A model generated the notes under the pieces. It was not told the origin of the DNA, did not search any database, and was given only the letters and a program-made list of their open reading frames with translations. Shown piece by piece: positions 1 through 64,000 of a stretch of DNA of 64,000 nt (its first letter is position 1; every line of letters begins with the position of its first letter). The stretch is taken from the NCBI RefSeq assembly GCF_037031285.1, contig NZ_JAYEZO010000001.1, positions 310,001 to 374,000 of the forward strand, written 5' to 3'. A program made the translations under genes and the position numbers. This stretch comes from Halobellus sp. LT62. Lineage in GTDB: Archaea > Halobacteriota > Halobacteria > Halobacteriales > Haloferacaceae.

Positions 1-1346
1 GGTTGCCACGTGAACGCGCGCGAGTAATCGAGCTCCCCGGTCCGCTGGTCAACCTCGCCGATCTCGCCGATCGCCTTCGAGCGCCGGACGCGCTCGCCGC
101 CGACCCGCGTCAGCGTCTGCACGCACAGCAGATCCAGCGACTGGACCATCGCCCGGGGAACGTTGATCGGCTCGTTCTCCAGGCGGTTGATCACCGTCTC
201 GATGCTGTCGGCGTGCATCGTCGAGAACGTCGTGTGGCCCGTGTTCATCGCCTGAAACAGCGTCACCGCCTCGTTGCCGCGGACCTCGCCGACGATGATG
301 TACTCGGGTCGGTGTCGGAGCGCAGAGCGCAGCAGATCGTACATATCGATGTCTGAGCCCTCGTGAAGTCGCTCCCGCGTCACCGACGACAGCCAGTTGT
401 CGTGATACAGCGACAGCTCTCTGGTGTCTTCGATGCTCAACACCTTCGCGCGCGGCGGGATGAACATCGAGACGGCGTTCATCGATGTCGTCTTTCCTGA
501 TGCCGTTCCGCCGGCGAAGATGAGGCTCTTGTTGTTCTCGATACAGAGCCACAGGTACGCCATCTCCTCGATCGAGAACGTCCCGTACTCGATGAGGTCG
601 ACCGGTGTGAACGGCTCGTCGGCGTACTTCCGGATCGTGAAGGCCGATCCGCGCGGCGTCACCTCCTCGCCGAGCGCGAGTTCGACTCGCGAACCGTCGG
701 GCAGCGTGGTCCCCACGATCGGATCGCCGACGCTGACGTGTCGCCCCGACTCCTGAGCCAGCCGGATCACGAAGTCGTCGAGGTCGTCGGCGGCGTAGGC
801 GACGTTCGTCTCGACGTCGGTGTACTCGTCGTGGTAGACGAAGATCGGGAGGCCGTACCCGTCACAGGAGATGTCCTCGATGTGGGGATCGTGCATCAGC
901 GGATCGATGCGGTCGAAGCCGCGGAAGTCGCGCGCGAGGTAGTACAACAGCGCGTGGAACGTCCGCATCGACACGTCGACGCCGTACTGTTCCAACAGCG
1001 CCTGCAACTCCGAGCGGAGCGTCTCCTCGGCGGTCGGTTCCGCGTCGGTCCGATACAGGAGCGGATCGCGGATGTCGACGCTGATTCGAGAGCGCAACTC
1101 GCGTCCGAACGCGTCGAGTTCGGGTTCCACCGCGTAGTAGTAATGCTCGCTCTCGCCGTCGTCGTACGTGACTGCGACGTACGCGTACGGGGCGTTCACC
1201 CAGTACTGGTCGACGATCTCCTCGTCCTCCGGCGGCTCGAAGTCGGCGAACACCCCGTCTTCGGGGCGGTACGGGCGGACGTCGAGCGGCGATCCCTTGA
1301 GGACGTCGACGACGCGTCCGATCCGTTCGCTGAGACGACTGAACAC
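1..1346 (-). CDS. Type IV pilus/archaellum-type secretion ATPase (GspE/VirB11/FlaI superfamily), 3' end off window
   Basis: Hexameric ATPase that would power a type IV pilus or archaellum-like machine from the cytoplasmic face of the membrane. The minus-strand frame shows Walker A GGTASGKT near residues 279-286 (counted from GTG 1346), then EYIIVGEVRG as Walker B and NTGHTTFSTMHAD as the His box; the C-terminus runs off the left edge. The only in-frame start of the usual kind is GTG 1346, but an acidic, typically haloarchaeal frame stays open upstream to a stop at 1542-1544, so the true start is probably near 1487-1495 (see findings). It is divergent from cbiA. No accessory genes are visible on this side, so pilus versus archaellum cannot be decided. 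Confidence 0.8.
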   Translation of the reverse strand, partial: MFSRLSERIGRVVDVLKGSPLDVRPYRPEDGVFADFEPPEDEEIVDQYWVNAPYAYVAVTYDDGESEHYYYAVEPELDAFGRELRSRISVDIRDPLLYRTDAEPTAEETLRSELQALLEQYGVDVSMRTFHALLYYLARDFRGFDRIDPLMHDPHIEDISCDGYGLPIFVYHDEYTDVETNVAYAADDLDDFVIRLAQESGRHVSVGDPIVGTTLPDGSRVELALGEEVTPRGSAFTIRKYADEPFTPVDLIEYGTFSIEEMAYLWLCIENNKSLIFAGGTASGKTTSMNAVSMFIPPRAKVLSIEDTRELSLYHDNWLSSVTRERLHEGSDIDMYDLLRSALRHRPEYIIVGEVRGNEAVTLFQAMNTGHTTFSTMHADSIETVINRLENEPINVPRAMVQSLDLLCVQTLTRVGGERVRRSKAIGEIGEVDQRTGELDYSRAFTWQ

Positions 1347-1522
1347 GTCGGAACCGTCGCTCGCGGCGTGTTCAGTCGCCGACTCCTCCGTTTCGTCCGC
1401 GGCCGCCTCGTCTGCGGGAGCCGCGGCTGTCTGACCCGCCGACCCGTCGTCAGTCCGTCGGTTCGAGTTGTGTTCGTCGATAGCGACGCCCCCACGTGCT
1501 ACCGGGCGTTTCGCGTGGAGCG

Positions 1523-1529
1523 ACTTATA
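1523..1529 (-). promoter_or_regulatory. TATA box of the left-edge ATPase gene
   Basis: On the minus strand the sequence reads gtataag. Transcription would begin about 25 bp downstream, near 1498, which favours a start codon near 1485-1495 rather than GTG 1346. Confidence 0.45.
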
Positions 1530-1544
1530 CTGTGGCCCGTTTCA

Positions 1545-1803
1545 GCCCTCGACCACTCCAGCGTCTCGTCCCACGAATCCCGTGTCGATCGTCGACCGGC
1601 AGATTCGGCGTTGTCTTGCGAACAGTCGGCACCCGCCGTCTCGCGCCCGCTCCCGGAGACGCGAGCGATCCGATCTCGCATCGGTGTGCCGAGCAACCGC
1701 GGACCGATGCGAGGGCGCTCTCAACTCACGGGGACGCTGGCCTCGGCTTCGGATAAAAAGGTACGCCACGGGCGGACCGAAAACGAATGATCGTCCCGCG
1801 GAC
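1545..1803. other. Intergenic region, no gene seen
   Basis: No convincing reading frame was found between the divergent ATPase and cbiA. An A-rich motif ggataaaaagg at about 1753 is a possible TATA element for cbiA but lies over 100 bp before its start. Confidence 0.4.
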
Positions 1804-1838
1804 GCCTGAAAACAGTTCGCGACTGCCTGAAAACAGTT
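1804..1838. repeat. Tandem 14-bp direct repeat upstream of cbiA
   Basis: The sequence gcctgaaaacagtt occurs at 1804-1817 and again at 1825-1838, a 21-bp spacing (two helical turns), ending 27 bp before the cbiA ATG. It sits where a promoter or operator of cbiA is expected. Confidence 0.6.
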
Positions 1839-1865
1839 AACCGGAAGCGTCGCCACCTTCCGTCG

Positions 1866-3197
1866 ATGACCACCGATGCGGTGCCCTCGGACCTACCGGG
1901 CGTCGTGCTGGCGGGGACGGCCTCCGGTGTCGGCAAGACCGTCGCGACGCTGGCGGTCTGTCGGGCGCTCGAACGCGAAGGAAAGACCCCCGTCGCCGCG
2001 AAGGCCGGCCCCGACTTCATCGATCCGAGCCACCACGCCGCGGTGCTCGGTCGCCCCTCGCGGACCCTCGACCCGTGGCTCGCGGGCGATTCCGGGATCA
2101 GGCGAGCGTACGCGCTCGGTGCCGACGAGGGCGACGTCTGCGTCGTCGAGGGGATGATGGGCCTCTACGACGGCGACGTGAGCACCGCCGCGGTCGCCGA
2201 GGCGCTCGACCTCCCGGTGATCCTCGTCGCCGACGCCGCCGGCGGGATGGAGAGCGTCGCCGCAACCGCGCTCGGCTTCCAGCAGTACGCCGACCGCGCG
2301 GGCTACGACATCGACGTCGTCGGCCTCCTCGCCGCGCGCGCTCACGGCGGCCGTCACGAACAGGGGATCCGCGACGCCGTCGAGGGGCTCCGGTACGTCG
2401 GTCGCACCCCCTCGCTCGACGGCTTGGAGATCCCCGATCGACACCTCGGCCTCCACTTCGGCGACGAGTCGCCCGTCGACGACGAGGCGTTGGACTCGGC
2501 GGCACGCGGGATCGACGCTGACGCGCTCGTCGACCTCGCGCGTCGACCGGAACTCGACACGCCGCCGTCGCTCCGCGCGGCAGACGAGACCGGCGCGCGG
2601 GTCGGCCTCGCGACCGACGACGCCTTCCGTTTCGTCTACCCGAGTACGCGGCAGCGACTCGCCGCCCGCGGAACTGTCGAGCCGTTTTCGCCCGTCGCGG
2701 GCGACCCCGTTCCCGACTGCGACGTCGTCTACCTCCCCGGCGGTTACCCGGAGCGACATGCGGCCGCGCTCGCGGCGTCGGACACGCTGGACGAACTGGC
2801 CGACCTCGCCGCCGACGGGCTGCCGGTGTTCGGCGAGTGCGGCGGCCTGATGGCGCTCGGCGAGTCGCTGACGACCGCTGACGGCGTCGCACACGATATG
2901 GCGGGCGTGCTCCCGGTGGAGACGCGGATGACGGACGGTCCCGTCGCCTTGGATCACGTGGGCGTCCGCGCCCGCGAGGACTGTCTCATCGCACCCGCCG
3001 GCGAGACGCGTCGCGGGCACGAGTTCCACTACTCGTCGGCGACGGCCGCTCCGGACGCCCGGTTCGCCTTCGAGATGGTGCGCGGCGCGGGCGTCGACGG
3101 CGCGAACGACGGACTCCGAGAGTACAACACGCTCGCGACGTACGGGCATTTCCACGTCGGCTCGGGCGCGTTCGACTATCTCTTGGAGACGGTCTGA
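1866..3197 (+). CDS. cbiA: Cobyrinic acid a,c-diamide synthase (CbiA/CobB)
   Basis: Glutamine-dependent amidation of the a and c side chains of the corrin ring in adenosylcobalamin synthesis. The N-terminal ATP-binding domain has the P-loop GTASGVGKT (residues 17-25) and the downstream VEGMMGLYDG motif. The C-terminal class I glutaminase domain has its nucleophile in FGECGGLM (Cys325) and a His in the HFHVGSG region near the end. At 443 residues the length is normal for the family. It stands alone; the other cobalamin genes of the window (cobO, cbiP) lie 12 kb downstream on the same strand. Direct repeats just upstream may control it. Confidence 0.95.
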   Translation: MTTDAVPSDLPGVVLAGTASGVGKTVATLAVCRALEREGKTPVAAKAGPDFIDPSHHAAVLGRPSRTLDPWLAGDSGIRRAYALGADEGDVCVVEGMMGLYDGDVSTAAVAEALDLPVILVADAAGGMESVAATALGFQQYADRAGYDIDVVGLLAARAHGGRHEQGIRDAVEGLRYVGRTPSLDGLEIPDRHLGLHFGDESPVDDEALDSAARGIDADALVDLARRPELDTPPSLRAADETGARVGLATDDAFRFVYPSTRQRLAARGTVEPFSPVAGDPVPDCDVVYLPGGYPERHAAALAASDTLDELADLAADGLPVFGECGGLMALGESLTTADGVAHDMAGVLPVETRMTDGPVALDHVGVRAREDCLIAPAGETRRGHEFHYSSATAAPDARFAFEMVRGAGVDGANDGLREYNTLATYGHFHVGSGAFDYLLETV

Positions 3198-3286
3198 GCT
3201 ATTTCTTGGAGACCGTCTGAGCTGTCGCTGCAGTCGAGCACACCGGGGACGTCGCCGGCGCTCCGCTTCGAGCCCATCTCGCAGGG

Positions 3287-3293
3287 TTTATGG
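3287..3293 (+). promoter_or_regulatory. TATA box of the L37Ae-rpoP operon
   Basis: tttatgg centred about 30 bp before ATG 3320, the spacing of a leaderless haloarchaeal transcript. This supports ATG 3320 over the upstream in-frame ATG at 3290. Confidence 0.6.
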
Positions 3294-3319
3294 CTCCGCC
3301 GGGGGTATCACGCGATACT

Positions 3320-3592
3320 ATGGCCGAACAGAAGGCACGAACGACCGGGAGCGCCGGTCGATTCGGTGCGCGATACGGACGCGTCGCCCGTCGACGCGTG
3401 AAGGAAATCGAAGAGGAGATGCGGAACGCGACGGTCGACGAGGACAGCGTCACCCGTCTCGAGCCCGGCATCTGGCAGAACGACGAGACCGGCGAGATCT
3501 TCACCGGCGGCACCTACCGGCCGCAGACGCCCGGTGGCAAGCAGGTCAGCCGCTCGATCCGCGCGGCGCTCTCCGGCGACAACGAGGAGTGA
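3320..3592 (+). CDS. rpl37ae: Large-subunit ribosomal protein L37Ae (eL43), cysteine-free variant
   Basis: Structural protein of the large ribosomal subunit. The N-terminus [17 protein letters not shown], the central GIWQ motif and [12 protein letters not shown] match archaeal L37Ae. Family members normally carry a CxxC...CxxC zinc ribbon flanking GIWQ; here both pairs are gone (DEDS before it, NDETGE after it) and the 90-residue protein contains no cysteine. It is first gene of a conserved archaeal operon with rpoP, pcc1 and prefoldin beta. The start is set by the TATA box at 3287 and by family length. Confidence 0.9.
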
Positions 3593-3665
3593 TCGCCGTC
3601 CGCGTCGTCGACGCGGTCGCGCCCACACGAAAGAACCAACATCCCCACACCCCACCTACGTACCA

Positions 3666-3800
3666 ATGAGCTACAAGTGTTCGCGGTGCAAGCGAGACGT
3701 CGAACTGGACGAGTACGGCGGCGTCCGCTGCCCGTACTGCGGTCACCGAATCCTGTTGAAAGAGCGCGCGCCGGACGTCAAGGAAGTCCCGGTCGAATAA
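3666..3800 (+). CDS. rpoP: DNA-directed RNA polymerase subunit P (Rpb12-like)
   Basis: Small zinc-binding subunit that stabilises archaeal RNA polymerase. The 44-residue protein holds CSRC at residues 4-7 and CPYC about 16 residues later, the expected four-cysteine zinc ribbon, followed by the basic GHRILLKER motif. It lies 73 bp after the L37Ae gene and 16 bp before pcc1, an order conserved across archaea. Confidence 0.95.
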
Positions 3801-3816
3801 CCCGTTCTCGAAGCCG

Positions 3817-4107
3817 ATGGCGAGCCGAGAGACGCCGGCCGTCGAAGCCGCACACGCGGCCGAATTCGACTTTTCCTACCCCGAAGAGCGGACCGCTCGC
3901 ACGATTTTCGAGAGCGTTCGCGTCGAGATCGACGAGATCGCCGACGAGCGATCGCGAGCCGACGTCACCCGCGAGGGGCGCGTCGTGACGGTGACCGTGG
4001 AGGCCGCCGACCTCGTCGCGCTCCGCGCGGCGCAGAACACGTGGATCCGACTCGTCGAAATCGCCGAAGACGTCGCAGCGGGCGGGCAGCACCTCGTGGA
4101 CGCCTGA
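3817..4107 (+). CDS. pcc1: KEOPS complex subunit Pcc1
   Basis: Dimerising subunit of the KEOPS complex, which makes the t6A modification of ANN-decoding tRNAs with Kae1, Bud32 and Cgi121. The 96-residue protein has the short alpha/beta Pcc1 fold signature ([14 protein letters not shown]...[17 protein letters not shown]) and fits the family length. It lies in the conserved operon between rpoP and prefoldin beta, which strongly supports the call. Confidence 0.9.
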
Positions 4108-4163
4108 CAGGCGCTGATCGGAGAATACGGGCCTTTTTCAGTCCGGATCCCGTCGCCACGGGT

Positions 4164-4550
4164 ATGCAGGGCAATCTGCCGCCGGAAGCACAGGAGAAAC
4201 TCGAGGAACTACAGGATCTGCAGGAGACGGCTCAGAAGGTGGCCGCCCAGAAGGAGCAGGCCGAGTCGACGCTGAACGAGTCGAAGACGGCGCTCGATGC
4301 CCTCGACGACATCGACGAGGACACGACGATGTACCGCGAGGTCGGCGAACTGCTCGTTGAGGCCGAGTACGACGAGGCCCACGACGAGCTCTCCGAGAAG
4401 GTCGACACCCTCGAAATCCGCGTCGAGCAGCTGCAAAAGCAGGAACAGCGCGTCCAAGAGCAGTTCGAGAGCCTGCAGGAAGAGCTCCAGCAGATGCTGC
4501 AGGGCGGCGCGGGCGGCGGTCCGATGGGCCCCGGCGGCGCTGGCGCATAA
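4164..4550 (+). CDS. pfdB: Prefoldin subunit beta
   Basis: Chaperone subunit; four beta subunits join two alpha subunits in a jellyfish-shaped hexamer that passes unfolded proteins to the thermosome. The 128-residue protein is two long coiled-coil helices (about 7-50 and 75-115) joined by the beta-hairpin region [15 protein letters not shown], ending in a flexible Gly/Met-rich tail that is longer than in many homologues. The start is ATG 4164; an upstream in-frame ATG at 4041 overlaps pcc1 and gives a non-homologous extension. Confidence 0.95.
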
Positions 4551-4554
4551 CCCG

Positions 4555-4815
4555 ATGCCGACCGACGAAGAAGTCGTCCAGACGGCCGCGGAGGCCGCAG
4601 AGGGCGTGATATTCGCCCACTACAGACAATCGGAACTGACGGACGTCGACGTGACCGTCACGTTCGAGGACGGCGTCCTCGACGTCGACGTGTACGTCAA
4701 CGCGCCCGACGACACGGACGGGGACGCCGACGAGGTCGCCGACGAGGTCGCCGACGAAGCCGCGCGGGCGGCGGGCGACGCCGTCGACGAACTGTTCGCC
4801 GCCGAGGACGCGTAG
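4555..4815 (+). CDS. DUF3194 family protein
   Basis: Small acidic protein of 86 residues starting 5 bp after the prefoldin beta stop, so almost certainly cotranslated with it. A DUF3194 gene directly after prefoldin beta is a known archaeal arrangement. The core IFAHYRQSELTDVDVTV...DGVLDVDVYVN looks like an alpha/beta fold; a repeated DEVADEVADEAA segment makes a C-terminal acidic helix. Function is unknown; a role with prefoldin is inferred only from linkage. Confidence 0.8.
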   Translation: MPTDEEVVQTAAEAAEGVIFAHYRQSELTDVDVTVTFEDGVLDVDVYVNAPDDTDGDADEVADEVADEAARAAGDAVDELFAAEDA

Positions 4816-5070
4816 GGCGTTCGCGGGGGCTCCCGTTTTATCCGTCACCTCTCGAAGGATAACCACGGCGAGCCGCGGGAGTCGAGCGCGCGACGGCTGC
4901 CGGTTTCACCCGTGGGGCAGTTCTACGGCGGCCAGCGTCGTCTAGACACGCCTCGACAGACACGCTCTACCTTCAAGTGAACGAGGCCAATACGTCTCAC
5001 ATAATGACAGATGAACTGCCGACTATGGGGCGTCGGTTCCGGGGTGAACGGGCGGCGAGGACTGGTGACG

Positions 5071-6741
5071 ATGGCGTTTGACGGCGGCCAGACGGAGCTG
5101 ATGCGGACGAACGGTGCACTGATCGGATCAGTCAGCGGCTTCGCCGACGCGTGGGAGGATATCGCCGCGATTTCCGACGGGGAGTCCTCACTCGGGACGG
5201 CGGAGTTCAGTATCGTCGACGAGCGCGGGGGCTTCTTCCGAGACTTTCTCGGCGACTCGGAGAACTCGTATCCCGACGAACCGCTGCGTGCCGAAATCGC
5301 GGCTATCAAAGACCGCATCGTCGTCCGCGGTGTCGAGAACCCCTTCGAGGCTGACGTGATCGACGGGGAGTCGAAACTGAAGGTGAGGGGGACGTGGATC
5401 AAACCGATCTTTCGGCTGACGGCCATCGAGATCGACGGTTCGCGGTACGAATACGTCGACGGCGAGCTCCGAGAGCAGTCCCAGAATCCCGGACGGAGAG
5501 CGCCCGAAACGACCGCCGGCGACCGTGGACCCAGTCGCTCGTCCGATCGCTCGTCCCGTGTGTCCGACCGCTCGTCTCAGCCCGGGACGTGCCCACAATG
5601 CGACGGACGCGGCCATCCCGCCGACGCCGACGTCACCACCTGCCCGGAGTGTGACGGCGAGGGACAGACGACGGAGATCCACGACACCCCGCTCGGTCGG
5701 GTCAAGCAGACGCAGACCTGTCAGCGCTGCGGGGGGGACGGTAAAATCTACAGTGAGACGTGTTCGATCTGTGGCGGCGACGGAGTCTCCCGCGAGGCAG
5801 CCAGCACACGGCGACAAGCGGGAGACCGGACAGCGGCCGCCGACCCGGAGGAAACGGCGGACCGGACGCGAATCGCCGACCGGCTCGAAGCCAACGTCCC
5901 CGACGGAATTCCCCCCGCACCGGACGTCGCAGTCGAGTACGACGCGCTGACTGACAAGCAACATATCGGCGGCGGCGGCAACGCCGACGTGACGCGCGAG
6001 ACGCTTTCGACTCCCGACGGCGACGTGGCGTTGGCGATCAAGCGCCCTCGGCTGGGCGGCACGCTCGATATCGACACCATCGAGCGGATGCTCGCGGAGG
6101 CCGAGACGTGGGACAAACTGGACGACCACGACCACGTCGTCGGCGTCGTCGATTACGGCAGCATGCCGCTCCCGTGGATCGCGATGGAGTATATGGACGG
6201 CGGACACCTCGGCGAGCGCTGTGGCGAAATGGATCTCCCGCAGGCGCTCTGGACCGCGCGATCGATCACGGAGGGGATCTACCACGCCCACCGCCGCGGC
6301 GTCGCCCACCTCGATATCAAACCGCAGAACGTCCTGTTCCGGGCGGTGAAGAGCGCTTGGGACGTCCCGAAAGTCGCCGACTGGGGGCTCTCGAAACACC
6401 TGCTGGAGCATTCGAAAAGCGTCGAGGGGATGTCCGTGGAGTACGCCGCCCCCGAGCAGTTCGACGACGATTACGGACGCGCGGACGACATCACCGACGT
6501 CTACCAACTCGGCGCGGTCTTCTACGAACTGTTCACGGGCCGACCGCCGTTCGAGGGGCAACCGTTTCGAGTTATCGATATGATCAGATCCGAGCGGCCG
6601 ACGCCCCCCAGCGAGGTCGCGGACGTGCCGGCGGAGTTGGACGACGTGTTGCTGACGGCGCTCGCGACGGAGAAGGACGACCGCTACGACGATATCGTGT
6701 ACTTTCGTGACGCCCTCGACGACGTGATCGAGGGGCGATAA
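5071..6741 (+). CDS. Ser/Thr protein kinase with N-terminal DnaJ-type CxxCxGxG zinc repeats
   Basis: Hanks-type protein kinase with all catalytic elements: glycine loop GGGGNADV (residues 300-307), lysine in LAIKRP (K324), catalytic loop HLDIKPQN (413-420), DWG in place of DFG (437-439) and AAPE (459-462). Before it, residues about 174-240 contain four CxxCxGxG repeats (CPQCDGRG, CPECDGEG, CQRCGGDG, CSICGGDG), the arrangement of the DnaJ zinc region, after a Ser/Arg-rich linker. Residues 1-150 are an unrecognised domain. I chose ATG 5071; ATG 5011 is in frame but adds a low-acidity segment. The gene stands alone before a convergent DUF2070 gene. Confidence 0.88.
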   Translation: MAFDGGQTELMRTNGALIGSVSGFADAWEDIAAISDGESSLGTAEFSIVDERGGFFRDFLGDSENSYPDEPLRAEIAAIKDRIVVRGVENPFEADVIDGESKLKVRGTWIKPIFRLTAIEIDGSRYEYVDGELREQSQNPGRRAPETTAGDRGPSRSSDRSSRVSDRSSQPGTCPQCDGRGHPADADVTTCPECDGEGQTTEIHDTPLGRVKQTQTCQRCGGDGKIYSETCSICGGDGVSREAASTRRQAGDRTAAADPEETADRTRIADRLEANVPDGIPPAPDVAVEYDALTDKQHIGGGGNADVTRETLSTPDGDVALAIKRPRLGGTLDIDTIERMLAEAETWDKLDDHDHVVGVVDYGSMPLPWIAMEYMDGGHLGERCGEMDLPQALWTARSITEGIYHAHRRGVAHLDIKPQNVLFRAVKSAWDVPKVADWGLSKHLLEHSKSVEGMSVEYAAPEQFDDDYGRADDITDVYQLGAVFYELFTGRPPFEGQPFRVIDMIRSERPTPPSEVADVPAELDDVLLTALATEKDDRYDDIVYFRDALDDVIEGR

Positions 6742-6805
6742 GACGGGAATCGAGAGGTGGGGCGTCGGGACGCGGTCTTCTGTGGCACGTCGGAGAGCTG
6801 CCGGC

Positions 6806-8788
6806 CTACGCGAACAGGAATATCAGCACGCTCACGGCGACGGCTGCGAGGATGATCGAGGCGGCGAAGACGCCGCCCATCGCGACGACCGCGTTCGCGT
6901 GGCTGGCCAGCGTCTCCGTCCGATCGTTGCCGAAGACAGTGACCTCCGCGCGCTCGACCGCGACGCCCGCCTCGACGGGCTCCAGATCCGCGCGGGCCTC
7001 GTCGGTCAGGTCGCAAACGAGCGTTCGGAGCTCGTCCCAGTCGATGGCCGCGCCGACCTGATTGTCGGCGTCGACGGTGTTGACGATGTGCGTGTCGGTC
7101 GTCATCACCTCGGCCTCGTCGACGAGGCCGCCGGTTGCTCGGGACTCTTTCGGCGTCCCGCCGTCGCCGGATTCCATCCGGCTGCTCGCGGGACTTCGTC
7201 CCGCCCCGTCGACGAGCGCGTCGACGAGTTCGCCGCGCAGACCGGGTTCCATGTTATTGCCATCGATCAGCACGTACGCCGTCTCTTGGCCGTCGACCGC
7301 CGTGACGGCGACGCGGATGCCGAGCGGACCGATACCGTCGGCCGGGTCCCACGGCGTTTCGTCCCACGCGACGCCGAGTTCGAGTTCGTCGCTGCCGGCG
7401 GTTGCGAGCCGGCGTCCCGAGTTGCCGGCCGCGCCGATCATATCGAACGCGCGCTTCGAACCGGGCGTGACGTGGCCCAGATCCGGGCCGCTCAGCCCGT
7501 CGTTGGAGTTGTGCGCGTCGACGAGGAGCACGTCGTCGAGGCCGCTGGTTCGGGCCTCCGCTGCGGCTGAGAGCCCGACGCCGTACTCGACGTCGTCGGC
7601 GAAGCCGGGCGCGAACGTCGAGACAAGGAGCGCGTCGTCGCCGAAGCGCTGTCCGAGCATCGAGGCCTCGCCGGAGTCCACGCGGACGCTCCGGGTCGCC
7701 TCCGCGTCGTAGATGATTCGATCGGCAGCGCTGCGAGCGGCGTCGAGAATCGTGTCGACCTCGCGCTCGGTCACGAGGTTGAAGTCGTGGCCGGCGGTGG
7801 CGTGCGGCGGGAAGACGAGCCCCGAACAGTCCGTGGCGACGCGCTCGGGGAAGTTGCCGCCGCCGATTTCCCCCATCGGCCCGGGGTGGATCATCGGCAG
7901 GACGAAGCGGGCCTTCTCTTCGCCCTCCATCCTCCGGAACGAGAGCACCGAGACGGGGGCGATGGCCTCCTCGCCGAGCTGCTGGAAGAACTCCTCCAAC
8001 TCGCGGGAGCCCTCGGCGACGTGCCCGATGAACCCCCGGAGAAAATCGAGCATCGAGACCCCGAGACTCCGCCGCCACGGTCTGTCGACGGCGACGATGA
8101 AGACGTACACCGCGAGCGCGTAGATGCCGCAGGTGACCGCGAGCAGCGCGAAGTGCTCGGCGGTGATCGCCGAGAGCTCTGCGGGGGCGTCGGCGGAGCG
8201 GGCGAGATAGGGAGTCAAATATGCGTCGACCACGGTCCCGCCGACTTCCAGAAATCGGAGGGTGCCGCTGTAGACGAACAGGAGAACCGCCGCGGCGAGC
8301 GTCTGGAGGCTCGCGGGGATCGACGCGACGAGCACCGACGAGCGCGAGACGGCCATAATCACGAGCAATCGGAAGGCGAAGATCGAGGCGAGGCCGACGA
8401 CGAGCGCGTCGTAGACGAACTGCTGTTCGAGCGACGTGAACACCGAGACGATCGCCGCGAGAGTGACGATCGTCACGAGGATGATCTCCGAGAGCAAGGC
8501 GAGAAGCGACGATCGGTTCGGGGTGAGCCTCCCTCCGACGAACCGGTCGACGCCGGTCGTCCCGAAGGCGGCGACGACGGTCGGAATCCCGATGAAGAAG
8601 ATGCCCTCCCACGCGTCCCGGCCGAAGAAGAACAGCCCGCGCCACGTCCGGGCGTACGCGCCGGAATCGAACGCTGCGACGCCTGCAACGGCCGCGATCA
8701 GGAGGGCGAACGCGAGGCTGGAGTACCAACTCGGCGCGCGGAAGATGAATCGAGAGAGGCTCGCGAGGTCGCTTTGTGTGGATGTCAT
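6806..8788 (-). CDS. DUF2070 family membrane protein
   Basis: Archaeal membrane protein of unknown function, 660 residues. The N-terminal 300 residues hold about seven hydrophobic spans, followed by a large soluble domain with LPMIHPGPMGEIGGGNFPER and VLLVDAHNSND, motifs rich in possible metal ligands (His, Asp, Asn). A final hydrophobic span closes the C-terminus. The start is ATG 8788 (MTSTQSDL); a longer frame upstream overlaps guaAA and is Arg-rich. It is codirectional with guaAA, 44 bp away. Confidence 0.88.
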   Translation of the reverse strand: MTSTQSDLASLSRFIFRAPSWYSSLAFALLIAAVAGVAAFDSGAYARTWRGLFFFGRDAWEGIFFIGIPTVVAAFGTTGVDRFVGGRLTPNRSSLLALLSEIILVTIVTLAAIVSVFTSLEQQFVYDALVVGLASIFAFRLLVIMAVSRSSVLVASIPASLQTLAAAVLLFVYSGTLRFLEVGGTVVDAYLTPYLARSADAPAELSAITAEHFALLAVTCGIYALAVYVFIVAVDRPWRRSLGVSMLDFLRGFIGHVAEGSRELEEFFQQLGEEAIAPVSVLSFRRMEGEEKARFVLPMIHPGPMGEIGGGNFPERVATDCSGLVFPPHATAGHDFNLVTEREVDTILDAARSAADRIIYDAEATRSVRVDSGEASMLGQRFGDDALLVSTFAPGFADDVEYGVGLSAAAEARTSGLDDVLLVDAHNSNDGLSGPDLGHVTPGSKRAFDMIGAAGNSGRRLATAGSDELELGVAWDETPWDPADGIGPLGIRVAVTAVDGQETAYVLIDGNNMEPGLRGELVDALVDGAGRSPASSRMESGDGGTPKESRATGGLVDEAEVMTTDTHIVNTVDADNQVGAAIDWDELRTLVCDLTDEARADLEPVEAGVAVERAEVTVFGNDRTETLASHANAVVAMGGVFAASIILAAVAVSVLIFLFA

Positions 8789-8832
8789 CGGTGAAGAGAT
8801 TCGAACCGCGGGCCGGACGGGGATCGGGAACG

Positions 8833-9381
8833 TTACCGGCAGATCGAGACGAAGTTCTCGAACACTTCCTCGCCCCGCTCGGTGTGGGCGACTTCGGGGT
8901 GCCACTGGACGCCGTAGAGACCGCGGTCGGGATCGCTCATCGCTTCGACGTCGCAGACGTCGGAGGTCGCGGTGCGCGTGAACCCGTCGGGGACTTCCTT
9001 CACCTCGTCGGCGTGGCTGGCCCACACGCGCGTCTCCGGGGCGAGCGAGCCGACGAGCGGGTCCTCGGAATCGAGGATCTCGACGTCGACGTCGGCGTAG
9101 CCGCCGTAGTCGCCGGAGCCGACCGAGCCGTCGAGTTCCGCCGCGAGGATCTGCATTCCGAGGCAGATCCCGAAGATGGGAACGTCGAGGTCGAGGTAGT
9201 CCGCGCAGTTGCCGATGCGGTCCATGTCCGGGCCGCCCGAGAGGACGATCCCGTCGGCGTCGATGTCGGACGCTGGCGTCTCGTTGTCCAGCAGCTCGAC
9301 ATCGACGTCGAGGTCGCGGAGCGCGCGGCGTTCGAGGTGGGTGAACTGGCCGTGGTTGTCGATGACGACGATGCGAGTCAT
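8833..9381 (-). CDS. guaAA: GMP synthase, glutamine amidotransferase subunit A
   Basis: Releases ammonia from glutamine for the amination of XMP to GMP; in most archaea it is separate from the ATP-pyrophosphatase subunit, which is not in this window. The 182-residue class I glutaminase has the nucleophile elbow GICLGMQ (Cys73) and the His-Glu pair in WHPEVAH (His161, Glu163). SGGPD near residue 48 is the oxyanion loop. The start is ATG 9381, as the longer upstream frame is not acidic. Confidence 0.95.
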   Translation of the reverse strand: MTRIVVIDNHGQFTHLERRALRDLDVDVELLDNETPASDIDADGIVLSGGPDMDRIGNCADYLDLDVPIFGICLGMQILAAELDGSVGSGDYGGYADVDVEILDSEDPLVGSLAPETRVWASHADEVKEVPDGFTRTATSDVCDVEAMSDPDRGLYGVQWHPEVAHTERGEEVFENFVSICR

Positions 9382-9460
9382 CAGTTGCAGTCTCTTAGGC
9401 GGAAGGAGGGCAAAAAGCGCCCGGTCTGGAAGCGTCACCGTAGCGACCCGACAGCTCCGC

Positions 9461-10024
9461 TCACCCGCCGTCGGAATCGCGGCGCTCCCGCGCGGTCGAA
9501 AACCCGAACTCCGATTGCTCCTTCGAGCGGCGCTCCTCCCGGGCGGCGAACGCCTCGGGATCCGGTTCGACGTCGTCGTCGATGCGCGCGAACGACTGGT
9601 GGATCTTCGCGTGGCACCACCGACAGAGCGCGACCGTGATCTCGTGGGAGGGGTCTCCGCAGCCGCTGGCGCTCGCACCGTCCGAGCCTCTCGTCGACCC
9701 GCTCTCGCCGTACGACAGGTGATGTTCTTCGAGCAGCGACCGTGAACCGTCGTGAGCGATCCGGACGGATTCGAGGCCGCAGCGGACGCACTCGCGGCCG
9801 TCGGTGGTCGAGCGGTAGTGGGGACAGTCGCGGAACTCCCGGTCCTCGTCGCCGGCGACGCACGCGTAGTCGGCAGCGCGCCGCTCGGCCGAAAAATCGG
9901 GGTCGTCGCCCGCGCGGGTCAGCGCGAACCGACAGCGACCGTCGCCGGTGAGGTGATCGCAGACGCCCGCGTGTTCGTACGGGTCGTCGACGCCGACCGG
10001 CGTTCCCGTTGGCGTCTCCTCCAT
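9461..10024 (-). CDS. HNH-like cysteine-rich protein
   Basis: 187-residue protein without a confident family name. The first third has a Cys-rich segment (CDHLTGDGRCRF, then DYACVAGD and FRDCPHY). The second half reads CVRCG, LLEEHHLSYG and LCRWCHAKIHQS, the CxxC-His-His-CxxC pattern of an HNH nuclease or HNH-derived zinc domain. The tail is charged and probably disordered. ATG 10024 fits a normal acidic N-terminus. It lies 79 bp after guaAA on the same strand. DNA cleavage is possible but not shown. Confidence 0.65.
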   Translation of the reverse strand: MEETPTGTPVGVDDPYEHAGVCDHLTGDGRCRFALTRAGDDPDFSAERRAADYACVAGDEDREFRDCPHYRSTTDGRECVRCGLESVRIAHDGSRSLLEEHHLSYGESGSTRGSDGASASGCGDPSHEITVALCRWCHAKIHQSFARIDDDVEPDPEAFAAREERRSKEQSEFGFSTARERRDSDGG

Positions 10025-10144
10025 ACGCGGCCGTCGGCCCGCGCGGAATTGAATCCGACGGTACGGTGGCCGGACGCACCCATCGGTCGCCGTCCGCGGA
10101 ACGCACTCCCCCCGGCCGCCGTTCGCGGAACACCCCGTCGATCG

Positions 10145-10152
10145 TTTTATAC
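10145..10152 (+). promoter_or_regulatory. TATA box of the DUF192 gene
   Basis: ttttatac about 27 bp before GTG 10175, fitting a leaderless transcript and deciding the GTG start. Confidence 0.6.
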
Positions 10153-10174
10153 GGCGCGCCACAGAGCGAAGCCT

Positions 10175-10525
10175 GTGCGAGTCGTACACGACACCAACGG
10201 GGAAGAGACGCGAACGCTCGCCGGCGACGTCGACGTCGCCGACACGTTTCTCACGCAGGCGCGGGGGCTGATGTTCCGTCGATCGATTCCCGAGGACTAC
10301 GCGATGGCGTTCACCTTCGAGGAGGCCAAAGAGCGGAACCTCCATATGGTGTTCGTGCCGTTCGACCTCGACGCGCTGTGGATCGTCGAGGGCGAGGTGC
10401 GGGCGAAGAAACGACTCCGCGCGTGGCGTGGGTTCGGCGCTGCGGTCGCGGACGCGATCGTCGAACTGCCCGCTGGTGTCGCCGACGGCGTCGAGGTCGG
10501 CGACGCGGTCCGCATCGTCGAGTGA
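10175..10525 (+). CDS. DUF192 family protein
   Basis: Compact 116-residue protein of the DUF192 family, unknown biochemical role. The family hallmarks are visible: ARGLMFR early (T..ARGLMFR is the usual motif), HMVFVPFDLDALWI in the middle and IVELPAGVADGVEVGD near the end. Many bacterial members are exported, but no signal peptide or membrane segment is visible here. GTG 10175 is chosen from the TATA spacing and family length. Confidence 0.88.
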   Translation: MRVVHDTNGEETRTLAGDVDVADTFLTQARGLMFRRSIPEDYAMAFTFEEAKERNLHMVFVPFDLDALWIVEGEVRAKKRLRAWRGFGAAVADAIVELPAGVADGVEVGDAVRIVE

Positions 10526-10607
10526 GCGGTCGTCCGTTCGCCGGACTGTCCCGACCCCGCAGACACTGCCAGATCGCCCCACGGCAACGCGCCGCAAGAA
10601 GCGTCAA

Positions 10608-10615
10608 TTTATATA
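10608..10615 (+). promoter_or_regulatory. TATA box of the leuA/cimA gene
   Basis: tttatata 36-43 bp before GTG 10651 and about 30 bp before ATG 10644, so the mRNA would begin within roughly ten bases of either start. Confidence 0.6.
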
Positions 10616-10643
10616 GCTGCACGTCCACAATCCGTGTGAGCAC

Positions 10644-10673
10644 ATGACTCGTGGTCGATTTATTCGGGGGTAA
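10644..10673 (+). other. Possible 9-codon upstream ORF overlapping the leuA/cimA start
   Basis: ATG 10644 opens a frame encoding MTRGRFIRG that stops at TAA 10671-10673, inside the proposed leuA/cimA coding region in another frame. The stop lies in the loop of a ggggtaacccc hairpin. It may be a chance ORF or a translational control element. Confidence 0.3.
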
Positions 10674-12222
10674 CCCCGACAACCCCCTAGCATCCACCGT
10701 GGATTCTGACAACTCTGTACAGCTACTAGATACGACGCTGCGCGACGGTGAGCAAGCGCCGGGTGTCTCGCTGACGCCCGACCAGAAGGCAGACATCGCG
10801 AGATCGCTCGACGCCGCGAACATCGAGTTCATCGAGGCCGGGAGTGCCTGCACCGGCGAGGGCGAGCGCGAGACTATCCGACAGGTCACCGCGCTCGACC
10901 TCGACGCGACGGTGACGAGCTTCGCTCGCGGCGTCCAGAAGGATGTCGACCTCGCGCTCGATTGCGACGTCGACGGCGTGACGATCGTCGTCCCCGCCAG
11001 CGACAAGCACATCGAGCGGAAGGTCGGGACGACGCACGACGAGGTCGTCGAGAACACTGGCGAACTCGTCGCCTACGCGAAGGACCACGGCCTCTGGGTC
11101 GAGGTCATCGGCGAGGACGGCTCGCGGGCCGACCTCGACTTCCTCGAACGCCTGATGCGCGAGGCGCTCGACGCCGGCGCGGACCGGTCGTGCTTCGCCG
11201 ACACCGTCGGGCACGCGACGCCGGAGACGGCCTACGAGTACGTCTCGCGGCTCGCGGAGCTCGGACCGGTGTCGACGCACACCCACGACGACCTCGGACT
11301 GGGGATGACGAACGTCTGGGCCAGCCTCGCGGCCGGTGCGGACCTCGTCCACGGCACGATCAACGGCATCGGCGAGCGCGCGGGCAACGTCGCGCTCGAA
11401 GAGGTCGCCATCGCGCTCTCGCACGGCTACGGCGTCGAGACGGCCAAGCTCGAGGACCTCTACGACCTCGCACAGCAGGTCTCCCACGCCACGGGGGTCC
11501 CGCTGCCGCCGAACAAGGCGGTCGTCGGCGAGAACGCTTTCACGCACGAGAGCGGCATCCACACCGACGGGACGCTCAAGGACGACACGATGTACGAGCC
11601 GTATCCGCCCGAAATGGTGGGCCGAGAGCGACGGCTCGTCCTCGGCAAGCACGCCGGGCGCGCGGGCGTCCGCGCCGCGCTCGACGAGCACGACGTCGAC
11701 GTCACTGAGGAGGAACTCGCCGCCGTCGTCGATCGCGTGAAGCGACTCGGCGACCGCGACAAACGCGTCACTGACGCCGATTTGCTCGCGATCGCCGAAG
11801 ACGTACAGGGTCGCGAGCGCGACCGACACGTCGAACTGCTGGATCTCACCGCCGCCTCGGGCGGCGGGACCCCGACGGCCTCGGTCCGGCTCCGCATCGG
11901 CGACCGCGAACGCGTGGCCTCCGGCACCGGTAGCGGCCCGGTCGACGCCGCCATCAAGGCCGTCAAAGCCGCGCTCGGCTCCGACGCCGACGCGCAGTTA
12001 GAATCCTACCACGTCGACGCGATCACCGGCGGTACCGACGCCGTCGTCACCGTCGAAGTGGAGATGTCGAAGGGCGACCGGACGGTCACCGTGGCCACGT
12101 CGGACTCGGACATCACCCGCTGTAGCGTCGACGCGATGGTCGAAGCGCTCGACCGACTGCTCGGAGCCGAGGCCGTCGAACGCGACGCCCAACCCGAGGA
12201 CGCGACGCTCGCGGACGACTGA
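10651..12222 (+). CDS. leuA: (R)-citramalate synthase / 2-isopropylmalate synthase
   Basis: Condenses acetyl-CoA with pyruvate (citramalate, isoleucine route) or 2-oxoisovalerate (leucine route). The catalytic TIM barrel begins LLDTTLRDGEQAPG (Asp27, Arg31, Asp32) and carries STHTHDDLGLG and NGIGERAGNVALEE; ENAFTHESGIHTDG follows. Residues about 390-510 form the C-terminal LeuA allosteric dimer domain, the site of end-product inhibition. The length of 523 is typical. Which substrate is used cannot be read by eye. The start is GTG 10651 or GTG 10699; both are in frame. No ilv/leu operon follows. Confidence 0.92.
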   Translation: MVDLFGGNPDNPLASTVDSDNSVQLLDTTLRDGEQAPGVSLTPDQKADIARSLDAANIEFIEAGSACTGEGERETIRQVTALDLDATVTSFARGVQKDVDLALDCDVDGVTIVVPASDKHIERKVGTTHDEVVENTGELVAYAKDHGLWVEVIGEDGSRADLDFLERLMREALDAGADRSCFADTVGHATPETAYEYVSRLAELGPVSTHTHDDLGLGMTNVWASLAAGADLVHGTINGIGERAGNVALEEVAIALSHGYGVETAKLEDLYDLAQQVSHATGVPLPPNKAVVGENAFTHESGIHTDGTLKDDTMYEPYPPEMVGRERRLVLGKHAGRAGVRAALDEHDVDVTEEELAAVVDRVKRLGDRDKRVTDADLLAIAEDVQGRERDRHVELLDLTAASGGGTPTASVRLRIGDRERVASGTGSGPVDAAIKAVKAALGSDADAQLESYHVDAITGGTDAVVTVEVEMSKGDRTVTVATSDSDITRCSVDAMVEALDRLLGAEAVERDAQPEDATLADD

Positions 12223-12270
12223 GGCTCGCCTCCTCGTTTTTCGGTCGATGCGCAAAGGGCCCGCCCCGCT

Positions 12271-12447
12271 TCAGCGATCTTCGACGAGGTACGTCCAGCC
12301 GCCGCGCCGCTCGAATCTGACGTCACCGTCGGACGAGCGGGCCTCGGCGTACTCCGCGACCCGCGCGGTCGTGACGTCGGTCACGTCGATCCGCCGCGTC
12401 TCGGTGGTTCGATCCGTCGTCGATCGTTCGTGTGCCGTCGCGTGCAT
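12271..12447 (-). CDS. Small hypothetical protein (58 aa)
   Basis: ATG 12447 begins a 58-residue frame, MHATAHERSTTDRTTE..., ending ERRGGWTYLVEDR. It has halophile-like composition and ends 48 bp beyond the convergent leuA/cimA stop. No family is recognised. Small haloarchaeal proteins with a C-terminal aromatic beta-strand of this kind are common but uncharacterised. Confidence 0.55.
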   Translation of the reverse strand: MHATAHERSTTDRTTETRRIDVTDVTTARVAEYAEARSSDGDVRFERRGGWTYLVEDR

Positions 12448-12604
12448 ATCTCATCCAACGAGCCGAACCGGTATGTAAGCGAGCCTAGTAGAGTGAAAGT
12501 GAAAAGCGTACGACTGCGACGGGGGAGTCCGCTGAGCGGGCTGTGGATGCCGGGCGGGTCGTCGAGAGATGGCTTTACATCGTTCGGTCACGCTCTCCCG
12601 AACG

Positions 12605-13237
12605 ATGATACTCTCGGACGACGACATCCTCGCTCGCCTCGAATCCGGCGACCTCGTCGTCGAACCCATCGACGACCTCGATATGCAGGTCCAGCCGGCG
12701 AGTCTGGACCTCCGGCTCGGCGAGGAGTTCTTGGAGTTCCAGCGGACGAACATCTCCTGCATCCATCCGAACAGGGAGTCTGAAGTCGACGAGTACGTGA
12801 CCGAAACCCACGTTCCGGAAGGGGAGGAGTTCATCCTCCACCCCGGCGACTTCGTCCTCGGGACGACCAAAGAGCGCGTGGAGATCCCCGACGACCTACT
12901 GGCGACCGTCGAGGGGCGCTCCTCACTGGGCCGCCTCGCGGTCGTCATCCACGCGACGGCGGGCATCGTCGACCCGGGATACAAGGGCCAGATCACGCTC
13001 GAACTGTCGAACCTCGGCACCGCTCCTGTGGCACTCACGCCGGGGATGCGCGTCTCACAGCTGGTGTTCACGGAGCTCACACAGCCCGCGGCGCGGCCCT
13101 ACGGCGTCGAGCGCGGTTCGAAGTACCAGAACCAAAAGGGACCGCAGGCGTCTCGAATCGGCGCGGATCCGGAGTTCGACGCGAAACGTACCGGCGGGAC
13201 CGACGGAGCAGACGGCCGACGGGATACGGACGGATGA
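12605..13237 (+). CDS. dcd: dCTP deaminase
   Basis: Converts dCTP to dUTP for dTTP synthesis; some archaeal members are bifunctional and also cleave dUTP. The trimeric dUTPase-like fold is shown by [13 protein letters not shown], the catalytic-loop [27 protein letters not shown] region (several short motifs here), and [10 protein letters not shown] near the end. At 210 residues it is normal with a polar haloarchaeal tail. A TATA-like ctttacat lies about 27 bp before ATG 12605. Its last four bases overlap the start of thiR, indicating an operon. Confidence 0.95.
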
Positions 13238-14148
13238 AGTTCATCGAGGAAGTCGTCGTCGAGGAGTTCCTTCCCACGTTTCGGTCGATGCTGGCGGAGG
13301 CGCTCCGCGAGCGGGGGCTGACGCAGCACGAGGTCGCGGAGGCGCTGGGAATCAGCCAGAGCGCCGTCTCGAAGTACGCCCACGGCGAGGTCGCCCGGCG
13401 CGAGGAAGTGCTCGGAGACGAGCGCGTCGTCGACCTCGTCGAGCGCGTCGCCGACGGCCTCGCGACGGGCGATATGACCCGCGTGCAGGCGCTCGTTGAG
13501 GCTGAGGTGCTCGTGCGGCGACTGGAGTCGGGCGACCTCCTGGCTCGCCTGCACGAGGAGGCGATGCCCGAACTCGCCGAGTACGACGGCTACGCGCGGA
13601 TCCACGACCCCGAGAGCGGCCTCCGCACGAGCGAACAGGTCCGCTCGTCGCTTCGGCAGGCCCTCCGCCGACTCACGAACGCGAGCGGCTTCGCGGGCCT
13701 CATCCCGAACGTCGGCTCGAACCTCGTCGAGTGCCTTCCGGAAGCCGGCACCGTCGACGACGTCGCGGGCGTCCCCGGCCGCATCGTCGACGTCAAGGGA
13801 CGCGCGACGGTCCCCGGCGATCCGGAGTTCGGCGTCAGCGAGCACGTCGCGAACGTCCTCCTCTCCGCCAGAAAAGGCGGTGCGGACGTCCGCGCTGCGC
13901 TCAACGTCCGCTACGACAAGCAACTCGTCGCGGATCTCGAAGCCGCCGGCTACGACGCGATCGAGTTCGACCCCGACGCCCCGACCGACCCGATCCGCGA
14001 GGCGGTCGCCTCGCGCGACGCCGACAACCTCTCTCCGACGTTCGTCTGCTATCAGACCGGCGGCTTCGGCATCGAACCGATAACGTACGTGCTCGGTCCC
14101 GACGCCGACAGCGTCGTCACCGCGGTCAAAACGCTGCTCGGACGCTGA
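13234..14148 (+). CDS. thiR: HTH-ThiN transcriptional regulator ThiR
   Basis: Archaeal regulator of thiamine genes in which a DNA-binding domain is fused to a catalytically retired thiamine-phosphate synthase domain that senses the ligand. Residues about 15-60 form a classic helix-turn-helix ([23 protein letters not shown]). Residues about 125-300 are the ThiN domain ([50 protein letters not shown]). ATG 13234 overlaps the dcd stop by 4 bp. Whether the ThiN half keeps enzyme activity cannot be told from sequence alone. Confidence 0.9.
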
Positions 14149-14241
14149 GTGCCGACTATCGGTCGGCCCCGCGAGCATCGGCAGCCAACCGTCTCATCCC
14201 GCGCCGCGCTCGTGCGCAGCCGACGAAAGACGGCGAAACGA

Positions 14242-14248
14242 TTTATCC
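14242..14248 (+). promoter_or_regulatory. TATA box before the GST-like gene
   Basis: tttatcc about 25 bp before ATG 14271 and 130 bp before ATG 14376. Confidence 0.4.
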
Positions 14249-14270
14249 GCGTCGGCTCCCAAGTGAGACC

Positions 14271-14379
14271 GATGACCCCGCGAACGCGCAGCGACGCCAC
14301 AAGGGCGATGGCACCGAGGGCGAACGCACCGACGACCCCGTCGACACCGGCGACCGCCCATCGAGGTGTGAGCCGATGA
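14271..14379 (+). other. Possible leaderless 35-codon leader ORF before the GST-like gene
   Basis: ATG 14271 lies at leaderless distance from the TATA box. It encodes a basic Thr/Arg/Ala peptide (MTPRTRSDATRAM...) and its TGA overlaps ATG 14376 of the next gene by 4 bp (ATGA), a geometry used for translational coupling. The composition is not haloarchaeal-protein-like, so it may be only a long 5' leader. Confidence 0.25.
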
Positions 14380-15371
14380 ATATGCTCGTCGACGGCGAGT
14401 GGCGGACCGACGCCTACGAGGCGACCAACGAGGACGGCGAGTTCGACCGAGACGAGACGTCGTTCCGAAACTGGATCCAAGACGACCCCGATGCCGAGTT
14501 CCCCGCGGAACCGGGTCGCTATCACGTCTACATCTCGCGGGCGTGCCCGTGGGCCCACCGGGTCGCGATGACGCGTCGGCTGCAGGGCCTCACGGAGGAC
14601 ATCTCCCTGTCGATCGTCGAGCCCGTGCGCATCGACGACGGCTGGGAGTTCTCCGAGGAGTACCCCGACCCGCTCTACGGCGAGGAATTCCTCCGCGACG
14701 TCTACACCCGTGCGGACCCCGAGTTCACGGGTCGTGTGACGGTTCCGGTGCTGTGGGACACAGAGAAAGAGACGATCGTCAACAACGAGTCTGCGGAAAT
14801 AATGCGGATGCTCGTCACCGAGTTCGACGACGAAAACGACGTCGACCTGCTGCCCGAGGGACGCGTCGAGGAAATCGACGGGCTCATCGACGACATCTAC
14901 GAGTCGATCAACAACGGCGTCTACCGCGCCGGATTCGCCGATTCCCAAGACGCCTACGAGGAGGCCATCGAGGACCTCTTCGGCGCGCTCGACCGCTGGG
15001 AGGACGTCCTCGAAGACCAGCGGTTCCTCGCCGGCGACGTCTTCACCGAGGCTGACGTAGCGATGTTCGCGACGCTCGTCCGTTTCGATCACGTCTACCA
15101 CACCCACTTCAAGTGCAACCGCCGGGCGATCCACGAGTACCCGAACCTCTGGAACTACACCAAGGAGGTGTACCAGCTGGGCGACATCGCCGAGACGGTG
15201 AACATCGACCACATCACGCGGCATTACTACATGAGCCACGGCGACATCAACCCCAAGCGACTCGTGCCGACCGGCCCCGACATCGACTTCTCCGCGCCGC
15301 ACAACCGCGACCGGCTTCCGTCCGACCTCCCCGACGCGCTGCGAAGCGGCGCGGCCGTCGCCGACGACTGA
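14376..15371 (+). CDS. Glutathionyl-hydroquinone reductase-like (xi-class) glutathione S-transferase
   Basis: 331-residue member of the ECM4/YqjG family, which reductively removes a thiol adduct from quinols. The N-terminal thioredoxin fold carries the catalytic motif CPWAHR (Cys57-His61). The later VPVLWD and NNESAEIMRML are the thiol-binding cis-Pro and SAD-type loop; the all-helical C-terminal domain has FLAGDVFTEADVAMFATLVRF (split here for reading) and YPNLWNYTKEVYQ. Haloarchaea make gamma-glutamylcysteine rather than glutathione, and gshA is in this window, so that thiol is the likely cofactor (inference). Confidence 0.9.
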   Translation: MNMLVDGEWRTDAYEATNEDGEFDRDETSFRNWIQDDPDAEFPAEPGRYHVYISRACPWAHRVAMTRRLQGLTEDISLSIVEPVRIDDGWEFSEEYPDPLYGEEFLRDVYTRADPEFTGRVTVPVLWDTEKETIVNNESAEIMRMLVTEFDDENDVDLLPEGRVEEIDGLIDDIYESINNGVYRAGFADSQDAYEEAIEDLFGALDRWEDVLEDQRFLAGDVFTEADVAMFATLVRFDHVYHTHFKCNRRAIHEYPNLWNYTKEVYQLGDIAETVNIDHITRHYYMSHGDINPKRLVPTGPDIDFSAPHNRDRLPSDLPDALRSGAAVADD

Positions 15372-15509
15372 ACCGCGCTTCGGCGTCGTTTTCGACTGAA
15401 TCACGCTCTGGCGTGGCTTTCGGCTGAACGCCACTTCCGGTGTCGCGTTCGAACACACTCGGTTGCACGTCCCGTCGCCTTCTTGGTCACCCGTGCCGAC
15501 CGCTCAGCT

Positions 15510-16214
15510 ATGACCGACGGCGACGACACGACCGCACAGACACCCGCCGAGACCCGCCGATCGACGCCCGGCGGCGGCGTCCGGCCGAGCGCGACCGACG
15601 TCGAGCCGAGCGCGCCCGAGGAGTTCGGACTGGTGCAGGCGTGGTGGGGCGACGGCAAGGGCAAGACCACCGCAGCGCTCGGGATGGCGTTCCGCGCGGC
15701 GGGACACGGCTATCGCGTGCACCTCCTCCAGTTTATGAAGGGCGGCGCAGACTCCGTCGAGAGCGTCCGCGGCGAGTACAACGCCATCGCGGCCGTTCCC
15801 GGAATTTCCTACGAGAACACCGGCCATTACGGCTGGCACGGTCTGCTGGACGGCTCCGACGAGGACGAACACCTCGCGAAGGCCCGCGGCGCGCTCGCCC
15901 GAGCCGACGCACTCATCGAGGCCGCGGGCGACGCCGATCTGACCCAACCGCTCGATCTCGACGACGAACCCGAGGCGGGCGTTCACCTTCTCGTCCTCGA
16001 CGAGATCCTCTACGCCGTCGATAAGGGCCTCCTCGACGAATCGGACGTGCTCGATCTGATCGACGCGAAGCCCGAAAACCTCGAACTCGTGCTGACGGGC
16101 AGCCACACCCACCCCGAATATCTCCGCGACGCGGCCGACCTCGTGACCGAGGTACGGAAGGTGAAACACCCCTTCGACGCGGGAATCCGGGCGCGGAAGG
16201 GGACCGAGTACTGA
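15510..16214 (+). CDS. cobO: Cob(I)yrinic acid a,c-diamide adenosyltransferase (CobO/BtuR type)
   Basis: Transfers the adenosyl group of ATP to cobalt in corrinoids. The 234-residue protein has a Ser/Thr/Pro-rich leader, then VQAWWGDGKGKTTAALGMA with the P-loop at residues 47-53 and HLLQFMKGG, followed by LLVLDEILYAVDKGLL and LVLTGSHTHPEYL, all family hallmarks. A short acidic insert (LTQPLDLDDEPEAG) precedes the DEI motif. ATG 15510 is chosen over an upstream in-frame GTG because it begins the acidic segment. It is followed 45 bp later by cbiP. Confidence 0.93.
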   Translation: MTDGDDTTAQTPAETRRSTPGGGVRPSATDVEPSAPEEFGLVQAWWGDGKGKTTAALGMAFRAAGHGYRVHLLQFMKGGADSVESVRGEYNAIAAVPGISYENTGHYGWHGLLDGSDEDEHLAKARGALARADALIEAAGDADLTQPLDLDDEPEAGVHLLVLDEILYAVDKGLLDESDVLDLIDAKPENLELVLTGSHTHPEYLRDAADLVTEVRKVKHPFDAGIRARKGTEY

Positions 16215-16259
16215 TGCGCGCAGTCGTCGAATACGTGCGCGCTCCAATTTTCAGTGTCG

Positions 16260-17945
16260 ATGACCGCTGAGACGATACTCGTCGCGGGCACCGCGAGTCA
16301 CGTCGGTAAGAGCACCGTCGCCGCCGGGCTCTGTCGCCGCCTCAACGACGCCGGCGTTGACGTCGCACCGTTCAAGGCGCAGAATATGAGCAACGAGGCG
16401 CGAGCGGTCGTGCAGCCGAGCGCCGCTCGGGGGGCGGCGGTGACAACGTCAGCCGACTCCGACGACTTCGACGACCCGGCGTTCGGCGAGATCGGCGTCT
16501 CCCAGTACGTTCAGGCCCGCGCAGCCGGCGTCCGGCCGACGACCGACCACAACCCGGTGCTCCTGAAACCCCGCGGGAGCGAAGAGTCGCAGCTCGTCGT
16601 CGACGGCGTCGCCGTCGGGCATTACGCCGCGGGCGACTACTACGCCGAGCACTGGGATGACGCGAGGCGCGCCGCCGAGGCAGCGCACCGGCGGCTTGCC
16701 GCCGCACACGACGTCGTCGTCGCCGAGGGGGCCGGATCCATCGCCGAGATCAACTTCCACGAGCGCGATCTCGCGAACGTCGAGACGGCCCGCTTCGCGG
16801 ACGCGCGGATCCTCCTAGTCGCCGACATCGAACGCGGCGGCGTCTTCGCATCGATTCTGGGAACGCTCGAACTGCTCCCCAACGACGTCCGCGAGCGGGT
16901 CGTCGGCGTCGCGATCAGTAAGTTCCGCGGGGACCGCTCGCTGTTGGAACCCGGGATCGAGGAGATCGAATCGCGGACCGGCGTCCCCGTGCTCGCGGTG
17001 CTGCCGTACGACGATCCCGGCCTCCCCGAGGAGGACAGTGTCTCGCTGCCCGCGGCGGGCGAGCGCGAGATCCGGGGAACCGAGGACGGTATCGACGAGG
17101 CGCACGCCGTCACGGTCGCGGTTCCGCGACTCCCGCGGGCCTCCAACACCGCCGACGTCGACCCGCTCGTCGACGTGCCCGGCGTCCGCGTGGCGTTCGT
17201 TCCCCTCGATGCACCCTTCGACGACGCCGACGCGGTCGTCCTCACCGGGACGAAGAACAGCGTCGACGACCTGCGGGCCGTCCGCGAGACGGGCTTACAC
17301 GAACGCCTTCGCGGATTCGACGGCCCGATCGTCGGCCTCTGCGGCGGCTATCAACTGCTCGGTGAACGTCTCGTCGATGTCGACGTCGAGGGCGTCGGTG
17401 AGAGCGTCGACGACGTCGTGAGCGACGGCGTCGCCGAGGCTACCGACGAGCGCGTCGACGAGAGCCCGACGCGTTCCGGAATCGCCCTGCTTCCGGTCGA
17501 GACCGCCTTCTCGCGTCGGAAGCGCGTCGCGCCGGTCGAGTGGCGATTCGACGGGACAGGACCGCTCGCTGGCGCGTCAGGGCGAGTCGAGGGCTACGAG
17601 ATTCACGCGGGCGAGACGCACCCCGCGGGCGCGGCCAGACGCGATCATCCTGTCGACGCCCAAGCCTCCGATTCGGTCGAGACGCCCTTCTCGGCTCCGG
17701 ACCGTGATCCACTGACGCTCGGTGCGGCGCGGGGGAACGTCCTCGGAACGTATCTCCACGGCCTCTTCGAGAACGACGCGCCGCGCGAGGCGTTCGTCGA
17801 TCGCGTGTACGAGCAGGCGGGCGTGTCGCGACCGACGATCGTAGCTGACACGGCGTCGCACACCGGTTCCGACCCCTACGCCGACGCCGCGGCGCTCGTC
17901 GAGTCACTCCCGCTCGACGTCCTGTGTCCGACCCACGCGCCCTGA
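16260..17945 (+). CDS. cbiP: Cobyric acid synthase (CbiP/CobQ)
   Basis: Amidates the b, d, e and g side chains of adenosylcobyrinic acid diamide using glutamine and ATP. The N-terminal P-loop is GTASHVGKS (residues 10-18), followed by [12 protein letters not shown] and [13 protein letters not shown]. The C-terminal glutaminase domain has [10 protein letters not shown] (Cys361) and [11 protein letters not shown] with the catalytic His. At 561 residues it is longer than bacterial CobQ because of acidic inserts around residues 385-400 and 455-490. It runs with cobO; GTG 16254 two codons upstream is an alternative start. Confidence 0.94.
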
Positions 17946-17987
17946 GTCGCCGTCCACCCACACGCCCTGAGTCGCCGTCCACCCACA
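17938..17987 (+). repeat. 25-bp tandem repeat across the cbiP stop codon
   Basis: Two identical 25-bp copies (17938-17962 and 17963-17987) followed by a partial third. The first copy contains the last codons and TGA of cbiP, so the gene tail has been duplicated into the intergenic region. Confidence 0.75.
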
Positions 17988-18073
17988 CGCCGTGACCCAA
18001 TTTCACCGACCGAGAGAATCACGCCCGAGAATCGGACTCGAAGACTTTTGAGGGGGTACCGCGACTCTCGGGT

Positions 18074-18847
18074 ATGGTCGAGGCGTTCGCCGTCGCGAGC
18101 GGCAAGGGCGGCACCGGGAAGACGACGAGCACGCTGGCGCTCGGGATGGCGCTCGCCGAGCGGTACGACGTCACCGTCATCGACGCCGACACCGGGATGG
18201 CGAATCTCCTCTTTCACGCGGGACTCGACGACGCGGACGTCACGCTACACGACCTGCTGGTCGACGAGCGCGAGGTCCCGGTCGCCGACGCGGTGTACGA
18301 CCGTTTCGGGATGTCCGTCGTTCCGTGCGGGACGAGCCTCGCGGCGTTCGAGGCGGCCGATCCGGGCAGACTCAGGGACGTCGTCGCCGAACTCGCCGCC
18401 GACGCCGACGTTCTCCTGTTGGACTCGCCCGCGGCGCTCGGCTCGAAGAGCGCCGTGCTCCCCGTCGTGCTCGCCGACCGCGTCGTGGTCGTGTTGCAGC
18501 CGACGGTTCCCTCGCTGTCGGACGGGCTGAAAGTCCAAGAGTACGCACGCTCGTACGGCTCCGAGACGGCCGGCGTGCTGTTCAACCGCGTGCGCCCCGA
18601 CGAGGACGTCGAGGCGATCGGCGAGCAGGCGGCGCGGTACTTCGGCGGGACGACGCTCGCGAGCGTGCCCGAGAGCGACGCGGTTCGGGCGGCGCGGCGG
18701 GCGGGCGAACCCCTGCTCGCGCACGCGCCCCGCGATCCGGCGGCGGACGCGTTCCACGAGGCGGCGTCGAACTTAGAGGTTCGGACCGGCGACGCGGGCG
18801 ACGTCGCGGACCGCTTCCGGAGCGCCGTCGTTCCCGACCGGCCCTGA
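18074..18847 (+). CDS. MinD/ParA-type P-loop ATPase
   Basis: 257-residue deviant-Walker ATPase of the MinD/ParA group. The motif GKGGTGKTTS (residues 10-19) has the signature lysine before GGTGKT; VIDADTGMANL is switch I and LLLDSPAALG the Walker B region. C-terminal PESDAVRAARRAGEPLL matches MinD-like proteins. Haloarchaea carry several MinD paralogues linked to positioning of motility, chemotaxis and pili structures, not division. It is followed 2 bp later by an unknown protein and lies 3 kb before a pilus operon, so a pilus-positioning role is possible but unproven. Confidence 0.85.
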   Translation: MVEAFAVASGKGGTGKTTSTLALGMALAERYDVTVIDADTGMANLLFHAGLDDADVTLHDLLVDEREVPVADAVYDRFGMSVVPCGTSLAAFEAADPGRLRDVVAELAADADVLLLDSPAALGSKSAVLPVVLADRVVVVLQPTVPSLSDGLKVQEYARSYGSETAGVLFNRVRPDEDVEAIGEQAARYFGGTTLASVPESDAVRAARRAGEPLLAHAPRDPAADAFHEAASNLEVRTGDAGDVADRFRSAVVPDRP

Positions 18848-18849
18848 CG

Positions 18850-19404
18850 ATGGTCGTCGACGGCCACATCCCCGAGGGCGAACTGGTTCGCTCCCGCACC
18901 GACGCCGACGTCGGCGATACGCTCGCCGGGGTGCTCGACCGCGAACTCACCGGTTACGTCGTCTTCGAGCCGCAGGATTCGATCCTCCTCGGCGACGACG
19001 AGCGCGCGGTGCTCACGTTCGACTCCGGAATCCCTGTTCTCGCGTATCACCCCGCGAGCGACACCGGCGGCGACGACGCGCTCGACGCCCTCTCCGGAAG
19101 CCTGTTCCACGCCGCGCTGTACGAACTCCCGCCCGACGCGCTGGAGTCGGCGCACACCGTCGAGGACCTCCGAGTCGATCCCACCGCACCGGCGAGACGC
19201 CTCGCCGACGACGCGACGCTCGCGGATCGAACGCGTGAGGTCGCTCCCGAGGATCGACTCGTCGACGAGCGCGACGCGAGCGCCGTCGCCGATTTTCTCG
19301 CGGACGCCGAGCGGATCGAGGAGATCAAAACCGACGCGCGAGCGGAGGCGCAGGCCCGCGCTGCCGAGTGGGGCCTGCGCGGGCAACTCGACGAGAGAGA
19401 GTAA
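18850..19404 (+). CDS. Conserved-looking hypothetical protein next to MinD-like ATPase
   Basis: 184-residue acidic soluble protein starting 2 bp after the MinD-like stop, so cotranscribed. It begins MVVDGHIPEGELVRSRTDAD and has an alternating beta-rich centre (LTGYVVFEPQDSILLGDDERAVLTF across two strands) and a C-terminal charged helix with ADAERIEEIKTDARAEAQAR, likely coiled. No family is recognised. Tight linkage suggests it is a partner or target of the ATPase. Confidence 0.7.
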   Translation: MVVDGHIPEGELVRSRTDADVGDTLAGVLDRELTGYVVFEPQDSILLGDDERAVLTFDSGIPVLAYHPASDTGGDDALDALSGSLFHAALYELPPDALESAHTVEDLRVDPTAPARRLADDATLADRTREVAPEDRLVDERDASAVADFLADAERIEEIKTDARAEAQARAAEWGLRGQLDERE

Positions 19405-19435
19405 CCGAGGCGACGGTCGGTCGCGGGATACGAGA

Positions 19436-19444
19436 CGATATATA
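19436..19444 (+). promoter_or_regulatory. TATA box of the 19468 gene
   Basis: atatatacg about 25-32 bp before GTG 19468; supports the GTG start and a leaderless transcript. Confidence 0.5.
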
Positions 19445-19467
19445 CGATCGGGGGGCCTACGGAGAGT

Positions 19468-20205
19468 GTGAGCGTCTTTTCGCTGCTTCGCGCGCGAACG
19501 CCCGCGGACTTCGCCGACTGGTTCGAACCGGGCGGCGCGTACCTCCTGCGGGTCGCAGAGGGGATGGGACTGCACACCGGCGACCTCTCGGGCGTCATCG
19601 ACGAGGCCGAGACCGCGATGCGCGCGGATCGGACGGGGGCCGACGTCGCGCCTGCGGTGAACCGGCTGATCGCGGCGGATCTCTACGCCGACGCGGCCTT
19701 CGGCCTCCCGTTTCTCGAATGGACGCCCGTCTGGTACGAACTGCCGCTGACGCTCCCGACGGCGTACGCCGACTGGCGGCTCCGACGCGTCGCCGATCAG
19801 TACGCCGCAGCGATCGACTACCTCTCGGTGCCGCGGTTCAGCCGCCCACAGGACGTCGTCTCACGCGGTGCGCCGGCCGTCGAGTCGGTGTCGAGTTTCG
19901 CCGACCGGTTCGCCTTCGCCGATGCGATCTTGCACTTGGAGTGGTTCGACTACGTCGCGACCGAGGCCGGGATCGACGTGCCGCCGGGGCTGATCGAGGA
20001 GGCGCGGTCGCAGACGGTCGGCTACTACGTCGGCGAACTGGAGATGAACGACTTGGATCCCTCGGTGCGACGCCTCCAGTATCTGCTTTTCACCGACGAC
20101 GAGTGGGTCCGCGCCGTCGACGAGGCGTACGGACTCGGCAGTTCGCTCTTTTCGGTCTGGGAGCGCGTGTGTCGCCGCGAGCGCGACCGGTTCGGTGGTG
20201 TGTAA
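19468..20205 (+). CDS. Hypothetical protein (245 aa)
   Basis: Unrecognised soluble protein, mostly helical, with many aromatic residues (WTPVWYELPLTLPTAYADW). There are no cysteines, no membrane spans and no nucleotide-binding motif. GTG 19468 is set by the TATA box. It follows the MinD-like pair and is convergent with the terpene synthase-like gene, with 31 bp between their ends. Its function cannot be inferred. Confidence 0.7.
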   Translation: MSVFSLLRARTPADFADWFEPGGAYLLRVAEGMGLHTGDLSGVIDEAETAMRADRTGADVAPAVNRLIAADLYADAAFGLPFLEWTPVWYELPLTLPTAYADWRLRRVADQYAAAIDYLSVPRFSRPQDVVSRGAPAVESVSSFADRFAFADAILHLEWFDYVATEAGIDVPPGLIEEARSQTVGYYVGELEMNDLDPSVRRLQYLLFTDDEWVRAVDEAYGLGSSLFSVWERVCRRERDRFGGV

Positions 20206-20236
20206 CTGATCGGACTTCCACTCGGCGGCCCGACCG

Positions 20237-21286
20237 CTACTTGAGACCGCGGCTCGCCAAGTGGTATCTGAGGACGTCTTTCGTCCCCGCGACGAACTGG
20301 TCCATATCGACGGCGTCGACGCGGTCGCTCAGAGAGACGAGCCGGCGATACTCCTCGTTCCACTCGTCGAGCAGTTCCCTCTCGATGTCGGCGGCGCGGA
20401 TCCGATCGATCGACTCCTCGACGTCGGCGACAGCCTCGTTTTCCCGACGGGTGAACTGGTCGGCGTCGACGAGGCCTCCTTCGAGGGCGGCGACGACGAC
20501 GCCGGAACTGACATCGCCCTCGCGTAGTTCGCGCTCCCACGTGCTGAGCCAGTTTCCGATTCGCGCCATCCGCTGTGCGGGGTCGACGACCGCGCGGAGC
20601 GCGTCGAGTTCGCCGGTGTAATCCACCGACGCGTGCATCAGATCGATATCGAGGTAACTGTTCATCCCCATATTGTGGACTTCGTAGTGGCGCAGGTCCG
20701 TCGCCGTCGCCAGATCCGGACGGTCGATGACGAGCGCGCTGTACTCTATCGCCGTGGTGATCTGCCGGACATCGAACCGAAAGAGCGGCGCGTACCGATC
20801 GAACGAGGGGCTCCGTTCGAGCCGATCGAGAAGCGTCTCCCACACCGACCGCGCGAACGCGACGTACGCCTCGTTTATCGCCCCGTCGACGGACTCATTG
20901 ACTGATGAATCCGGTCGCGGCGTCCCGACCGGTCCGCCGCCGATGCCGGAACGGACGAGCTCACAGACCACCTCGAACGTCTCGTAGTCGGACTGGCTCT
21001 CGAGAAGATCGTCGAGAACCGTGATAAAGAGAACGAGTATCGTCTTGTCCGTCGCGACCGTCTCGCGACGGTCGTTGTCGACGACGGGCACGGTGTTTTT
21101 CGGTGCGAGGCGGTGTACCCACCGCCACATAAACCACGGACGCGCGCCGTCGAGCGATTGGTACTCCGCGACGAGTTCGCGAAGGACCGGCGGCAGTTCG
21201 TGGTCGCGCACCGATTCGAGGAGAGCGACCGCACGGTCACCGTCGACGGATTCGGCGACACTCTGGGCGGGGTCTCTGAGTGTCAC
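20237..21286 (-). CDS. Terpene synthase-like protein (class I isoprenoid synthase fold, inferred)
   Basis: 349-residue helical protein carrying the residue pattern of class I terpene synthases. LDDLLE supplies an Asp-rich motif (Asp92, Asp93, Glu96). NWLSTWERE supplies an NxxxTxxxE metal triad (Asn245, Thr249, Glu253). Arg199 is exactly 46 residues before the triad, the position of the diphosphate-sensor Arg in bacterial enzymes, and an Arg-Tyr pair (340-341) occurs about 87 residues after it. Length fits bacterial sesqui/diterpene synthases. The start is GTG 21286. It would cyclise a prenyl diphosphate; substrate and product are unknown. It could be an inactive family member. Confidence 0.7.
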   Translation of the reverse strand: MTLRDPAQSVAESVDGDRAVALLESVRDHELPPVLRELVAEYQSLDGARPWFMWRWVHRLAPKNTVPVVDNDRRETVATDKTILVLFITVLDDLLESQSDYETFEVVCELVRSGIGGGPVGTPRPDSSVNESVDGAINEAYVAFARSVWETLLDRLERSPSFDRYAPLFRFDVRQITTAIEYSALVIDRPDLATATDLRHYEVHNMGMNSYLDIDLMHASVDYTGELDALRAVVDPAQRMARIGNWLSTWERELREGDVSSGVVVAALEGGLVDADQFTRRENEAVADVEESIDRIRAADIERELLDEWNEEYRRLVSLSDRVDAVDMDQFVAGTKDVLRYHLASRGLK

Positions 21287-21378
21287 GCGTGAGAGTGATC
21301 GTTCTCATACCTAAGCGATGTGGTAGCGACAATCGATTCCGATGAGTCGGCTTCCATCGAAACCCGCCGCTGTCCACT

Positions 21379-21398
21379 AGTTATCGGTTCAGATAACT
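21379..21398. promoter_or_regulatory. Perfect inverted repeat upstream of the pilus operon promoter
   Basis: AGTTATC (21379-21385) and GATAACT (21392-21398) form a 7-bp inverted repeat with a 6-nt spacer, ending 10 bp before the TATA box. This is the position of an activator site or an operator. Confidence 0.5.
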
Positions 21399-21408
21399 CC
21401 CGTGAGAA

Positions 21409-21416
21409 TTTAAATA
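21409..21416 (+). promoter_or_regulatory. TATA box of the pilus operon
   Basis: tttaaata preceded by a purine-rich BRE-like stretch, 55-62 bp before ATG 21471, implying a leader of about 30 nt. Confidence 0.6.
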
Positions 21417-21470
21417 GGAATACGAGGGAACCAACGGTATGACTGACCGACCGCTCTCCGGGGACCGGTG

Positions 21471-23882
21471 ATGAATTCGGAGACGAAGCAGGCCGGAGCC
21501 GGATCCGAGGTACCGACGGTTCCGAGCCCCGAACCGCCCGACAGTCCGAACGCGTGGTACGCCCCGGCGATCCGCGCGCAGTACGAGGTGACGCCCGGAG
21601 TGGTGACGACGATCGCGGACGTCAGCGACGGCGTCGGATTCTCTTATCACGTTCGAGAACCGGCAGTGGACGCGGCCGCAGAGCGCGCGTTGGCGTCGGT
21701 GACGGCGTACTTTTCGAGCGTCGAGATCCGGCGACCGCTGACCCGGCAGGGGGCCGCAGCGCACGCGGCGGCCGGAATGCCGGCAAAGTACGAGCGCGTG
21801 CTCGATCGGCTGTTGGACGTCGCACCGGCCGCCCGGCGTCGCATCGAGTACTACGCGATGTGCGAACTGCGACTGCTCGGTTCCGTGACGCCGATCGCGC
21901 TGGACGACCGCGTCGACGTCGTCGACGTCGAGGGCGAGACCGACGGCTCGCTCGTCGTGCACACCGAGAACTACGCGCCCGCGGTCACGGACTTTCGCGC
22001 GGACGCGGACTTCGCCACGCGGGTCGCGGGCGAGCGCCTCCGAGACTACACGGTCTCGTTCGCCGGGTTCGACGTGAGCGTGGTCGTCCATCGGGACCGG
22101 CTCCTCGGCGACGACCGCTTCGACGCCAAGTACGCCGTGCTCGAACCCGACCTGCTGCCGGGCGACGAGGAGCTGATCGCCGAGTGCAAAGAGCGGATCT
22201 GGGAGGCGAACGTCGAGGAGGTTGTCGACGACCGGACCGCGTTCATCCGCGAGCGGGCGCGTGGCTTTCTCTCGCGGCGACTCACCGCGCGCAACACCCG
22301 AGCGTGGTTGGAAGCGACCCGGTATCGCCTCCGCGGCGCGCTCTCGTCGTACGGCGTCGGCGTCCCGCCGGTCGACCGGCGCTACGCGCAGGCCCGCCTC
22401 GACGACCTCGTGTACTACGTCCTCAGAGATTACGTCGGCGAGGGCGTCCTCACGATTCCGATCCGCGATCCGCACCTCGAAGACATCGAGGCCAACCGGG
22501 TCGGCGAGCGGGTGAAAGTCGTTCCGCGCGCTGACGTCGTCCGCGCGGGCGAACGCGTCCCGACGAATCTCACCTTCGCCGATGAGACGAGCTTCGTCAA
22601 CGTGGTCACCCAACTCGCCGCCGCCGACGGCGTCGAACTCAGCGCGAGTCAGCCGTCGGCGAAGGTGAACCTCCGCCCGGAGGGCGTCGCGCCCGACGCC
22701 TCGGGCCACGGCGAGACCATCCGCTGCGCCGTCGCCCTGCCCGTCATCTCCGAGGACGGCCCGCACGTCTCGATCCGCAAGCAGGCGTCGTCGCCGCTGA
22801 CGCCGATCGACCTCGTCGAGTTCGGTTCGATTCCGACCGAACTGGTGACGCTCCTGTGGCTGCTGTACGAACACCACCGCGTCGTGCTGTTTTCGGGACC
22901 GACGGGCGCGGGCAAGACGACCCTGATGAACGCGCATATGCCGTTTATTCCCTACGACCACCGTCCGATCAGCATCGACGAGGGGTCCCGGGAGGTGTAT
23001 CTCCCCCACGAAACGGGCGTCTCGCTGACGACGCGCGAGCACGAGAACGAGTACAAACGGGTGTCGATGGCGGATCTGATGACCGAGGCCAACTACCTGA
23101 ACCCCGACGTCGAGGTGATCGCCGAGGTCAACACGCCCGAGTCGTTCGAAACCTTTGCAGAAGTGCTCAACACCGGCCACGGCGTCGTCGGCACGACGCA
23201 CGCCGAGGACGTCGAGACGCTCGTCAATCGGGTCGTCGAGCAGGGTCTCCCGGTCTACCTCCTGCGCGAACTCGATTTGGTCGTCTTCCCCCGGCGGGTC
23301 GACGGTGAGCGCTACGTCGGCTCCGCGGTCGAACTGCTCACCGAAGCAGAGTACGAGGAGCTTCCGGCGTCCGCGCGAACGGGCGTCGTCGAGAAGAACG
23401 GAACGACGCTGTACTACAACACGCTGCTGTGGCGCGAGACGGACGGGTCGTTCGCGATGGCGTACGATCACCCACAACTCGGTGGGGAACACGCCGCGAC
23501 CGAGGGGGAGACGCACCGGAGCGCCCTCCGCGTCTTCCACCGGATCGCCGCGGCGACGGACCGCGATGTCGACGACATCGAGCGGGAGTTCCGCCGCAAG
23601 CGCGGCTACGTCGAATACCTCCTCAGAGAGGGCGAACGCGACGTCGACCGGCTGTTCGGATTCCTCTCCGATCTTCGGACCGACGAGGCGGCGACCGTCG
23701 AGCGCGTTCGTCGGCAGCACGCCCACCGGGCAGATGGGGGCGTCGATCGCGACGGCGACACCGGAGCGGATAATGGAAACGACGACGCCGAAGCGGATAG
23801 CGAAAGCGACGACGCCGAAACAAATGGCGGAAACGAGTCTGCCGACGCGAACGACGAAACCGGCGGGAGCGCCGTCCGGTGA
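21471..23882 (+). CDS. pilB: Type IV pilus assembly ATPase PilB-like
   Basis: 803-residue motor of a type IV pilus-like system. The first 330 residues are a long haloarchaeal N-terminal region. The ATPase core holds GPTGAGKTT (residues 476-484), SIDEGSREVYLP (Asp box), VEVIAEVNTPESFETFAEVL (Walker B; the usual GEVRG is AEVNT) and NTGHGVVGTTHAED (His box). The C-terminal 50 residues are a repetitive, Asn/Asp/Glu-rich disordered tail. ATG 21471 is chosen; GTG 21468 is one codon upstream. First gene of a seven-gene operon; its stop overlaps the pilC start by 4 bp. Confidence 0.93.
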   Translation: MNSETKQAGAGSEVPTVPSPEPPDSPNAWYAPAIRAQYEVTPGVVTTIADVSDGVGFSYHVREPAVDAAAERALASVTAYFSSVEIRRPLTRQGAAAHAAAGMPAKYERVLDRLLDVAPAARRRIEYYAMCELRLLGSVTPIALDDRVDVVDVEGETDGSLVVHTENYAPAVTDFRADADFATRVAGERLRDYTVSFAGFDVSVVVHRDRLLGDDRFDAKYAVLEPDLLPGDEELIAECKERIWEANVEEVVDDRTAFIRERARGFLSRRLTARNTRAWLEATRYRLRGALSSYGVGVPPVDRRYAQARLDDLVYYVLRDYVGEGVLTIPIRDPHLEDIEANRVGERVKVVPRADVVRAGERVPTNLTFADETSFVNVVTQLAAADGVELSASQPSAKVNLRPEGVAPDASGHGETIRCAVALPVISEDGPHVSIRKQASSPLTPIDLVEFGSIPTELVTLLWLLYEHHRVVLFSGPTGAGKTTLMNAHMPFIPYDHRPISIDEGSREVYLPHETGVSLTTREHENEYKRVSMADLMTEANYLNPDVEVIAEVNTPESFETFAEVLNTGHGVVGTTHAEDVETLVNRVVEQGLPVYLLRELDLVVFPRRVDGERYVGSAVELLTEAEYEELPASARTGVVEKNGTTLYYNTLLWRETDGSFAMAYDHPQLGGEHAATEGETHRSALRVFHRIAAATDRDVDDIEREFRRKRGYVEYLLREGERDVDRLFGFLSDLRTDEAATVERVRRQHAHRADGGVDRDGDTGADNGNDDAEADSESDDAETNGGNESADANDETGGSAVR

Positions 23883-25882
23883 GCGGCGAGGACGTCGCGG
23901 AGCCCGCACAGCCGGGAGCGACCCGCTCGTCGCCGGCGGGCGAGGAACCGATCTCATCCGATCCGTCGCGCGCCGAGCGCTCGCTGGGCCCGTTCGACCG
24001 CGCCGCGTACGCGCTCTTCGCCAGCCGCGCGGACTCGCGTCGGCACGAGCGCGACCGACGCGCCTACCGCGGCACCAACCTCGCGGTCGCGTTCGATCTC
24101 TACGTCGCCCGCGTGTACGCGCTCTCGCTGCTGCTCGCGGCGCTCGCCGCCGGTGGCGTCGTCGCCGTCGGCTCGGCCCTCCCCGCGGGCGTCGTCGAGT
24201 CCGGGGTGGCGACGCTCCTCGAACGCGCGGCCCGGATCGGCGGTCGCGACGTCGGCAGCGGAGTCGCCGCCGACGCGGTCTCGCTCTCGGGGCGACAGCT
24301 CACTCTGCTGGTCGGCACGTCTGCGCTCCTCGTCGCGACCGGCGTCCAACTCGCCGTCGTCTACGCCGGCGGCCGATACCTCCGCTGGCTCACCGCCGCG
24401 CGCCGCGCGAACATCGGGCGAACGCTTCCGAGCGCGGTCCGCTACCTGAACGTCCTCGCGTCGGGCAGCGACGGCCGCCGCGCGATGCTCCGGCGCGTCG
24501 CCGACACCGACGCCTACGGCGAGACGGCCGTCGCGCTCCGCAAAGCGCTCAACACCGCCGCGATGACGGGCAACGTCGACGAGGGGTTGCGACGGGTCGC
24601 CAGAGACACGCCCGCCCAAGACAGTCTCGCGCCATTCCTGCTGAAGTTCCGCGAACACGCCGATCAGGGCTCGGACTCGCTCAGAGAGTACCTCTCGATG
24701 GAGAGTCGGATGCTCAGACACCAGCAGGACCGGGACCGACAACGCGCGGAGGGATTTCTCGAACTCCTCGCGGAACTGTTCGTCGTCCTGCTCGTGCTCC
24801 CGGCGCTGCTCGTGATCGTCCTCACGGTGATGAGCATCATCTCGCCGGGGCTCTCCGCGCCGGTTCGGACGCCGCTGGGTTCGGTGACGCTTCGTGCGCT
24901 GGCCGTTTACGGGAGCGCCGGATTCATTCTCGCGGTCGGGCTCGCGACCGCCGCGCTCGTCTCGCGGCTCCGACCGCCGGACCAACACGTCGTCTATCGG
25001 CGACCCGCGAGCGCGCTCGGGACGCTGCGGACGGCCACGCGGAACCCCGCCAGCGCGGCCGCCGCGTTCGCGCCCCTCGGCATCGCCGGGTTCGTCGCGT
25101 CAGTGAGTCTCGGCGTCGACACGGTGGTCTCGCTTTTGGTCGGCTACGTCGGGTTCTCGATCCCCGTCGGACTGGTCGCAGTCCGCCGCGCCCGCCTCGA
25201 CGACGCGAAGGACCACGAGCTGAAGGACTTCGTCCACGCCGTCTCCGGGCACGTCAACCTCGGCCGCCCGTTCTCGGCGGCGGTCGACCACGTCGCCCGC
25301 GACGTCGACCTCGGGGCGCTGAACCCCGACGTCGCCGATCTCGCGCTGAACCTTCAGCTCACGACGCCGACGGTGGACGTCGAGACTGATCTGCGGACCG
25401 CTGCGCTCGATCGCTTCGTCGAGCGGGTGGGGACGCCGATGGCCGAGCAGACCGTCGGGCTGGTGATCGGCGCGCTCGACGCGGGCAGCGACACGGCGGT
25501 CGTCTTCGAGACGCTGCAGGGCGAGGTCGGTCGCCTCTACCACGAGAAGCGGGCGCTCCGCTCGGGGATGTTGGTCTACGTCGCCGTCGGCTGGACGACC
25601 GCCCTCCTCGTCATCGGCATCAGCGCCGCCACGAGTGCCAACGTCTTCGCGGGGTTCGATCGACTCGCGACGATGTCCGAACTCTCCGGCGTCGCGGTCG
25701 ATCCCGGGGCGGTCGACCTCGCGCGCGATCAGTACCGTGTTTACGTCACGACGCAGGCGACGATGCTCGCCTCCGGGTGGTTCGCGGGCGTCGCCAGCCG
25801 CGGGCAGTACGAGGCGCTGTTGCACTCGGGCTGTCTCGTCGCCGTCTGTCACGTCGTTTTCACGGGGATGGGATTGGTATGA
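23879..25882 (+). CDS. pilC: Type II secretion F / PilC-like membrane platform protein
   Basis: 667-residue inner-membrane platform on which PilB acts. It has two T2SF-type cytoplasmic helical domains (about 175-290 and 440-540), each followed by hydrophobic spans, plus an early span near 85-105. Motifs such as LKFREHADQGSDSLREYL and DAGSDTAVVFETLQGEV fit the duplicated GspF fold of archaeal PilC/TadC. GTG 23879 overlaps the pilB TGA (GTGA). Its TGA overlaps the next ATG, so translation is coupled. Confidence 0.92.
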   Translation: MSGEDVAEPAQPGATRSSPAGEEPISSDPSRAERSLGPFDRAAYALFASRADSRRHERDRRAYRGTNLAVAFDLYVARVYALSLLLAALAAGGVVAVGSALPAGVVESGVATLLERAARIGGRDVGSGVAADAVSLSGRQLTLLVGTSALLVATGVQLAVVYAGGRYLRWLTAARRANIGRTLPSAVRYLNVLASGSDGRRAMLRRVADTDAYGETAVALRKALNTAAMTGNVDEGLRRVARDTPAQDSLAPFLLKFREHADQGSDSLREYLSMESRMLRHQQDRDRQRAEGFLELLAELFVVLLVLPALLVIVLTVMSIISPGLSAPVRTPLGSVTLRALAVYGSAGFILAVGLATAALVSRLRPPDQHVVYRRPASALGTLRTATRNPASAAAAFAPLGIAGFVASVSLGVDTVVSLLVGYVGFSIPVGLVAVRRARLDDAKDHELKDFVHAVSGHVNLGRPFSAAVDHVARDVDLGALNPDVADLALNLQLTTPTVDVETDLRTAALDRFVERVGTPMAEQTVGLVIGALDAGSDTAVVFETLQGEVGRLYHEKRALRSGMLVYVAVGWTTALLVIGISAATSANVFAGFDRLATMSELSGVAVDPGAVDLARDQYRVYVTTQATMLASGWFAGVASRGQYEALLHSGCLVAVCHVVFTGMGLV

Positions 25883-26634
25883 CCGGCGCTGGCAAGGCCA
25901 CGGCCCCTGCGACGATTTCCGGGGACCGCGCACAGACCGCGGTCGTCGGCGTCGCGATACTGCTCGGCCTCACCGTCCTCGCGGTCGGCGGGTTGACGGC
26001 GACCGCCGGCTCGATCGTCGAGGACGGTGCCGCCTCCGCGTCGGCGACCCGCGTGAGCGACGACCTCGAAACCGCGCTCGCGCCGGGCGGCGGCGAGCGG
26101 GAGACGACCGTCGAACTGGCGACCGGCACGGTTTCAGTCGTGAACCGGACAGTGTGGCTCTTGGACGACGACGGGGTCGTCTGGGCGGGCCACGCCGGGG
26201 CGATCACCTATGCCGACGGCGAGCACCGCGTCACGGGCTTTGCCGGTGCCGTCGTGCGGAGCGACGAGCGCCGCAGCCGCGTGGTCGCGCCGAGTCGGAT
26301 CGCCCCGGCCGACGGGGCGTTGTACGTTGGCGTCCCGGTGTTGAACGCGAGCGGGGCCGACGGCATCGCCACCGGCGACCACCGGCTCGCGGTGACGCTC
26401 CGAACCGACGCCGAGACCGACCGCCGGCGACTTCCGGCGGCGGAGTACCGCGTCGGCGTCGAGACGACGACGCCGGCCGTCTGGGAACGTCACTTCCGCG
26501 AGCGCGGAGCCACCACGACCCGGCGGGACTTCGACGGCGACGGCGTCCCGAGCGTCGTGGCGTCGTTCGAGGGCGAGCGCGAGGTGCACCTCGTCGTACA
26601 CGACGTCCGACTCGACGTGGCGGTGGGTCGATGA
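25879..26634 (+). CDS. Pilin-like protein 1 (class III signal peptide)
   Basis: 251-residue probable pilin subunit of the operon. After a polar leader, the motif DRAQTAVVG runs into a hydrophobic helix (VAILLGLTVLAVGGL), the form of an archaeal prepilin peptidase site, with cleavage expected after the Ala of RAQ. The rest is a beta-rich extracellular domain with no cysteines. It resembles the haloarchaeal DUF7289 type (family number from memory, uncertain). ATG 25879 overlaps the pilC stop. Confidence 0.8.
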   Translation: MTGAGKATAPATISGDRAQTAVVGVAILLGLTVLAVGGLTATAGSIVEDGAASASATRVSDDLETALAPGGGERETTVELATGTVSVVNRTVWLLDDDGVVWAGHAGAITYADGEHRVTGFAGAVVRSDERRSRVVAPSRIAPADGALYVGVPVLNASGADGIATGDHRLAVTLRTDAETDRRRLPAAEYRVGVETTTPAVWERHFRERGATTTRRDFDGDGVPSVVASFEGEREVHLVVHDVRLDVAVGR

Positions 26635-27257
26635 AAGAGCCCGATTTCGGATCGACGGCCCGGAACCGAACTGGATCGACGGCTCCCGCCGACCGCGGCC
26701 TCTCTCCCGTCGTCGGCAAGACGCTCGAACTCGGCGTCGGCGTGCTGTTCGTCGCGCTGTTGACGACGACGTTGTTCGGCGGCCTCGCGCCCGAGTACCG
26801 CGACGCGGTCGGTGCCGAGCTCGGCGACCGCGCGCTCGTCGCCGCCGCGGAGCGAGCGGAGACTGCGGTCCCCGACGGCGACCTCGTCGGTCGGGTTGCT
26901 GCGGCCGGGGTCGAAGCCCCCATCGTCGAGCGTCGTATCGCGCTCCGGCTCCCGGAAACGATCCGCGAAGATTCCTACCGGATCGTCGCCGAATCGACGA
27001 AGGATGAGTCCACCGCAACTGCTTCGTCGCCGAGCGAATCGACGCTGGCGCTCGTCCATCCCGACCCGCGGATCGGTGGTCGTATCCGCCTCGCGGTCCC
27101 GGCATCAGCGACGGTAACGGGGTCGATTTCCAGCGAGTCGGCGTCTGCGATTCTCGTCTACGGGGATGTCGACGGTCTCGTCGTGCGACTCGTCGACGAG
27201 GGAGAGTTCGTTACCGCCGGTCCGGAGTCGGTGGCTCAACGGGGGACGACGCGGTGA
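26631..27257 (+). CDS. Pilin-like protein 2 (class III signal peptide)
   Basis: 208-residue pilin-like protein. ADRGLSPVVG followed by hydrophobic LGVGVLFVALLTTTLFGGL is the classic archaeal pilin start (compare RGVSPVIG in PilA pilins). The exported part is short, acidic and beta-rich with a Ser/Thr-rich loop around residues 125-135. ATG 26631 overlaps the stop of pilin 1 by 4 bp. Probably a structural or minor pilin. Confidence 0.8.
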   Translation: MKEPDFGSTARNRTGSTAPADRGLSPVVGKTLELGVGVLFVALLTTTLFGGLAPEYRDAVGAELGDRALVAAAERAETAVPDGDLVGRVAAAGVEAPIVERRIALRLPETIREDSYRIVAESTKDESTATASSPSESTLALVHPDPRIGGRIRLAVPASATVTGSISSESASAILVYGDVDGLVVRLVDEGEFVTAGPESVAQRGTTR

Positions 27258-27979
27258 ATCCGCTCGGACTCGGGAGCGGCGAGTCCGTGAACGCTCGCGC
27301 GCAGGCGAACCTCGTCGGTTTCGCCGTGGCGATCCTCGTCGTGACGACGGTGACAGTCGCCGGCGGTGCGCTCGCGAACGACGCGCTGATCGACGCAGAC
27401 CGCCACCCTGCGACCGCCCACGCGGCCGAACGCCTCGCCGAGCACCTCGTCGACGCCGACGCGACCCACACGCGCGCCGAGAACGACCTCGATCAGTCCG
27501 CCGTCTCGAATCTCACCGCCGCCGACCTCGACGAGGCGGTCCCGCCCGTTCGGGGTCGGCCGATTCGCGTCACGCTCGGCGGCGACGTCCTCGTCGAGCG
27601 GGGGAGCGCAGACAGCGACGCCGGTGGGGAATCGGTCGTCGTCGAGCGCCGCGTGCTGGTGACGCGGGACGTCCCGCGAACGGAACAGGTCGCACTCGAC
27701 GAAGCGAGGAGAGTCGTCGTTCTCGACGACCACGACGGGCGACTGGTGATAGACGTCGATTCGAGCGGCCCGCACAACGTGCGAACCATTATCGCGGGCG
27801 GGCGGGTCGTGCTTCACGAACCATCGGGGCTCGACGGCCGGTATGCGGTCGCCGTCCCGCGACAGTATCCCCTCCGCGTCGCCTTCGAGTCCGGCGGCTA
27901 CGGGGGCGGGACGGCGACCGTCGACTGGACCGCTCGAAACGCGAGCGCCGAGCGGGTGGAGGTGAGGGTCGGTGGGTGA
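27254..27979 (+). CDS. Pilin-like protein 3 (class III signal peptide)
   Basis: 241-residue pilin-like protein beginning with GTG 27254, which overlaps the previous TGA. ARAQANLVG precedes the hydrophobic helix FAVAILVVTTVTVAGGAL, giving the same RAQ-type cleavage site as pilins 1, 4 and 5. The exported domain is beta-rich (VVERRVLVTRDVPRTEQVAL and an EPSGLDGRYAVAVP stretch). No cysteines. Confidence 0.78.
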   Translation: MNPLGLGSGESVNARAQANLVGFAVAILVVTTVTVAGGALANDALIDADRHPATAHAAERLAEHLVDADATHTRAENDLDQSAVSNLTAADLDEAVPPVRGRPIRVTLGGDVLVERGSADSDAGGESVVVERRVLVTRDVPRTEQVALDEARRVVVLDDHDGRLVIDVDSSGPHNVRTIIAGGRVVLHEPSGLDGRYAVAVPRQYPLRVAFESGGYGGGTATVDWTARNASAERVEVRVGG

Positions 27980-28415
27980 GCGGCACCGCGGAGGACCGAC
28001 TCGCCGGCGGGGCGAGCGGGCGCAGCTCGCAACCTCGTTGGTCGAGGCGACCGTCGGGGCGCTGTTGATCCTCTCGGTCGTCGCGGGGTTCGTCTGGGTG
28101 CCCGCGGACGCGACGCAGTCGGCGACGGAACTGGACCGAATCGCGGGTGACGCGCTCGCGATGCTGGACGCGGAACCGCCCGAGAGCGACGGCCACAGCC
28201 GACTCACCGCAGCCTGCCGGTCGCCGGACTCCTTCGCGGTGGAGCGCGAGGCGCTCGGAAATCGGCTCGACGCCGCGCTGCCGACCGGCGTCTTCGGGCA
28301 GATCGAGACGCCGCACGGGGCGGCCGGATCGCCGCCACCGAACGGCGTTCCGAGCGGCGAAGCGACGCTGTCGACGGCGCGCTGCACCGTCACGCTCCGG
28401 GTGTGGTACGTGTGA
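27972..28415 (+). CDS. Pilin-like protein 4 (class III signal peptide)
   Basis: 147-residue small pilin-like protein. GERAQLATSLVEA leads into hydrophobic TVGALLILSVVAGFVWV. The mature part has two cysteines (AACRSPDS and TARCTVTLRV) that could form a disulfide. GTG 27972 overlaps the end of pilin 3 by 8 bp; a stop-overlapping start is consistent with the rest of the operon. Size suggests a minor (initiator) pilin. Confidence 0.75.
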   Translation: MGERHRGGPTRRRGERAQLATSLVEATVGALLILSVVAGFVWVPADATQSATELDRIAGDALAMLDAEPPESDGHSRLTAACRSPDSFAVEREALGNRLDAALPTGVFGQIETPHGAAGSPPPNGVPSGEATLSTARCTVTLRVWYV

Positions 28416-28990
28416 GTCGCGGTATTCGGTCCGACGAGGCGCGAACCGACCGCGCGCAAGTCGTCCTCGTCGCCGCCGCGGTCGTCGCGGTCGCGTTCCT
28501 CACGATGACGCTCGCGTACGCCCAACTCGGGTACGACGGCGACAGAACCGGCGCGGGCGCGGTCGAAATCGCCTCGATCGACGACGTCGAACGAAGCATC
28601 GAAGCATCGTTCCGTGCGTCGGTTCGCGACGAGGCTACCACCGACCGTGACTCGGTGCGGGGCGATCGCGATTCGGCGTGGCGTGATCGCGACACCGTCG
28701 TTCGGCGAATTCGAGCGGACGTCGCGGGAGACCTCGACCGGTTGGAAGGAGTTCACGCCGAGGCCGATCGCTCGCTCGTCGTGTCGTTCGACGATGCGGC
28801 CGCGAGCGCGTGGAGCGAGGCGAACTGTCCGGACGGTCGCGGGCGGGCGTTCGGACCGTGTCAGTCGATCGACGGCGTCGTCGTTCAGCAGCGGGCGGGC
28901 GAGTTCACGCCCGTCGCGGCCGCGTTTCGGATCCGCGTCGTCTCTCCCGCGGAGTCGACGACGGCGACGGTCGTCGTCTCGGCGGTGTGA
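28412..28990 (+). CDS. Pilin-like protein 5 (class III signal peptide)
   Basis: 192-residue pilin-like protein ending the operon. TDRAQVVLVAAAVVAVAFL combines the RAQ cleavage motif and the hydrophobic helix. The exported region includes a run of Arg-Asp rich repeats (DRDSVRGDRDSAWRDRD) and two cysteines (ANCPDGRG, FGPCQSID). GTG 28412 overlaps the previous TGA by 4 bp and is preferred to GTG 28403. Confidence 0.75.
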   Translation: MSRGIRSDEARTDRAQVVLVAAAVVAVAFLTMTLAYAQLGYDGDRTGAGAVEIASIDDVERSIEASFRASVRDEATTDRDSVRGDRDSAWRDRDTVVRRIRADVAGDLDRLEGVHAEADRSLVVSFDDAAASAWSEANCPDGRGRAFGPCQSIDGVVVQQRAGEFTPVAAAFRIRVVSPAESTTATVVVSAV

Positions 28991-29020
28991 TCCGCTTCGA
29001 CCCGTTCCGGTGGTCGGCGT

Positions 29021-29716
29021 TCACCCGCCGAGGGCGGCGAACAGGACGTACGTCCCGACGTAGCTGACGGAGATGACCGCTGCGAACGCGACGCCGCCGA
29101 GGAGGGGTCGGCGGAGGCGGACCAGCCAGTACAGCGCGGCGAACATCAGGCCCTCGCCGACGACGATGAACGCCGGCACGGTGCCGAGCATCGCCAGCGG
29201 GGCGGACTCGTACCACCAGATCCCCGCGAAGTGCGCGCCGTACTCGAAGAAGCCGATGAGCACCATCGCGGCGACGGAGGGGCCGATCGTCGCCGCGAGC
29301 GGTCCGAACTCCTCACTGAGCCGACGGCCGAGATAGCCGAAGTACGTGACGACGAGCGCCCACGACAGCGGCATGTACAGCGGCGATCCCACGAGCATCG
29401 GGAGCGAGTCGGGGTAGACCAACGACCCCGTCGAGACGAGAAACGCGTCGACACCGACTTCGAGGACGCCGGCGACGCTCCCGAGGACGAAGATATCGCG
29501 GACGGCCGAAGAGCGGAACGCGATCCAGACGCCAATCGCGTACAACAGGCCGTTGTACGCGTACGTCAGCCACAGCGGCGTCTCGAAGAGGGCGACGTGA
29601 CCGAAGACGACCATATTCACACCGAGCCACCCGAGCATCTGCCTGTCGCTCGACGACAGCCCGTGCGACGTCCCGGCGAAGCGCTGTGTCGACGCAGTCT
29701 CTGGAGTTTTGCTCAT
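29021..29716 (-). CDS. Multi-pass membrane protein of unknown function
   Basis: 231-residue integral membrane protein with about seven hydrophobic segments. Conserved-looking polar positions lie in GVLEVGVDAFLVSTGSLVYP, SPLYMPLSWALVVTYFGYLG and FEYGAHFAGIWWYES; the Glu/Asp, Tyr, Pro and Trp placement in the membrane is reminiscent of carotenoid-modifying membrane proteins such as CruF, but similarity is not enough to assign it. A TATA-like catttattc (minus strand, about 29747-29755) supports ATG 29716. Convergent with the pilus operon. Confidence 0.7.
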   Translation of the reverse strand: MSKTPETASTQRFAGTSHGLSSSDRQMLGWLGVNMVVFGHVALFETPLWLTYAYNGLLYAIGVWIAFRSSAVRDIFVLGSVAGVLEVGVDAFLVSTGSLVYPDSLPMLVGSPLYMPLSWALVVTYFGYLGRRLSEEFGPLAATIGPSVAAMVLIGFFEYGAHFAGIWWYESAPLAMLGTVPAFIVVGEGLMFAALYWLVRLRRPLLGGVAFAAVISVSYVGTYVLFAALGG

Positions 29717-29779
29717 CGAGGTATGCGGTCTCAACTCCCCTCGGAGAGAATAAATGTTCGCTCACCGCGATAATCGGAG

Positions 29780-29825
29780 ATATCTGGTCCGCCAATGGTA
29801 TCAAATACTCAATAATATCTGGTCC
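29780..29825. repeat. 11-bp direct repeat in a divergent promoter region
   Basis: atatctggtcc at 29780-29790 and 29815-29825 (35-bp spacing) in the AT-rich interval between the membrane-protein gene and the sensor kinase gene; a possible shared operator. Confidence 0.4.
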
Positions 29826-29929
29826 CATCGGCCATTCGATCTGCCGTCGTCAATCGATTGGGAGATTCGTCTCTCGACTGGTGGTTTGATGTATGAGTGT
29901 CCCATCGAGACAAGACGACCTGCCCTCAT

Positions 29930-31660
29930 ATGCCGTGGGAACTCACTGCGACGTCCGCCGTCGGGTTTGGGACGCTCCTCGTCTACGCAGTGCTGACACT
30001 CGTGGGTGCGTGGAACTGGGAGTCGCGCTGCGGGCCCGAAGTCACCGTGATGTTCGCCGTCGTCGGTCTCTCCGCGCTCGCGTACTCGATACAGATCGGG
30101 TACGACGTGGTCTCGACGCAGGTGTTCTGGTGGGAACTCACCTTCGCGCTCTCGACTGCCGCGCCGTTTCTCTGGCTGGTGTTCGTCGTCCAGTACGTCA
30201 GTCGCGCTGAGTGGTTGACGCCGCGACGCGCGGCGCTTTTCGCCCTCGAACCGACGGCGATGGTGGTCGCGATCGCGACGAATCCGATTCACGGACTCGT
30301 TTGGACCGTTCCGGCCGGTACGACGGCGTCTGCGGGGAGTGCGATCGAACTCGCCTTCGGTCCGCTCTACTACGGTCATCTGGTGCTCGCGTATCTCGTT
30401 GTAATGATCGGGATGGGGCTGATCCTCCTCGTGGGAATCCGCTGGTCGCTCGTTTACTGGAAGCAGGTGATCGTGTTGCTCGTCGCTCCGATCCCGCCGT
30501 TTCTCTCGAATATCGCGTTTATGCTCGGTGAGAGCCCGGTACCGCACCTCGATCTCACGCCGTTTACCTTCGCGCTCACCGGGGTCTTCATCGTGCTCGG
30601 TCTGTATCAGTTCGATCTGCTCGAACGGGTCCCGATCGCCCGCCAGCAGGCGCTTCAAGTGATGGGCGACGGACTCGTCGTCCTCGACGCGGACCGTACT
30701 GTCGTCCAAGTCGACGACATCACCCGGCGGATTCTCGACCCGCCGCCGCGGGTCGGACGTCCGATCGACTCCGTGTTCCCCGATACGCCGTTCGAGCAGC
30801 TCCACGGCACGACCGTCACCGACGGGAACAACCTCGCTTACGACATCCGAATCGCGGAACTGACCGACGAACGCGGCGATCGAATCGGGTATGCGTTGAT
30901 GCTCCGTGACGTCACCAGCCGATACCGTTACGAACAACGCCTCGAAGTGGCGAACCGGGTGCTCCGACACAACCTCCGAAACGATATGAACGTCGTGCGC
31001 GGGTACGCCGAGATGGTCGCTTCCGGCTCGGAAGCCGACGCGGGCCGAGCCGCACGCTCGATACTCGATCGCACCGAAGGCCTGCTCACCGTCAGTGACA
31101 AGGCCCGGAAGGTGTCCGAACTCGACGATTCCCACGCGCTGGCACCGAACGTCCACGACGTCACTGCGATCGTCGCCGGCGTCGTCCACCAAGCTCGGGG
31201 CTCGTATTCCGACATCGAGTTCACGTTCGACAGCGGGTCCCACGTGGATGCCAAACTGACTGACGCCGGAGCGGTCGCGACGGCCGTCGAGGAAGTGATC
31301 GAACTGCTCGCCGGGCAACCCGGGACGACCGAGATCGCTCTCGTCGTCGACGAGCGAGACGACGTCGTCATCCGGATCGAATCCGACGGCCCCGGAATTC
31401 CCGAGGTCGATCGCGAGACGCTCTCTGTCGGGTCTGAAACGCCGCTACAGCACGCCGAAGGGCTCGGGATGTGGCTCGCGTACTGGTGCGTGACAGAAAA
31501 CGCCGGAACGCTCTCGTTCGGCGACGGATCCGAGAATAAGGCAGTCGACGCCGACGCTGCGTCGGTCGATGCTGCGCCGGCCGATCCGTCGACCGCTGAC
31601 GCAGACACCGGTGAGACGGCGACGAGCGTAGTTTTCACACTCCCCGGGGCAGATTCGTAA
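29930..31660 (+). CDS. Membrane sensor histidine kinase (7TM-PAS-HisKA-HATPase)
   Basis: 576-residue sensor kinase. The first 230 residues contain about seven hydrophobic helices of the histidine-kinase N-terminal 7TM type. A PAS-like domain follows (ALQVMGDGLVVLDADRTVVQ). The H-box is VLRHNLRNDMNVVRGYA, with the phospho-accepting His347. The ATPase domain is present but weak: the DGPGIP G1 box is clear, and the G2 region is GLGMWLAYW. The N-box region is EEVIELLAGQ with no clear Asn. ATG 29930 is chosen; GTG 29897 and an out-of-frame ATG 29893 lie upstream. Confidence 0.85.
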   Translation: MPWELTATSAVGFGTLLVYAVLTLVGAWNWESRCGPEVTVMFAVVGLSALAYSIQIGYDVVSTQVFWWELTFALSTAAPFLWLVFVVQYVSRAEWLTPRRAALFALEPTAMVVAIATNPIHGLVWTVPAGTTASAGSAIELAFGPLYYGHLVLAYLVVMIGMGLILLVGIRWSLVYWKQVIVLLVAPIPPFLSNIAFMLGESPVPHLDLTPFTFALTGVFIVLGLYQFDLLERVPIARQQALQVMGDGLVVLDADRTVVQVDDITRRILDPPPRVGRPIDSVFPDTPFEQLHGTTVTDGNNLAYDIRIAELTDERGDRIGYALMLRDVTSRYRYEQRLEVANRVLRHNLRNDMNVVRGYAEMVASGSEADAGRAARSILDRTEGLLTVSDKARKVSELDDSHALAPNVHDVTAIVAGVVHQARGSYSDIEFTFDSGSHVDAKLTDAGAVATAVEEVIELLAGQPGTTEIALVVDERDDVVIRIESDGPGIPEVDRETLSVGSETPLQHAEGLGMWLAYWCVTENAGTLSFGDGSENKAVDADAASVDAAPADPSTADADTGETATSVVFTLPGADS

Positions 31661-31763
31661 GGAGGCCACTCGGAATGCGCCTTGCGACGGCTACCCAGCC
31701 GCCGACCGCGGTCTCCGAAAATCGAAACCGATTAAACGCATCGCGGCCGACGTACGGGTGTAA

Positions 31764-31848
31764 GCCGAGGTAGCCTAGCCTGGCCAAGGCGGCAGATTCG
31801 AAATCTGCTGTCCATTCGGACACGTGAGTTCAAATCTCACCCTCGGCG
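31764..31848 (+). tRNA. tRNA-Ser (CGA anticodon)
   Basis: An 85-nt cloverleaf. The acceptor strands gccgagg (31764-31770) and cctcggc (31841-31847) pair, with discriminator g. The anticodon stem gcaga/tctgc holds loop TTCGAAA, giving anticodon CGA. A long variable arm (tgtccattcggaca) marks a class II tRNA such as Ser. The T arm is gtgagTTCAAATctcac. CCA is not encoded. It decodes UCG. Confidence 0.93.
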
Positions 31849-31933
31849 CTGATACCTGATCAACCCGGAGCGGCGCGTCTCGTCGCGCCGTGGTACGCGT
31901 TGATCAGTCGGCTGTAACCACGTGAGATTTGAA
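31829..31933. repeat. Nested 105-bp imperfect palindrome starting inside the tRNA-Ser T arm
   Basis: Three pairs of inverted arms share one centre near 31881. They are ttcaaatctcac (31829-31840) with gtgagatttgaa (31922-31933), CTGATCAAC (31856-31864) with GTTGATCAG (31899-31907), and CGGCGCG (31871-31877) with CGCGCCG (31884-31890). The outer left arm is the T arm of the tRNA gene. Confidence 0.75.
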
Positions 31934-32017
31934 TCAGGGAGCGTTGCGAGTGTAACGAGCAACCCGGCGAGTCGCGAGTGCGGCGCATCGAGCGTGCAAA
32001 CGCGGACTAAAGCGAGG

Positions 32018-32025
32018 ACATATAC
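32018..32025 (+). promoter_or_regulatory. TATA box of pth2
   Basis: acatatac 24-31 bp before ATG 32049; leaderless spacing. Confidence 0.55.
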
Positions 32026-32048
32026 GACGGCGCGCGTCACGGTGGCGT

Positions 32049-32387
32049 ATGAAGCAGGCCATCGTCGCTCGGACCGACCTCGGGATGGGCCGCGGGAAGC
32101 TCGCCGCACAGGTCGCACACGCGTCGCTGTCGGCCGTCGAGGACGCCGACGAACGGACCAAGAAGCGGTGGAAAGGCGAGGGACAGAAGAAGATCGTCCT
32201 CAAAGCCAGCGGCGAGGCGGAGCTGTTCCGGTTGGCCGACGAGGCCGAGCGACTCGGCTTGCCGAACGCGATCGTCCGCGACGCCGGGCACACGCAGTTG
32301 GAGCCCGGAACGGTGACCTGTCTGGCCGTCGGGCCCGCCCGCGACGACGACGTCGACCGGGTAACCGGCGAGCTCTCGCTGTATTGA
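32049..32387 (+). CDS. pth2: Peptidyl-tRNA hydrolase Pth2
   Basis: Releases peptides from prematurely dropped peptidyl-tRNA. The 112-residue protein is a complete archaeal/eukaryotic-type Pth2: [20 protein letters not shown] at the N-terminus, then [18 protein letters not shown] and [16 protein letters not shown], with catalytic-region Lys, His and Asp/Thr present. It lies downstream of a tRNA gene and upstream of truD. Confidence 0.95.
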
Positions 32388-32485
32388 CGTCGACCGACTG
32401 AGGGCGCTCGACGACCGAGAACGGCTGTCGATCGGAGCGAAAACGGCCAAACGACTTACCACTGATCCGAACGGAGAGCCAGTCA

Positions 32486-33538
32486 ATGAGGGAGTTCGCG
32501 GCGGGAATCGGCGGTGCGCTCGGGCAACTCGTCGACGGGATGGGGGACGCCGTGGTCGTCCGCGACGCCGCCAGCGGCGAGCTCCTCGCGGTCAACGACG
32601 CCGTCGAGACCGTGTTCGGCTGCGTGCCCGACCCGGAGCGAGATCTCGACGACGCCTGCGCCGTGGAGCCGACACGGGCCGCCGAAGCGCGTGAGAACGC
32701 GATATACCGGGCGCAGCGGTCCTCGCCCGCAGCGTTCCGGTGGAAGGCAGAGCGGTCGGACGGGACGGCGTTTTGGGCCGAATCGACCGTGTCGACCACG
32801 GTCATCGACGGACGGGAGGTGCTCGTGAGCGTCGTCCGCGACGTGACAGAGCGGACCGAGCGCGAACGCGAACTCGAACGGCTCGCGGAGATCCTGACGC
32901 ACGATCTAAAGAGCCCGTTGAACGCCGCGAACGCGCAGGTGAACATCCTCCGCTCGGAGGTCGAGGGCGGCGAGGAGTTCCTTGACCGGCTCAAACGCGT
33001 CCACGACAGGATGGGCTCGATCGTCGCCGACGTCCGGGCGCTGATCGACGGGAGCCGATCGCACGGGCTGACGCTCGAATCAGTGGATCTGAGGCGGGTC
33101 GTCGCCGACGCGTGGGAGGCCGTCGGCGGGCAGGGCGACGAGATCGATCCGACGTGGAGCGGGAACACCGACGCGAGCCTCGTCGTCGAGGGCGACTTGG
33201 GGACGGTCACCGCCGACGAACGACGGCTCTGCCGACTCTTCGAGAACCTCTTCGAGAACGCCCTTCGACACGCGGGCGACGACGCCGACTGCGTCACGGT
33301 GACGGTGTCGCCGACGCCGACCGGGATCGCCGTCGCCGACGACGGTGTCGGCGTGCCGGCGGCCGACCGCGACCGCGTCTTCGAGTACGGGTACACCACT
33401 GCTGCCGGCGGGACGGGCTTCGGGCTCAACATCGTCGCCGCGACGGTCGAATCGCACGGTTGGGACATCACGGTGTGCGATTCCAGCACCGGCGGAGCCT
33501 GTTTCGAGATCACTGGGATGCGCGGGCCCGCCGAGTGA
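32486..33538 (+). CDS. Soluble PAS-domain sensor histidine kinase
   Basis: 350-residue cytoplasmic histidine kinase. A PAS domain covers about residues 10-125 (GDAVVVRDAASGELLAVND, VVRDVTERTERERELE linker). The H-box LTHDLKSPLNAANAQ has His139. The ATPase domain has N-box LFENLFENALRHAG, G1 VADDGVGVP, F-box VFEYGYTTAAGG and G2 GTGFGLNIVA, all intact. No membrane span and no adjacent response regulator are visible, as is usual for haloarchaeal orphan kinases. Confidence 0.9.
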   Translation: MREFAAGIGGALGQLVDGMGDAVVVRDAASGELLAVNDAVETVFGCVPDPERDLDDACAVEPTRAAEARENAIYRAQRSSPAAFRWKAERSDGTAFWAESTVSTTVIDGREVLVSVVRDVTERTERERELERLAEILTHDLKSPLNAANAQVNILRSEVEGGEEFLDRLKRVHDRMGSIVADVRALIDGSRSHGLTLESVDLRRVVADAWEAVGGQGDEIDPTWSGNTDASLVVEGDLGTVTADERRLCRLFENLFENALRHAGDDADCVTVTVSPTPTGIAVADDGVGVPAADRDRVFEYGYTTAAGGTGFGLNIVAATVESHGWDITVCDSSTGGACFEITGMRGPAE

Positions 33539-33694
33539 TCGGTCAAGCGAATCGCCGCGGGGACTGACCAGTCGGGCGCGTCGCCGCGGGCATCGACGGG
33601 GATCACGAGCGCGTCGGCGTCGGCACCGACGGCCCGCACAGACGACAAACCGGAGCGACCTTACGCCCGCGGGGGAAACCCCCGAACACACCAG

Positions 33695-35107
33695 ATGCGT
33701 GCGGCCCACCCCCTCGAACGACGTGTCGGGATCGAGCACTACTACAGCGACGTCGACGGCACCGGCGGCCGCCTGCGGACGAAACCGGCTGACTTCCGCG
33801 TCCGCGAACTGGAGGCCATGGACCCCGAACCGCTCAGTACCGACGCGGGCGACTACCCCCATCTGCTCGTCCGCGCGACGCTCCGTGGATGGGATACGAA
33901 CGACTTCGCTCGTCGACTCTCGAACGCCCTCGGAATCAGCCGCGAGCGGGTCTCATGGGCCGGAACGAAGGACAAGTACGCGATAACGACCCAGCTGTTC
34001 TCGGTTCGGGACGTCGATCCCGACGACTTCCCCGAGATCGACGACGCCGATGTCGAGGTCCTCGGACGAATCGGCCGACGGCTCCACTTCGGCGATCTGG
34101 CGGGCAACGCGTTCGAGATCCGCGTTCGCGAGGCCGACGTCGAGCCCGTCGAATCGATCACCGCGGAGTTACACGAGCGGGTCGCGGGCGACGGTTCGTC
34201 GACCGAACGGACCGAGAGCGAGGATGACGACGACGGCCCCGCCGCTGAGGCCGCGACCGACGTCGCCGTCCCCAACTACTTCGGCCACCAGCGGTTCGGG
34301 AGCCGACGGCCCGTCACCCACGAGGTCGGCCTGTGCGTCGCCCGCGGCGAGTGGCGCGAGGCGGTTCTGGCGTACGTCGGCAACCCGTACGAGGCAGAAC
34401 CCGACGACACGCGGGCGGCCCGCGCCTTCGTCGACGAGCAGGCCGAGCGCGCGGATCCGGACTGGCGGGGCGCGCTCGATCGGATGCCCGGCGCGCTCCG
34501 CTTCGAGCGCTCGATGCTGCACCGTCTACACGAGGACGGAGACGACACGCCCGCAGACTGGCGACACGCGCTGGAAGCCGTTCCGCGAAACCTCCAGCGG
34601 CTGTTCGTCAACGCCGCGCAGTCGTACGCCTTCAACCGGATCGTGAGCGAGCGGCTCTCGCGCGGCCTGCCGCTCGCCCGTCCGGTCGACGGCGACGTCG
34701 TGTGTTTCGCCGATCGGGACGCTCCGGAGGGGCTCTACCGCCCGGACACGGACCGCACGCAGGTCGCGACCGACCGCCGCGTCGACGTGATGGCTCGCCA
34801 CTGCGAGCGCGGACGGGCGTTCGTCACCGCGCCGCTCGTCGGCACCGAGACCGAACTGGCAGACGGAGAACCGGGCGACGTCGAGCGCGCGGTCCTCGAC
34901 GAACTCGGGCTCATCCCGGGCGATTTCGATCTCCCCGGCGAGTTTCATTCGACGGGCACCCGGCGGGCCGTCCTCCTGCGGACGCGCGTTGCGTCCGAGG
35001 TCGACGCCGCCGAGGACGCCTACGGACTGTCGTTCTCGCTCCCGTCCGGGTCGTACGCGACGGTCTTGCTGCGGGAGTACCTGAAGACGAGCCCGGTCGA
35101 CCTGTGA
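33695..35107 (+). CDS. truD: tRNA pseudouridine(13) synthase TruD
   Basis: Isomerises U13 of tRNA to pseudouridine. Family features are [15 protein letters not shown] near the N-terminus, the catalytic-loop [11 protein letters not shown] (Asp next to Lys), GNAFEIRVR, and [21 protein letters not shown] (read as motif NYFGHQRFG). Residues about 170-190 are an acidic insert. At 470 residues it fits archaeal members. ATG 33695 follows a 156-bp gap after the PAS kinase. Confidence 0.94.
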
Positions 35108-35200
35108 CCGGCTCGCCGCGTCGCTGTCCACGGCACCCACTCACAGCGCGTCGGCGCGCCCGATAGCCGCGCTTTTATTTTCCCCTCGCTTTCTCCCGCT

Positions 35201-35926
35201 ATGGACTGTCGGCGGTGCGGCACGCCCCTCGAACGCCCCGGCGACTACTGCCTCGTCTGCAACACCGGAAACTGCGACGCCGTCGTCGTCGACTTCGAGC
35301 GCGACCGCGCGGAGCTGACGATGCTCGACGAGAAGGAGGTCGTCGGACGGACGACGCTGACGACCGTCCCCGAGGACGATCCCGAGTCCGAGACCGTCGA
35401 ACTCCGGAACTTCGCGGGCCGCGTCGCCGACGAGATCCGCCGGAAACGTCCCGACGCGGTGTTCGCGTCGGGGAACCGCGACGTCCTCCGCGAGGCCCGC
35501 GCGCAACTGCACCACGAGTTCTATCGGGTCGCCGGCGACGACCCCGTCGAGCGGGTGGTAGAGCGCCGCGGCGAGCGGTCGCTGGAAGTCGTCGAGACGG
35601 CCCCCCGAGAGAAAATCGGGGGCACGCACTCGACGCTCATCGGCGGGCGCGGCGGTCGGCGGGCCATTGGCGTCGTCGCCGACCACCCGCACGTGAAAAA
35701 GATCGTTCCGGGGCCGATCGACGCCGGCGGAATGGGCTCACAGACCGGCCTGCGTGCGAAGGTGACCCGCGCCGACGACAACGGAAACGTTCGGTTGCTG
35801 CTTCGGGACGGTTCCAGCGTGCAGGAAAACCGGATCGTGACGACCGCGATGGACCGGGAAACAGGAGAGTTCGTCCGCGACGACCTCAACGAGGCGCTCA
35901 CCGAGGCGGAGCTTCGAGAGGCCTGA
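35201..35926 (+). CDS. DUF2103 family zinc-binding protein
   Basis: 241-residue archaeal protein of unknown role. It begins with a zinc-ribbon-like MDCRRCGTPLERPGDYCLVC (four cysteines as two CxxC pairs), followed by a conserved domain with GGTHSTLIGGRGGRR and HPHVKKIVPGPIDAGGMG, which are DUF2103 hallmarks. RNA binding is plausible from the zinc ribbon and basic glycine segment but is inference. Convergent with the CoA gene pair. Confidence 0.85.
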   Translation: MDCRRCGTPLERPGDYCLVCNTGNCDAVVVDFERDRAELTMLDEKEVVGRTTLTTVPEDDPESETVELRNFAGRVADEIRRKRPDAVFASGNRDVLREARAQLHHEFYRVAGDDPVERVVERRGERSLEVVETAPREKIGGTHSTLIGGRGGRRAIGVVADHPHVKKIVPGPIDAGGMGSQTGLRAKVTRADDNGNVRLLLRDGSSVQENRIVTTAMDRETGEFVRDDLNEALTEAELREA

Positions 35927-35940
35927 CGGCGAGTTGTCGG

Positions 35941-36702
35941 TTAGTCGAGGTTCCCGCCACGAATCGCCTCTTCAGCCGCGACCAACGCCGCCTCCGGGTC
36001 GAAGTCGGCGACGATCGCCTCCAACTCTTCTCGCGAGACGTCGCGCAGCGATTCGGCGTGTTTCGTGACGTTTGGCACCGCGCGGACGATGTTGTCGATG
36101 ATCGGGATCGCGGCCGTCTGCGCCGACCGCGACAGCGGGTTCAGGTCGATGACGATCTCGGATTTTCCCATCGCCGCGAGCGCCTCCGCGCGGTCGCCGT
36201 CCTCCAGCGGGACGAGCACGACGTCGGCCGCGCCGATACCGTCGGCGTCGACCTTCGAGCGCTCGTGTTCCAAACCCGGGATCCGCGCGTCGGCGGTCAG
36301 TCCTTTGATCTCGACGCCCGCCTCCTCGCCCCCGTGCTCGCGGAGGTGCTCGGTAATCGCCCGCATCCGCTCGTCCGTTCGGTTGAAGAGGTTCACCTCG
36401 ACGTCGGCGTCGACGGCGGCCGCGAGTTCGATCATCTCGCCGGGGACGAGCGCGGCGACGTTGCCGTTGACCGAGAGGACGGGCCGCTCCGCGAGGAGCA
36501 ACAGCGCGGCGGCCGCGCGCTCGGCCTCGTCCGCCGAGTCGGTCGTCCGTTCGCCGAGGAGGTAGTCGAACGCCTCGCCGCGCCCCTCGGCGATGAGGCC
36601 CTGCTTGCTCGTGATTCCCTTTTCGACCCCTGCCTCGATGCGGTGTCGCGTCAAGAGCGACAGATAGCGGGGGTGGCTCTCGGGGACGTCGATCTCGCTC
36701 AT
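35941..36702 (-). CDS. 4-phosphopantoate--beta-alanine ligase (phosphopantothenate synthetase, archaeal)
   Basis: ATP-dependent ligation of 4-phosphopantoate and beta-alanine, the second step of the archaeal route to CoA. The 253-residue protein shows SHPRYLSLLTRHRIEAG, VLSVNGNVAALVPGEMIEL (core), VNLFNRTDERM and LNPLSRSAQTA, matching COG1701. The pantoate kinase gene, which supplies its substrate, lies just upstream on the same strand. Confidence 0.93.
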   Translation of the reverse strand: MSEIDVPESHPRYLSLLTRHRIEAGVEKGITSKQGLIAEGRGEAFDYLLGERTTDSADEAERAAAALLLLAERPVLSVNGNVAALVPGEMIELAAAVDADVEVNLFNRTDERMRAITEHLREHGGEEAGVEIKGLTADARIPGLEHERSKVDADGIGAADVVLVPLEDGDRAEALAAMGKSEIVIDLNPLSRSAQTAAIPIIDNIVRAVPNVTKHAESLRDVSREELEAIVADFDPEAALVAAEEAIRGGNLD

Positions 36703-36811
36703 ACGTCGAAATCGATGGGTCGAAGGAAAAGCGGGCCGATTCGCGTCGGCCGGGATGGGTTGGGTCGGGATGCGTCGCGCGCCGCTTCACGCGGCGCGCG
36801 TCCGCGCCGAC

Positions 36812-37705
36812 TCACTCGCTGGTCGGTTCCGAGACGTCCCCGATTCCGGTCGGTCGGAGCGTCGCACCCGTGGGGTAGACGGAACAGACCTCGGGGTCGT
36901 ACCCGGCCGTCGAGAGATCGTCACCGAACGCGAAGACGGTGTCTCCGAGCATCGCCATCGAGGCGTCGCCCCCCCCGGCGCGGACCGCCGAAACGGCGTC
37001 CGCGACGCGGTCGGTGAGCAGGTCGGCGTCGCGGGCGAACCGCCGGGAGAGTTCGACGAGCCGGCCGACCGTGGGCTCGTCTCGCAGGTTCGAGAGCGCG
37101 CGTTCGCCCGCGGCGGTCAGCGCCGTGGTGTCGCCCGAGAGCACCGCTTCCGTCGAGACCGACCCGAAGGCGACGTACTCGACGCGCGGCGTCGCGGGGA
37201 TGCCGTCCATCCGGCCGTGCCCCGGCGCGCCGGGTTCGAGTCGGATCGGCAGCCCGCCGCGGGCCTGTGCGACGACGTCGCCGAGCCCGGTTCCGGCCTC
37301 GACCTCGGCGACGTGTGCCAGTTCGACGAGGGCGTTCTCGCTGCGCCTGCAGTCGTAGGCGGCGTTGACGGCGTAGGCGGTGCCGAGCGCCATCGCGCCG
37401 GAGACGCCGAAGCCCGCGCCGAGCGGCAGCGGCGTCTCGGCGACGACCTGCGCGTTCGACGCCCCGAGGGCGTCGCGGACGGCGTCGACGGGCGCGACGT
37501 CGATCGGGTCGCCGTTCAGCGTGATCGCGGCGTCGCTGCAATCTATGTCGTCTGCGACATCGCCGCGGACGACGCGGACGTCGACGCCGTGCGACAGCGT
37601 GACACCCGCGCCGCGAGAGCCCGCCACCGCCGGGTCGTCGTCGGGGTGCGCGCTGAAGAATCCGGTTATGTGCCCGGGCACGAACGCCGCCGCCTCGTCG
37701 CTCAT
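36812..37705 (-). CDS. Pantoate kinase (GHMP family)
   Basis: Phosphorylates pantoate in archaeal CoA synthesis, replacing bacterial PanC/PanK order. The 297-residue GHMP-fold protein has AFVPGHITGFF, the nucleotide loop PLPLGAGFGVSGAMALG and GGGDASMAMLGDTVFAFG (C-terminal GHMP motif). ATG 37705 starts the protein; a TATA-like tttaac on the minus strand lies about 25 bp upstream. It forms a pair with the phosphopantothenate synthetase gene 109 bp downstream. Confidence 0.92.
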   Translation of the reverse strand: MSDEAAAFVPGHITGFFSAHPDDDPAVAGSRGAGVTLSHGVDVRVVRGDVADDIDCSDAAITLNGDPIDVAPVDAVRDALGASNAQVVAETPLPLGAGFGVSGAMALGTAYAVNAAYDCRRSENALVELAHVAEVEAGTGLGDVVAQARGGLPIRLEPGAPGHGRMDGIPATPRVEYVAFGSVSTEAVLSGDTTALTAAGERALSNLRDEPTVGRLVELSRRFARDADLLTDRVADAVSAVRAGGGDASMAMLGDTVFAFGDDLSTAGYDPEVCSVYPTGATLRPTGIGDVSEPTSE

Positions 37706-37792
37706 TGGCGTCGATTGCGCGGCCGCCGTTAAATCGGGCGCGGTTTCGGAGTCGAAACGCGGAGACGGACCGTCCACAGGTTCAAATACGAT

Positions 37793-37811
37793 TACGTTAT
37801 AATACAACGTA
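37793..37811. promoter_or_regulatory. Operator-like inverted repeat around the TA promoter
   Basis: TACGTT (37793-37798) and AACGTA (37806-37811) flank the TATA-like ataatac and end 3 bp before GTG 37815; well placed for autoregulation by the antitoxin. Confidence 0.5.
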
Positions 37812-37814
37812 TAC

Positions 37815-38117
37815 GTGCCGTCAATAAGCGCCCGCATCCCCGACGACGAACGAGACGAGTTGGAGGAAGTCGCCGCACTCCTCGGGGAGGACAAGAGCTC
37901 GACGATTCGGAAGGCGTTGGACGAGGGGCTCGCACAGCTACGAATCCGCGTCGCCGTGGAGCGCTACCAGACGGGAGAGCTCTCGGTCAACCAAGCAGCG
38001 CGCGTCGCCGGCGTTCCGCTCGCGGACTGGCTGGAAATCTGTCGGGAGCGGAATCTGACGACACAGCTGTCGGCGACGGATCTCGAACGCGACGCCGAGG
38101 CAGCGCTGGATCTGTAG
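37815..38117 (+). CDS. UPF0175 family antitoxin-like protein
   Basis: 100-residue DNA-binding antitoxin candidate. The N-terminal half (SISARIPDDERDELEEVAAL and SSTIRKALDEGL) resembles a ribbon-helix-helix segment. The second half (VERYQTGELSVNQAARVAGVP and LADWLEICRERN) is the helix-turn-helix of UPF0175. These proteins are typically paired with PIN toxins, as here, where the toxin ATG follows the stop directly. GTG 37815 is chosen. Confidence 0.85.
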   Translation: MPSISARIPDDERDELEEVAALLGEDKSSTIRKALDEGLAQLRIRVAVERYQTGELSVNQAARVAGVPLADWLEICRERNLTTQLSATDLERDAEAALDL

Positions 38118-38645
38118 ATGGACATTTATGTGGACGCGACGACGCTCATCGCCTTGGAGAGCGTCGGGGAGTTGGAACTGCTGACAAACTTCGATGGTGA
38201 TGTGATGATCCCTCCGAGGGTTCTTGGCGAGATCACTGACGAACGGGCCGACCGGAACGTACAGCGTCTACTCCGAAGAGATTCGGCGTTTCTGGGTAGC
38301 AAATCGGGGATGGTGGATAAACACCATCAGAATGCGAGAGCGGTGCTCGGTGACGAGGAGGCGAACGGGGATGTCGCAATCATCACAGCAGTCCTCCGGG
38401 CGGACGAAATGAACGAACCGATCGCCGTCGTCTCCGACGATCAGCGTGTAAGGACCGTCGCCGACGAGTTTGGTGCGACTGTCACCGGCACGATCGGTGT
38501 CGTCGTCCGCGCCGTATACGGGGGAATGGATTCCGACGATGCAAAATCACTCGTTCGCCGTCTCGATTCGAATGGACTCCATATGACAGGTGAACTCCGC
38601 GAGACTGCCTATCGACTGATCGACGAAGCCGCCGAAGAAAACTGA
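38118..38645 (+). CDS. PIN-domain toxin (ribonuclease)
   Basis: 175-residue PIN-fold nuclease. Acidic metal ligands are expected in MDIYVDATTLIAL (Asp6), in PRVLGEITDER (Glu), and in DVAIITAVLRADE and VSDDQRV near the end of the fold. It resembles the DUF3368-type PIN toxins that pair with UPF0175. Its ATG directly abuts the antitoxin TAG. The region is somewhat poorer in G+C than its neighbours, as is common for mobile TA pairs. Confidence 0.82.
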   Translation: MDIYVDATTLIALESVGELELLTNFDGDVMIPPRVLGEITDERADRNVQRLLRRDSAFLGSKSGMVDKHHQNARAVLGDEEANGDVAIITAVLRADEMNEPIAVVSDDQRVRTVADEFGATVTGTIGVVVRAVYGGMDSDDAKSLVRRLDSNGLHMTGELRETAYRLIDEAAEEN

Positions 38646-38670
38646 CGCAACCGATGAGTCCCGTTGCCCT

Positions 38671-38702
38671 ACGGGCTCAGACGCTGACGATCTCGCGGGA
38701 AC
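38671..38702 (+). repeat. Degenerate direct copy of the aspS 3' end
   Basis: This 32-bp stretch (acgggctcagacgctgac..., ending tctcgcgggaac) matches 38764-38795, the last codons of aspS, with about six or seven mismatches. It lies just after the PIN toxin gene. Confidence 0.55.
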
Positions 38703-38735
38703 ACCCTCGGACTCGCTTCACTCGTCCGACGAGCC

Positions 38736-38791
38736 CCCGCGAGACAGACAACGCCTTCGTCTACGGACTCAGGCGTTGTCTGTCTCGCGGG
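38736..38791. repeat. 20-bp perfect inverted repeat overlapping the aspS 3' end
   Basis: Arms 38736-38755 and 38772-38791 are exact reverse complements with a 16-nt loop. The right arm encodes aspS residues near PRDRQR. The hairpin could terminate transcripts from both the TA operon and aspS. Confidence 0.85.
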
Positions 38792-40065
38792 AACAGAACA
38801 GCCTCGCGGATGTTCTCCAGCCCGAGCATCGTCATCACGAGTCGCTCGCCGCCGAGCCCCCAGCCGGCGTGCGGCGGCATCCCGTATTTGAACATCTTCG
38901 TGTAGTACTCGAACTGGTCGGGGTCGAGCCCCTGCTGCTCGAAACCGGCGACGAGCTGGTCGTAGCGGTGTTCGCGCTGCCCCCCGGAGACCAGCTCCAT
39001 CCGCGGGTGCATCATATCGAACCCCGTCGAGAGCTGCTCGTCGTCGGCGTGGTCCTTGATGTAGAACGGCTTGATCTCCGACGGCCAGTCGGTGATGAAG
39101 TAGTGCTCGCCGACGTCATCGCCCAGCGCGCGCTCGCCCTCCGTCGGGAGGTCGTCGCCCCAGACGAGTTGCTCGTCGAGCTCGCCGGTCGCGTTGATCC
39201 GCTGGATGGCCTCCTCGTAGGTGAGCCGCGGGAACTCGCCCTCCGGTACCTCGAACTCCTCGTCGAGGCCGAGCAGTTCCAGTTCGCGCTCGCAGTTCTC
39301 GGCGACGCCCTCGTAGGCGCTCTTGACGACGTGCTCGCAGGCGTCCATCGCCTCGGTGTGGTCGACGAACGCCGACTCGAAGTCGATCGAGGTCGCCTCG
39401 TTGAGGTGCCGGGGCGTGTTGTGCTCCTCGGCGCGGAAGATCGGGCCGATCTCGAAGACGCGTTCGAGGCCGGAACCGACCATCAGCTGCTTGAACAGCT
39501 GCGGCGACTGGTTCATAAACGCCTCCTCGCCGAAGTACGTGATCGGGAACAGCTCCGTGCCCCCCTCCGTGCCGGTGGCGACGATCTTCGGCGTGTTGAT
39601 CTCGGTGCAGCCGAGGTCGCGGAAGGCCTCGCGAGCGGCGCGGAGAACCTCCGCGCGGATCTCGAAGATGGCCTTGACCTCCTCCTTTCGAAGGTCGAGC
39701 GTCCGGTTGTCGAGCCGCGTCGAGAGCTCGGCGTCGACCTTCCCGGAGGGGTCCAGCGGGAGCTGCGTGTCGGACTCGGCGAGCACCTCGATCGACTCCG
39801 GAAGGATCTCGACGTCCGTCGGCGCGCGCGGCTCCTCCTTGACGGAGCCGGAAACGCTGACGACGCTCTCGCGAGAGACGTTGAGACCGGTCTCGACGAG
39901 GTCGGCGTCCATCGAATCCTCTTCGAGTTTGATCTGGATCTTCCCCGATTTATCCCGGAGGATCAGGAAGGCGATCCCGCCGAGGTCCCGGACCTCGTGG
40001 ACCCAGCCGGCGACCGTGACGTCGTCACCGGGCTCGGCGTCTGCAGTGTAGGTTCTGCCTTTCAT
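38761..40065 (-). CDS. aspS: Aspartyl-tRNA synthetase (archaeal type)
   Basis: Class IIb synthetase charging tRNA-Asp; archaeal members may also charge tRNA-Asn where AsnRS is absent. The 434-residue protein has an N-terminal OB-fold anticodon domain ([19 protein letters not shown]), then catalytic motifs: motif 1 in [14 protein letters not shown], motif 2 [14 protein letters not shown], motif 3 [16 protein letters not shown]. It ends PRDRQRLSP. Start ATG 40065 follows a minus-strand TATA-like tttttaagg. Its last codons are part of a 20-bp inverted repeat. Confidence 0.95.
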
Positions 40066-40125
40066 ACTCCGTGTTTCCGAGCGCCCGGCCTTAAAAACGG
40101 TCGATTCACATCCACCTTTTTTCCA

Positions 40126-40269
40126 CGGAGGGGTCCTGCGGACCCCTCCGCGCAAAAACCTAGAGGAAAAATGCCGCCGAACTCGCGGCCTACGGCCGCT
40201 CGTCGGCGGTGAACCGCTCGCTTCGTCGCCGGCGCGCTGCGCCGGCTTCCAGCGAGACCTTCGGTCTCG
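40126..40269. repeat. Array of four perfect hairpins with 3-nt loops
   Basis: Four inverted repeats, each with a three-base loop: 40126-40150 (11-bp stem, loop tgc), 40185-40199 (6-bp, loop tac), 40228-40246 (8-bp, loop gct) and 40253-40269 (7-bp, loop ttc). They fill the space between the aspS promoter and the AT-rich ORF. The first is flanked by T/A runs on both sides, as in an intrinsic terminator. Confidence 0.75.
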
Positions 40270-40343
40270 TCCGGCTCGCGGATGCTCAATACAGGGTGTC
40301 TATTTATCAGAACCTGTTTATAGAGAAATCTCAAATAAAGAGT

Positions 40344-40520
40344 ATGGCATTGAGCCCTCTCCAAGGAGTGAAGGAATTCGTCCCTGAATTTAAATGGTGG
40401 GCTTTACTAATTCTTCTTCTCGCTCTTTCAGCTCTCTTTCTTCCACTTCCAGAATCTCCCTTTTTCCTCGGGGGATCCCTTGCCATCATCTTATGGATAC
40501 TCAAAAAAGACCTCTTTTAG
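40344..40520 (+). CDS. Small AT-rich membrane protein (58 aa)
   Basis: ATG 40344 encodes 58 residues with two hydrophobic stretches (WWALLILLLALSALFLPLP and FFLGGSLAIILWIL) and a basic end LKKDLF. G+C here is far below the window average and codons use A/T at third positions (for example attcttcttctcgct), unlike every neighbour, which points to recent acquisition. TATA-like elements lie at about 40302 and 40318. No family is recognised; two-helix topology only. Confidence 0.55.
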   Translation: MALSPLQGVKEFVPEFKWWALLILLLALSALFLPLPESPFFLGGSLAIILWILKKDLF

Positions 40521-40657
40521 AGCGGTAACTAAGCAGGCTTGTTCTCACGGCAGATTCACCGAAATCCGCCTGAAACCAACTCCTCACAAATCGTCTCTCT
40601 ACACTCTCGCAAGCGAACAGAAAGAGATCAAACGCGAGCGGTCAGATCGAGAGAGCC

Positions 40658-41380
40658 CTACTCGACGACCGCTTCGGCGTGGGCGTCCTTGACGCCCTCG
40701 ACGGTCTCGCGGACGGCGTCGACGCCCTCGTCGTGGAGGAGGTCGCCGACGACGATGGTGTCGGCGTGCTTGCCCATCTCGTAGGCAGCGTCGTAGTCGC
40801 GGATGCCGCCGCCGTAGAACAGCGTCGCGTCGTCGAGGGCGTCGCGGGCGGCGGCGACCTTCTCGGTGTCGCCGAAGGTTCCCGAATACTCGATGTAGAC
40901 GATCTCCTGGCCGAACATCTTCTCGGCGACCGCGGCGAAGGAGGCGACGTCGTCGGCGCTCTGGTCGGTGTCGGCCTCAGTCAACTCCGCGACGGAGGCA
41001 TCGGGATTCAGGACGATGTACGCTTCCGTGTACGTTCGGTCCCAGTCGAGCGGGCCGTCGATGCGGACCCACTCCTTGTGCGCGCCGGTGACCCAGAAGG
41101 ACGACTCGGCGTTGAACACCGTCGGGATGAGATAGCCGTCGAGGTGGTCAGATTCGATGACGACGCCGGGGTTCGAGGGCTCTTGGTAGAGCGGCACGTC
41201 GTACCGCGAGCACGCCTCGACGACGCGCTCCATCTTCTCGGTCGTGATGTCGAGGGTGCCGCCGATCTCGATCGCGTCGGTCCCCGTCTGGCAGACGTCC
41301 GCGAACGTCTCACCGTCGGCGAGATCTTTGTCCGGGTCCACTTTCAGCACGTGGTCCCACTCAGTCCAAGGCCCGGTCAT
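40658..41380 (-). CDS. Geranylgeranylglyceryl phosphate synthase
   Basis: Joins geranylgeranyl diphosphate to sn-glycerol-1-phosphate, the first ether bond of archaeal membrane lipids. The 240-residue TIM-barrel protein shows [44 protein letters not shown] and [13 protein letters not shown], the conserved phosphate and metal-binding strands of the GGGPS/PcrB family. TATA-like tttttaac (minus strand, near 41403) sits about 25 bp upstream of ATG 41380. Confidence 0.95.
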
Positions 41381-41442
41381 TGCAGATACCTCTCCCGGGC
41401 AACGTTAAAAATGGCGCGAAAGCGCGAACCGAACGCGACGCG

Positions 41443-42108
41443 CTACGCCTCGTCGTCGTCGTCCTCGTCCGCCGACGTGTCCTCTTCGACGTCGATGTCG
41501 ACGCCTTCGGACGAGCCGTCCGCCTCGTCGTCGGCCGAATTCGATTCGGCCCCGCTCGCCGCGGACGAGCTCGGTCCGTCGGTGGCGTCGTCGACGGTAA
41601 TGCTCACCGGTCCGACGCCGTCGTCGGCTTCGTCCCCGTCCGAGCGACCGAGCCGGCTGTCCAGATTGAACACCGTGTTCAGTTCCGACTGCACCTGCGC
41701 GGCGACGCCGCGGACGAGCTCGCTCGGGGCGATGGCGGTGTACTCGTAGGGGTTGTTGCCCGCACCCGCGCTCTCGCGCTTCTGGCGGGTGACGGTCTCC
41801 TCGTCGTGGAGCTCCGCGAGCGCTTCGCGGACGGTGCTCGGATACAGCCCCGTCCCGTCGGCGACTTCCTCGCTCGTCGAACGGGGGTTCTTGCGGAGGT
41901 AGACGTAGATCCGCGCCCGCGTCTCGGTGTCGAGCAACCACGCGAGGAGGTCGACGATCCCCTCGTCGAACTCCGAGACGGCGCGGTCGGCCTCGGCTTC
42001 GAGTCGCGCTCGCGGACCGCCATCGGATTCGCCCTCGGCGTCCTCGATCACGTCTTTGGGGTCCGTACTGCTCGCGTCGCTCTCGTCTGTGGACTCGTCG
42101 GAAGGCAT
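41443..42108 (-). CDS. Winged-helix transcriptional regulator with acidic tail
   Basis: 221-residue regulator. The central region (about 50-120) is a winged helix: VDLLAWLLDTETRARIYVYL, then STSEEVADGTGLYPSTVREAL and ELHDEETVTRQKRE, resembling TrmB/ArsR-type haloarchaeal regulators. The ends are low-complexity: a Ser/Asp N-terminus and a long Asp/Glu/Ser C-terminal tail. Its target is unknown; it lies between GGGP synthase and gshA on the same strand. Confidence 0.82.
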   Translation of the reverse strand: MPSDESTDESDASSTDPKDVIEDAEGESDGGPRARLEAEADRAVSEFDEGIVDLLAWLLDTETRARIYVYLRKNPRSTSEEVADGTGLYPSTVREALAELHDEETVTRQKRESAGAGNNPYEYTAIAPSELVRGVAAQVQSELNTVFNLDSRLGRSDGDEADDGVGPVSITVDDATDGPSSSAASGAESNSADDEADGSSEGVDIDVEEDTSADEDDDDEA

Positions 42109-42179
42109 CGTGTTCTACCCGAAAGGTCAAAACTCGCCGGACAAAAGCCTTTCTCAGATTCGCTCGCGAAACAGAGGTC

Positions 42180-43256
42180 TCAGTCGAGACAGAGCGCCTC
42201 ACAGAGCGCGTCGGTCCCCGACTCTCGACGGATCCGACGCTGGCGCACGGATCCGCTTTCGCGTTCGAGCAGTCGCTCCAGTGCGTCGATTCCGAGGCGA
42301 TCGGTCTCGGCTTCGACGAACGCTTCGAGCGAGACCGTGTCCGCGGCGTCCCGGGCGATGAAGTCCGCGTCTCGACCGTAGCGAACCGCGTGCCACTTGT
42401 TCGCGTCGAGGATCTCCCGCCGGACGGCGGTGCCGGATTCGCCGTCCTCGTAGCGTGCCGCGAGATCCTCGACGAGCGTGTAGACGTATTCGACGAACGC
42501 GACGGTGGCTTCGGGGTCCGTCTGGGTGTCCGGCGTCCTGACTTCGACGGTCCCGTGGCCGGTGTGCGGTCGAACGTCATACCAGAGCTCGCCGCGGTCC
42601 TCGATCGAGCCGAGTTCGACCATCTGCCGCTCGAACCGGCGGTACGCCTCGAAGTCCTCGAAGCGAGTCGGCATCCCCGTGTTCGGCAACGCCTCGAAGA
42701 TCTTCGCGCGGGCGGAGGCGAGGCCGGTGTCGAAGTCGTACCAGTACGGCGAGTTCGCCGACAGCGCGAGCACCGGCGGGAGATACCAGCGCAGCTCGTT
42801 GGCGATCCACGTCGCCTTGTCGGCGTCGTCGACGCCGACGTGGACGTGCAGCCCGGAGGTGGTGTTTCGGTGCTGTGGGTACTGGATCCTGTCCAGTTGA
42901 GACTGGTACCGCGGCTTCGTCGCGTGGTCGAGTTCGCGCCACTTCGCCGTCGGGTGGAGCCCCGCCGCGGCGATGCGGTAGCCGTGCTCGGCGGCGTGAT
43001 CGACGAGCGCCTCGCGAACGGTCCGAACGGTCGGCTCGACCTCCGAGAGATCCCCGATCAGTGGCGTCTGCGTCTCGATCGTGAACTGAAACAGCTCGTG
43101 GTCGATCCGGTCTTCGAGCACTCCCGACGGTGGGTGATCGTAGACGAGATCCGCGATACCCGACGTCGGGCGGCCTCGCTCGTCGACGATGTAGAACTCC
43201 TCTTCGACGCCGAGCGTGCCCATTTGATCGAAGGCGTCCGCCGACCCTAGTTCCAT
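42180..43256 (-). CDS. gshA: Glutamate--cysteine ligase (haloarchaeal GshA)
   Basis: Makes gamma-glutamylcysteine, the principal low-molecular thiol of haloarchaea. The 358-residue carboxylate-amine ligase has [16 protein letters not shown] at the N-terminus, [16 protein letters not shown] in the centre and [15 protein letters not shown] later, the core of the GCS2 family. A minus-strand TATA box (43281-43289) stands 25-33 bp before ATG 43256. No glutathione synthetase gene is nearby, as expected. Confidence 0.93.
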
Positions 43257-43280
43257 CGCCCCGTCGTTTGGGGCGGCCGA

Positions 43281-43289
43281 TTAAATATG
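43281..43289 (-). promoter_or_regulatory. TATA box of gshA
   Basis: catatttaa on the minus strand, 25-33 bp before ATG 43256; leaderless geometry. Confidence 0.6.
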
Positions 43290-43378
43290 TCGCGGGCTCC
43301 GGCGAACGCTTCGCCATTCCGCGCGGTGGTCTGCTGGCGCGGTCAGCCCCACGGACCGCCGGCCGCACCCGTGTCCGC

Positions 43379-44020
43379 CTACTCTCGCGGCTCCGCGACG
43401 ACCGCGAGGTGATCGTCGTGGAAGCGGTCTAACCGCCTCGTTTCGAGGATGTCGTACCCCTCGCGCAGCTCGTCGAGCGCGTCCTCGAAGACCGACTCGG
43501 GATCGTCGAGCACGTCCTCGCTGCGCGCTTTGATCGCAGCGAGCAGCCGCCCGTCGGACGCGAGGAACCGCCGATTGCGGAGCGCGACCGTCGCCTGTCC
43601 GCGCGTGGCGACGTCCTGAATCACGCAGTCGAGGTCGGACTCGACCACGTGCGCGTACGTCTCCGGCTTCCGCGCGTCTTTCAGAAGCGGAAAGAGATTC
43701 GGTCGCGATTCGGCGACAGACAGGAGATCGCGCGTCGGCCGCGGCGCGAACTCGACGGCGTACGTCGGCCCGGCGAAGTCGGCGACGTGCGAGACGGTCG
43801 TTCCCGACGCCGCACCCAGATAGAGGACGCGCTCGTCGCCGGCGAGGCCGACGTCCATTCCCAACTCCAGCATCGCGCCGAGCTTCGAGCGCCCCGCGTC
43901 CCACGCGCGCCAGCCGTCGGCGTCCCGCGGCTCACCGTACACCGTTTCGCCCCGCGTCGCGAGTCGCTCGCGGCCGTCGAATCGACGCCGCTCGACGCCG
44001 TCGGGGAGGTCGGGAGTCAT
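43379..44020 (-). CDS. flpA: Fibrillarin-like rRNA/tRNA 2'-O-methyltransferase
   Basis: Catalytic subunit of the archaeal C/D-box RNP, placing guide-directed 2'-O-methyl groups with Nop5 and L7Ae. The 213-residue protein has the SAM motif RVLYLGAASGTTVSHVADF, then YAVEFAPRPTRDLL and DLDCVIQDVATRGQ, matching fibrillarin. Its ATG overlaps the nop5 stop by 4 bp, so the two are coupled. Confidence 0.95.
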   Translation of the reverse strand: MTPDLPDGVERRRFDGRERLATRGETVYGEPRDADGWRAWDAGRSKLGAMLELGMDVGLAGDERVLYLGAASGTTVSHVADFAGPTYAVEFAPRPTRDLLSVAESRPNLFPLLKDARKPETYAHVVESDLDCVIQDVATRGQATVALRNRRFLASDGRLLAAIKARSEDVLDDPESVFEDALDELREGYDILETRRLDRFHDDHLAVVAEPRE

Positions 44021-44895
44021 TCGTCTTCCTCCCGCGCGCGGATCGTCGCCATTCGCTCGTCGAGGTCGTCGTGGACGGACGGTTTGAACTCGCCGGAGTA
44101 GTAGTCGATCCGCGCCGCGATTGCGAGCTTTCCGGCGAAGGCGCGGGCGGCCGAGCCGCGGTTCTCGGGATGCGTTCCGCGGACGTACTCGTGGGTGAAG
44201 ATGACGCCGTGCTTCGGCGACGATCCGCGGCCGCGGAGGTGCGCGAACAGAGCGTCTTCCGCCCCCAGCACCTGCACCGTCCCAGCGGGCTTCTTCGCCA
44301 GCGACTCCAGCCCGCCCGCCAGCGAGAGCAACCGTGCGGCGAGGACCGGCCCGGCCATCTCCGCGAGGTTCGGCGCGACCGCCGGCGCGTTCGACTCGAC
44401 GAACGATCGAAGCGCCGCGCGCTCGTCGTCGAGGTCGACGATCCGCTCGGCGAGCGAGACGAGTCGCTCCTCGGCGGGCGACTGCGGCGTCCACTCGGCG
44501 ACCGCGCGCGCACCGTCGATCCCGCCGAGTGCGTCGGTCGCGCGGGCTTCCACCTCGGAGCCGTCGGTAAGCGAACCGGCCCACTCGGCGAGCCGTTCGG
44601 CGAGTTCGTTGGCCGTGCGTTCAGTGTCGTCCATCGCTCTAATTGTATGAACGAGTTGCTGGTCATCCGCGCGATCACGTTCCCTGACGGCCTCGCGCGT
44701 CGCGTGCAGCGTCACCTCGTGGAGTTTGTTGTAGTAGCCGTCTTCGTCCGTTGCGAAGCCCGACTCGATGGCTTTGATCGGCCAGTTCTGGGGTTGGTCG
44801 ACTTCCCCGTCGGAAATCGCGGTTGTTGCCGCTTCGAGGTCGCCCGGATCGAGATCTGTGAACCATCCCGTCTGTTCGGGATTTGAGCCGCTCAT
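44017..44895 (-). CDS. nop5: Nop5/Nop56 C/D-box RNP scaffold protein
   Basis: Scaffold that binds fibrillarin through its N-terminal domain and box C/D RNA-L7Ae through the C-terminal Nop domain. The 292-residue protein is short, as in other haloarchaea. The central coiled-coil is around residues 130-170. The Nop domain shows NLAEMAGPVLAARLLSLAGG, PAGTVQVLGAEDALF and SSPKHGVIFTHEYV. The start is ATG 44895 with a TATA box 22-30 bp upstream. Confidence 0.93.
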   Translation of the reverse strand: MSGSNPEQTGWFTDLDPGDLEAATTAISDGEVDQPQNWPIKAIESGFATDEDGYYNKLHEVTLHATREAVRERDRADDQQLVHTIRAMDDTERTANELAERLAEWAGSLTDGSEVEARATDALGGIDGARAVAEWTPQSPAEERLVSLAERIVDLDDERAALRSFVESNAPAVAPNLAEMAGPVLAARLLSLAGGLESLAKKPAGTVQVLGAEDALFAHLRGRGSSPKHGVIFTHEYVRGTHPENRGSAARAFAGKLAIAARIDYYSGEFKPSVHDDLDERMATIRAREEDE

Positions 44896-44917
44896 AGGCT
44901 CCGTTGCGGTCGAAGGT

Positions 44918-44925
44918 GTATATGC
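44918..44925 (-). promoter_or_regulatory. TATA box of the nop5-flpA operon
   Basis: gcatatac on the minus strand, 23-30 bp before ATG 44895. Confidence 0.55.
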
Positions 44926-45031
44926 GTTCGCGAAAGAAATTGCGCTGTTGGGCTCAATACGCCGCCGACGATTCGCTCATACCGGAGCGGTGCCGCTCCG
45001 TTTATCGGTGTGATTCGACGCGGCCGTCTGG

Positions 45032-45688
45032 CTACTGGACCACCGCGAACGCGTGCTCCCACGTGTCGAGGTGCATCCCGATACGGACCCACAGCGGCAC
45101 GAGCGCTTCCAGATATCGGGACGACTCGATGGTCCCCACGTCCAGCGCGCCGGGCCAGCCGAATTCGACGAGCAGCGCTTCCGTCCGCTCTTTGGCACGC
45201 TCGTCGTCGCCGCAGATCATCATCGGCGGGGTCTCGTCTTCGAACTCCGGATCGACCATCTGGACGTTCGAGACGGTGTTGAAACACTTCACGACAGATG
45301 CCCCTGAGAGCGTGCGCTGCACCCGCTCTCCCAGCGAGTCCGTGCCGCCGAACAGGAGCTCGGGCGGTCCCTCCTGAGAGAACGCAAGCGGGTTCGTCGT
45401 ATCGAGGACGAGCCTGCCGTCGAAATTCCCCGGTCCAGCTGTATCTAGGACCTCCGGAACCGCCGCGCCGAGAACGGACAGGACGACGACATCGCCGAAC
45501 GAGGCAGCGTCGGCAAACGAGCCGACCGATACCGTTCCTTTCGTCTCCGTCGCCCAGTCCCGTAGGTTCTCGGGGCTTCGCGTTCCCAGTTTGACCTCCC
45601 AACCGTTCTTCGCAAAGCCGCGTCCGAGTGCCTTCGCCACGTCTCCGCTCCCGATGACACCGACACGACGGTTGGCCATACTACTCAT
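45032..45688 (-). CDS. F420-dependent NADP reductase-like oxidoreductase
   Basis: 218-residue Rossmann-fold protein of the NADPH:F420 oxidoreductase/pyrroline-carboxylate reductase-like group. RRVGVIGSGDVAKALGRGF is the dinucleotide-binding loop and LGTRSPENLRDWA supplies the NADP-phosphate contacts. DTTNPLAF and KCFNTVSNVQM are group motifs. Electron carrier and substrate cannot be fixed by eye. ATG 45688 and ATG 45679 are both possible starts. Confidence 0.82.
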   Translation of the reverse strand: MSSMANRRVGVIGSGDVAKALGRGFAKNGWEVKLGTRSPENLRDWATETKGTVSVGSFADAASFGDVVVLSVLGAAVPEVLDTAGPGNFDGRLVLDTTNPLAFSQEGPPELLFGGTDSLGERVQRTLSGASVVKCFNTVSNVQMVDPEFEDETPPMMICGDDERAKERTEALLVEFGWPGALDVGTIESSRYLEALVPLWVRIGMHLDTWEHAFAVVQ

Positions 45689-45882
45689 TGGCCATCGAGA
45701 TCGATAAGCACAGTGCCGAGAAACGTCAATTTGCACCGCTAGTGGTCGCGTTTAGTTACGGATTGCTGGCCGAGAACCCGACTTTCACGCTCGTCGGCTA
45801 CGACGCCCGTCCGGACGACTTTTTGGCCAGTTTCGGCTGGTCGACTGCCCGTTCGGAGCCCCGGTTTGCAACGTCCGCTGGG

Positions 45883-47034
45883 TCACTCGTGGCTCACGCA
45901 CTTCTGTCGCTCCGGTGTGAGAAGCAGGTAGGTCACAAGGACGGAGACCCCGGCGACGGCGAGGATGAACCCGCCCGTAGTGGGAAAGAGACCGTACCGT
46001 TCGACGATCCCGGAGACGTCGGTGACGACGATCACCTGCAGCGCGCCGACCACGACGCCGATGATACCGAAGACGGATCTGGCGATCTGTTCTTGGAACA
46101 CGTATCCCATATCGCGTTCGACGCGGACCGCGTCGTGGACGCTGATGTCGATCCGGTCTCGTTCGGTCGCGGGCATCTTGATCGTGTTCGGTGGACAGTC
46201 GCCGTCGAGGTCCGTCGTGAGACACTGGGCTTTCGTCCGCTTCCCGCGCCACGCGAGAACGACGTTGTCGCCGGGATCGATCCCCAGAAACGCCATCATA
46301 TCCTCGGTCATCCGAACGACGTTCCGGTACTCGTCTTGATCCGGTCCGAGCCGAACGTTGAACGGCATCTCCCTGCTGTCGACGAAGAACTTCTGTATCC
46401 GTCGCGACAGCGACCGATCCGCGTCGGCGGCGACGCCCGTGTTCCGAACGCCCACTCCGTCTCCGGGCTCGATGTCGATGGCCTGTCGGGACCGGACGTC
46501 GACCCTGACGAGATCGGGATCGCCGTGCGGCGCTTCGACGGTCACGTCGATCCGACCGCCCGTGACCGGATTGAACAACTCCACGACGGACCCGGGGACG
46601 ATCCCGAGTTGGTCCATCCGACGATCCGAAATATGACAGACTCGATAGTCGATCTCGTCGTCGTACGTTCGGCGAGCGGTCCCGGAGAACTGCGTCACGG
46701 ACGCGTCGACGCAAACGTCGACGACGAGTTCCCCGTCGTCGATCCGGCCGACGGAGCTGACCGCGTTGTAGAGGTTCGTCCGCAGCGCTCCGACGTAGTG
46801 ATCGGCTTCGATGAGGGAAGGGGAAGGTTCGAGTTCGACCGCGACGACCCGGATTCCGCTGCCGGTACGCTCCGGGTCTCGGAGACGGACGTACCCGTAG
46901 TTCGAGAGCCCCAGCTCGTCGAACGCCGCCGGCGGCAGAAAGAGGGCGTTCCGGAACTGATCGGCGGTGTCGGTGAACAGACCAACGTCCAGATCGTAAG
47001 GCCGCCGACAGCGGACGGTCACCGAAGTATCCAT
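45883..47034 (-). CDS. Membrane-anchored protein with tandem double-psi beta-barrel-like domains
   Basis: 383-residue protein of unusual build. Residues 235-306 (VVRMTEDMMAFLGIDPGDNV ... IDISVHDAVRVERD) match the pattern of the CDC48/VAT N-terminal double-psi barrel: a variable strand, LGI-PGD turn, a Pro-containing loop and a closing D-V-V strand. Residues 127-197 (DRRMDQLGIVPGSVVELFNP ... EPGDGVGVRN) are a second copy, and 25-112 (PAAFDELGLSNYGYVRLRDP) may be a third. Two hydrophobic helices follow (about 319-338 and 352-371). No AAA ATPase domain is attached. Function is unknown. Confidence 0.75.
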   Translation of the reverse strand: MDTSVTVRCRRPYDLDVGLFTDTADQFRNALFLPPAAFDELGLSNYGYVRLRDPERTGSGIRVVAVELEPSPSLIEADHYVGALRTNLYNAVSSVGRIDDGELVVDVCVDASVTQFSGTARRTYDDEIDYRVCHISDRRMDQLGIVPGSVVELFNPVTGGRIDVTVEAPHGDPDLVRVDVRSRQAIDIEPGDGVGVRNTGVAADADRSLSRRIQKFFVDSREMPFNVRLGPDQDEYRNVVRMTEDMMAFLGIDPGDNVVLAWRGKRTKAQCLTTDLDGDCPPNTIKMPATERDRIDISVHDAVRVERDMGYVFQEQIARSVFGIIGVVVGALQVIVVTDVSGIVERYGLFPTTGGFILAVAGVSVLVTYLLLTPERQKCVSHE

Positions 47035-47203
47035 ATCGGTGCCCCTCGTCCGAGTGTGAATAATCTATTGTCTCGATTGGCCGACTGCTGCGGGCAAACG
47101 TTATATCCGACAGTTACCTACTGCGTCTGGACGGACATCAATCCAGCTTGAACCCGATCAGGGAGACAACTGCGGCCAGTAACCGACACGCACGACTGTT
47201 GAT

Positions 47204-47689
47204 ATGAGTACGCTTTCGTATCGGCCAGCAGCGGCGTCAGATATCCCGCGTTTGGTCGAGATACATCGTCGAGCGGTCCGCGAAATCGGCTCGGGCTACT
47301 ACACGAATCGACAGATCAAAGCGTGGACCGCCGAAGCCCGAGAGGACGCGTACCCGATCGCCGATAGCGAGGTGGTACTCGTCGCCGAGCGTGACGGGAC
47401 GGTCGTCGGATTCGGGCAACTCACCGTCGAGCGGCCGGAGATTGCGAAATTGTTCGTCGATCCGGACTACGCCGGTGACGGGGTCGGGGCGTCGTTGCTG
47501 GCCGAATTAGAACGCGTTGCAGTCGAACGTGGCGTCTCCGAGCTGTTTCTCGACTCGTCGTTGAACGCGGCGAACTTCTATCACCGAAACGGGTACACGT
47601 ACGGCGAGATGCTGAACAAGTATCTGCCCGTCGACGGCGGAGAGGTGGTTTTTCCCGCACTTCGTATGGGGAAGAGCCTTACGCGCTGA
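47204..47689 (+). CDS. GNAT family N-acetyltransferase
   Basis: 161-residue acyl-CoA-dependent acetyltransferase. LSYRPAAASDIPRLVEIHRR opens the fold; VVLVAERDGTVVGFGQL is the central sheet; AKLFVDPDYAGDGVGASLLA carries the CoA pyrophosphate loop (YAGDGVG, corresponding to QxxGxG); FLDSSLNAANFYHRNGYTYG is the C-terminal motif B. Substrate unknown. A TATA-like ttatatcc lies near 47101. Confidence 0.88.
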   Translation: MSTLSYRPAAASDIPRLVEIHRRAVREIGSGYYTNRQIKAWTAEAREDAYPIADSEVVLVAERDGTVVGFGQLTVERPEIAKLFVDPDYAGDGVGASLLAELERVAVERGVSELFLDSSLNAANFYHRNGYTYGEMLNKYLPVDGGEVVFPALRMGKSLTR

Positions 47690-47712
47690 AGCCAACACTT
47701 CAACGAGAGCGT

Positions 47713-47907
47713 ATGTTTCGCGAACTCATCCAGCGGGTCCGAGCCCGCTTCGGCGACGACCAGCGCGAGGAGTCTCGGTTTGTTCCGTCACTCCTCGACG
47801 CCTCGGTGCGCCACGCACACGGCGATAGCGGCGACGCCGGAAGTCGCGAAATCGAGACCGTCAAATCGGAAGCCGAGCGACTCGAAGAAGCCCGACAGAA
47901 GCGTTGA
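47713..47907 (+). CDS. Small hypothetical protein (64 aa)
   Basis: 64 residues beginning MFRELIQRVRARFGDDQREE and ending in a charged helix KSEAERLEEARQKR. No cysteines, no membrane span. It lies 23 bp after the GNAT stop and may be cotranscribed. Not recognised. Confidence 0.55.
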   Translation: MFRELIQRVRARFGDDQREESRFVPSLLDASVRHAHGDSGDAGSREIETVKSEAERLEEARQKR

Positions 47908-48090
47908 CGACGTCGTTCGATTCGACCCGCGCACCGAACGTGTAGTTCGGAATGAACGGGGCACGAGTCGGAGTGTGGCGGCCCCTTCCGAATTCTCCTC
48001 CACCGCGTTTTCGACATTTCTCCCCAAACCAAGCAGTACCGCGATAACCACGGTAAGAGTTAACATACTGAGTCACGTTAGCAGTGTGTA

Positions 48091-48204
48091 ATGGCGACTC
48101 GTGGATCGTTTGTCTGTACTGAGTGTGGACACCGCGTCTCACCGGGGTCATTCCACGCCCGATGCCCCGACTGCGAGGGGGATCTCAGATCGTCGATCGA
48201 GTGA
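48091..48204 (+). CDS. Rubrerythrin-like zinc-ribbon miniprotein (37 aa)
   Basis: ATG 48091 encodes 37 residues, MATRGSFVCTECGHRVSPG then FHARCPDCEGDLRSS. The CxxC-x12-CxxC spacing is a rubredoxin/rubrerythrin-type knuckle and would bind Zn or Fe. Small haloarchaeal proteins of this kind are common. A TATA-like agttaaca lies at about 48057, 26 bp upstream. Confidence 0.75.
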   Translation: MATRGSFVCTECGHRVSPGSFHARCPDCEGDLRSSIE

Positions 48205-48304
48205 GTCGAACGCGGCGGCGAGCAGTCCGGCCATCGCTGTTGTCGACAGTGTGGGTACCCACCGCTTCGACCACCTTCAGTTCCAGTGACAGGATCGACC
48301 CGCG

Positions 48305-48312
48305 TATTTAAC
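48305..48312 (+). promoter_or_regulatory. TATA box of the lipoprotein gene
   Basis: tatttaac 26-33 bp before GTG 48338; supports the GTG start. Confidence 0.55.
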
Positions 48313-48337
48313 TCCAACGAGAGCAGTACTCTCGGGC

Positions 48338-48988
48338 GTGCTATCGAACCGTCGCGCGCTGGCCGCCCTCGCGGTCGCGCTCCTCTTAGTAACGAGTGGA
48401 TGCATCGGCTTCATCACCGGAGACGAGCCGCTCGCCTTCTCTGCTGACCCGGCCGCCGTCGAGAGCGGGGCCGCCCAAGACGCGGGCTACGAACTGAACG
48501 ACACGCGGCCGCTCGAAATCAACGAGACCGTCGAGGTCGCCGGACAGGAGCGGCAGATCGTCGCCACGAACTACCTCACCGATTACAAGAAGAGTATGGA
48601 GCTCGGCCCGCTCGGTGAGACCGAAGTCGGCGTGTTCACGGTCGTTTCGACGCCTGCCGTCGAAATCGCCGGGCGGACGCTCAACCCGATCGGGAGCTAC
48701 TCGAACGCGCGATTGGTCCAGTTCGTCCAAGAGCAGTACTCCGGGATGAGCGACATCGAACAAGTCGGCGAAGAGAACATCACCGTACAAGGGACTGAGG
48801 CGACGGTGACGAAGTTCGCCGCGACCGCCACCCTCCAAGGCCAAGAGGTCGACGTCTACATTCACGTGACGAAGTACCGCGACGGCGAGGACTTCATCGT
48901 CGCGATCGGTGTGTACCCCCAGCAACTCGGCGGCGAGGAGGAGAACGTCCTCTCGATGATGCGCTCGATCGAGCACCCCTCGGAGTGA
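48338..48988 (+). CDS. Secreted lipoprotein (DUF6517-like)
   Basis: 216-residue predicted lipoprotein on the outer face of the membrane. The signal peptide has basic SNRR, hydrophobic ALAALAVALLLV and lipobox TSGC (lipid-modified Cys near residue 22). The mature domain is beta-rich with DTRPLEINETVEVAGQ and NYLTDYKKSMEL, and YIHVTKYRDGEDFIVAIGVY near the end. It resembles haloarchaeal DUF6517 proteins. Function unknown. Confidence 0.82.
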   Translation: MLSNRRALAALAVALLLVTSGCIGFITGDEPLAFSADPAAVESGAAQDAGYELNDTRPLEINETVEVAGQERQIVATNYLTDYKKSMELGPLGETEVGVFTVVSTPAVEIAGRTLNPIGSYSNARLVQFVQEQYSGMSDIEQVGEENITVQGTEATVTKFAATATLQGQEVDVYIHVTKYRDGEDFIVAIGVYPQQLGGEEENVLSMMRSIEHPSE

Positions 48989-49086
48989 GGACACCGTTCC
49001 GAGAACGCCGCTCGGGATCGGAAAGACGACCCGTCGCGTCCGCGCACCCGAACAACGCTTTTACTCTGGCTCTGTGGAGAGAACGT

Positions 49087-49251
49087 ATGCACCGAACGCG
49101 AGCGGTCGGCCTCGGTATCACCGCGTTCGCCCTCGTGGGATACGCGATCGGGGTCGTCGCGGCGTACCCCGGGCGTTCCGTGAGTCTCGTCGGACTGATG
49201 GTCGGCGTGACGCTGTATGCGATCGGCCACGACGGGGGTGAAGCGCCGTGA
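49087..49251 (+). CDS. Small two-helix membrane protein (54 aa)
   Basis: 54 residues with two hydrophobic helices: AVGLGITAFALVGYAIGVVA and VSLVGLMVGVTLYAIG, separated by a short loop AYPGRS. A TATA-like cttttact near 49058 lies 25-30 bp before ATG 49087. It stops 40 bp before corA on the same strand. Unrecognised. Confidence 0.65.
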   Translation: MHRTRAVGLGITAFALVGYAIGVVAAYPGRSVSLVGLMVGVTLYAIGHDGGEAP

Positions 49252-49291
49252 ACCACGACCGAACCCGCCGCAGACGGGAGCGTGATCCGCT

Positions 49292-50290
49292 GTGATCTCT
49301 GCGCTCGTCTACGACGTCGGTCGCGTCGAACGTCACTCGATCGACGACGAATCTGACCTCGAAGCCGCCCGAGTGGCACCGGGAACCACGTGGGTCCGCG
49401 TGAGTTCGCCCACCGAGGCGGAGATCCGAGCCATCTCGGAGGCGTTCTCGCTACACCCGCTCGAAATCGAGGACGTTCGCGGCGGCGTGCGTCCGAAGGT
49501 CGAGGAGTTCGACGATCACACGTTCGCCCTCGTGAAGACCGTCGCGCTCGAACGCGGCGAGACCACGTTCGACGAGGAGGTCCGAACGCAACCGATCGGG
49601 CTGTTCCTCGGCGAGGACTGGCTCGTGACGATGACCGACGAGGAAGAGCGCGTGCCGGTCGTTTCGGACGTCTGGCAGTCCGTCGAGAACCAACAGGGTC
49701 GGATCCTCAAGCAGGGTCCCGACTTCGCGGCGTACCGCGTGATCGATCACGCGGTCGAGCAGTACTTCGACCTGCTGGACACCGTCGGCGACACGATCGA
49801 AGGGATCGAAGAGTCCATTCTCACGACTCCCGACAGCGAACTCATCGAGGGCTTGAACGCCGTCCGTCGGGACCTGCTGTCGTTCCGCAAGGTCGTCTGG
49901 CCGATGCGCGAAGCCGTCGGCACGCTGGCGCGCGGGGATCTGGTCGGTGTCGACGAGAGTACCGAGAAGTTCTACCGCGACGTGTACGACCACCTCGTCG
50001 AGATCGTCGACCTCACGGAAACGTACCGTGATTTGACCCGCGGAGCGCGTGACATCTACCTCAACGTCGTCTCCCAGTCGACGAACGAGGTGATGAAGCG
50101 GCTGACCATCGTCGCGACGATTTTCATCCCGTTGACGTTCGTCGTCGGCGTCTACGGGATGAACTTCGGCGAGCACGCGACGAATATGCCTGAACTGACG
50201 TGGCCGTACGCCTATCCCGCCGTCATCGTCGGAATGACGCTCGTCACAGCGGTTTTGCTGATCTACTTCCGCCGTGAGGGGTGGATGTGA
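49292..50290 (+). CDS. corA: CorA-type magnesium/divalent metal transporter
   Basis: 332-residue CorA channel subunit (pentameric). The large cytoplasmic domain has FSLHPLEIEDVRGGVRPKVE. The long stalk helix covers about 150-265. The first membrane helix ends in the selectivity motif YGMNF (Gly289-Met290-Asn291), with acidic loop GEHATNMPEL and a second helix to the C-terminal REGWM. GTG 49292 is the start. Confidence 0.95.
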   Translation: MISALVYDVGRVERHSIDDESDLEAARVAPGTTWVRVSSPTEAEIRAISEAFSLHPLEIEDVRGGVRPKVEEFDDHTFALVKTVALERGETTFDEEVRTQPIGLFLGEDWLVTMTDEEERVPVVSDVWQSVENQQGRILKQGPDFAAYRVIDHAVEQYFDLLDTVGDTIEGIEESILTTPDSELIEGLNAVRRDLLSFRKVVWPMREAVGTLARGDLVGVDESTEKFYRDVYDHLVEIVDLTETYRDLTRGARDIYLNVVSQSTNEVMKRLTIVATIFIPLTFVVGVYGMNFGEHATNMPELTWPYAYPAVIVGMTLVTAVLLIYFRREGWM

Positions 50291-50464
50291 TGATCGGCTG
50301 CACGACTCCACTGGTGACCCGCCACTCCTGCCTCGTCCGGCGACACGGTGTGTGCGGAATAGTTAAATATGCACCAATCCGCCGTGACTGCCGCACCTCG
50401 AACGCGGTAAACTGCCTCTGTGGGCGGTATATGATCGGTATTCGGTACCTCTTGACACAGCAAC
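50291..50464 (+). other. Intergenic region before tfb, no gene seen
   Basis: An AT-rich patch with a TATA-like gttaaata at 50359-50366 but no convincing ORF downstream; it could drive a small RNA or be a distal tfb promoter. Confidence 0.3.
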
Positions 50465-50498
50465 ATTTATAAACTCACGCCACTTACTGCAAGTAAGT
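50465..50498 (+). promoter_or_regulatory. tfb promoter with inverted repeat at the start site
   Basis: TATA box atttataaa (about 50465-50473) is followed by ACTTAC (50482-50487) and GTAAGT (50493-50498), a perfect inverted repeat spaced by 5 nt that would cover the transcription start. The 5' leader to ATG 50556 is about 60 nt and contains a pyrimidine run. Confidence 0.5.
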
Positions 50499-50555
50499 TC
50501 AGTCCCGCCGGACCTCTTTCTTTTTGTCTTCCGGATAGGACGAACCAGCCCAATT

Positions 50556-51701
50556 ATGAGTGATACACGAACCCGAGAACGAACCGACGAGCGCAGGAGG
50601 TTCCGGGCCGGCGGCCGATTCGCCGACGACCGGAGCGAGACAGTACGCGAAACGGAGGCAGCGGACGAACAGACCACGGACGAACAGACCACGGACGAAC
50701 AGACCACGGACGAACAGACCACGGACGAACAGACCACGGACGAACAGACCACGGACGAACAGACCACGGACGAACAGACCACGGACGAACGGGAAGACGA
50801 GCGGTTCGTCTGTCCGGAGTGCGGTGGCAACCTCGTCACCGACGAGGCACACGGAGAGACCGTGTGTACCGACTGCGGCCTCGTCGTCGACGAAGATTCG
50901 ATCGACCGCGGGCCGGAGTGGCGCGCCTTCGATAGCGCCGAGCGGGACAAGAAGTCGCGCGTCGGCGCGCCGACGACGAACCTGATGCACGACAAGGGCC
51001 TGTCGACGAATATCGGCTGGCAGAACAAAGACGCCTACGGGAAGGCGCTCTCGTCGCGCCAGCGCGAGCAGATGCAGCGGCTGCGCACGTGGAACGAGCG
51101 CTTCCGCACCCGAGACTCGAAGGAGCGCAACCTCAAGCAGGCGCTCGGCGAGATCGATCGAATGGCCTCCGCGCTCGGACTCCCGGAGAACGTTCGGGAG
51201 ACCGCCTCGGTCATCTACCGCCGCGCGCTCAGCGAGGACCTCCTCCCCGGCCGCTCCATCGAGGGCGTCGCGACCGCGGCGCTGTACGCGGCCGCCCGGC
51301 AGGCCGGGACGCCGCGCTCGCTCGACGAGATCGAGCGCGTCTCCCGCGTCGACAAGATGGAACTGACGCGGACGTACCGCTACGTCGTCCGCGAGCTCAA
51401 GCTGGAAGTCGAGCCCGCGGACCCCGAGCAGTACGTCCCCCGCTTCGCCTCCGAGCTCGGCCTCTCCGACGAGGCCGAACGACAGGCGCGTCAGCTCCTC
51501 CGCAACGCGAAGCAGGCGGCGATCCACTCCGGAAAATCGCCAGTCGGCCTCGCCGCCGCGGCGGTGTACGCGGCCGCGCTGCTCACCAACGAGAAGGTGA
51601 CCCAGAGCGAAGTGAGCGAGGTCGCCGACGTCTCTGAGGTCACGATCCGCAACCGATACAAGGAACTGCTCGAAGCCGACGACGCCGGAATGATCGCGTA
51701 A
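50556..51701 (+). CDS. tfb: Transcription initiation factor TFB
   Basis: Archaeal TFIIB, bridging TBP-promoter complexes and RNA polymerase. The 381-residue protein has an N-terminal disordered region with eight copies of DEQTT, a zinc ribbon (FVCPECGGNL ... CTDCGLVVDE), the B-finger/linker (GPEWRAFDSAERDKKSRVGAP) and two cyclin repeats (about 175-270 and 275-370). The C-terminal cyclin ends with the HTH SEVADVSEVTIRNRYKELLE. Haloarchaea have multiple TFBs; this one differs in its repeat-bearing N-terminus. Confidence 0.95.
   Translation: MSDTRTRERTDERRRFRAGGRFADDRSETVRETEAADEQTTDEQTTDEQTTDEQTTDEQTTDEQTTDEQTTDEQTTDEREDERFVCPECGGNLVTDEAHGETVCTDCGLVVDEDSIDRGPEWRAFDSAERDKKSRVGAPTTNLMHDKGLSTNIGWQNKDAYGKALSSRQREQMQRLRTWNERFRTRDSKERNLKQALGEIDRMASALGLPENVRETASVIYRRALSEDLLPGRSIEGVATAALYAAARQAGTPRSLDEIERVSRVDKMELTRTYRYVVRELKLEVEPADPEQYVPRFASELGLSDEAERQARQLLRNAKQAAIHSGKSPVGLAAAAVYAAALLTNEKVTQSEVSEVADVSEVTIRNRYKELLEADDAGMIA
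50664..50783 (+). repeat. Eight perfect 15-bp tandem repeats within tfb
   Basis: The unit gacgaacagaccacg (Asp-Glu-Gln-Thr-Thr) occurs eight times without change. The repeat is in frame, so copy-number changes would lengthen or shorten the protein by 5 residues without breaking it. Confidence 0.95.
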
Positions 51702-51861
51702 TCGGCGTTCGAGTCCTCTGGGTGTTTGATTCGGATCCGGCTCACTCGGTTCGGATCCCTTCGGGCTCCTCGGCATTGGTGCGGTCGCACCCGAAGTATC
51801 TGTGCGGTCGCGTCCCGAAAACCGACGAGTCGCGCGGAGCCGACTCCTGTTTTGCACGAAC

Positions 51862-51868
51862 ATTTATT
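51862..51868 (+). promoter_or_regulatory. TATA box of the 51893 gene
   Basis: atttatt about 27 bp before ATG 51893. Confidence 0.55.
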
Positions 51869-51892
51869 GACGTACCGCGAGTCGTTGGCGCT

Positions 51893-52072
51893 ATGGTCGA
51901 AGCGTTTGTCCGACTGCTGTGTCCCGAGTGCACGAAAGGCTGGGAAGCCGAGCCGACATCGCTGCCTAATCACCGCCAGAATTTCACCTGTTCGTCCTGT
52001 GGCGCGACGAGACGGCTCGCGGAGTTTATGCGGACCGAACGCGACCTCGACACGATAAAACAGTTCGAGTAG
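51893..52072 (+). CDS. Small zinc-ribbon protein (59 aa)
   Basis: 59 residues starting MVEAFVRLLCPECTKGWE with FTCSSCGATRR later: two CxxC pairs about 22 residues apart, a zinc ribbon. It ends RDLDTIKQFE. Leaderless geometry with the TATA box near 51865. Resembles small haloarchaeal DUF proteins; function unknown. Confidence 0.75.
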   Translation: MVEAFVRLLCPECTKGWEAEPTSLPNHRQNFTCSSCGATRRLAEFMRTERDLDTIKQFE

Positions 52073-52109
52073 GACGTCAGCGACGCTCAGCGATCGTCCC
52101 GAGCGATCA

Positions 52110-52517
52110 CTACAGATCGGGAACCGGCGAGATCGCGCCGCAGGCGTCGCATTTCAATACTGTCGTTCCCTGCTGGTCGATGAGCCGCGTGTCCGGCGAT
52201 TCACACTCTCCGCACGTCACGAAGTCCCCGACGTAGGCGTCTAGCGCCTCGGAGACGCGCCGCTGTTTGAAATCACCGGTGAACCGCGCTCGCCCGCGGT
52301 CGTCGATCTGCGCGCTCGTCCCGAGTTCCGACTGCATGAACCGGACGAGGTGATCCGGGTCGCGCGCGAGGCGGTCGTGGGTCGCCTCGAAGTTCTCCCA
52401 GACCGTCGCGTGCCCCTCCGGGCGGACCTCGGGATCGGGGACCTCGAACCGCGTGCCACCCTCGGCGACGTCCGGTGACTGTTCGAGCGCTCGATCGAGT
52501 TGATCCTCGTAGTCCAT
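52110..52517 (-). CDS. Translation initiation factor aIF2 subunit beta
   Basis: Beta subunit of the heterotrimeric factor that delivers initiator Met-tRNA. The 135-residue protein has the N-terminal helix that binds the gamma subunit, the alpha/beta domain (TVWENFEATHDRLARDPDHL, LGTSAQIDDRGRARFTG) and the C-terminal zinc ribbon (TCGECESPDTRLI ... KCDACGA). ATG 52517 is preferred to GTG 52523. Confidence 0.94.
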   Translation of the reverse strand: MDYEDQLDRALEQSPDVAEGGTRFEVPDPEVRPEGHATVWENFEATHDRLARDPDHLVRFMQSELGTSAQIDDRGRARFTGDFKQRRVSEALDAYVGDFVTCGECESPDTRLIDQQGTTVLKCDACGAISPVPDL

Positions 52518-52737
52518 ACCCACTCTATCGACGCGCGTCGAGTAAAACGTTCATATACGACCTTCGAACGCGACAGCCGCCTCGGACGATCAGATTCGCC
52601 GTCGCTTTCGTCACTCTCGATAGCAAGTAGCACACTACCCGTCTGCCGTCCATCGATCCTTCATTATTGAAAGCAGTAATTCCGCCGAATCGGGGCGTTT
52701 CGCCCGGATATTCGACAGGTCCGTGTTAACGAGACTC

Positions 52738-52755
52738 AGGATAATAATATATCCT
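52738..52755. promoter_or_regulatory. Palindromic promoter of the UPF0058 gene
   Basis: AGGATA (52738-52743) and TATCCT (52750-52755) flank ataata, together forming the AT-rich TATA region 25-40 bp before ATG 52780. A regulator binding the palindrome would block TBP. Confidence 0.5.
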
Positions 52756-52779
52756 TCCAGTCTCAACTCAGGGTTGCTC

Positions 52780-53016
52780 ATGAAGAAGCAGGAGCTCATC
52801 CACCTTCACGGCCTGCTTGCAGAAGTACACACACAGGTCGAGATGTGGGAAGACGAAGACGTCTCGCTCGAAGCATACAACGAACTCGGCGTACGACCGA
52901 CATCGATTCACAAATCGAAGACGGATCACAAAGCCGCCGTTTTCAAATTGGTCAAAGGAATCACTTCCTCGCTCGACGAGGCCGAACAGAGCCCCGTCGC
53001 GGCGACCGCTGACTAA
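52780..53016 (+). CDS. UPF0058 family protein
   Basis: 78-residue small helical protein beginning MKKQELIHLHGLLAEVHTQV, the UPF0058 signature, followed by RPTSIHKSKTDHKAAVFKLV. Family members are small helical archaeal proteins of unknown function, some binding metal. ATG 52780 is chosen over GTG 52723, which would overlap the promoter. Confidence 0.85.
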   Translation: MKKQELIHLHGLLAEVHTQVEMWEDEDVSLEAYNELGVRPTSIHKSKTDHKAAVFKLVKGITSSLDEAEQSPVAATAD

Positions 53017-53155
53017 TCGCGACCGCTTCGCTACATCCTCCAAGCGCAACGATCGATCAGCGGCGGCCACGGCTCGTACAGAGCTCAAAGCGGAATCGCG
53101 AGCGACACGCAACGCCGAGTAACAGACGCGACCCCGACTCGCAGAGCTGCACGAT

Positions 53156-53704
53156 TCAGCCGTCTTCGAGCAGGTCGTCGAATTCGGGGATGAGGTCGTC
53201 GCCGTCGTCGTCCTCGTCGTCGGCCGCCACGCTTTCACTCGCGGATTCGCGGTCGTTTTCGGGGGCGTCGTCGTGGTCGGGCCCCGCGTCGCCTGTCGTG
53301 TCGGTCTCCTCGTCTCCGTCGTCAGTGTCTGCGTCCTCGGAGTCATCGTCCGCACCCTCGGTGTCTGAATCGGGGATCCGCTCGACGGAGAGCACTTTCA
53401 AGGGGACGTTTTCGAGCCGCTGGCCGATCTCCTTGCGGGCGATCCGGGAGGCGTGCTCCTCTTGTTCGACGTTGAACACGGTCATCTCCAACTCGAGGGC
53501 CACGAGGGCTTCGTCGGCGGCGACGAACGCCGGGGGGAGCTCTTCGCCCCCCGGCGTCGTCCGCGAACCCATCGAGATCTCGACGTAGCTCAGGTCTGGA
53601 TTCAGCATCTCGCCCGTCTTCGAGATGGCGATGCGGATCGCCTCGTCGGGCGTCGCCACGTCGTACACCGGAATCGCGGCCTCGACGACGACTCTGCAAT
53701 CCAT
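53156..53704 (-). CDS. UPF0212 (DUF555) family protein
   Basis: 182-residue archaeal protein of unknown function. The conserved half begins MDCRVVVEAAIPVYDVATPD and has EAIRIAISKTGEMLNPD, YVEISMG and FVAADEALVALELEMTVFNV. The last 70 residues are an Asp/Glu/Ser-rich disordered tail ending DLIPEFDDLLEDG. It follows no clear operon; the OGG-type gene starts 1.07 kb upstream on the same strand. Confidence 0.85.
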   Translation of the reverse strand: MDCRVVVEAAIPVYDVATPDEAIRIAISKTGEMLNPDLSYVEISMGSRTTPGGEELPPAFVAADEALVALELEMTVFNVEQEEHASRIARKEIGQRLENVPLKVLSVERIPDSDTEGADDDSEDADTDDGDEETDTTGDAGPDHDDAPENDRESASESVAADDEDDDGDDLIPEFDDLLEDG

Positions 53705-53810
53705 ACGAGTAGGTTGGGTCGCCGAGGGCATCAAAGGTTCGCCCAGTTGATTGGTCGTGTGTCGTCGAGTGGAATCGTCGGGAACAGTGCGAGAACCTCT
53801 CGCGCCCGCC

Positions 53811-54770
53811 TCACGCCTCGCCGCCGGCGCGGAGGTAATGGAAGAGGTACGTCTGGACGTAGCCCGCGTACTCGCCGCCGAGTCGTTCGCGGAGCGCGCG
53901 CGACGTCTCGGTGTAGTTCCCGCGGTCGCACTCCGGGAAGCGGTCGGCGATTGCACCCCGAATCCACGTGTCGAGCGGGACGGCTTCGAGATATCCGAGC
54001 GAGAACAGGAGCACGCAGTCGGCGACCTTGTCGCCCACGCCGACGAACCGGGTGAGCGACTCGCGGGCGTCCTCGTAGTCGAGGCCGACCGCCTCGTCCG
54101 GATGCGCCTCGCCCGAGGCGACCATCTCGGCGGTCTTTCGGACGTAGGGCGCGCGGTAGCCGAGCTTCAACTCGCGGAGCTCCGCCTCCTCGCGAGCGGC
54201 GAGTCGCTCGGGCGTCGGAAACGCGTGAACGGTCTTCCCGCCGATCTCCCGCGGCTCGCCGAACGCCTCCGCCAGCGCCATCTGCATCCCGTGGATCCGC
54301 GAGACGCGCATCTGCGCCGAGCAGATGAACGAGACGAGGCAGGGAAACGGCGGATCGCGGACGAGCCGCATCCCCCGGTATTCGTCGAACGCCCGCGCGA
54401 AGACGTCGTCGTCGGGCGCGGCGGCGTAAATCTCGTTCAGGTCGTCGTCGAGCCGGAGCAGGTGACGCAACGCGGGGACCGGATCGGCGGTCGCCTCCCA
54501 CTCCAACGCGCCGTCGCGCTGGCGGACGCGCACGAAGACGTCTTCGTCGACGACGCCGTCGATCGGGGGGACGACCGTCCGGTACCACGCGTCGCCGCCG
54601 TGGACGTCGATCGATTCGTACATCCTGCCGTCGGGGCGGTTCCACAGGTACGACTGTCCGCTCTCCAGCGTCGACTGCAGATCGAACGGCCCCGCAATTT
54701 CTGAGAGGTCGATCGCCCCCGTTTCGAGTGTCGCGTCGGCGTCGCCTCCCGCGCCGGAGTGTGCCGTCAT
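53811..54770 (-). CDS. ogg: 8-oxoguanine DNA glycosylase/AP lyase (OGG1 type)
   Basis: Removes 8-oxoG from DNA and nicks the AP site. The 319-residue protein has an N-terminal TBP-like OGG domain (FDLQSTLESGQSYLWNRPDG), then the HhH-GPD helices with LVSFICSAQMRVSRIHGMQ, hairpin FVGVGDKVADCVLLFSLG (catalytic Lys in GDK) and EAVPLDTWIRGA (catalytic Asp). It matches eukaryotic-like archaeal OGG1 in length. The C-terminus FHYLRAGGEA is normal. Confidence 0.9.
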   Translation of the reverse strand: MTAHSGAGGDADATLETGAIDLSEIAGPFDLQSTLESGQSYLWNRPDGRMYESIDVHGGDAWYRTVVPPIDGVVDEDVFVRVRQRDGALEWEATADPVPALRHLLRLDDDLNEIYAAAPDDDVFARAFDEYRGMRLVRDPPFPCLVSFICSAQMRVSRIHGMQMALAEAFGEPREIGGKTVHAFPTPERLAAREEAELRELKLGYRAPYVRKTAEMVASGEAHPDEAVGLDYEDARESLTRFVGVGDKVADCVLLFSLGYLEAVPLDTWIRGAIADRFPECDRGNYTETSRALRERLGGEYAGYVQTYLFHYLRAGGEA

Positions 54771-54848
54771 CGACAGTCGGGAGGGACGCGGGGCGTATCC
54801 CGGTTTCGATGCGTGGTGCGACCGAGTTGGCTCGTTTTCCTGCCCGCC

Positions 54849-55805
54849 TCACCGATTCCGGCTGACCGGGAACTTCACGCGTTCGGGCTCTTCGTTGAAG
54901 CGCGCGAGGATCCGCTCGTAGAGCGCGTTCCGGTTTCGCGTCACCTGCCGGGAGCGCGAGAGAAAGCGCAGGCGGAGTTCGACCCACGACTCCTGCTGGA
55001 CCACGTTGACCACCGGCCCCTCCCGAACGTCCAGTTCGACGGCCGTCCGGTCGAGTTCCGAGCGGTACGCCTCAATCCCGCGACGCATCTCCGCGCCGAG
55101 GTGGTCGGTCGCCTCCTCGATCATCGTCTCGCGGGCGAATTCGAGATCGGTCTCGTAGGCCACTTGAATCGACACCTCGCTCCAGACGAACTCGAAAAGG
55201 GTCGTGTCGTTGACGACCTGCGCGGAGAGTACTTCGGCGTTCGGGACGGTGACGACCCGCCCCGAGGGCTGCCCGGAGGTGACGAGCCGCCCGCCGACCT
55301 CCCACAGCGTCGTCGTCAGGAACCCGACGTCGATGACGTCGCCGCGGGTGTCTGCGATCTCGACTCTGTCGCCGACGCCGTAGGGTCGCTTCAGGATGAT
55401 GTAGAACCAGCCGACCAAGGAGAGAAGCGGCTGTTGGAGCGCGAAGGTGATCGCGAAGCCGACGACGCCGAGCGAGAACAGGACACCGAGCCACTGATCG
55501 GTGAGAACGCCCGCGACGCCCGCCGCGGCGACCACGCCGAACCCGAGTCTGAGGACGTTCCGCATGTCGTGGCTCCGCCGCCTGTTCGACAGGCGCGAAG
55601 CGAGTACCGACTCCACGACGAGGTATGCGCCAGTCGCTGCGGCGAGAACGGCCGCGGCGACCAATCCCCGCGAGAGAAGCGGTTGCAGTTGCACGCCGCC
55701 GACGAGAACCTCGGCAACCCCGTCAGAGGAGCGGACCGCGGTCGCGGCGAGTGCGAGTCCGACGGCGGCGACGAGCGAGACGTATCCGGCTGAGCGACGA
55801 ACCAC
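54849..55805 (-). CDS. mscS: MscS-type mechanosensitive channel
   Basis: 318-residue small-conductance mechanosensitive channel subunit, releasing solutes on hypo-osmotic shock. Three to four hydrophobic helices occupy residues 1-130, the last (GVVGFAITFALQQPLLSLVG) being the pore-lining helix. KRPYGVGDRVEIADTRGDVIDV is the MscS beta domain, followed by the alpha/beta C-terminal domain. No extra sensor domain. Confidence 0.9.
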   Translation of the reverse strand: MVRRSAGYVSLVAAVGLALAATAVRSSDGVAEVLVGGVQLQPLLSRGLVAAAVLAAATGAYLVVESVLASRLSNRRRSHDMRNVLRLGFGVVAAAGVAGVLTDQWLGVLFSLGVVGFAITFALQQPLLSLVGWFYIILKRPYGVGDRVEIADTRGDVIDVGFLTTTLWEVGGRLVTSGQPSGRVVTVPNAEVLSAQVVNDTTLFEFVWSEVSIQVAYETDLEFARETMIEEATDHLGAEMRRGIEAYRSELDRTAVELDVREGPVVNVVQQESWVELRLRFLSRSRQVTRNRNALYERILARFNEEPERVKFPVSRNR

Positions 55806-55869
55806 GTTCCGGACTCGACGCGCTCGGACAAAAAACGGCGGGACGTGACGTTTCGACGCGGGTCCGCTC

Positions 55870-57360
55870 TCAGTCCCTGATGTGCTCGTCGGTCAGGCGC
55901 GCGAGTCGGGCCGCGAGGCCGTCGTCGAATGCCTCCCACGTACACCGCCACGCCCAGTTCCCCGAGGCGGTTCCCGGGCGGTTGAACCGCGCCTCCTCGC
56001 CGAGACCGAGGACGTCCTGAACGGTCGTGAACGCCAGCGCGGCGTCGGAGCGCCAGACCGCCTCGATCATCGACCAGTTGATCTCCGAGCCGTCCGCGCC
56101 GATGTTGTAGTGGAGGCAGTCGCGCTGCTGTGGCGGAAGCGACTCGTAGTACCCATAGAGCGTGTTCGTGTCGTGCGTCGAGGTGTACGCGACGCTGTTC
56201 TCGCGGTAGTGCATCGGCTGGTACATATCGCCCTCGCGGCACCAGTCGGCGTAGTGGGGGACGCGCATCGCGGGAAAGCCGAAGCGCTCGCGGAGGTCGA
56301 CGAGCGACTGGTCGACGAAGCCGAGGTCCTCGACGACGAACGGCAGGTCGTCGAGTCGCTCGGCGACGGTCTCGAAGAAGTCGACGCCGGGCGCGTCGCG
56401 CCACTCGCCGTCTCCGGGATCGTCTGACTCCGCCGGGATCGCCCAGAACTCGTCGAACCCCTTGAAGTGGTCGATGCGGGTGACGTCGACGAGGTCGAAC
56501 AGGCGGTCGAGCCGATCGAGCCACCACTCGTAGCCGTTCGCTCGGAGCGTCTCCCAGTCGTAGACGGGGTTCCCCCAGCGCTGCCCGTCGTCGCCGGGGT
56601 TCGGCGGGACGCCCGCGACGGCGGCGGGTTCGCCTCCCTCCATCAGGTCGAACGCCTCGGGATTCGCCCAGACGTCGGCGCTGTCGAGCGCGACGTAGAT
56701 CGGCAGGTCGCCAACGAATTCGACGCCGCGCTCGTCGGCGTAGCGTCTGAGGTCGCGCCACTGGGCGTCGAAGGCGAACTGAACGAACTCGCGGTAGCGG
56801 ATCTCCTCGGACAGCTCCTCGCGGTGTCGCGCGAGCGCGCTCGATTCGCGGGCGCGGATCGGCTCGGGCCAGTCGGTCCACGCGCCGTCGTACCGCGTCC
56901 GCAACGCCATAAAGAGCGCGTAGTCATCGAGCCAGCCCGACTCGCGCTCGCGGAACGCCTCGAACTCCTCCCGCGTCGTCGCGGCCGCGTCCCTGTGGAA
57001 GTTCTCCGCGGCCGCCCGGAGCCGATCGGTCTTGTACTCGCGGACCGTCTCGTAGTCGACCTCGTGGGGCGAGAAATCGGGAGCGGAATGCAGATCGATC
57101 TCGTCGAGGTGACCCGCGTCGACGAGGCGCTCGAGGCTCACGAGGAGCGGGTTGCCGGCGAACGCCGAGTAAGCCTGATACGGCGAGTCCCCGTGAACCG
57201 AGGCTGTCGGTCCGAGCGGACAGAACTGCCAGTGGGACTGTTCGGCGTCGGCGAGCCAGTCGACGAACGCGCGCGCGCCGCTGCCGAGGTCGCCGATGCC
57301 GTGCGGACCGGGAAGCGATGTGAGGTGGAGGAAGACCCCGGCTCGTCGGTCGAATCGCAT
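55870..57360 (-). CDS. malQ: 4-alpha-glucanotransferase (amylomaltase, GH77)
   Basis: Transfers alpha-1,4-glucan segments between chains in maltodextrin/glycogen metabolism. The 496-residue GH77 protein shows GVFLHLTSLPGPHGIGDLG, SPYQAYSAFAGNPLLVSL, VGDLPIYVALDSADVW, VTRIDHFKGFDEFWAIPA (nucleophile Asp in RIDHF), FVVEDLG (acid/base Glu) and TSTHDTNTLYGYY (third Asp), a complete active site. No other sugar gene lies beside it. Confidence 0.94.
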   Translation of the reverse strand: MRFDRRAGVFLHLTSLPGPHGIGDLGSGARAFVDWLADAEQSHWQFCPLGPTASVHGDSPYQAYSAFAGNPLLVSLERLVDAGHLDEIDLHSAPDFSPHEVDYETVREYKTDRLRAAAENFHRDAAATTREEFEAFRERESGWLDDYALFMALRTRYDGAWTDWPEPIRARESSALARHREELSEEIRYREFVQFAFDAQWRDLRRYADERGVEFVGDLPIYVALDSADVWANPEAFDLMEGGEPAAVAGVPPNPGDDGQRWGNPVYDWETLRANGYEWWLDRLDRLFDLVDVTRIDHFKGFDEFWAIPAESDDPGDGEWRDAPGVDFFETVAERLDDLPFVVEDLGFVDQSLVDLRERFGFPAMRVPHYADWCREGDMYQPMHYRENSVAYTSTHDTNTLYGYYESLPPQQRDCLHYNIGADGSEINWSMIEAVWRSDAALAFTTVQDVLGLGEEARFNRPGTASGNWAWRCTWEAFDDGLAARLARLTDEHIRD

Positions 57361-57503
57361 ACTCGAAGCAGCCGGGGGAGTAAGTTAAGCGTGTGGTGGT
57401 CGAGACGCGCGGCGATCGAGAACGCGACCGCGACGGACCGTGGCGTGGTCACGGAGTCGACGAATCGCCCACAGTTAACACCGCGCGGTACCTTTCGGCG
57501 GTC

Positions 57504-58409
57504 GTGCATCCGAAAACGGCCCTCATCACCGGCTGTTCGTCCGGCATCGGCCGCGCGGCGGCACTGGCCTTCCTCGAGGAGGACTGGTGCGTCTACGCGA
57601 CGGCCCGCAACCCCGCCGATATCGAGACGCTCGGCGAGAAGGGCTGCCGCATCGCGACGCTCGACGTCACCGACGGAGACGACGTCGACAGAGTGGTCGA
57701 CCGCGTCGTCGAGGAGGAGGGGCACATCTCCTGTCTCGTCAACAACGCCGGGTTCGGGCAGATGGGGCCGCTCGAAGACGTTCCGACCGAACAGGTCCAT
57801 CGGCAGTTCGAGGTGAACGTCTACGGCCCCCACCGGCTCATCCGCGCGGTCCTTCCACACATGCGAGCCCAAGAGGACGGGACCATCGTGAACGTCTCCA
57901 GCGCCGCCGGGCGCGTCTCGTTCCCCGGCGGCGGCGTCTACTCGGGATCGAAGTTCGCGCTCGAAGCGATGAGCGACGCCCTCCGCAACGAGGTCGACGA
58001 GTACGGCATCGACGTCGCCGTCATCGAGCCCGGCCCGGTCGAGACGAGCTTCGCAGAGCGCGTCGAGCGCGAAGTCAACGGCGACGGTGAGAACAGCGAC
58101 GGCACGGACACCGATGCGGGCGACGCCGACACCAGTGCGGGCGACGCCAACGAGTCGATCGCTGGAATCGAACGATCGGGAGCCTACGAGTCGTTCTACG
58201 ACCTCTTCTCGGAGACGCAGTTGATCGGCGGCGACGGACTCGGGGCCATCTCGCCCGAGCGCGTCGCCGAAGACATCGTCGACGCCGCGTCGTCGACGAA
58301 ACCGCGAGCGCGTTATCAGCCCGGAACCGCCGCCCGCGTCGCCGTCCTCGCGCGGCACCTCCCCTCGCGGTGGCTCGACACGGCGTATCGGTACCTCAGA
58401 AAGCTGTAG
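57504..58409 (+). CDS. Short-chain dehydrogenase/reductase
   Basis: 301-residue NAD(P)-dependent oxidoreductase. The cofactor loop is TGCSSGIGRA (near residue 10), NNAG in CLVNNAGFGQMG, catalytic Ser in VNVSSAAGRVSF, and YSGSK (Tyr and Lys) later. A 30-residue Asp/Gly-rich acidic insert follows EREVNGDGE. GTG 57504 starts the conserved fold; an upstream in-frame GTG at 57393 adds a non-acidic leader. Substrate unknown; the PHRLIRAVLPHMR region fits retinol/oxidoreductase-like SDRs. Confidence 0.87.
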   Translation: MHPKTALITGCSSGIGRAAALAFLEEDWCVYATARNPADIETLGEKGCRIATLDVTDGDDVDRVVDRVVEEEGHISCLVNNAGFGQMGPLEDVPTEQVHRQFEVNVYGPHRLIRAVLPHMRAQEDGTIVNVSSAAGRVSFPGGGVYSGSKFALEAMSDALRNEVDEYGIDVAVIEPGPVETSFAERVEREVNGDGENSDGTDTDAGDADTSAGDANESIAGIERSGAYESFYDLFSETQLIGGDGLGAISPERVAEDIVDAASSTKPRARYQPGTAARVAVLARHLPSRWLDTAYRYLRKL

Positions 58410-58424
58410 CGCGGGCGATCGAAA

Positions 58425-59717
58425 TCAGGCCAGACACGCGGCGACGACCCGGAGCGCCCCCTCGCCGCGCACCTCTTCGGCGAGAAGCGGTACGCGTCTC
58501 ACGTCGCGGCCTCTGAACAGCTCGGTCGCGCGACCGATGGCGTCCTGCTGGACGCCCCAGCGGCGCTGGCAGAACTCGCAGTTCTCTAAGTCGGGCGAGA
58601 CGACCCACTGGTTGTCGACCTCGGCGGCGGTCACGTCGGCGAGGTCCTCCATCACGCGGTTGACGACGAGCGTCTGCACCGGGATTCCGTACCCGTCGAG
58701 GCGTTCGACGAGCCGCTCGGACTCGACGACGCTCATCTCCTCGGGGATCATCACGACGCGGAAATCGGTCTTCCGCGGGTCGCGAAGGACCGCGCGCAGC
58801 CGTTCGATCCGCTCGCGAAGCTCGTCGAGGTCGGGCGCGGCGGCGTCCTGAGCGCCCATCCCGAACATTCCTTTGACGCCCTCCATCATCCCCGAGAACT
58901 GCTGGCGGAGCTTCGCGACCCGCCCGAGCATCGTGTCCATCATCTCGGGGAGTTCGAGCAGCCGGAGCGTGTGCCCCGTCGGCGCGGTGTCGACGACGAC
59001 CCGATCGAACCGCGGGTCATCGAGGTATTCGAGCAGCTGTTGCATCGCCGCCGCCTCGTCGGCTCCGGGCATCGACCCGGGTCCCATCGTGCCACCGAGC
59101 AGTTCTTCCATCCCGCCGAGGTCGCCGAACGGGGACGCGCCACCCGCGTCACTCTCCCCGGGGGCGAATCCGTCGTCGGCGAACGGACCGCCGTTCCCGC
59201 CGTTCGCGTCGTCGGCGAAGGGGTTCCCCTCGACGTCGGCGTCGTGATCGAAGCCCGAGTCGTCGCCGGCTTGCCCGGTCGCTCCGCCGCCGTCCTCTCC
59301 CTGCGAGAACGGCCCGGCGACGACCGCGTCGGGATCGATCTCCGCGGCGTACAGCGGCATCGACTCGCGAATCCGCGTCGGTTCCGGCGGCACGTCGACG
59401 CCGAGAGTGTCGGACAGCGAGTGCGCCGGGTCGGTCGAAACCACGAGCGTCGACGTCCCGGCGGCCGCCGAGGAAAGCGCCGTCGCGGCCGCCATCGTCG
59501 TCTTGCCGACGCCGCCCTTCCCGCCGTAGAGAACGTAGTTCGGGGCATCGACTGACTCCGGAAGCGCCGCGTCGTCGAGGTCTCCGCTCGGCTCGTCACG
59601 CTCCTCGGAGCCGACGCTCTCGACGGCCTCGACGTCGATCGAGGTGTCCCCCTCCGGCGCGTCGCTCTCGGATTCGTGCTCGTCGCCACCCGCGGCGTCG
59701 ACGTCGGTACTCGACAT
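58425..59717 (-). CDS. arsA: ArsA/Get3-family ATPase with large acidic Gly-rich insert
   Basis: P-loop ATPase of the ArsA/Get3 (TRC40) family, 430 residues. After an acidic leader of 65 residues comes YGGKGGVGKTTMAAATALSS (deviant Walker A), VVSTDPAHSLSDTLG (switch I), VVVDTAPTGHTLRLLELP (switch II) and FRVVMIPEEMSVVESERL. The C-terminal CEFCQRR is the metal-binding CxxC typical of Get3. An insert between residues about 135 and 220 is rich in Gly/Asp with repeated PFADD/PFGD motifs. A tail-anchored-protein role is inferred from CxxC; no arsenic genes are nearby. Confidence 0.9.
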   Translation of the reverse strand: MSSTDVDAAGGDEHESESDAPEGDTSIDVEAVESVGSEERDEPSGDLDDAALPESVDAPNYVLYGGKGGVGKTTMAAATALSSAAAGTSTLVVSTDPAHSLSDTLGVDVPPEPTRIRESMPLYAAEIDPDAVVAGPFSQGEDGGGATGQAGDDSGFDHDADVEGNPFADDANGGNGGPFADDGFAPGESDAGGASPFGDLGGMEELLGGTMGPGSMPGADEAAAMQQLLEYLDDPRFDRVVVDTAPTGHTLRLLELPEMMDTMLGRVAKLRQQFSGMMEGVKGMFGMGAQDAAAPDLDELRERIERLRAVLRDPRKTDFRVVMIPEEMSVVESERLVERLDGYGIPVQTLVVNRVMEDLADVTAAEVDNQWVVSPDLENCEFCQRRWGVQQDAIGRATELFRGRDVRRVPLLAEEVRGEGALRVVAACLA

Positions 59718-59844
59718 ACGCGAGGCGAGGAGACGAGGACTTGTGTACTTCTCGGTCGCAGTGTGGTGCGCGCAGTTCCACCCGCGCGGCGTCGGTGACG
59801 AAATCCGGCGAAAGCTTTCTTGACCCACTCGTCGAAACATCGGT

Positions 59845-60066
59845 ATGTCGACGACCATTACGACGCCTGCGGCTTCGGAGATGTGTACGTACTGTGGCTC
59901 GGAAATCTTCGATCACGATCCCATCTGCGTCCGCGATTGTACCGATGACTGCGGGTCGCCCGAGTACTTTTGCAACTACGCCTGCCTCTCGGTGTATATC
60001 GCCGAGAACGACTTGGCTGCGGGCGACGCGTGCGAGTGGTCACCGGACGGCGACGGTTGTTGCTGA
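59845..60066 (+). CDS. Small cysteine-rich zinc protein (73 aa)
   Basis: 73 residues with eight cysteines: MCTYCGSEIF, ICVRDCTDDCG, YFCNYACLSVYI and a terminal GDGCC, with an additional Cys in GDACEW. The CxxC then spaced Cys pattern is treble-clef/TRASH-like and would coordinate one or two metal ions. It is divergent from arsA. Similar small haloarchaeal proteins exist; function unknown. Confidence 0.75.
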   Translation: MSTTITTPAASEMCTYCGSEIFDHDPICVRDCTDDCGSPEYFCNYACLSVYIAENDLAAGDACEWSPDGDGCC

Positions 60067-60111
60067 CCAGCGAACAGATGCTGCCGCTGTGAAAGCGCGC
60101 TGTAGCGACTC

Positions 60112-61254
60112 TCACTCCCCGTCGAAATACGCGGCCAGCCGATCGGCCGCCTCGTCGGCGCGATCGGTGCAGAGCGCGAAGCGGACCCAGTCGTCGTAGG
60201 CGTCGCCGAAGGCCTCGCCGGGCATCCCGGCGACACCGGCCTCGTCGATCAGCCGTTCGACGTTTTCCATCGTCCCCGGGAACTCCTCGAAGCGCGCGAG
60301 GACGTAGAACGCGCCCTCGGGGGTGGTGTAGTCCGCGCCCGCGGCGTCGAGCGCGTCGGTGAAAGCCTCGATCCGCTCCCGCAACCTGTCGCGGACGGAC
60401 TCATAGTACGACGGCGGCGTCTCTCGCAGGGCGTTCTCGACGGCCGCCTGCGCGGGTCGGCTGGTCGCGACGTTCACGAGCATATGCCGCGTCAGCGCCC
60501 CCTCGACGAGGTCCGCGGGGAAGACCGCATAGCCGACGCGAAAGCCCGTGATCGCCATCGACTTCGAGAACGCCGAGGTGACGACGACGTGGTCGCGATC
60601 GAGAGTGAGCGCGCTCTCGAACCGGTTCGAAAAGTCGAAGTGGTCGTACACCTCGTCGACGACGAGCAGCGCGTCGACCTCGCGGGCGATATCGGCCAGT
60701 TCCGCGACCGACTCGCGGTCGTAGACGGCCCCGGTCGGGTTGTTGGGCGTGTTGACGACGATCGCTGCGGTGTCGGCCGTGGCGGCCGCGCGCATCGCGT
60801 CGATGTCGACGTGGCCGTCCTCGCGGACGGGGACGCGCGTGACGTCCGCGTCGAGAAGCTCCGCCTTGCCCGGGTAGTACGGGTAGACGGGATCCGTGAG
60901 GAGGAACTCCGAGCCCGCCCCGCGCTCGATCGCGCCCGCCATCGCGAGATAGTTAGCCTCGCCCGCGCCGTTGGTGACGACGAGCCGAGAGACGTCGACG
61001 TTCCGCCGGGCCGCGATCTCCTCGCGAAGTCCGCGGAGCCCCTCGCTCGGCGGGTACTGGAACGCCTCGGAATCGGCGTCGGCGTAGGTGTGCAGCCCCT
61101 CGCGGAGCGCCTCCGGCGGCTCCCAATCGGGGTGGCCCGACACCATATCGACGACGTCGCGGTCGGCGGCGGCGGCGTATCGGATGACGCGCTGAAAGAG
61201 CGGTTCGTCGTACGCGTCGTCGGCCTCCTCCGACGCGTCGGCCGTGTCTGTCAT
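60112..61254 (-). CDS. PLP-dependent class I/II aminotransferase
   Basis: 380-residue fold-type I aminotransferase. PLP contacts are in TNGAGEANYLAMAG, NTPNNPTGAVYD (Asn), LLVVDEVYDHFDF (Asp, Tyr) and TSAFSKSMAITGFRVGY (Schiff-base Lys in SKS), with ALCTD near the end for substrate carboxylate. Could act on aspartate, aromatic amino acids or histidinol phosphate. ATG 61254 starts the acidic leader; a longer upstream frame overlaps cinA on the other strand. Confidence 0.9.
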   Translation of the reverse strand: MTDTADASEEADDAYDEPLFQRVIRYAAAADRDVVDMVSGHPDWEPPEALREGLHTYADADSEAFQYPPSEGLRGLREEIAARRNVDVSRLVVTNGAGEANYLAMAGAIERGAGSEFLLTDPVYPYYPGKAELLDADVTRVPVREDGHVDIDAMRAAATADTAAIVVNTPNNPTGAVYDRESVAELADIAREVDALLVVDEVYDHFDFSNRFESALTLDRDHVVVTSAFSKSMAITGFRVGYAVFPADLVEGALTRHMLVNVATSRPAQAAVENALRETPPSYYESVRDRLRERIEAFTDALDAAGADYTTPEGAFYVLARFEEFPGTMENVERLIDEAGVAGMPGEAFGDAYDDWVRFALCTDRADEAADRLAAYFDGE

Positions 61255-61356
61255 CTCGTCTGCGGCGACGGATTCGGGAAAGGTGTGCTTTTCGCCCTCG
61301 GTGGCCGCACTCTCGTCGTCGGCCCACTTTTGGGGTCGCCCCGCGTTTCCCGGACT

Positions 61357-61869
61357 ATGCGAGAGTTCGCAACCGAGCCGCCGGTCGAGGCCCGCGTCGG
61401 CGACGCACTCGACGCGGCAGACGCGACCGTCGCCGTCGCCGAGTCCTGCACCGGCGGGCTGATCGGCTCGCTCCTGACGGACGTCCCCGGCTCCTCGGCG
61501 TACTTCGATCGGTCGGTCGTCACCTACTCCTACGACGCGAAGCTGACCGCTCTCGGCGTCTCGCGGGAGGCACTCGACGAGCACGGCGCGGTCTCAGAGC
61601 CGGTCGCACGCGAGATGGCCGCCGGCGTCCGCGACATCGCCGGTGTCGACTGGGGGATCTCGACGACCGGCATCGCGGGCCCCGAGGGCGGCACCCCGGA
61701 GAAACCGGTCGGAACCGTCTACATCGGGCTGGCCCACCGCGGCGAGTGGGGGACGGACGATTCCTACACCCGCGTCGAACGCTTCGAGTTCGACGGGAGC
61801 CGAACGCAGATCAAAGAGCAGATCGCCCGGCGGGCGCTCGAAACACTCTGTGACGCCGTCGACGCGTAG
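61357..61869 (+). CDS. cinA: CinA-type nicotinamide-nucleotide amidohydrolase
   Basis: Deamidates NMN to nicotinate mononucleotide in pyridine nucleotide recycling. The 170-residue protein is the C-terminal CinA domain alone: VAVAESCTGGLIGSLLTDVP, GSSAYFDRSVVTYSYDAK, STTGIAGPEGGTPEKPVGTV (catalytic-site Ser/Thr/Glu/Lys positions present). The COG1058 N-terminal domain of bacterial CinA is absent. Divergent from the aminotransferase gene. Confidence 0.9.
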   Translation: MREFATEPPVEARVGDALDAADATVAVAESCTGGLIGSLLTDVPGSSAYFDRSVVTYSYDAKLTALGVSREALDEHGAVSEPVAREMAAGVRDIAGVDWGISTTGIAGPEGGTPEKPVGTVYIGLAHRGEWGTDDSYTRVERFEFDGSRTQIKEQIARRALETLCDAVDA

Positions 61870-61945
61870 CGCCGCGGCCGACTGGGACCGAGAGTTCGGG
61901 ACCGAGACACAACGTTTGTAGGGGTGACCCGCGCAGACACAGGCG

Positions 61946-62512
61946 ATGAACAAAGACGGACACGTGCTGAACGGGGCGCTCTTGGCGGTCGGACTCGGGA
62001 TCATCCTCACCGTCGATCCGTTCGCCGGACCGATACTCGAAGGGGCGAACGGCGAGACCACTGTCGACGCCGCGTGGGCGCTCGCGGGCGACATCGGACG
62101 GTCGATCGCCGCGCTGTCGCTACCGGTCATCCTCGGCGCGCTGTTTCCCGACGTCGACACCGCGTTCGGCCGCCACCGAAAGACGCTGCACAACCTCCCG
62201 GTGCTGGGCATCTTCCTCGCGTTCCCGTACCTCTTTGGCAACCTCCAGTTCGTCTGGATCGGCGTCGCGACGCACTACGTCCTCGACATCGTGGGATCGA
62301 AGCGCGGTATCGCGCTCTGGTATCCGTTCTCCGCGACGGAGTACGGCTTCCCGACCGGCGTCGCGACGTCGAGCAAGTGGGCGATGCGGGCCACCGTGCT
62401 CGTCACGCTGATCGAACTCGGTATCCTCTTCGTCGTTCACAACTACCTCATCGCGCTCAATACGCCGGTCTCGGAGGCGACGAATCTCCTCGCGGCGTTC
62501 GCCGGAATCTGA
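61946..62512 (+). CDS. Membrane-bound metal-dependent hydrolase (YdjM/DUF457 type)
   Basis: 188-residue membrane protein with about four hydrophobic helices. MNKDGHVLNGALLAVGLGI, LGALFPDVDTAFGRHRKTLH and VATHYVLDIVGSKRGIALWYP contain the conserved His and Asp residues (GH, PDVD, HRKTLH, THYVLD) of the YdjM/DUF457 metal site facing the membrane. Substrate unknown; the relatives act on lipids or on LexA-regulated targets in bacteria. Confidence 0.85.
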   Translation: MNKDGHVLNGALLAVGLGIILTVDPFAGPILEGANGETTVDAAWALAGDIGRSIAALSLPVILGALFPDVDTAFGRHRKTLHNLPVLGIFLAFPYLFGNLQFVWIGVATHYVLDIVGSKRGIALWYPFSATEYGFPTGVATSSKWAMRATVLVTLIELGILFVVHNYLIALNTPVSEATNLLAAFAGI

Positions 62513-62573
62513 TCGCGGCCGATGCGTTCGCTGCGGATCGCTCTCACGTCCCAGCGACCGGCTCTCGCCGCCC

Positions 62574-63491
62574 TCAGTACACGCTGACGTCGTCGAAGCG
62601 TCCGCCGTAGGCGACGTGGCTCGGATGGGTCGGCTCCGTTCCGGAGAGGAACATCCGATCGAGCTTGCTCCACGAGTTCTCGTAGCCGAGGTGTGCGAAC
62701 TCCGCAAGCCCGCGGGCCGCGTGCCACGGACCGTTCCGCCGATACACCGTCCGCGGCGCGCCATCGCGCAGCGCCTCGACGAGATCGAGCTCGGAGTCGA
62801 TCTCGCGCTCGAACGTCGTCCACACCTCCCCGACGCTCCCGTGCAGATGTGCGTACGACGAGCCGAACCCGGGGCGATCGACGTCGTGCGCGATCCGTCG
62901 CGCGCGGCGGTTCTGCCACTCGAACAGCTTCAGGTTGTGCGTCTCGACCGCGTGGATTCGCTCTCGGTGTGCTCGGATCTCCTCGGCGTCGAGGCTCACG
63001 TTGAGAAACAGCGGGTGCGGTACGAGCACGGCCGCGCCCTGCCGTCGGAAGGCGTCGAACGCGCCGTCGAGAGAGATGAAATCCGGAATCGGTTCGGCGA
63101 GTCCGACTGCGAGGAGGTGCCGCCGGTCGCGCCACGTCCCGGCGAACACTTCGCGAGCGGGAACGACGAGCAGGTCGTCGTCCGAGAAGCGCTCCGCACG
63201 GGCACGGAGTTCGGGAAGTCGCGTGAAATGCGGAGCGTAGACGAGTACGTCGAGGCCGCAAGCCTTCGCGCGGGCGACGACACGCTCGTTCAGGATCTTG
63301 ACGTGGAGGTCGACACGGGTTCCGTCGGTCGGCTCGCCCGTCCGCGTCGAAGCGTCCCCCGTCTGCGGCGACGTCACCGCCTCCGTCCGCGTCGAAGCGT
63401 CCCCCGACTCCCCCGCGGTCGAGTCTGCGTCGGCTGCTGAGTCCGGCCCGGACGCACCCGTATCGGTCACGTCCCCGGATTTTCGGTGCAT
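62574..63491 (-). CDS. PHP-like protein with altered metal site
   Basis: 305-residue protein related to PHP-domain phosphoesterases. After a 55-residue Ser/Thr/Asp-rich leader come RVDLHVKILNERVVARAKAC, GLDVLVYAPHFTRL, VLVPHPLFLN, HAVETHNLKLFEWQNRRA and GFGSSYAHLHGSVGEVW. The usual DLHxH, TDH and SDAH ligands read DLHVK, APH and SSYAH, so part of the trinuclear metal site is missing. ATG 63491 or GTG 63470 could start it. Confidence 0.75.
   Translation of the reverse strand: MHRKSGDVTDTGASGPDSAADADSTAGESGDASTRTEAVTSPQTGDASTRTGEPTDGTRVDLHVKILNERVVARAKACGLDVLVYAPHFTRLPELRARAERFSDDDLLVVPAREVFAGTWRDRRHLLAVGLAEPIPDFISLDGAFDAFRRQGAAVLVPHPLFLNVSLDAEEIRAHRERIHAVETHNLKLFEWQNRRARRIAHDVDRPGFGSSYAHLHGSVGEVWTTFEREIDSELDLVEALRDGAPRTVYRRNGPWHAARGLAEFAHLGYENSWSKLDRMFLSGTEPTHPSHVAYGGRFDDVSVY
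63338..63406. repeat. 24-bp direct repeat inside the PHP-like gene
   Basis: Identical 24-bp copies at 63338-63361 and 63383-63406 (45-bp spacing) encode a duplicated GDASTRT segment in frame. Confidence 0.8.
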
Positions 63492-63559
63492 TCTGTTAGT
63501 GATTTCTATTTGCCGTCGGCTGCGGAACGGTTTTGTCGCCGGTGGTCGTGGCCTTCGGT

Positions 63560-63862
63560 ATGTCCCTGTGGAAGTGCGGCATCGGCGGCTGCTCGGAGCG
63601 GTTCGAGGACGTCGAATCCGCGATCATCCACCAGACGGTCGAACACAACCGTCACGAGTGCACGGTCTGCGGCAGCATCGTCCCCGACGGCTACTTCGCG
63701 ATCCGACACGCCTTCGAGGAGCACTCTCGGGCCGAATACGTCCGCGCTTACGACGCCGACTCGACGGCCGTTCGCGTCCGCGAGGACATCAAAGCCGCCA
63801 TCGAGGACGAGGCCGACCTCAGAGCCGTCGTCGAAGAGCTCAAGCGCCGGGACGCGCTGTAG
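63560..63862 (+). CDS. C2H2-like zinc protein (100 aa)
   Basis: 100 residues with MSLWKCGIGGCSERFEDVES and IIHQTVEH giving a C-x4-C-x12-H-x4-H C2H2-like finger, then ECTVCGSIVPDGYFAIRHAFEEH, a second C-x2-C...H-x4-H module. The rest is a charged helical tail. DNA or RNA binding is plausible. Small haloarchaeal family; not further recognised. Confidence 0.8.
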   Translation: MSLWKCGIGGCSERFEDVESAIIHQTVEHNRHECTVCGSIVPDGYFAIRHAFEEHSRAEYVRAYDADSTAVRVREDIKAAIEDEADLRAVVEELKRRDAL

Positions 63863-64000
63863 CGTCGTCGCTGCCGACTCGCCGTCGTCACTGTCGAGGC
63901 CGACTTCTGGCTCCTTCTCGACGGTCCGCTGCCGACGTCGCTGCGAGTGACGAGGTCGTGTGACCACCGGAACGGAAAAGCGGCCTGTTCGATCGGTCTA
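63863..64000. other. Right edge of window, nothing called
   Basis: No supported gene, RNA or repeat is visible in the last 138 bases. Confidence 0.4.

Follow-up and report, generated by a model that had tools for sequence, protein, structure and literature searches.

A divergent haloarchaeal family of putative class I terpene synthases with tryptophan in place of aspartate in the NSE-type triad

Plants, fungi and bacteria have well-described dedicated terpene cyclases. The terpene synthases of known structure that the haloarchaeal protein analysed here recognisably resembles in sequence are Sat1646 (7e4n/7e4o) and Stt4548 (7e4m), actinomycete class I diterpene synthases of the pimaradiene type (PMC9814573). 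Their sensor residue, Arg220, lies on helix H and not on helix G, and in Sat1646 the break of helix G carries the linker Asn182 and the effector Tyr183 (PMC9814573). The canonical class I triad, (N,D)Dxx(S,T)xxxE, has Asp as its second residue (PMC9814573).

The haloarchaeal gene lies in a window of 64,000 nucleotides from Halobellus sp. LT62 (Table 1), which has a 3.2 Mb genome and Halobellus rufus, captivus, rarus and clavatus as its nearest named relatives. The reading frame runs on the minus strand from a GTG start at 21286 to a stop codon at 20237–20239. Since the starts of the orthologues agree and dN/dS against Halobellus orthologues is about 0.32, we regard it as an intact gene of 349 codons under purifying selection.

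Table 1. Positions of the putative synthase gene, its active-site features and its flanking genes in the window
Feature	Position	Strand	Remarks
Unannotated 245-aa protein	19468..20205	+	convergent with the synthase gene
Terpene synthase-like gene, class I (putative)	20237..21286	-	349 aa, GTG start; assigned by fold and conservation
Arg340-Tyr341, RY pair	20264..20269	-	R340 27/85, Y341 46/85; not conserved family-wide
NWLSTWERE, NSE-type triad, N245-E253	20528..20554	-	on helix 224-255 (model)
Arg242, proposed diphosphate sensor	20561..20563	-	helix H, 3 residues before the triad
Asn205-Met206, proposed linker and effector	20669..20674	-	break between helices 195-206 and 208-217 (model)
Arg199, earlier-proposed sensor	20690..20692	-	Arg in 13/85; no conserved feature
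DDLLE, DDxx(D/E) metal motif, D92-E96	20999..21013	-	C-terminal end of helix 71-96 (model)
Type II/IV secretion (pilus/archaellum-type) ATPase	21468..23882	+	PF00437; divergent neighbour

The protein shares with Sat1646 and Stt4548 an R-x-(S/G)-N-x-x-x-(S/T)-x-x-R-(D/E)...GD block, an Arg three residues ahead of the triad on helix H in the sensor position, and, as proposed, linker and effector residues where helix G breaks. It differs from them in having Trp for the triad Asp and an extra loop of low model confidence around residues 113–136, and identity is only about 14%. By sequence, Sat1646 is the top PDB match (E 0.018), and the aligned block is the catalytic one. A profile search gave three matches with E below 1, two of which were Sat1646 (E 0.17) and Stt4548 (E 0.93), values that are marginal when taken alone. 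A search with terpene synthase profiles had been proposed in the initial annotation. PF19086 (Terpene_syn_C_2) matches 26 of 31 homologues with E not above 1; at least two of them exceed the gathering cut-off of 23.7 bits (L014 with 31.8, L013 with 27.1) and several others stay under it. The 349-aa protein scores 18.0 bits, and its match extends from the DDxxE region beyond the triad. PF03936 gives weak matches in four of the 31 members, and NCBIfam contains no model that matches the 349-aa protein.

An AlphaFold2 model, built with a 31-sequence alignment, is all-helical with pLDDT 90.2 and pTM 0.90. In VIA-align 2 the closest structures include bornyl diphosphate synthase (Z 21.8, rmsd 3.4, 288 residues aligned), Sat1646 (Z 21.7, rmsd 4.2, 268 aligned) and selinadiene synthase (Z 21.3, rmsd 3.3, 276 aligned). 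The comparison with selinadiene synthase had been suggested from the sequence, and it bears out the expected all-alpha fold. Among the matches listed, all 50 of 50 are terpene synthases, and the similarity spans the whole chain. Foldseek gave a weaker signal, with a best E of 1e-4 and modest TM-scores of 0.46–0.56. Plant class I synthases (bornyl diphosphate, limonene and taxadiene synthase; PF03936) share the alpha-domain fold with Z 21–22, and they also carry an Arg three residues ahead of the helix-H metal motif; the haloarchaeal protein, unlike them, has no beta domain. With the bacterial selinadiene, pentalenene and epi-isozizaene synthases it has the fold and the metal motifs in common, the selinadiene and epi-isozizaene enzymes reaching Z of about 21. 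The sensor Arg on helix G and the RY pair near the C-terminus, known from such canonical sesquiterpene cyclases, are not features of the present family. DDLLE and the triad are placed by the model on two separate long helices (71–96 and 224–255), as in terpene synthases, and from the matching of these helices the metal ligands would converge in one site.

The proposal of a class I terpene cyclase made in the initial annotation is strongly supported by the fold, the profile matches, the conservation of metal ligands and one operon with isoprenoid genes described below. Judging from sequence and model, we put the probability of a divergent class I terpene synthase as the gene product at about 0.85. 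The points that speak against a synthase are the Trp in the triad of all 85 homologues, the PF19086 score of 18.0, the modest TM-scores and the absence of prenyltransferase, P450 and transport genes next to the gene in Halobellus; the fold alone is no proof of activity. The same superfamily fold is common to prenyl diphosphate synthases and to squalene/phytoene synthase-type enzymes, which join isoprenoid units, and polyprenyl synthases do appear lower down the Foldseek list. That the protein belongs to one of these groups is nevertheless very improbable: neither PF00348 nor PF00494 matches the 349-aa protein at E up to 10 or the 31 homologues at E 1, the protein has a single aspartate-rich motif with an NSE-type triad and not two DDxxD motifs, and the Halobellus genome already holds two polyprenyl (prenyl diphosphate) synthases and two squalene/phytoene-type synthases.

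All residues that the initial annotation had quoted (D92, D93, E96, R199, N245, T249, E253 and R340-Y341) are present in the protein. It had counted them as four independent spacings that agree, and had expected the residues to be conserved among orthologues. In 85 homologues with pairwise identity of 20–97% (median 36%), the metal motifs are kept nearly without exception, but Arg is found at position 199, which lies 46 residues ahead of the triad, in only 13 and at position 340 in 27. In the first motif D93 and E/D96 are found in 85/85 and D92 in 81/85, with Asn in the remaining four. On helix H, N245 and E253 are found in 85/85 and T249 in 84/85, the one remaining sequence having Ser. Within the triad block W250 and R252 are also invariant, as are R49, W54, W56, D215, R231 and D258 elsewhere in the protein. 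On account of this conservation we take the metal motifs, and not the helix-G sensor and RY pair, as true features of the family. In the RY pair, Tyr341 is found in 46/85. For the diphosphate sensor, a role given earlier to Arg199, Arg242 on helix H is likely to be the better candidate: it is kept in 85/85 homologues and aligns with Arg220 of Sat1646. By analogy we propose that Asn205 and Met206, found in 75 and 78 of the 85 homologues, may be the counterparts of the linker Asn182 and the effector Tyr183 of Sat1646.

Single motifs of this kind are frequent by chance. Among 593 neighbouring proteins of at least 250 aa, DDxx[DE] alone was found in 249 (42%) and the triad [ND]xxx[ST]xxxE alone in 211 (36%); both at suitable spacing were found in 21 (3.5%), and all four marks jointly in none of the 593. 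Shuffled versions of the 349-aa sequence had the motif pair in 3% and all four marks in 0.015% of cases.

The Trp in the position of the triad Asp had been noticed before, and it is indeed present. It is not a private decay of the Halobellus gene, as Trp246 is the second triad residue in 85/85 homologues. This invariant Trp marks a divergent family; the canonical Asp is absent, and the family would therefore be a variant of the class I terpene synthases and not a canonical member. One could also read the replacement as a sign that a terpene synthase fold has been retired or repurposed, for example as a ligand-binding or regulatory protein, and sensor and regulator genes are in fact the commonest neighbours of the family in other haloarchaea. 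We find this improbable, given that DDxx(D/E) and the other three helix-H ligands are kept in the 85 homologues, with stricter conservation than the remainder of the protein shows, and that dN/dS is about 0.32. In particular, a recently retired cyclase, as the initial annotation had allowed, is unlikely because the active-site residues are invariant.

For the preferred reading, a working synthase, we infer metal binding, substrate, product and biological role. D92/D93/E96 together with N245/T249/E253 would hold three Mg2+, to which a linear prenyl diphosphate, in all likelihood GGPP (C20) or FPP (C15), would bind through its diphosphate group. Arg242 on helix H and Arg252 would touch the diphosphate, and the helix-G break at Asn205-Met206 may sense closure. 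Departure of the diphosphate would leave an allylic cation, from which cyclisation or quenching would yield a small hydrocarbon or alcohol. Archaeal membranes are built from GGPP. The same active site could also work without cyclisation, in which case loss of the diphosphate would yield an alcohol or alkene that is linear, of the geranyllinalool, nerolidol or isoprene type. Isoprene synthase is among the top fold matches alongside cyclases, and cyclising and non-cyclising class I synthases are indistinguishable by fold and motifs. Nothing argues directly against a non-cyclising enzyme, but most characterised relatives in sequence and fold cyclise; we consider it unlikely.

The nearest PDB sequence relatives point to a different substrate. 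Sat1646 and Stt4548 depend on a class II cyclase for their copalyl diphosphate, and a class I diterpene synthase of the same habit could be imagined in Halobellus. However, a search of the Halobellus genome with PF13243 (class II cyclase) found none, and in the genomes of relatives a clear PF13243 cyclase was found in 1/60, though 25/60 carry the synthase. Copalyl diphosphate is for this reason a highly unlikely substrate, and from the same absence the substrate is probably GGPP or FPP. Among the weak cyclase matches, the one that was read is a GH127-like protein. This 429-aa protein is encoded beside a plasmid-borne paralogue (L041) and was rejected as a class II partner, its best match being GH127 and the DxDD motif being absent.

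Members of the family were found in 120 of 391 sampled haloarchaeal genomes (31%) and in 39 of 86 genera, with two or three copies in some genomes. They also occur in Methanohalobium, in other non-haloarchaeal genomes of the same phylum, in one archaeal MAG and in one bacterial MAG. Those sampled from haloarchaea group together in a single clade (support 0.935). All six plasmid-borne haloarchaeal homologues found are annotated as hypothetical, and a search for viral or phage homologues of the synthase found none. If the family consists of synthases, about one third of the sampled haloarchaeal genomes, and methanogens, would make uncharacterised and possibly volatile terpenoids. It would also be a divergent set of enzymes whose hosts are adapted to salt and in which Trp replaces the Asp of other synthases. 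Judged by titles and abstract openings, the open-access papers searched gave no description of an archaeal or haloarchaeal terpene synthase; an earlier one is possible in subscription papers or preprints. What appears to be new here, from sequence and model, is an archaeal family with a different triad residue and a helix-H sensor, its fold and chemistry being expected to be unchanged.

A remote group of the same phylum outside the haloarchaea (L192–L197) keeps DDxxD and N-T-E, but the Arg three residues ahead of the triad is missing and the Trp position is taken by Thr or Ala; a Pfam search with one member gave no match. It is possibly a second archaeal synthase group. Some non-haloarchaeal homologues (L207, L186 and matches in G531 and G573) contain at least one in-frame stop (TAG, TAA, TGA), and they may be decayed copies or, for TAG, subject to read-through.

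In Halobellus the synthase gene stands alone between the pilus/archaellum-type ATPase gene and the gene of the 245-aa protein. We found no biosynthetic gene cluster around it, the neighbours being the pilus-type ATPase, a MinD-like ATPase and cobalamin genes, and no prenyltransferase, P450 or transport genes beside it. The nearest NCBIfam model for the ATPase is the FlaI family, with a score below the cut-off. The 245-aa protein is encoded in 12 of 17 genomes of the genus Halobellus (79–91% identity), has no Pfam or NCBIfam match, and its structure model (pLDDT 47) is too poor for use. One genome (G005) has no synthase, and there the ATPase and 245-aa genes are about 113 bases apart. As these flanks adjoin without it, the synthase gene has been gained or lost as a single unit. 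The 245-aa protein was considered as an obligate partner and rejected, as in that genome its gene stands beside the ATPase gene with no synthase between them.

Other genomes show two patterns of neighbourhood. In the bacterial MAG, tyrS, a polyprenyl synthase, an IPP isomerase (TIGR02150, 162.6 bits vs the cut-off of 105.8), the synthase homologue and a histidine kinase with seven transmembrane helices (7TM) follow each other on the same strand. After the second synthase copy in this MAG come a further 7TM histidine kinase and a gene resembling response regulators. The loci of this MAG (bacterium isolate USCA) are L206 3–5095 and L205 5379–8056; two synthase copies are unexpected in a 0.5 Mb genome.

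We compared the neighbours at 44 haloarchaeal loci that are mutually less than 60% identical, with genes called by a GC-position heuristic. Histidine kinases, PAS/GAF/BAT/HTH_10 regulators, HalOD1 proteins and FilR1-type regulators were counted as one sensor/regulator class. Such genes account for 20 of 88 immediate neighbours but for 17 of 391 genes at a distance of three to seven places (Fisher p 3e-7; with related loci and heuristic gene calls, this value overstates independence). Pfam counts for these neighbours go in the same direction, with PAS in 11/87 against 2/87 and FilR1 in 8/87 against at most 1/87. Because the gene calls are heuristic and the cluster models were built from the same loci, the enrichment is supportive and not final. 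PAS kinases are near the synthase at two loci of the methanogen phylum too.

These neighbours suggest, speculatively and on balance doubtfully, that a small terpenoid made by the family serves as a signal or ligand detected by the adjacent sensor proteins. The detectors would be the 7TM histidine kinases in the MAG and, in haloarchaea, the PAS/GAF/HTH_10 regulators, HalOD1 proteins, histidine kinases and FilR1-type regulators. The window gene has no sensor neighbour, and its receptor would therefore be elsewhere. If the idea is true, it would mean an archaeal terpene-based signalling or chemosensory system, and the link to sensor genes makes such a role directly testable.

Two loci (L043 7129–9451 and L101 6120–8418) have a compact same-strand run of DUF7344, synthase and a FilR1/HVO_A0261-type regulator; the DUF7344 gene was identified in L043, and in L101 the genes overlap by one base. 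A synthase gene closely related to the Methanohalobium copy has a gene for a DUF92 membrane protein in divergent orientation to it (L202 8160–9551). DUF92 includes phytyl-phosphate kinases, and an isoprenoid link of this gene is conceivable.

Follow-up and report, generated by a model that had tools for sequence, protein, structure and literature searches.

The window analyzed here is a 64,000-nucleotide stretch of the genome of Halobellus sp. LT62 (contig NZ_JAYEZO010000001.1, positions 310,001 to 374,000 of the forward strand). Its minus strand carries a gene for a 383-residue protein, P0001, in which CDC48-N-like double-psi barrels are followed by two hydrophobic helices, and a GNAT acetyltransferase gene lies divergently beside it. 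The features of the locus are as follows:

45883..47034, minus strand: P0001, gene of the membrane-anchored barrel protein, 383 aa (open reading frame with ATG start; Pfam CDC48_N, E=6.4e-18)
46684..47034, minus strand: residues 1-117, degenerate first barrel, probable but not established (hhalign 2.6%)
46417..46683, minus strand: residues 118-206, second CDC48-N-like barrel (hhalign 77.8%, E 2.2e-6)
46099..46401, minus strand: residues 212-312, third and best conserved double-psi barrel (Pfam, hhalign 98.0%, PDB profiles)
46021..46077, minus strand: residues 320-338, first predicted membrane helix (hydropathy 2.37 over 19 residues)
45919..45975, minus strand: residues 354-372, second predicted membrane helix (hydropathy 2.25), followed by the conserved tail ERQKC
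47204..47689, plus strand: GNAT acetyltransferase gene, divergent from the barrel gene (Pfam Acetyltransf_1, E=2.8e-16)

A preliminary description of this DNA had placed the gene at 45883-47034 on the minus strand, and the coordinates, strand, ATG start and length of 383 residues are correct; the turns that it quoted are also present in the translation (LGLSNYG, LGIVPGS and LGIDPGD in repeats 1 to 3, respectively). Pfam matched CDC48_N to two stretches of P0001, the best being residues 231-307 (E=6.4e-18), and no other family in the Pfam scan reached its cut-off. NCBIfam returned fragments of its CDC48 model (E=6.1e-5), with the best stretch corresponding to the N-terminal part of that model. 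Neither Pfam nor NCBIfam gave an AAA family match in the 383-residue protein, and the reading frame ends past the two membrane helices. The architecture of CDC48-N-like double-psi barrels, then two predicted membrane helices and no ATPase is thus confirmed by sequence.

The individual barrels were compared with five CDC48 N-domains using hhalign, with profiles built from sub-alignments of 15 relatives. Barrel 3 (residues 212-312) matched with a probability of 98.0% (E 1.5e-12) and, by this profile comparison, is certain to be CDC48-N-like. Barrel 2 (residues 118-206) is clearly of the same kind by profile, both against the CDC48 N-domains (77.8%, E 2.2e-6) and against barrel 3 (77.9%, E 2.2e-6). 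The assignment is marginal for barrel 1 (residues 1-117), which reached 2.6% and a score of 15.1, compared with 11.0 for the best of 30 column shuffles. The preliminary description had counted two clear barrels and one possible barrel; this was right, the possible one being the first repeat. In Pfam, CDC48_N was matched at E<=0.01 in all 15 family members of the main type, and the PDB matches found by sequence profile were double-psi barrels of CDC48/VAT type, some of them designed and some natural.

Structure prediction had been suggested as a check on the fold. A model of barrel 3 alone, based on a four-row alignment, had low confidence (pLDDT 63.3), and the full-length protein predicted without an alignment reached a pLDDT of 40.7. 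When the barrel 3 model was submitted to Foldseek, p97/CDC48 N-domain chains made up 32 of the 50 matches listed; the best E of any match was 0.046, and none of the 50 reached 0.001. VIA-align placed the barrels of RNA helicases (Sen1, Upf1) at the top, at Z values of up to 7.7 that may reflect a common arrangement only, and CDC48 chains were absent among its 50 matches listed. The proposed fold was not refuted by prediction and Foldseek, although the structural side of the check is weak (pLDDT 63.3, best E 0.046), and the double-psi barrel is supported mainly by sequence.

P0001 resembles the Nn barrel of CDC48, VAT and p97 in the sequence profiles of barrels 2 and 3 and in its PDB profile matches. 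It differs from these proteins in lacking both the Nc half and the AAA rings, and its family has two to three tandem barrels together with a C-terminal membrane hairpin. Pfam gave no match to CDC48_2, the Nc half, in P0001 at E<=10, and the chain leaves no space for this half, as barrels 2 and 3 follow one another directly and only about 10 residues separate barrel 3 from helix 1. In p97/CDC48, adaptors bind in the groove formed where the Nn barrel meets the Nc half; a reading of P0001 as a CDC48 adaptor is therefore weakened by the absence of Nc. Formylmethanofuran dehydrogenase subunit D, aspartate decarboxylase and AbrB/MazE proteins contain related barrels and gave weak profile matches, those to MazE/AbrB in some members of the barrel family. 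Their matches are weaker than that to CDC48_N in the individually tabulated three-barrel members, however, and no resemblance to their operons was seen. The part of PMC5070193 that was available names no freestanding or haloarchaeal N-domain, and in the open-licence literature, to the extent of the text available, no description of this architecture, or of the enzyme discussed below in haloarchaea or other archaea, is apparent.

Freestanding barrels with two membrane helices and no AAA module are conserved in the relatives. Barrel 3 and the helices are kept in all 15 relatives with three barrels (type A, n=15), of which one, at L039, is truncated at its N-terminus, and conserved positions among the 15 members concentrate in barrel 3 and in the stretch just before the membrane. 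In the same members, basic residues precede helix 1 and follow helix 2; of the 12 positions next to helix 1 on its C-terminal side, none or one is basic. From this charge pattern, the barrels and the C-terminal tail are predicted to be cytosolic. In most members of the 15-member alignment, the last residues of the tail are R-Q-K-C or a near variant of it. A cysteine follows the last membrane helix in 13 of the 15 (RQKC and variants); its codon in the window lies at 45898-45900. A role as an envelope sensor, one of two functions put forward in the preliminary description, is unlikely given the predicted cytosolic barrels and a fused homologue, described below, that has the barrels and a GGCT-type enzyme on the same side.

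The barrel gene is under purifying selection. Between the window gene and the Halobellus captivus copy, dN is 0.079, dS is 0.434 and dN/dS is 0.18, falling to 0.14 in barrel 3. The family is rare and patchy. A profile search of the order, in which up to three candidates per genome were scored, found the gene at E<=1e-12 in 11 genomes out of 392, spread over four families. Among the genomes of 60 relatives, nine matched: the window genome, five with full-length genes (G003, G046, G007, G009 and, twice, G011) and three with short matches inside CDC48-length frames. In 392 genomes drawn from across the phylum there were 52 matches at E<=1e-6, most of them true CDC48 as judged by their frames of ~730-1100 residues, and this draw added barrel genes in G519 and G499 and a second, chromosomal copy in Halobacterium hubeiense (G126). 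A contig scan with P0001 outside the searched phylum sets returned only H. captivus, and viral contigs searched by barrel or GGCT pattern and phage records yielded no relatives. Two copies lie on large plasmids, of Halobacterium hubeiense and of Haloarcula marina (G269), and in both records the barrel gene is annotated as hypothetical.

A recurrent neighbor of the barrel gene is a gene for a GGCT-like enzyme. We examined 14 stretches around relatives, in which genes were called with our own scoring script. On a count that starts from the barrel gene, the GGCT-like gene is directly adjacent in 6 of the 11 genomes of the order and is not adjacent in the other five. The pairs overlap in G007, G046, G073 and G307 and converge in G077 and G278. 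At L028, L029, L031, L032, L033 and L034, the barrel gene lies 3' of an enzyme gene of ~228 codons, which it overlaps by 19 or 22 bases, with the starts of overlapping genes placed by the gene caller; the N-terminus of the enzyme there reads IF(G/A)YGSL or LFAYGSL. At two other loci, the enzyme gene, with YGSL at L036 and IGSL at L037, converges on the barrel gene from 69 and 14 bases away, respectively. In G011 (L030), the two are fused into one protein of 653 residues in the order enzyme, barrels, anchor. Two further barrel genes, at L088 and L089, have no GGCT neighbor, and a gene for a 273-residue protein upstream of the former has no NCBIfam match.

When the search was started from the enzyme, GGCT-like genes were found in 14 of 392 genomes of the order, six of them already known and eight new. 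A barrel-plus-helix protein adjoins the enzyme in eight of the 14, namely the six and G147 and G235, which have a shorter barrel type; the remaining six GGCT-like genes have no barrel neighbor. The shorter barrel-plus-helix proteins (L063 and L067) came from the enzyme search and are excluded from the barrel-side count. They have no Pfam CDC48_N match alone, and their tie to the family is the A3 profile only (E=1.4e-8 and 2.3e-8); the gene is 355 bases from the enzyme gene at L063 and overlaps it by 8 bases at L067. The arrangement recurs beyond the order: in G499, from another family of the phylum, a GGCT-like gene at 2434-2973 (E=4.3e-48) and a barrel gene at 2975-4309 (E=4.3e-16) are 1 bp apart. 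Overlap, near-contact, convergence or fusion thus occurs in both of the clades into which midpoint rooting divides the barrel tree. Mapping the presence of the enzyme onto this tree took four changes, compared with a mean of 6.5 in shuffled labels, and 13 of 500 shuffles were as low. Barrel distances and enzyme distances, taken pairwise, are correlated (0.95 for 12 pairs, 0.81 for nine less redundant pairs), and none of 2000 permutations was as high. As linked genes travel together, this correlation supports a unit of inheritance, not contact. At L065, L068 and L070, in three genomes of one genus, the barrel-less GGCT-like genes adjoin a similar gene, which at L065 encodes a DUF7095 protein.

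As for the partner itself, Pfam gave no useful match for single GGCT-like members, and no member passed a Pfam GGCT model; against the NCBIfam GGCT model, an exception-level model with a cut-off of 480 bits, the G499 enzyme scored far below at 31 bits (E=1.7e-7). With a 14-row profile of the family, the best PDB chain was the AIG2-like 2jqv (E=0.0019), with its Glu-Tyr region aligned, and hhalign matched haloarchaeal GGACT proteins with a probability of 61.6% (E 7.7e-5, 35 columns). A 9-row profile gave chance-level matches only in the PDB; in hhalign it reached 43.5% against GGACT and 0.2% against a GNAT control. Gly-Ser-Leu, an Arg, and a Glu with the Tyr that follows it are present in all 14 members, and the Tyr of YGSL is present in 13. 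The YGSL motif and a catalytic Glu are hallmarks of the GGCT fold according to PMC7022552. From these sequence features, we conclude that the partner is probably a GGCT-fold enzyme with an intact-looking active site. Its YGSL signature, Tyr and catalytic-type Glu are features that it has in common with GGCT, GGACT, ChaC and plant AIG2 proteins. Unlike them, it lies below Pfam detection and is longer in the main clade; its gene is paired with or fused to that of a membrane barrel protein, and the window genome is without the enzyme. In Firmicutes, an Aig2-family cyclotransferase is found beside a carboxylate-amine ligase family (PMC2588565); this shows Aig2-type enzymes traveling with gamma-glutamyl metabolism, though in a different neighborhood.

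In the window lineage, a GNAT gene takes the neighboring position. A genome-wide search with the 14-row profile found no GGCT-like enzyme in seven of the nine genomes tested (the window genome, G003, G126, G151, G269, G271 and G519), and found it in the other two (G009 and G011), where it was already known. Within the genus, the window GNAT is present at E<=1e-15 in two of 17 genomes, which are the two with a window-type barrel (G000 and G003). In another GGCT-less branch, a different GNAT gene converges on the barrel gene at all three loci (L038, L039 and L040). GNAT genes number 14-22 in each of five genomes in which they were counted, and on that basis GNAT adjacency in two separate GGCT-less branches is unlikely by chance, though not conclusive. 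The GNAT may be a partner or client of the window barrel protein. At L038 (7197-9708) and L040 (7830-9916), the barrel gene comes after lysine/diaminopimelate genes (lysA-like and dapF-like by reading), with the GNAT gene converging. At L035, neither GGCT nor GNAT is adjacent and the upstream neighbor is a DUF4145 protein. This locus (L035/L097), on the 350-kb Halobacterium hubeiense plasmid pSTJ001, carries the barrel that, Halobellus aside, stands closest to the window type in the tree; besides the adjoining DUF4145 gene, phospholipase D family and HNH endonuclease genes are nearby.

We hypothesize, tentatively and with a probability of about 0.45, that P0001 is a cytosol-facing membrane scaffold whose barrel stack docks or regulates a small modifying enzyme, GGCT-like in much of the family, and is not the substrate arm of an unfoldase. 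The C-terminal helix hairpin would hold the barrel stack at the membrane on its cytosolic side, and the stack would in turn hold or gate the enzyme there. The fusion puts enzyme, barrels and anchor in one chain, which is why we read the barrels as an enzyme-holding cytosolic face. A homologue of the GGCT fold (AIG2/ChaC-like) in this position would place cleavage of gamma-glutamyl or similar amide bonds at the membrane. The window lineage may have lost such an enzyme or never had one, with the scaffold kept under selection beside the GNAT as a possible client. Against the scaffold stand the six of 14 enzyme genes that are barrel-less, the failure of every enzyme member to pass a Pfam GGCT model, the profile-only tie of the shorter barrel proteins at L063 and L067, the size and commonness of the GNAT superfamily, and the fact that linkage and co-inheritance are no proof of contact. 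A further point against it is that the window genome has no GGCT-like gene, and the scaffold therefore cannot need a GGCT-like enzyme. The N-barrel of CDC48 has been studied so far as the substrate arm of an unfoldase; if the scaffold reading is true, N-barrels stacked at a membrane and tied to a GGCT-type enzyme would mean that the module has an independent life, and the pair would offer a simple two-gene system for learning what such barrels bind. Proteins annotated as hypothetical in two copies would also gain a first function that can be tested.

Other explanations were weighed against the scaffold. A stand-alone structural or envelope role for P0001, without any enzyme partner and with the GGCT and GNAT genes adjoining it through shared insertion places, is unlikely: lineages without a partner do exist and genomic locations differ between genera, but shared insertion does not readily account for several gene arrangements, a fusion and a further instance of the pair beyond the order. 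It is a little less likely again that P0001 serves the CDC48/SAMP/proteasome system as a receptor or decoy at the membrane. On this reading, the N-barrels would share the binding partners of CDC48 and bring ubiquitin-like-tagged or damaged proteins to the membrane, and the GGCT-like enzyme would trim isopeptide-like tags. CDC48 N-domains are the closest sequence kin of barrel 3, and three other CDC48_N proteins score above the cut-off in the window genome, in frames of 752-841 codons. CDC48, SAMPs and proteasomes also act together in Haloferax, according to PMC4895103. The protein lacks the Nc half and with it an adaptor cleft, however, and no CDC48, SAMP, JAMM or proteasome gene was noticed by eye among the listed neighbors. 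To our knowledge, CDC48 is expected in all these archaea, so that co-occurrence with it is uninformative, whereas the barrel gene is in 11 of 392 genomes. The recruitment of substrates or cofactors of CDC48, the other function suggested in the preliminary description, is accordingly unsupported, as the protein has Nn only and its genomic partners are GGCT-like or GNAT genes and not an unfoldase or adaptor.

A defense or addiction module, with the GNAT or GGCT as toxin and an AbrB/MazE-like barrel protein as membrane-held antitoxin, is quite improbable. It would agree with the patchy spread, the large-plasmid copies in Halobacterium hubeiense and Haloarcula marina, and the weak MazE/AbrB matches of some members. 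Such matches, however, are shared by cradle-loop barrels by virtue of their fold; PADLOC, run on seven proteins, returned nothing for the barrel or GGCT-like proteins and one weak GNAT match (E=0.0067); selection maintains barrel genes where the GGCT enzyme is missing; and the phage and viral collections yielded no member of the family. Most speculative, and very improbable, is a motor-less archaeal membrane receptor of the CDC48 type from which a gamma-glutamyl (isopeptide-cleaving) cyclotransferase would receive tagged proteins; this would amount to a membrane station for de-conjugation or repair, with the N-barrel as a general, ATPase-independent adaptor.

The surroundings of the gene gave some further observations. 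A link to glutathione-type metabolism through the glutamate-cysteine ligase gene of the window (42180-43256) was considered and not counted, as this gene is near the barrel gene only at L041 (H. captivus) among 26 loci; the ligase-fibrillarin-Nop5 neighborhood is one that we take to be ancestral in haloarchaea. At L041, a partial second nop5 copy (8563-8832; 75.6% identity over 90 residues to the Nop5 of the window) adjoins the barrel gene, and the full copy is ~6 kb away, the partial one being a trace of rearrangement at the site. Elsewhere in the window, a TFB-like transcription factor gene (by reading; 50556-51701, plus strand) contains a perfect in-frame tandem repeat at 50662-50790 (15 bases, 8.6 copies, 100% match) that encodes TDEQT units in the N-terminal part of the protein.
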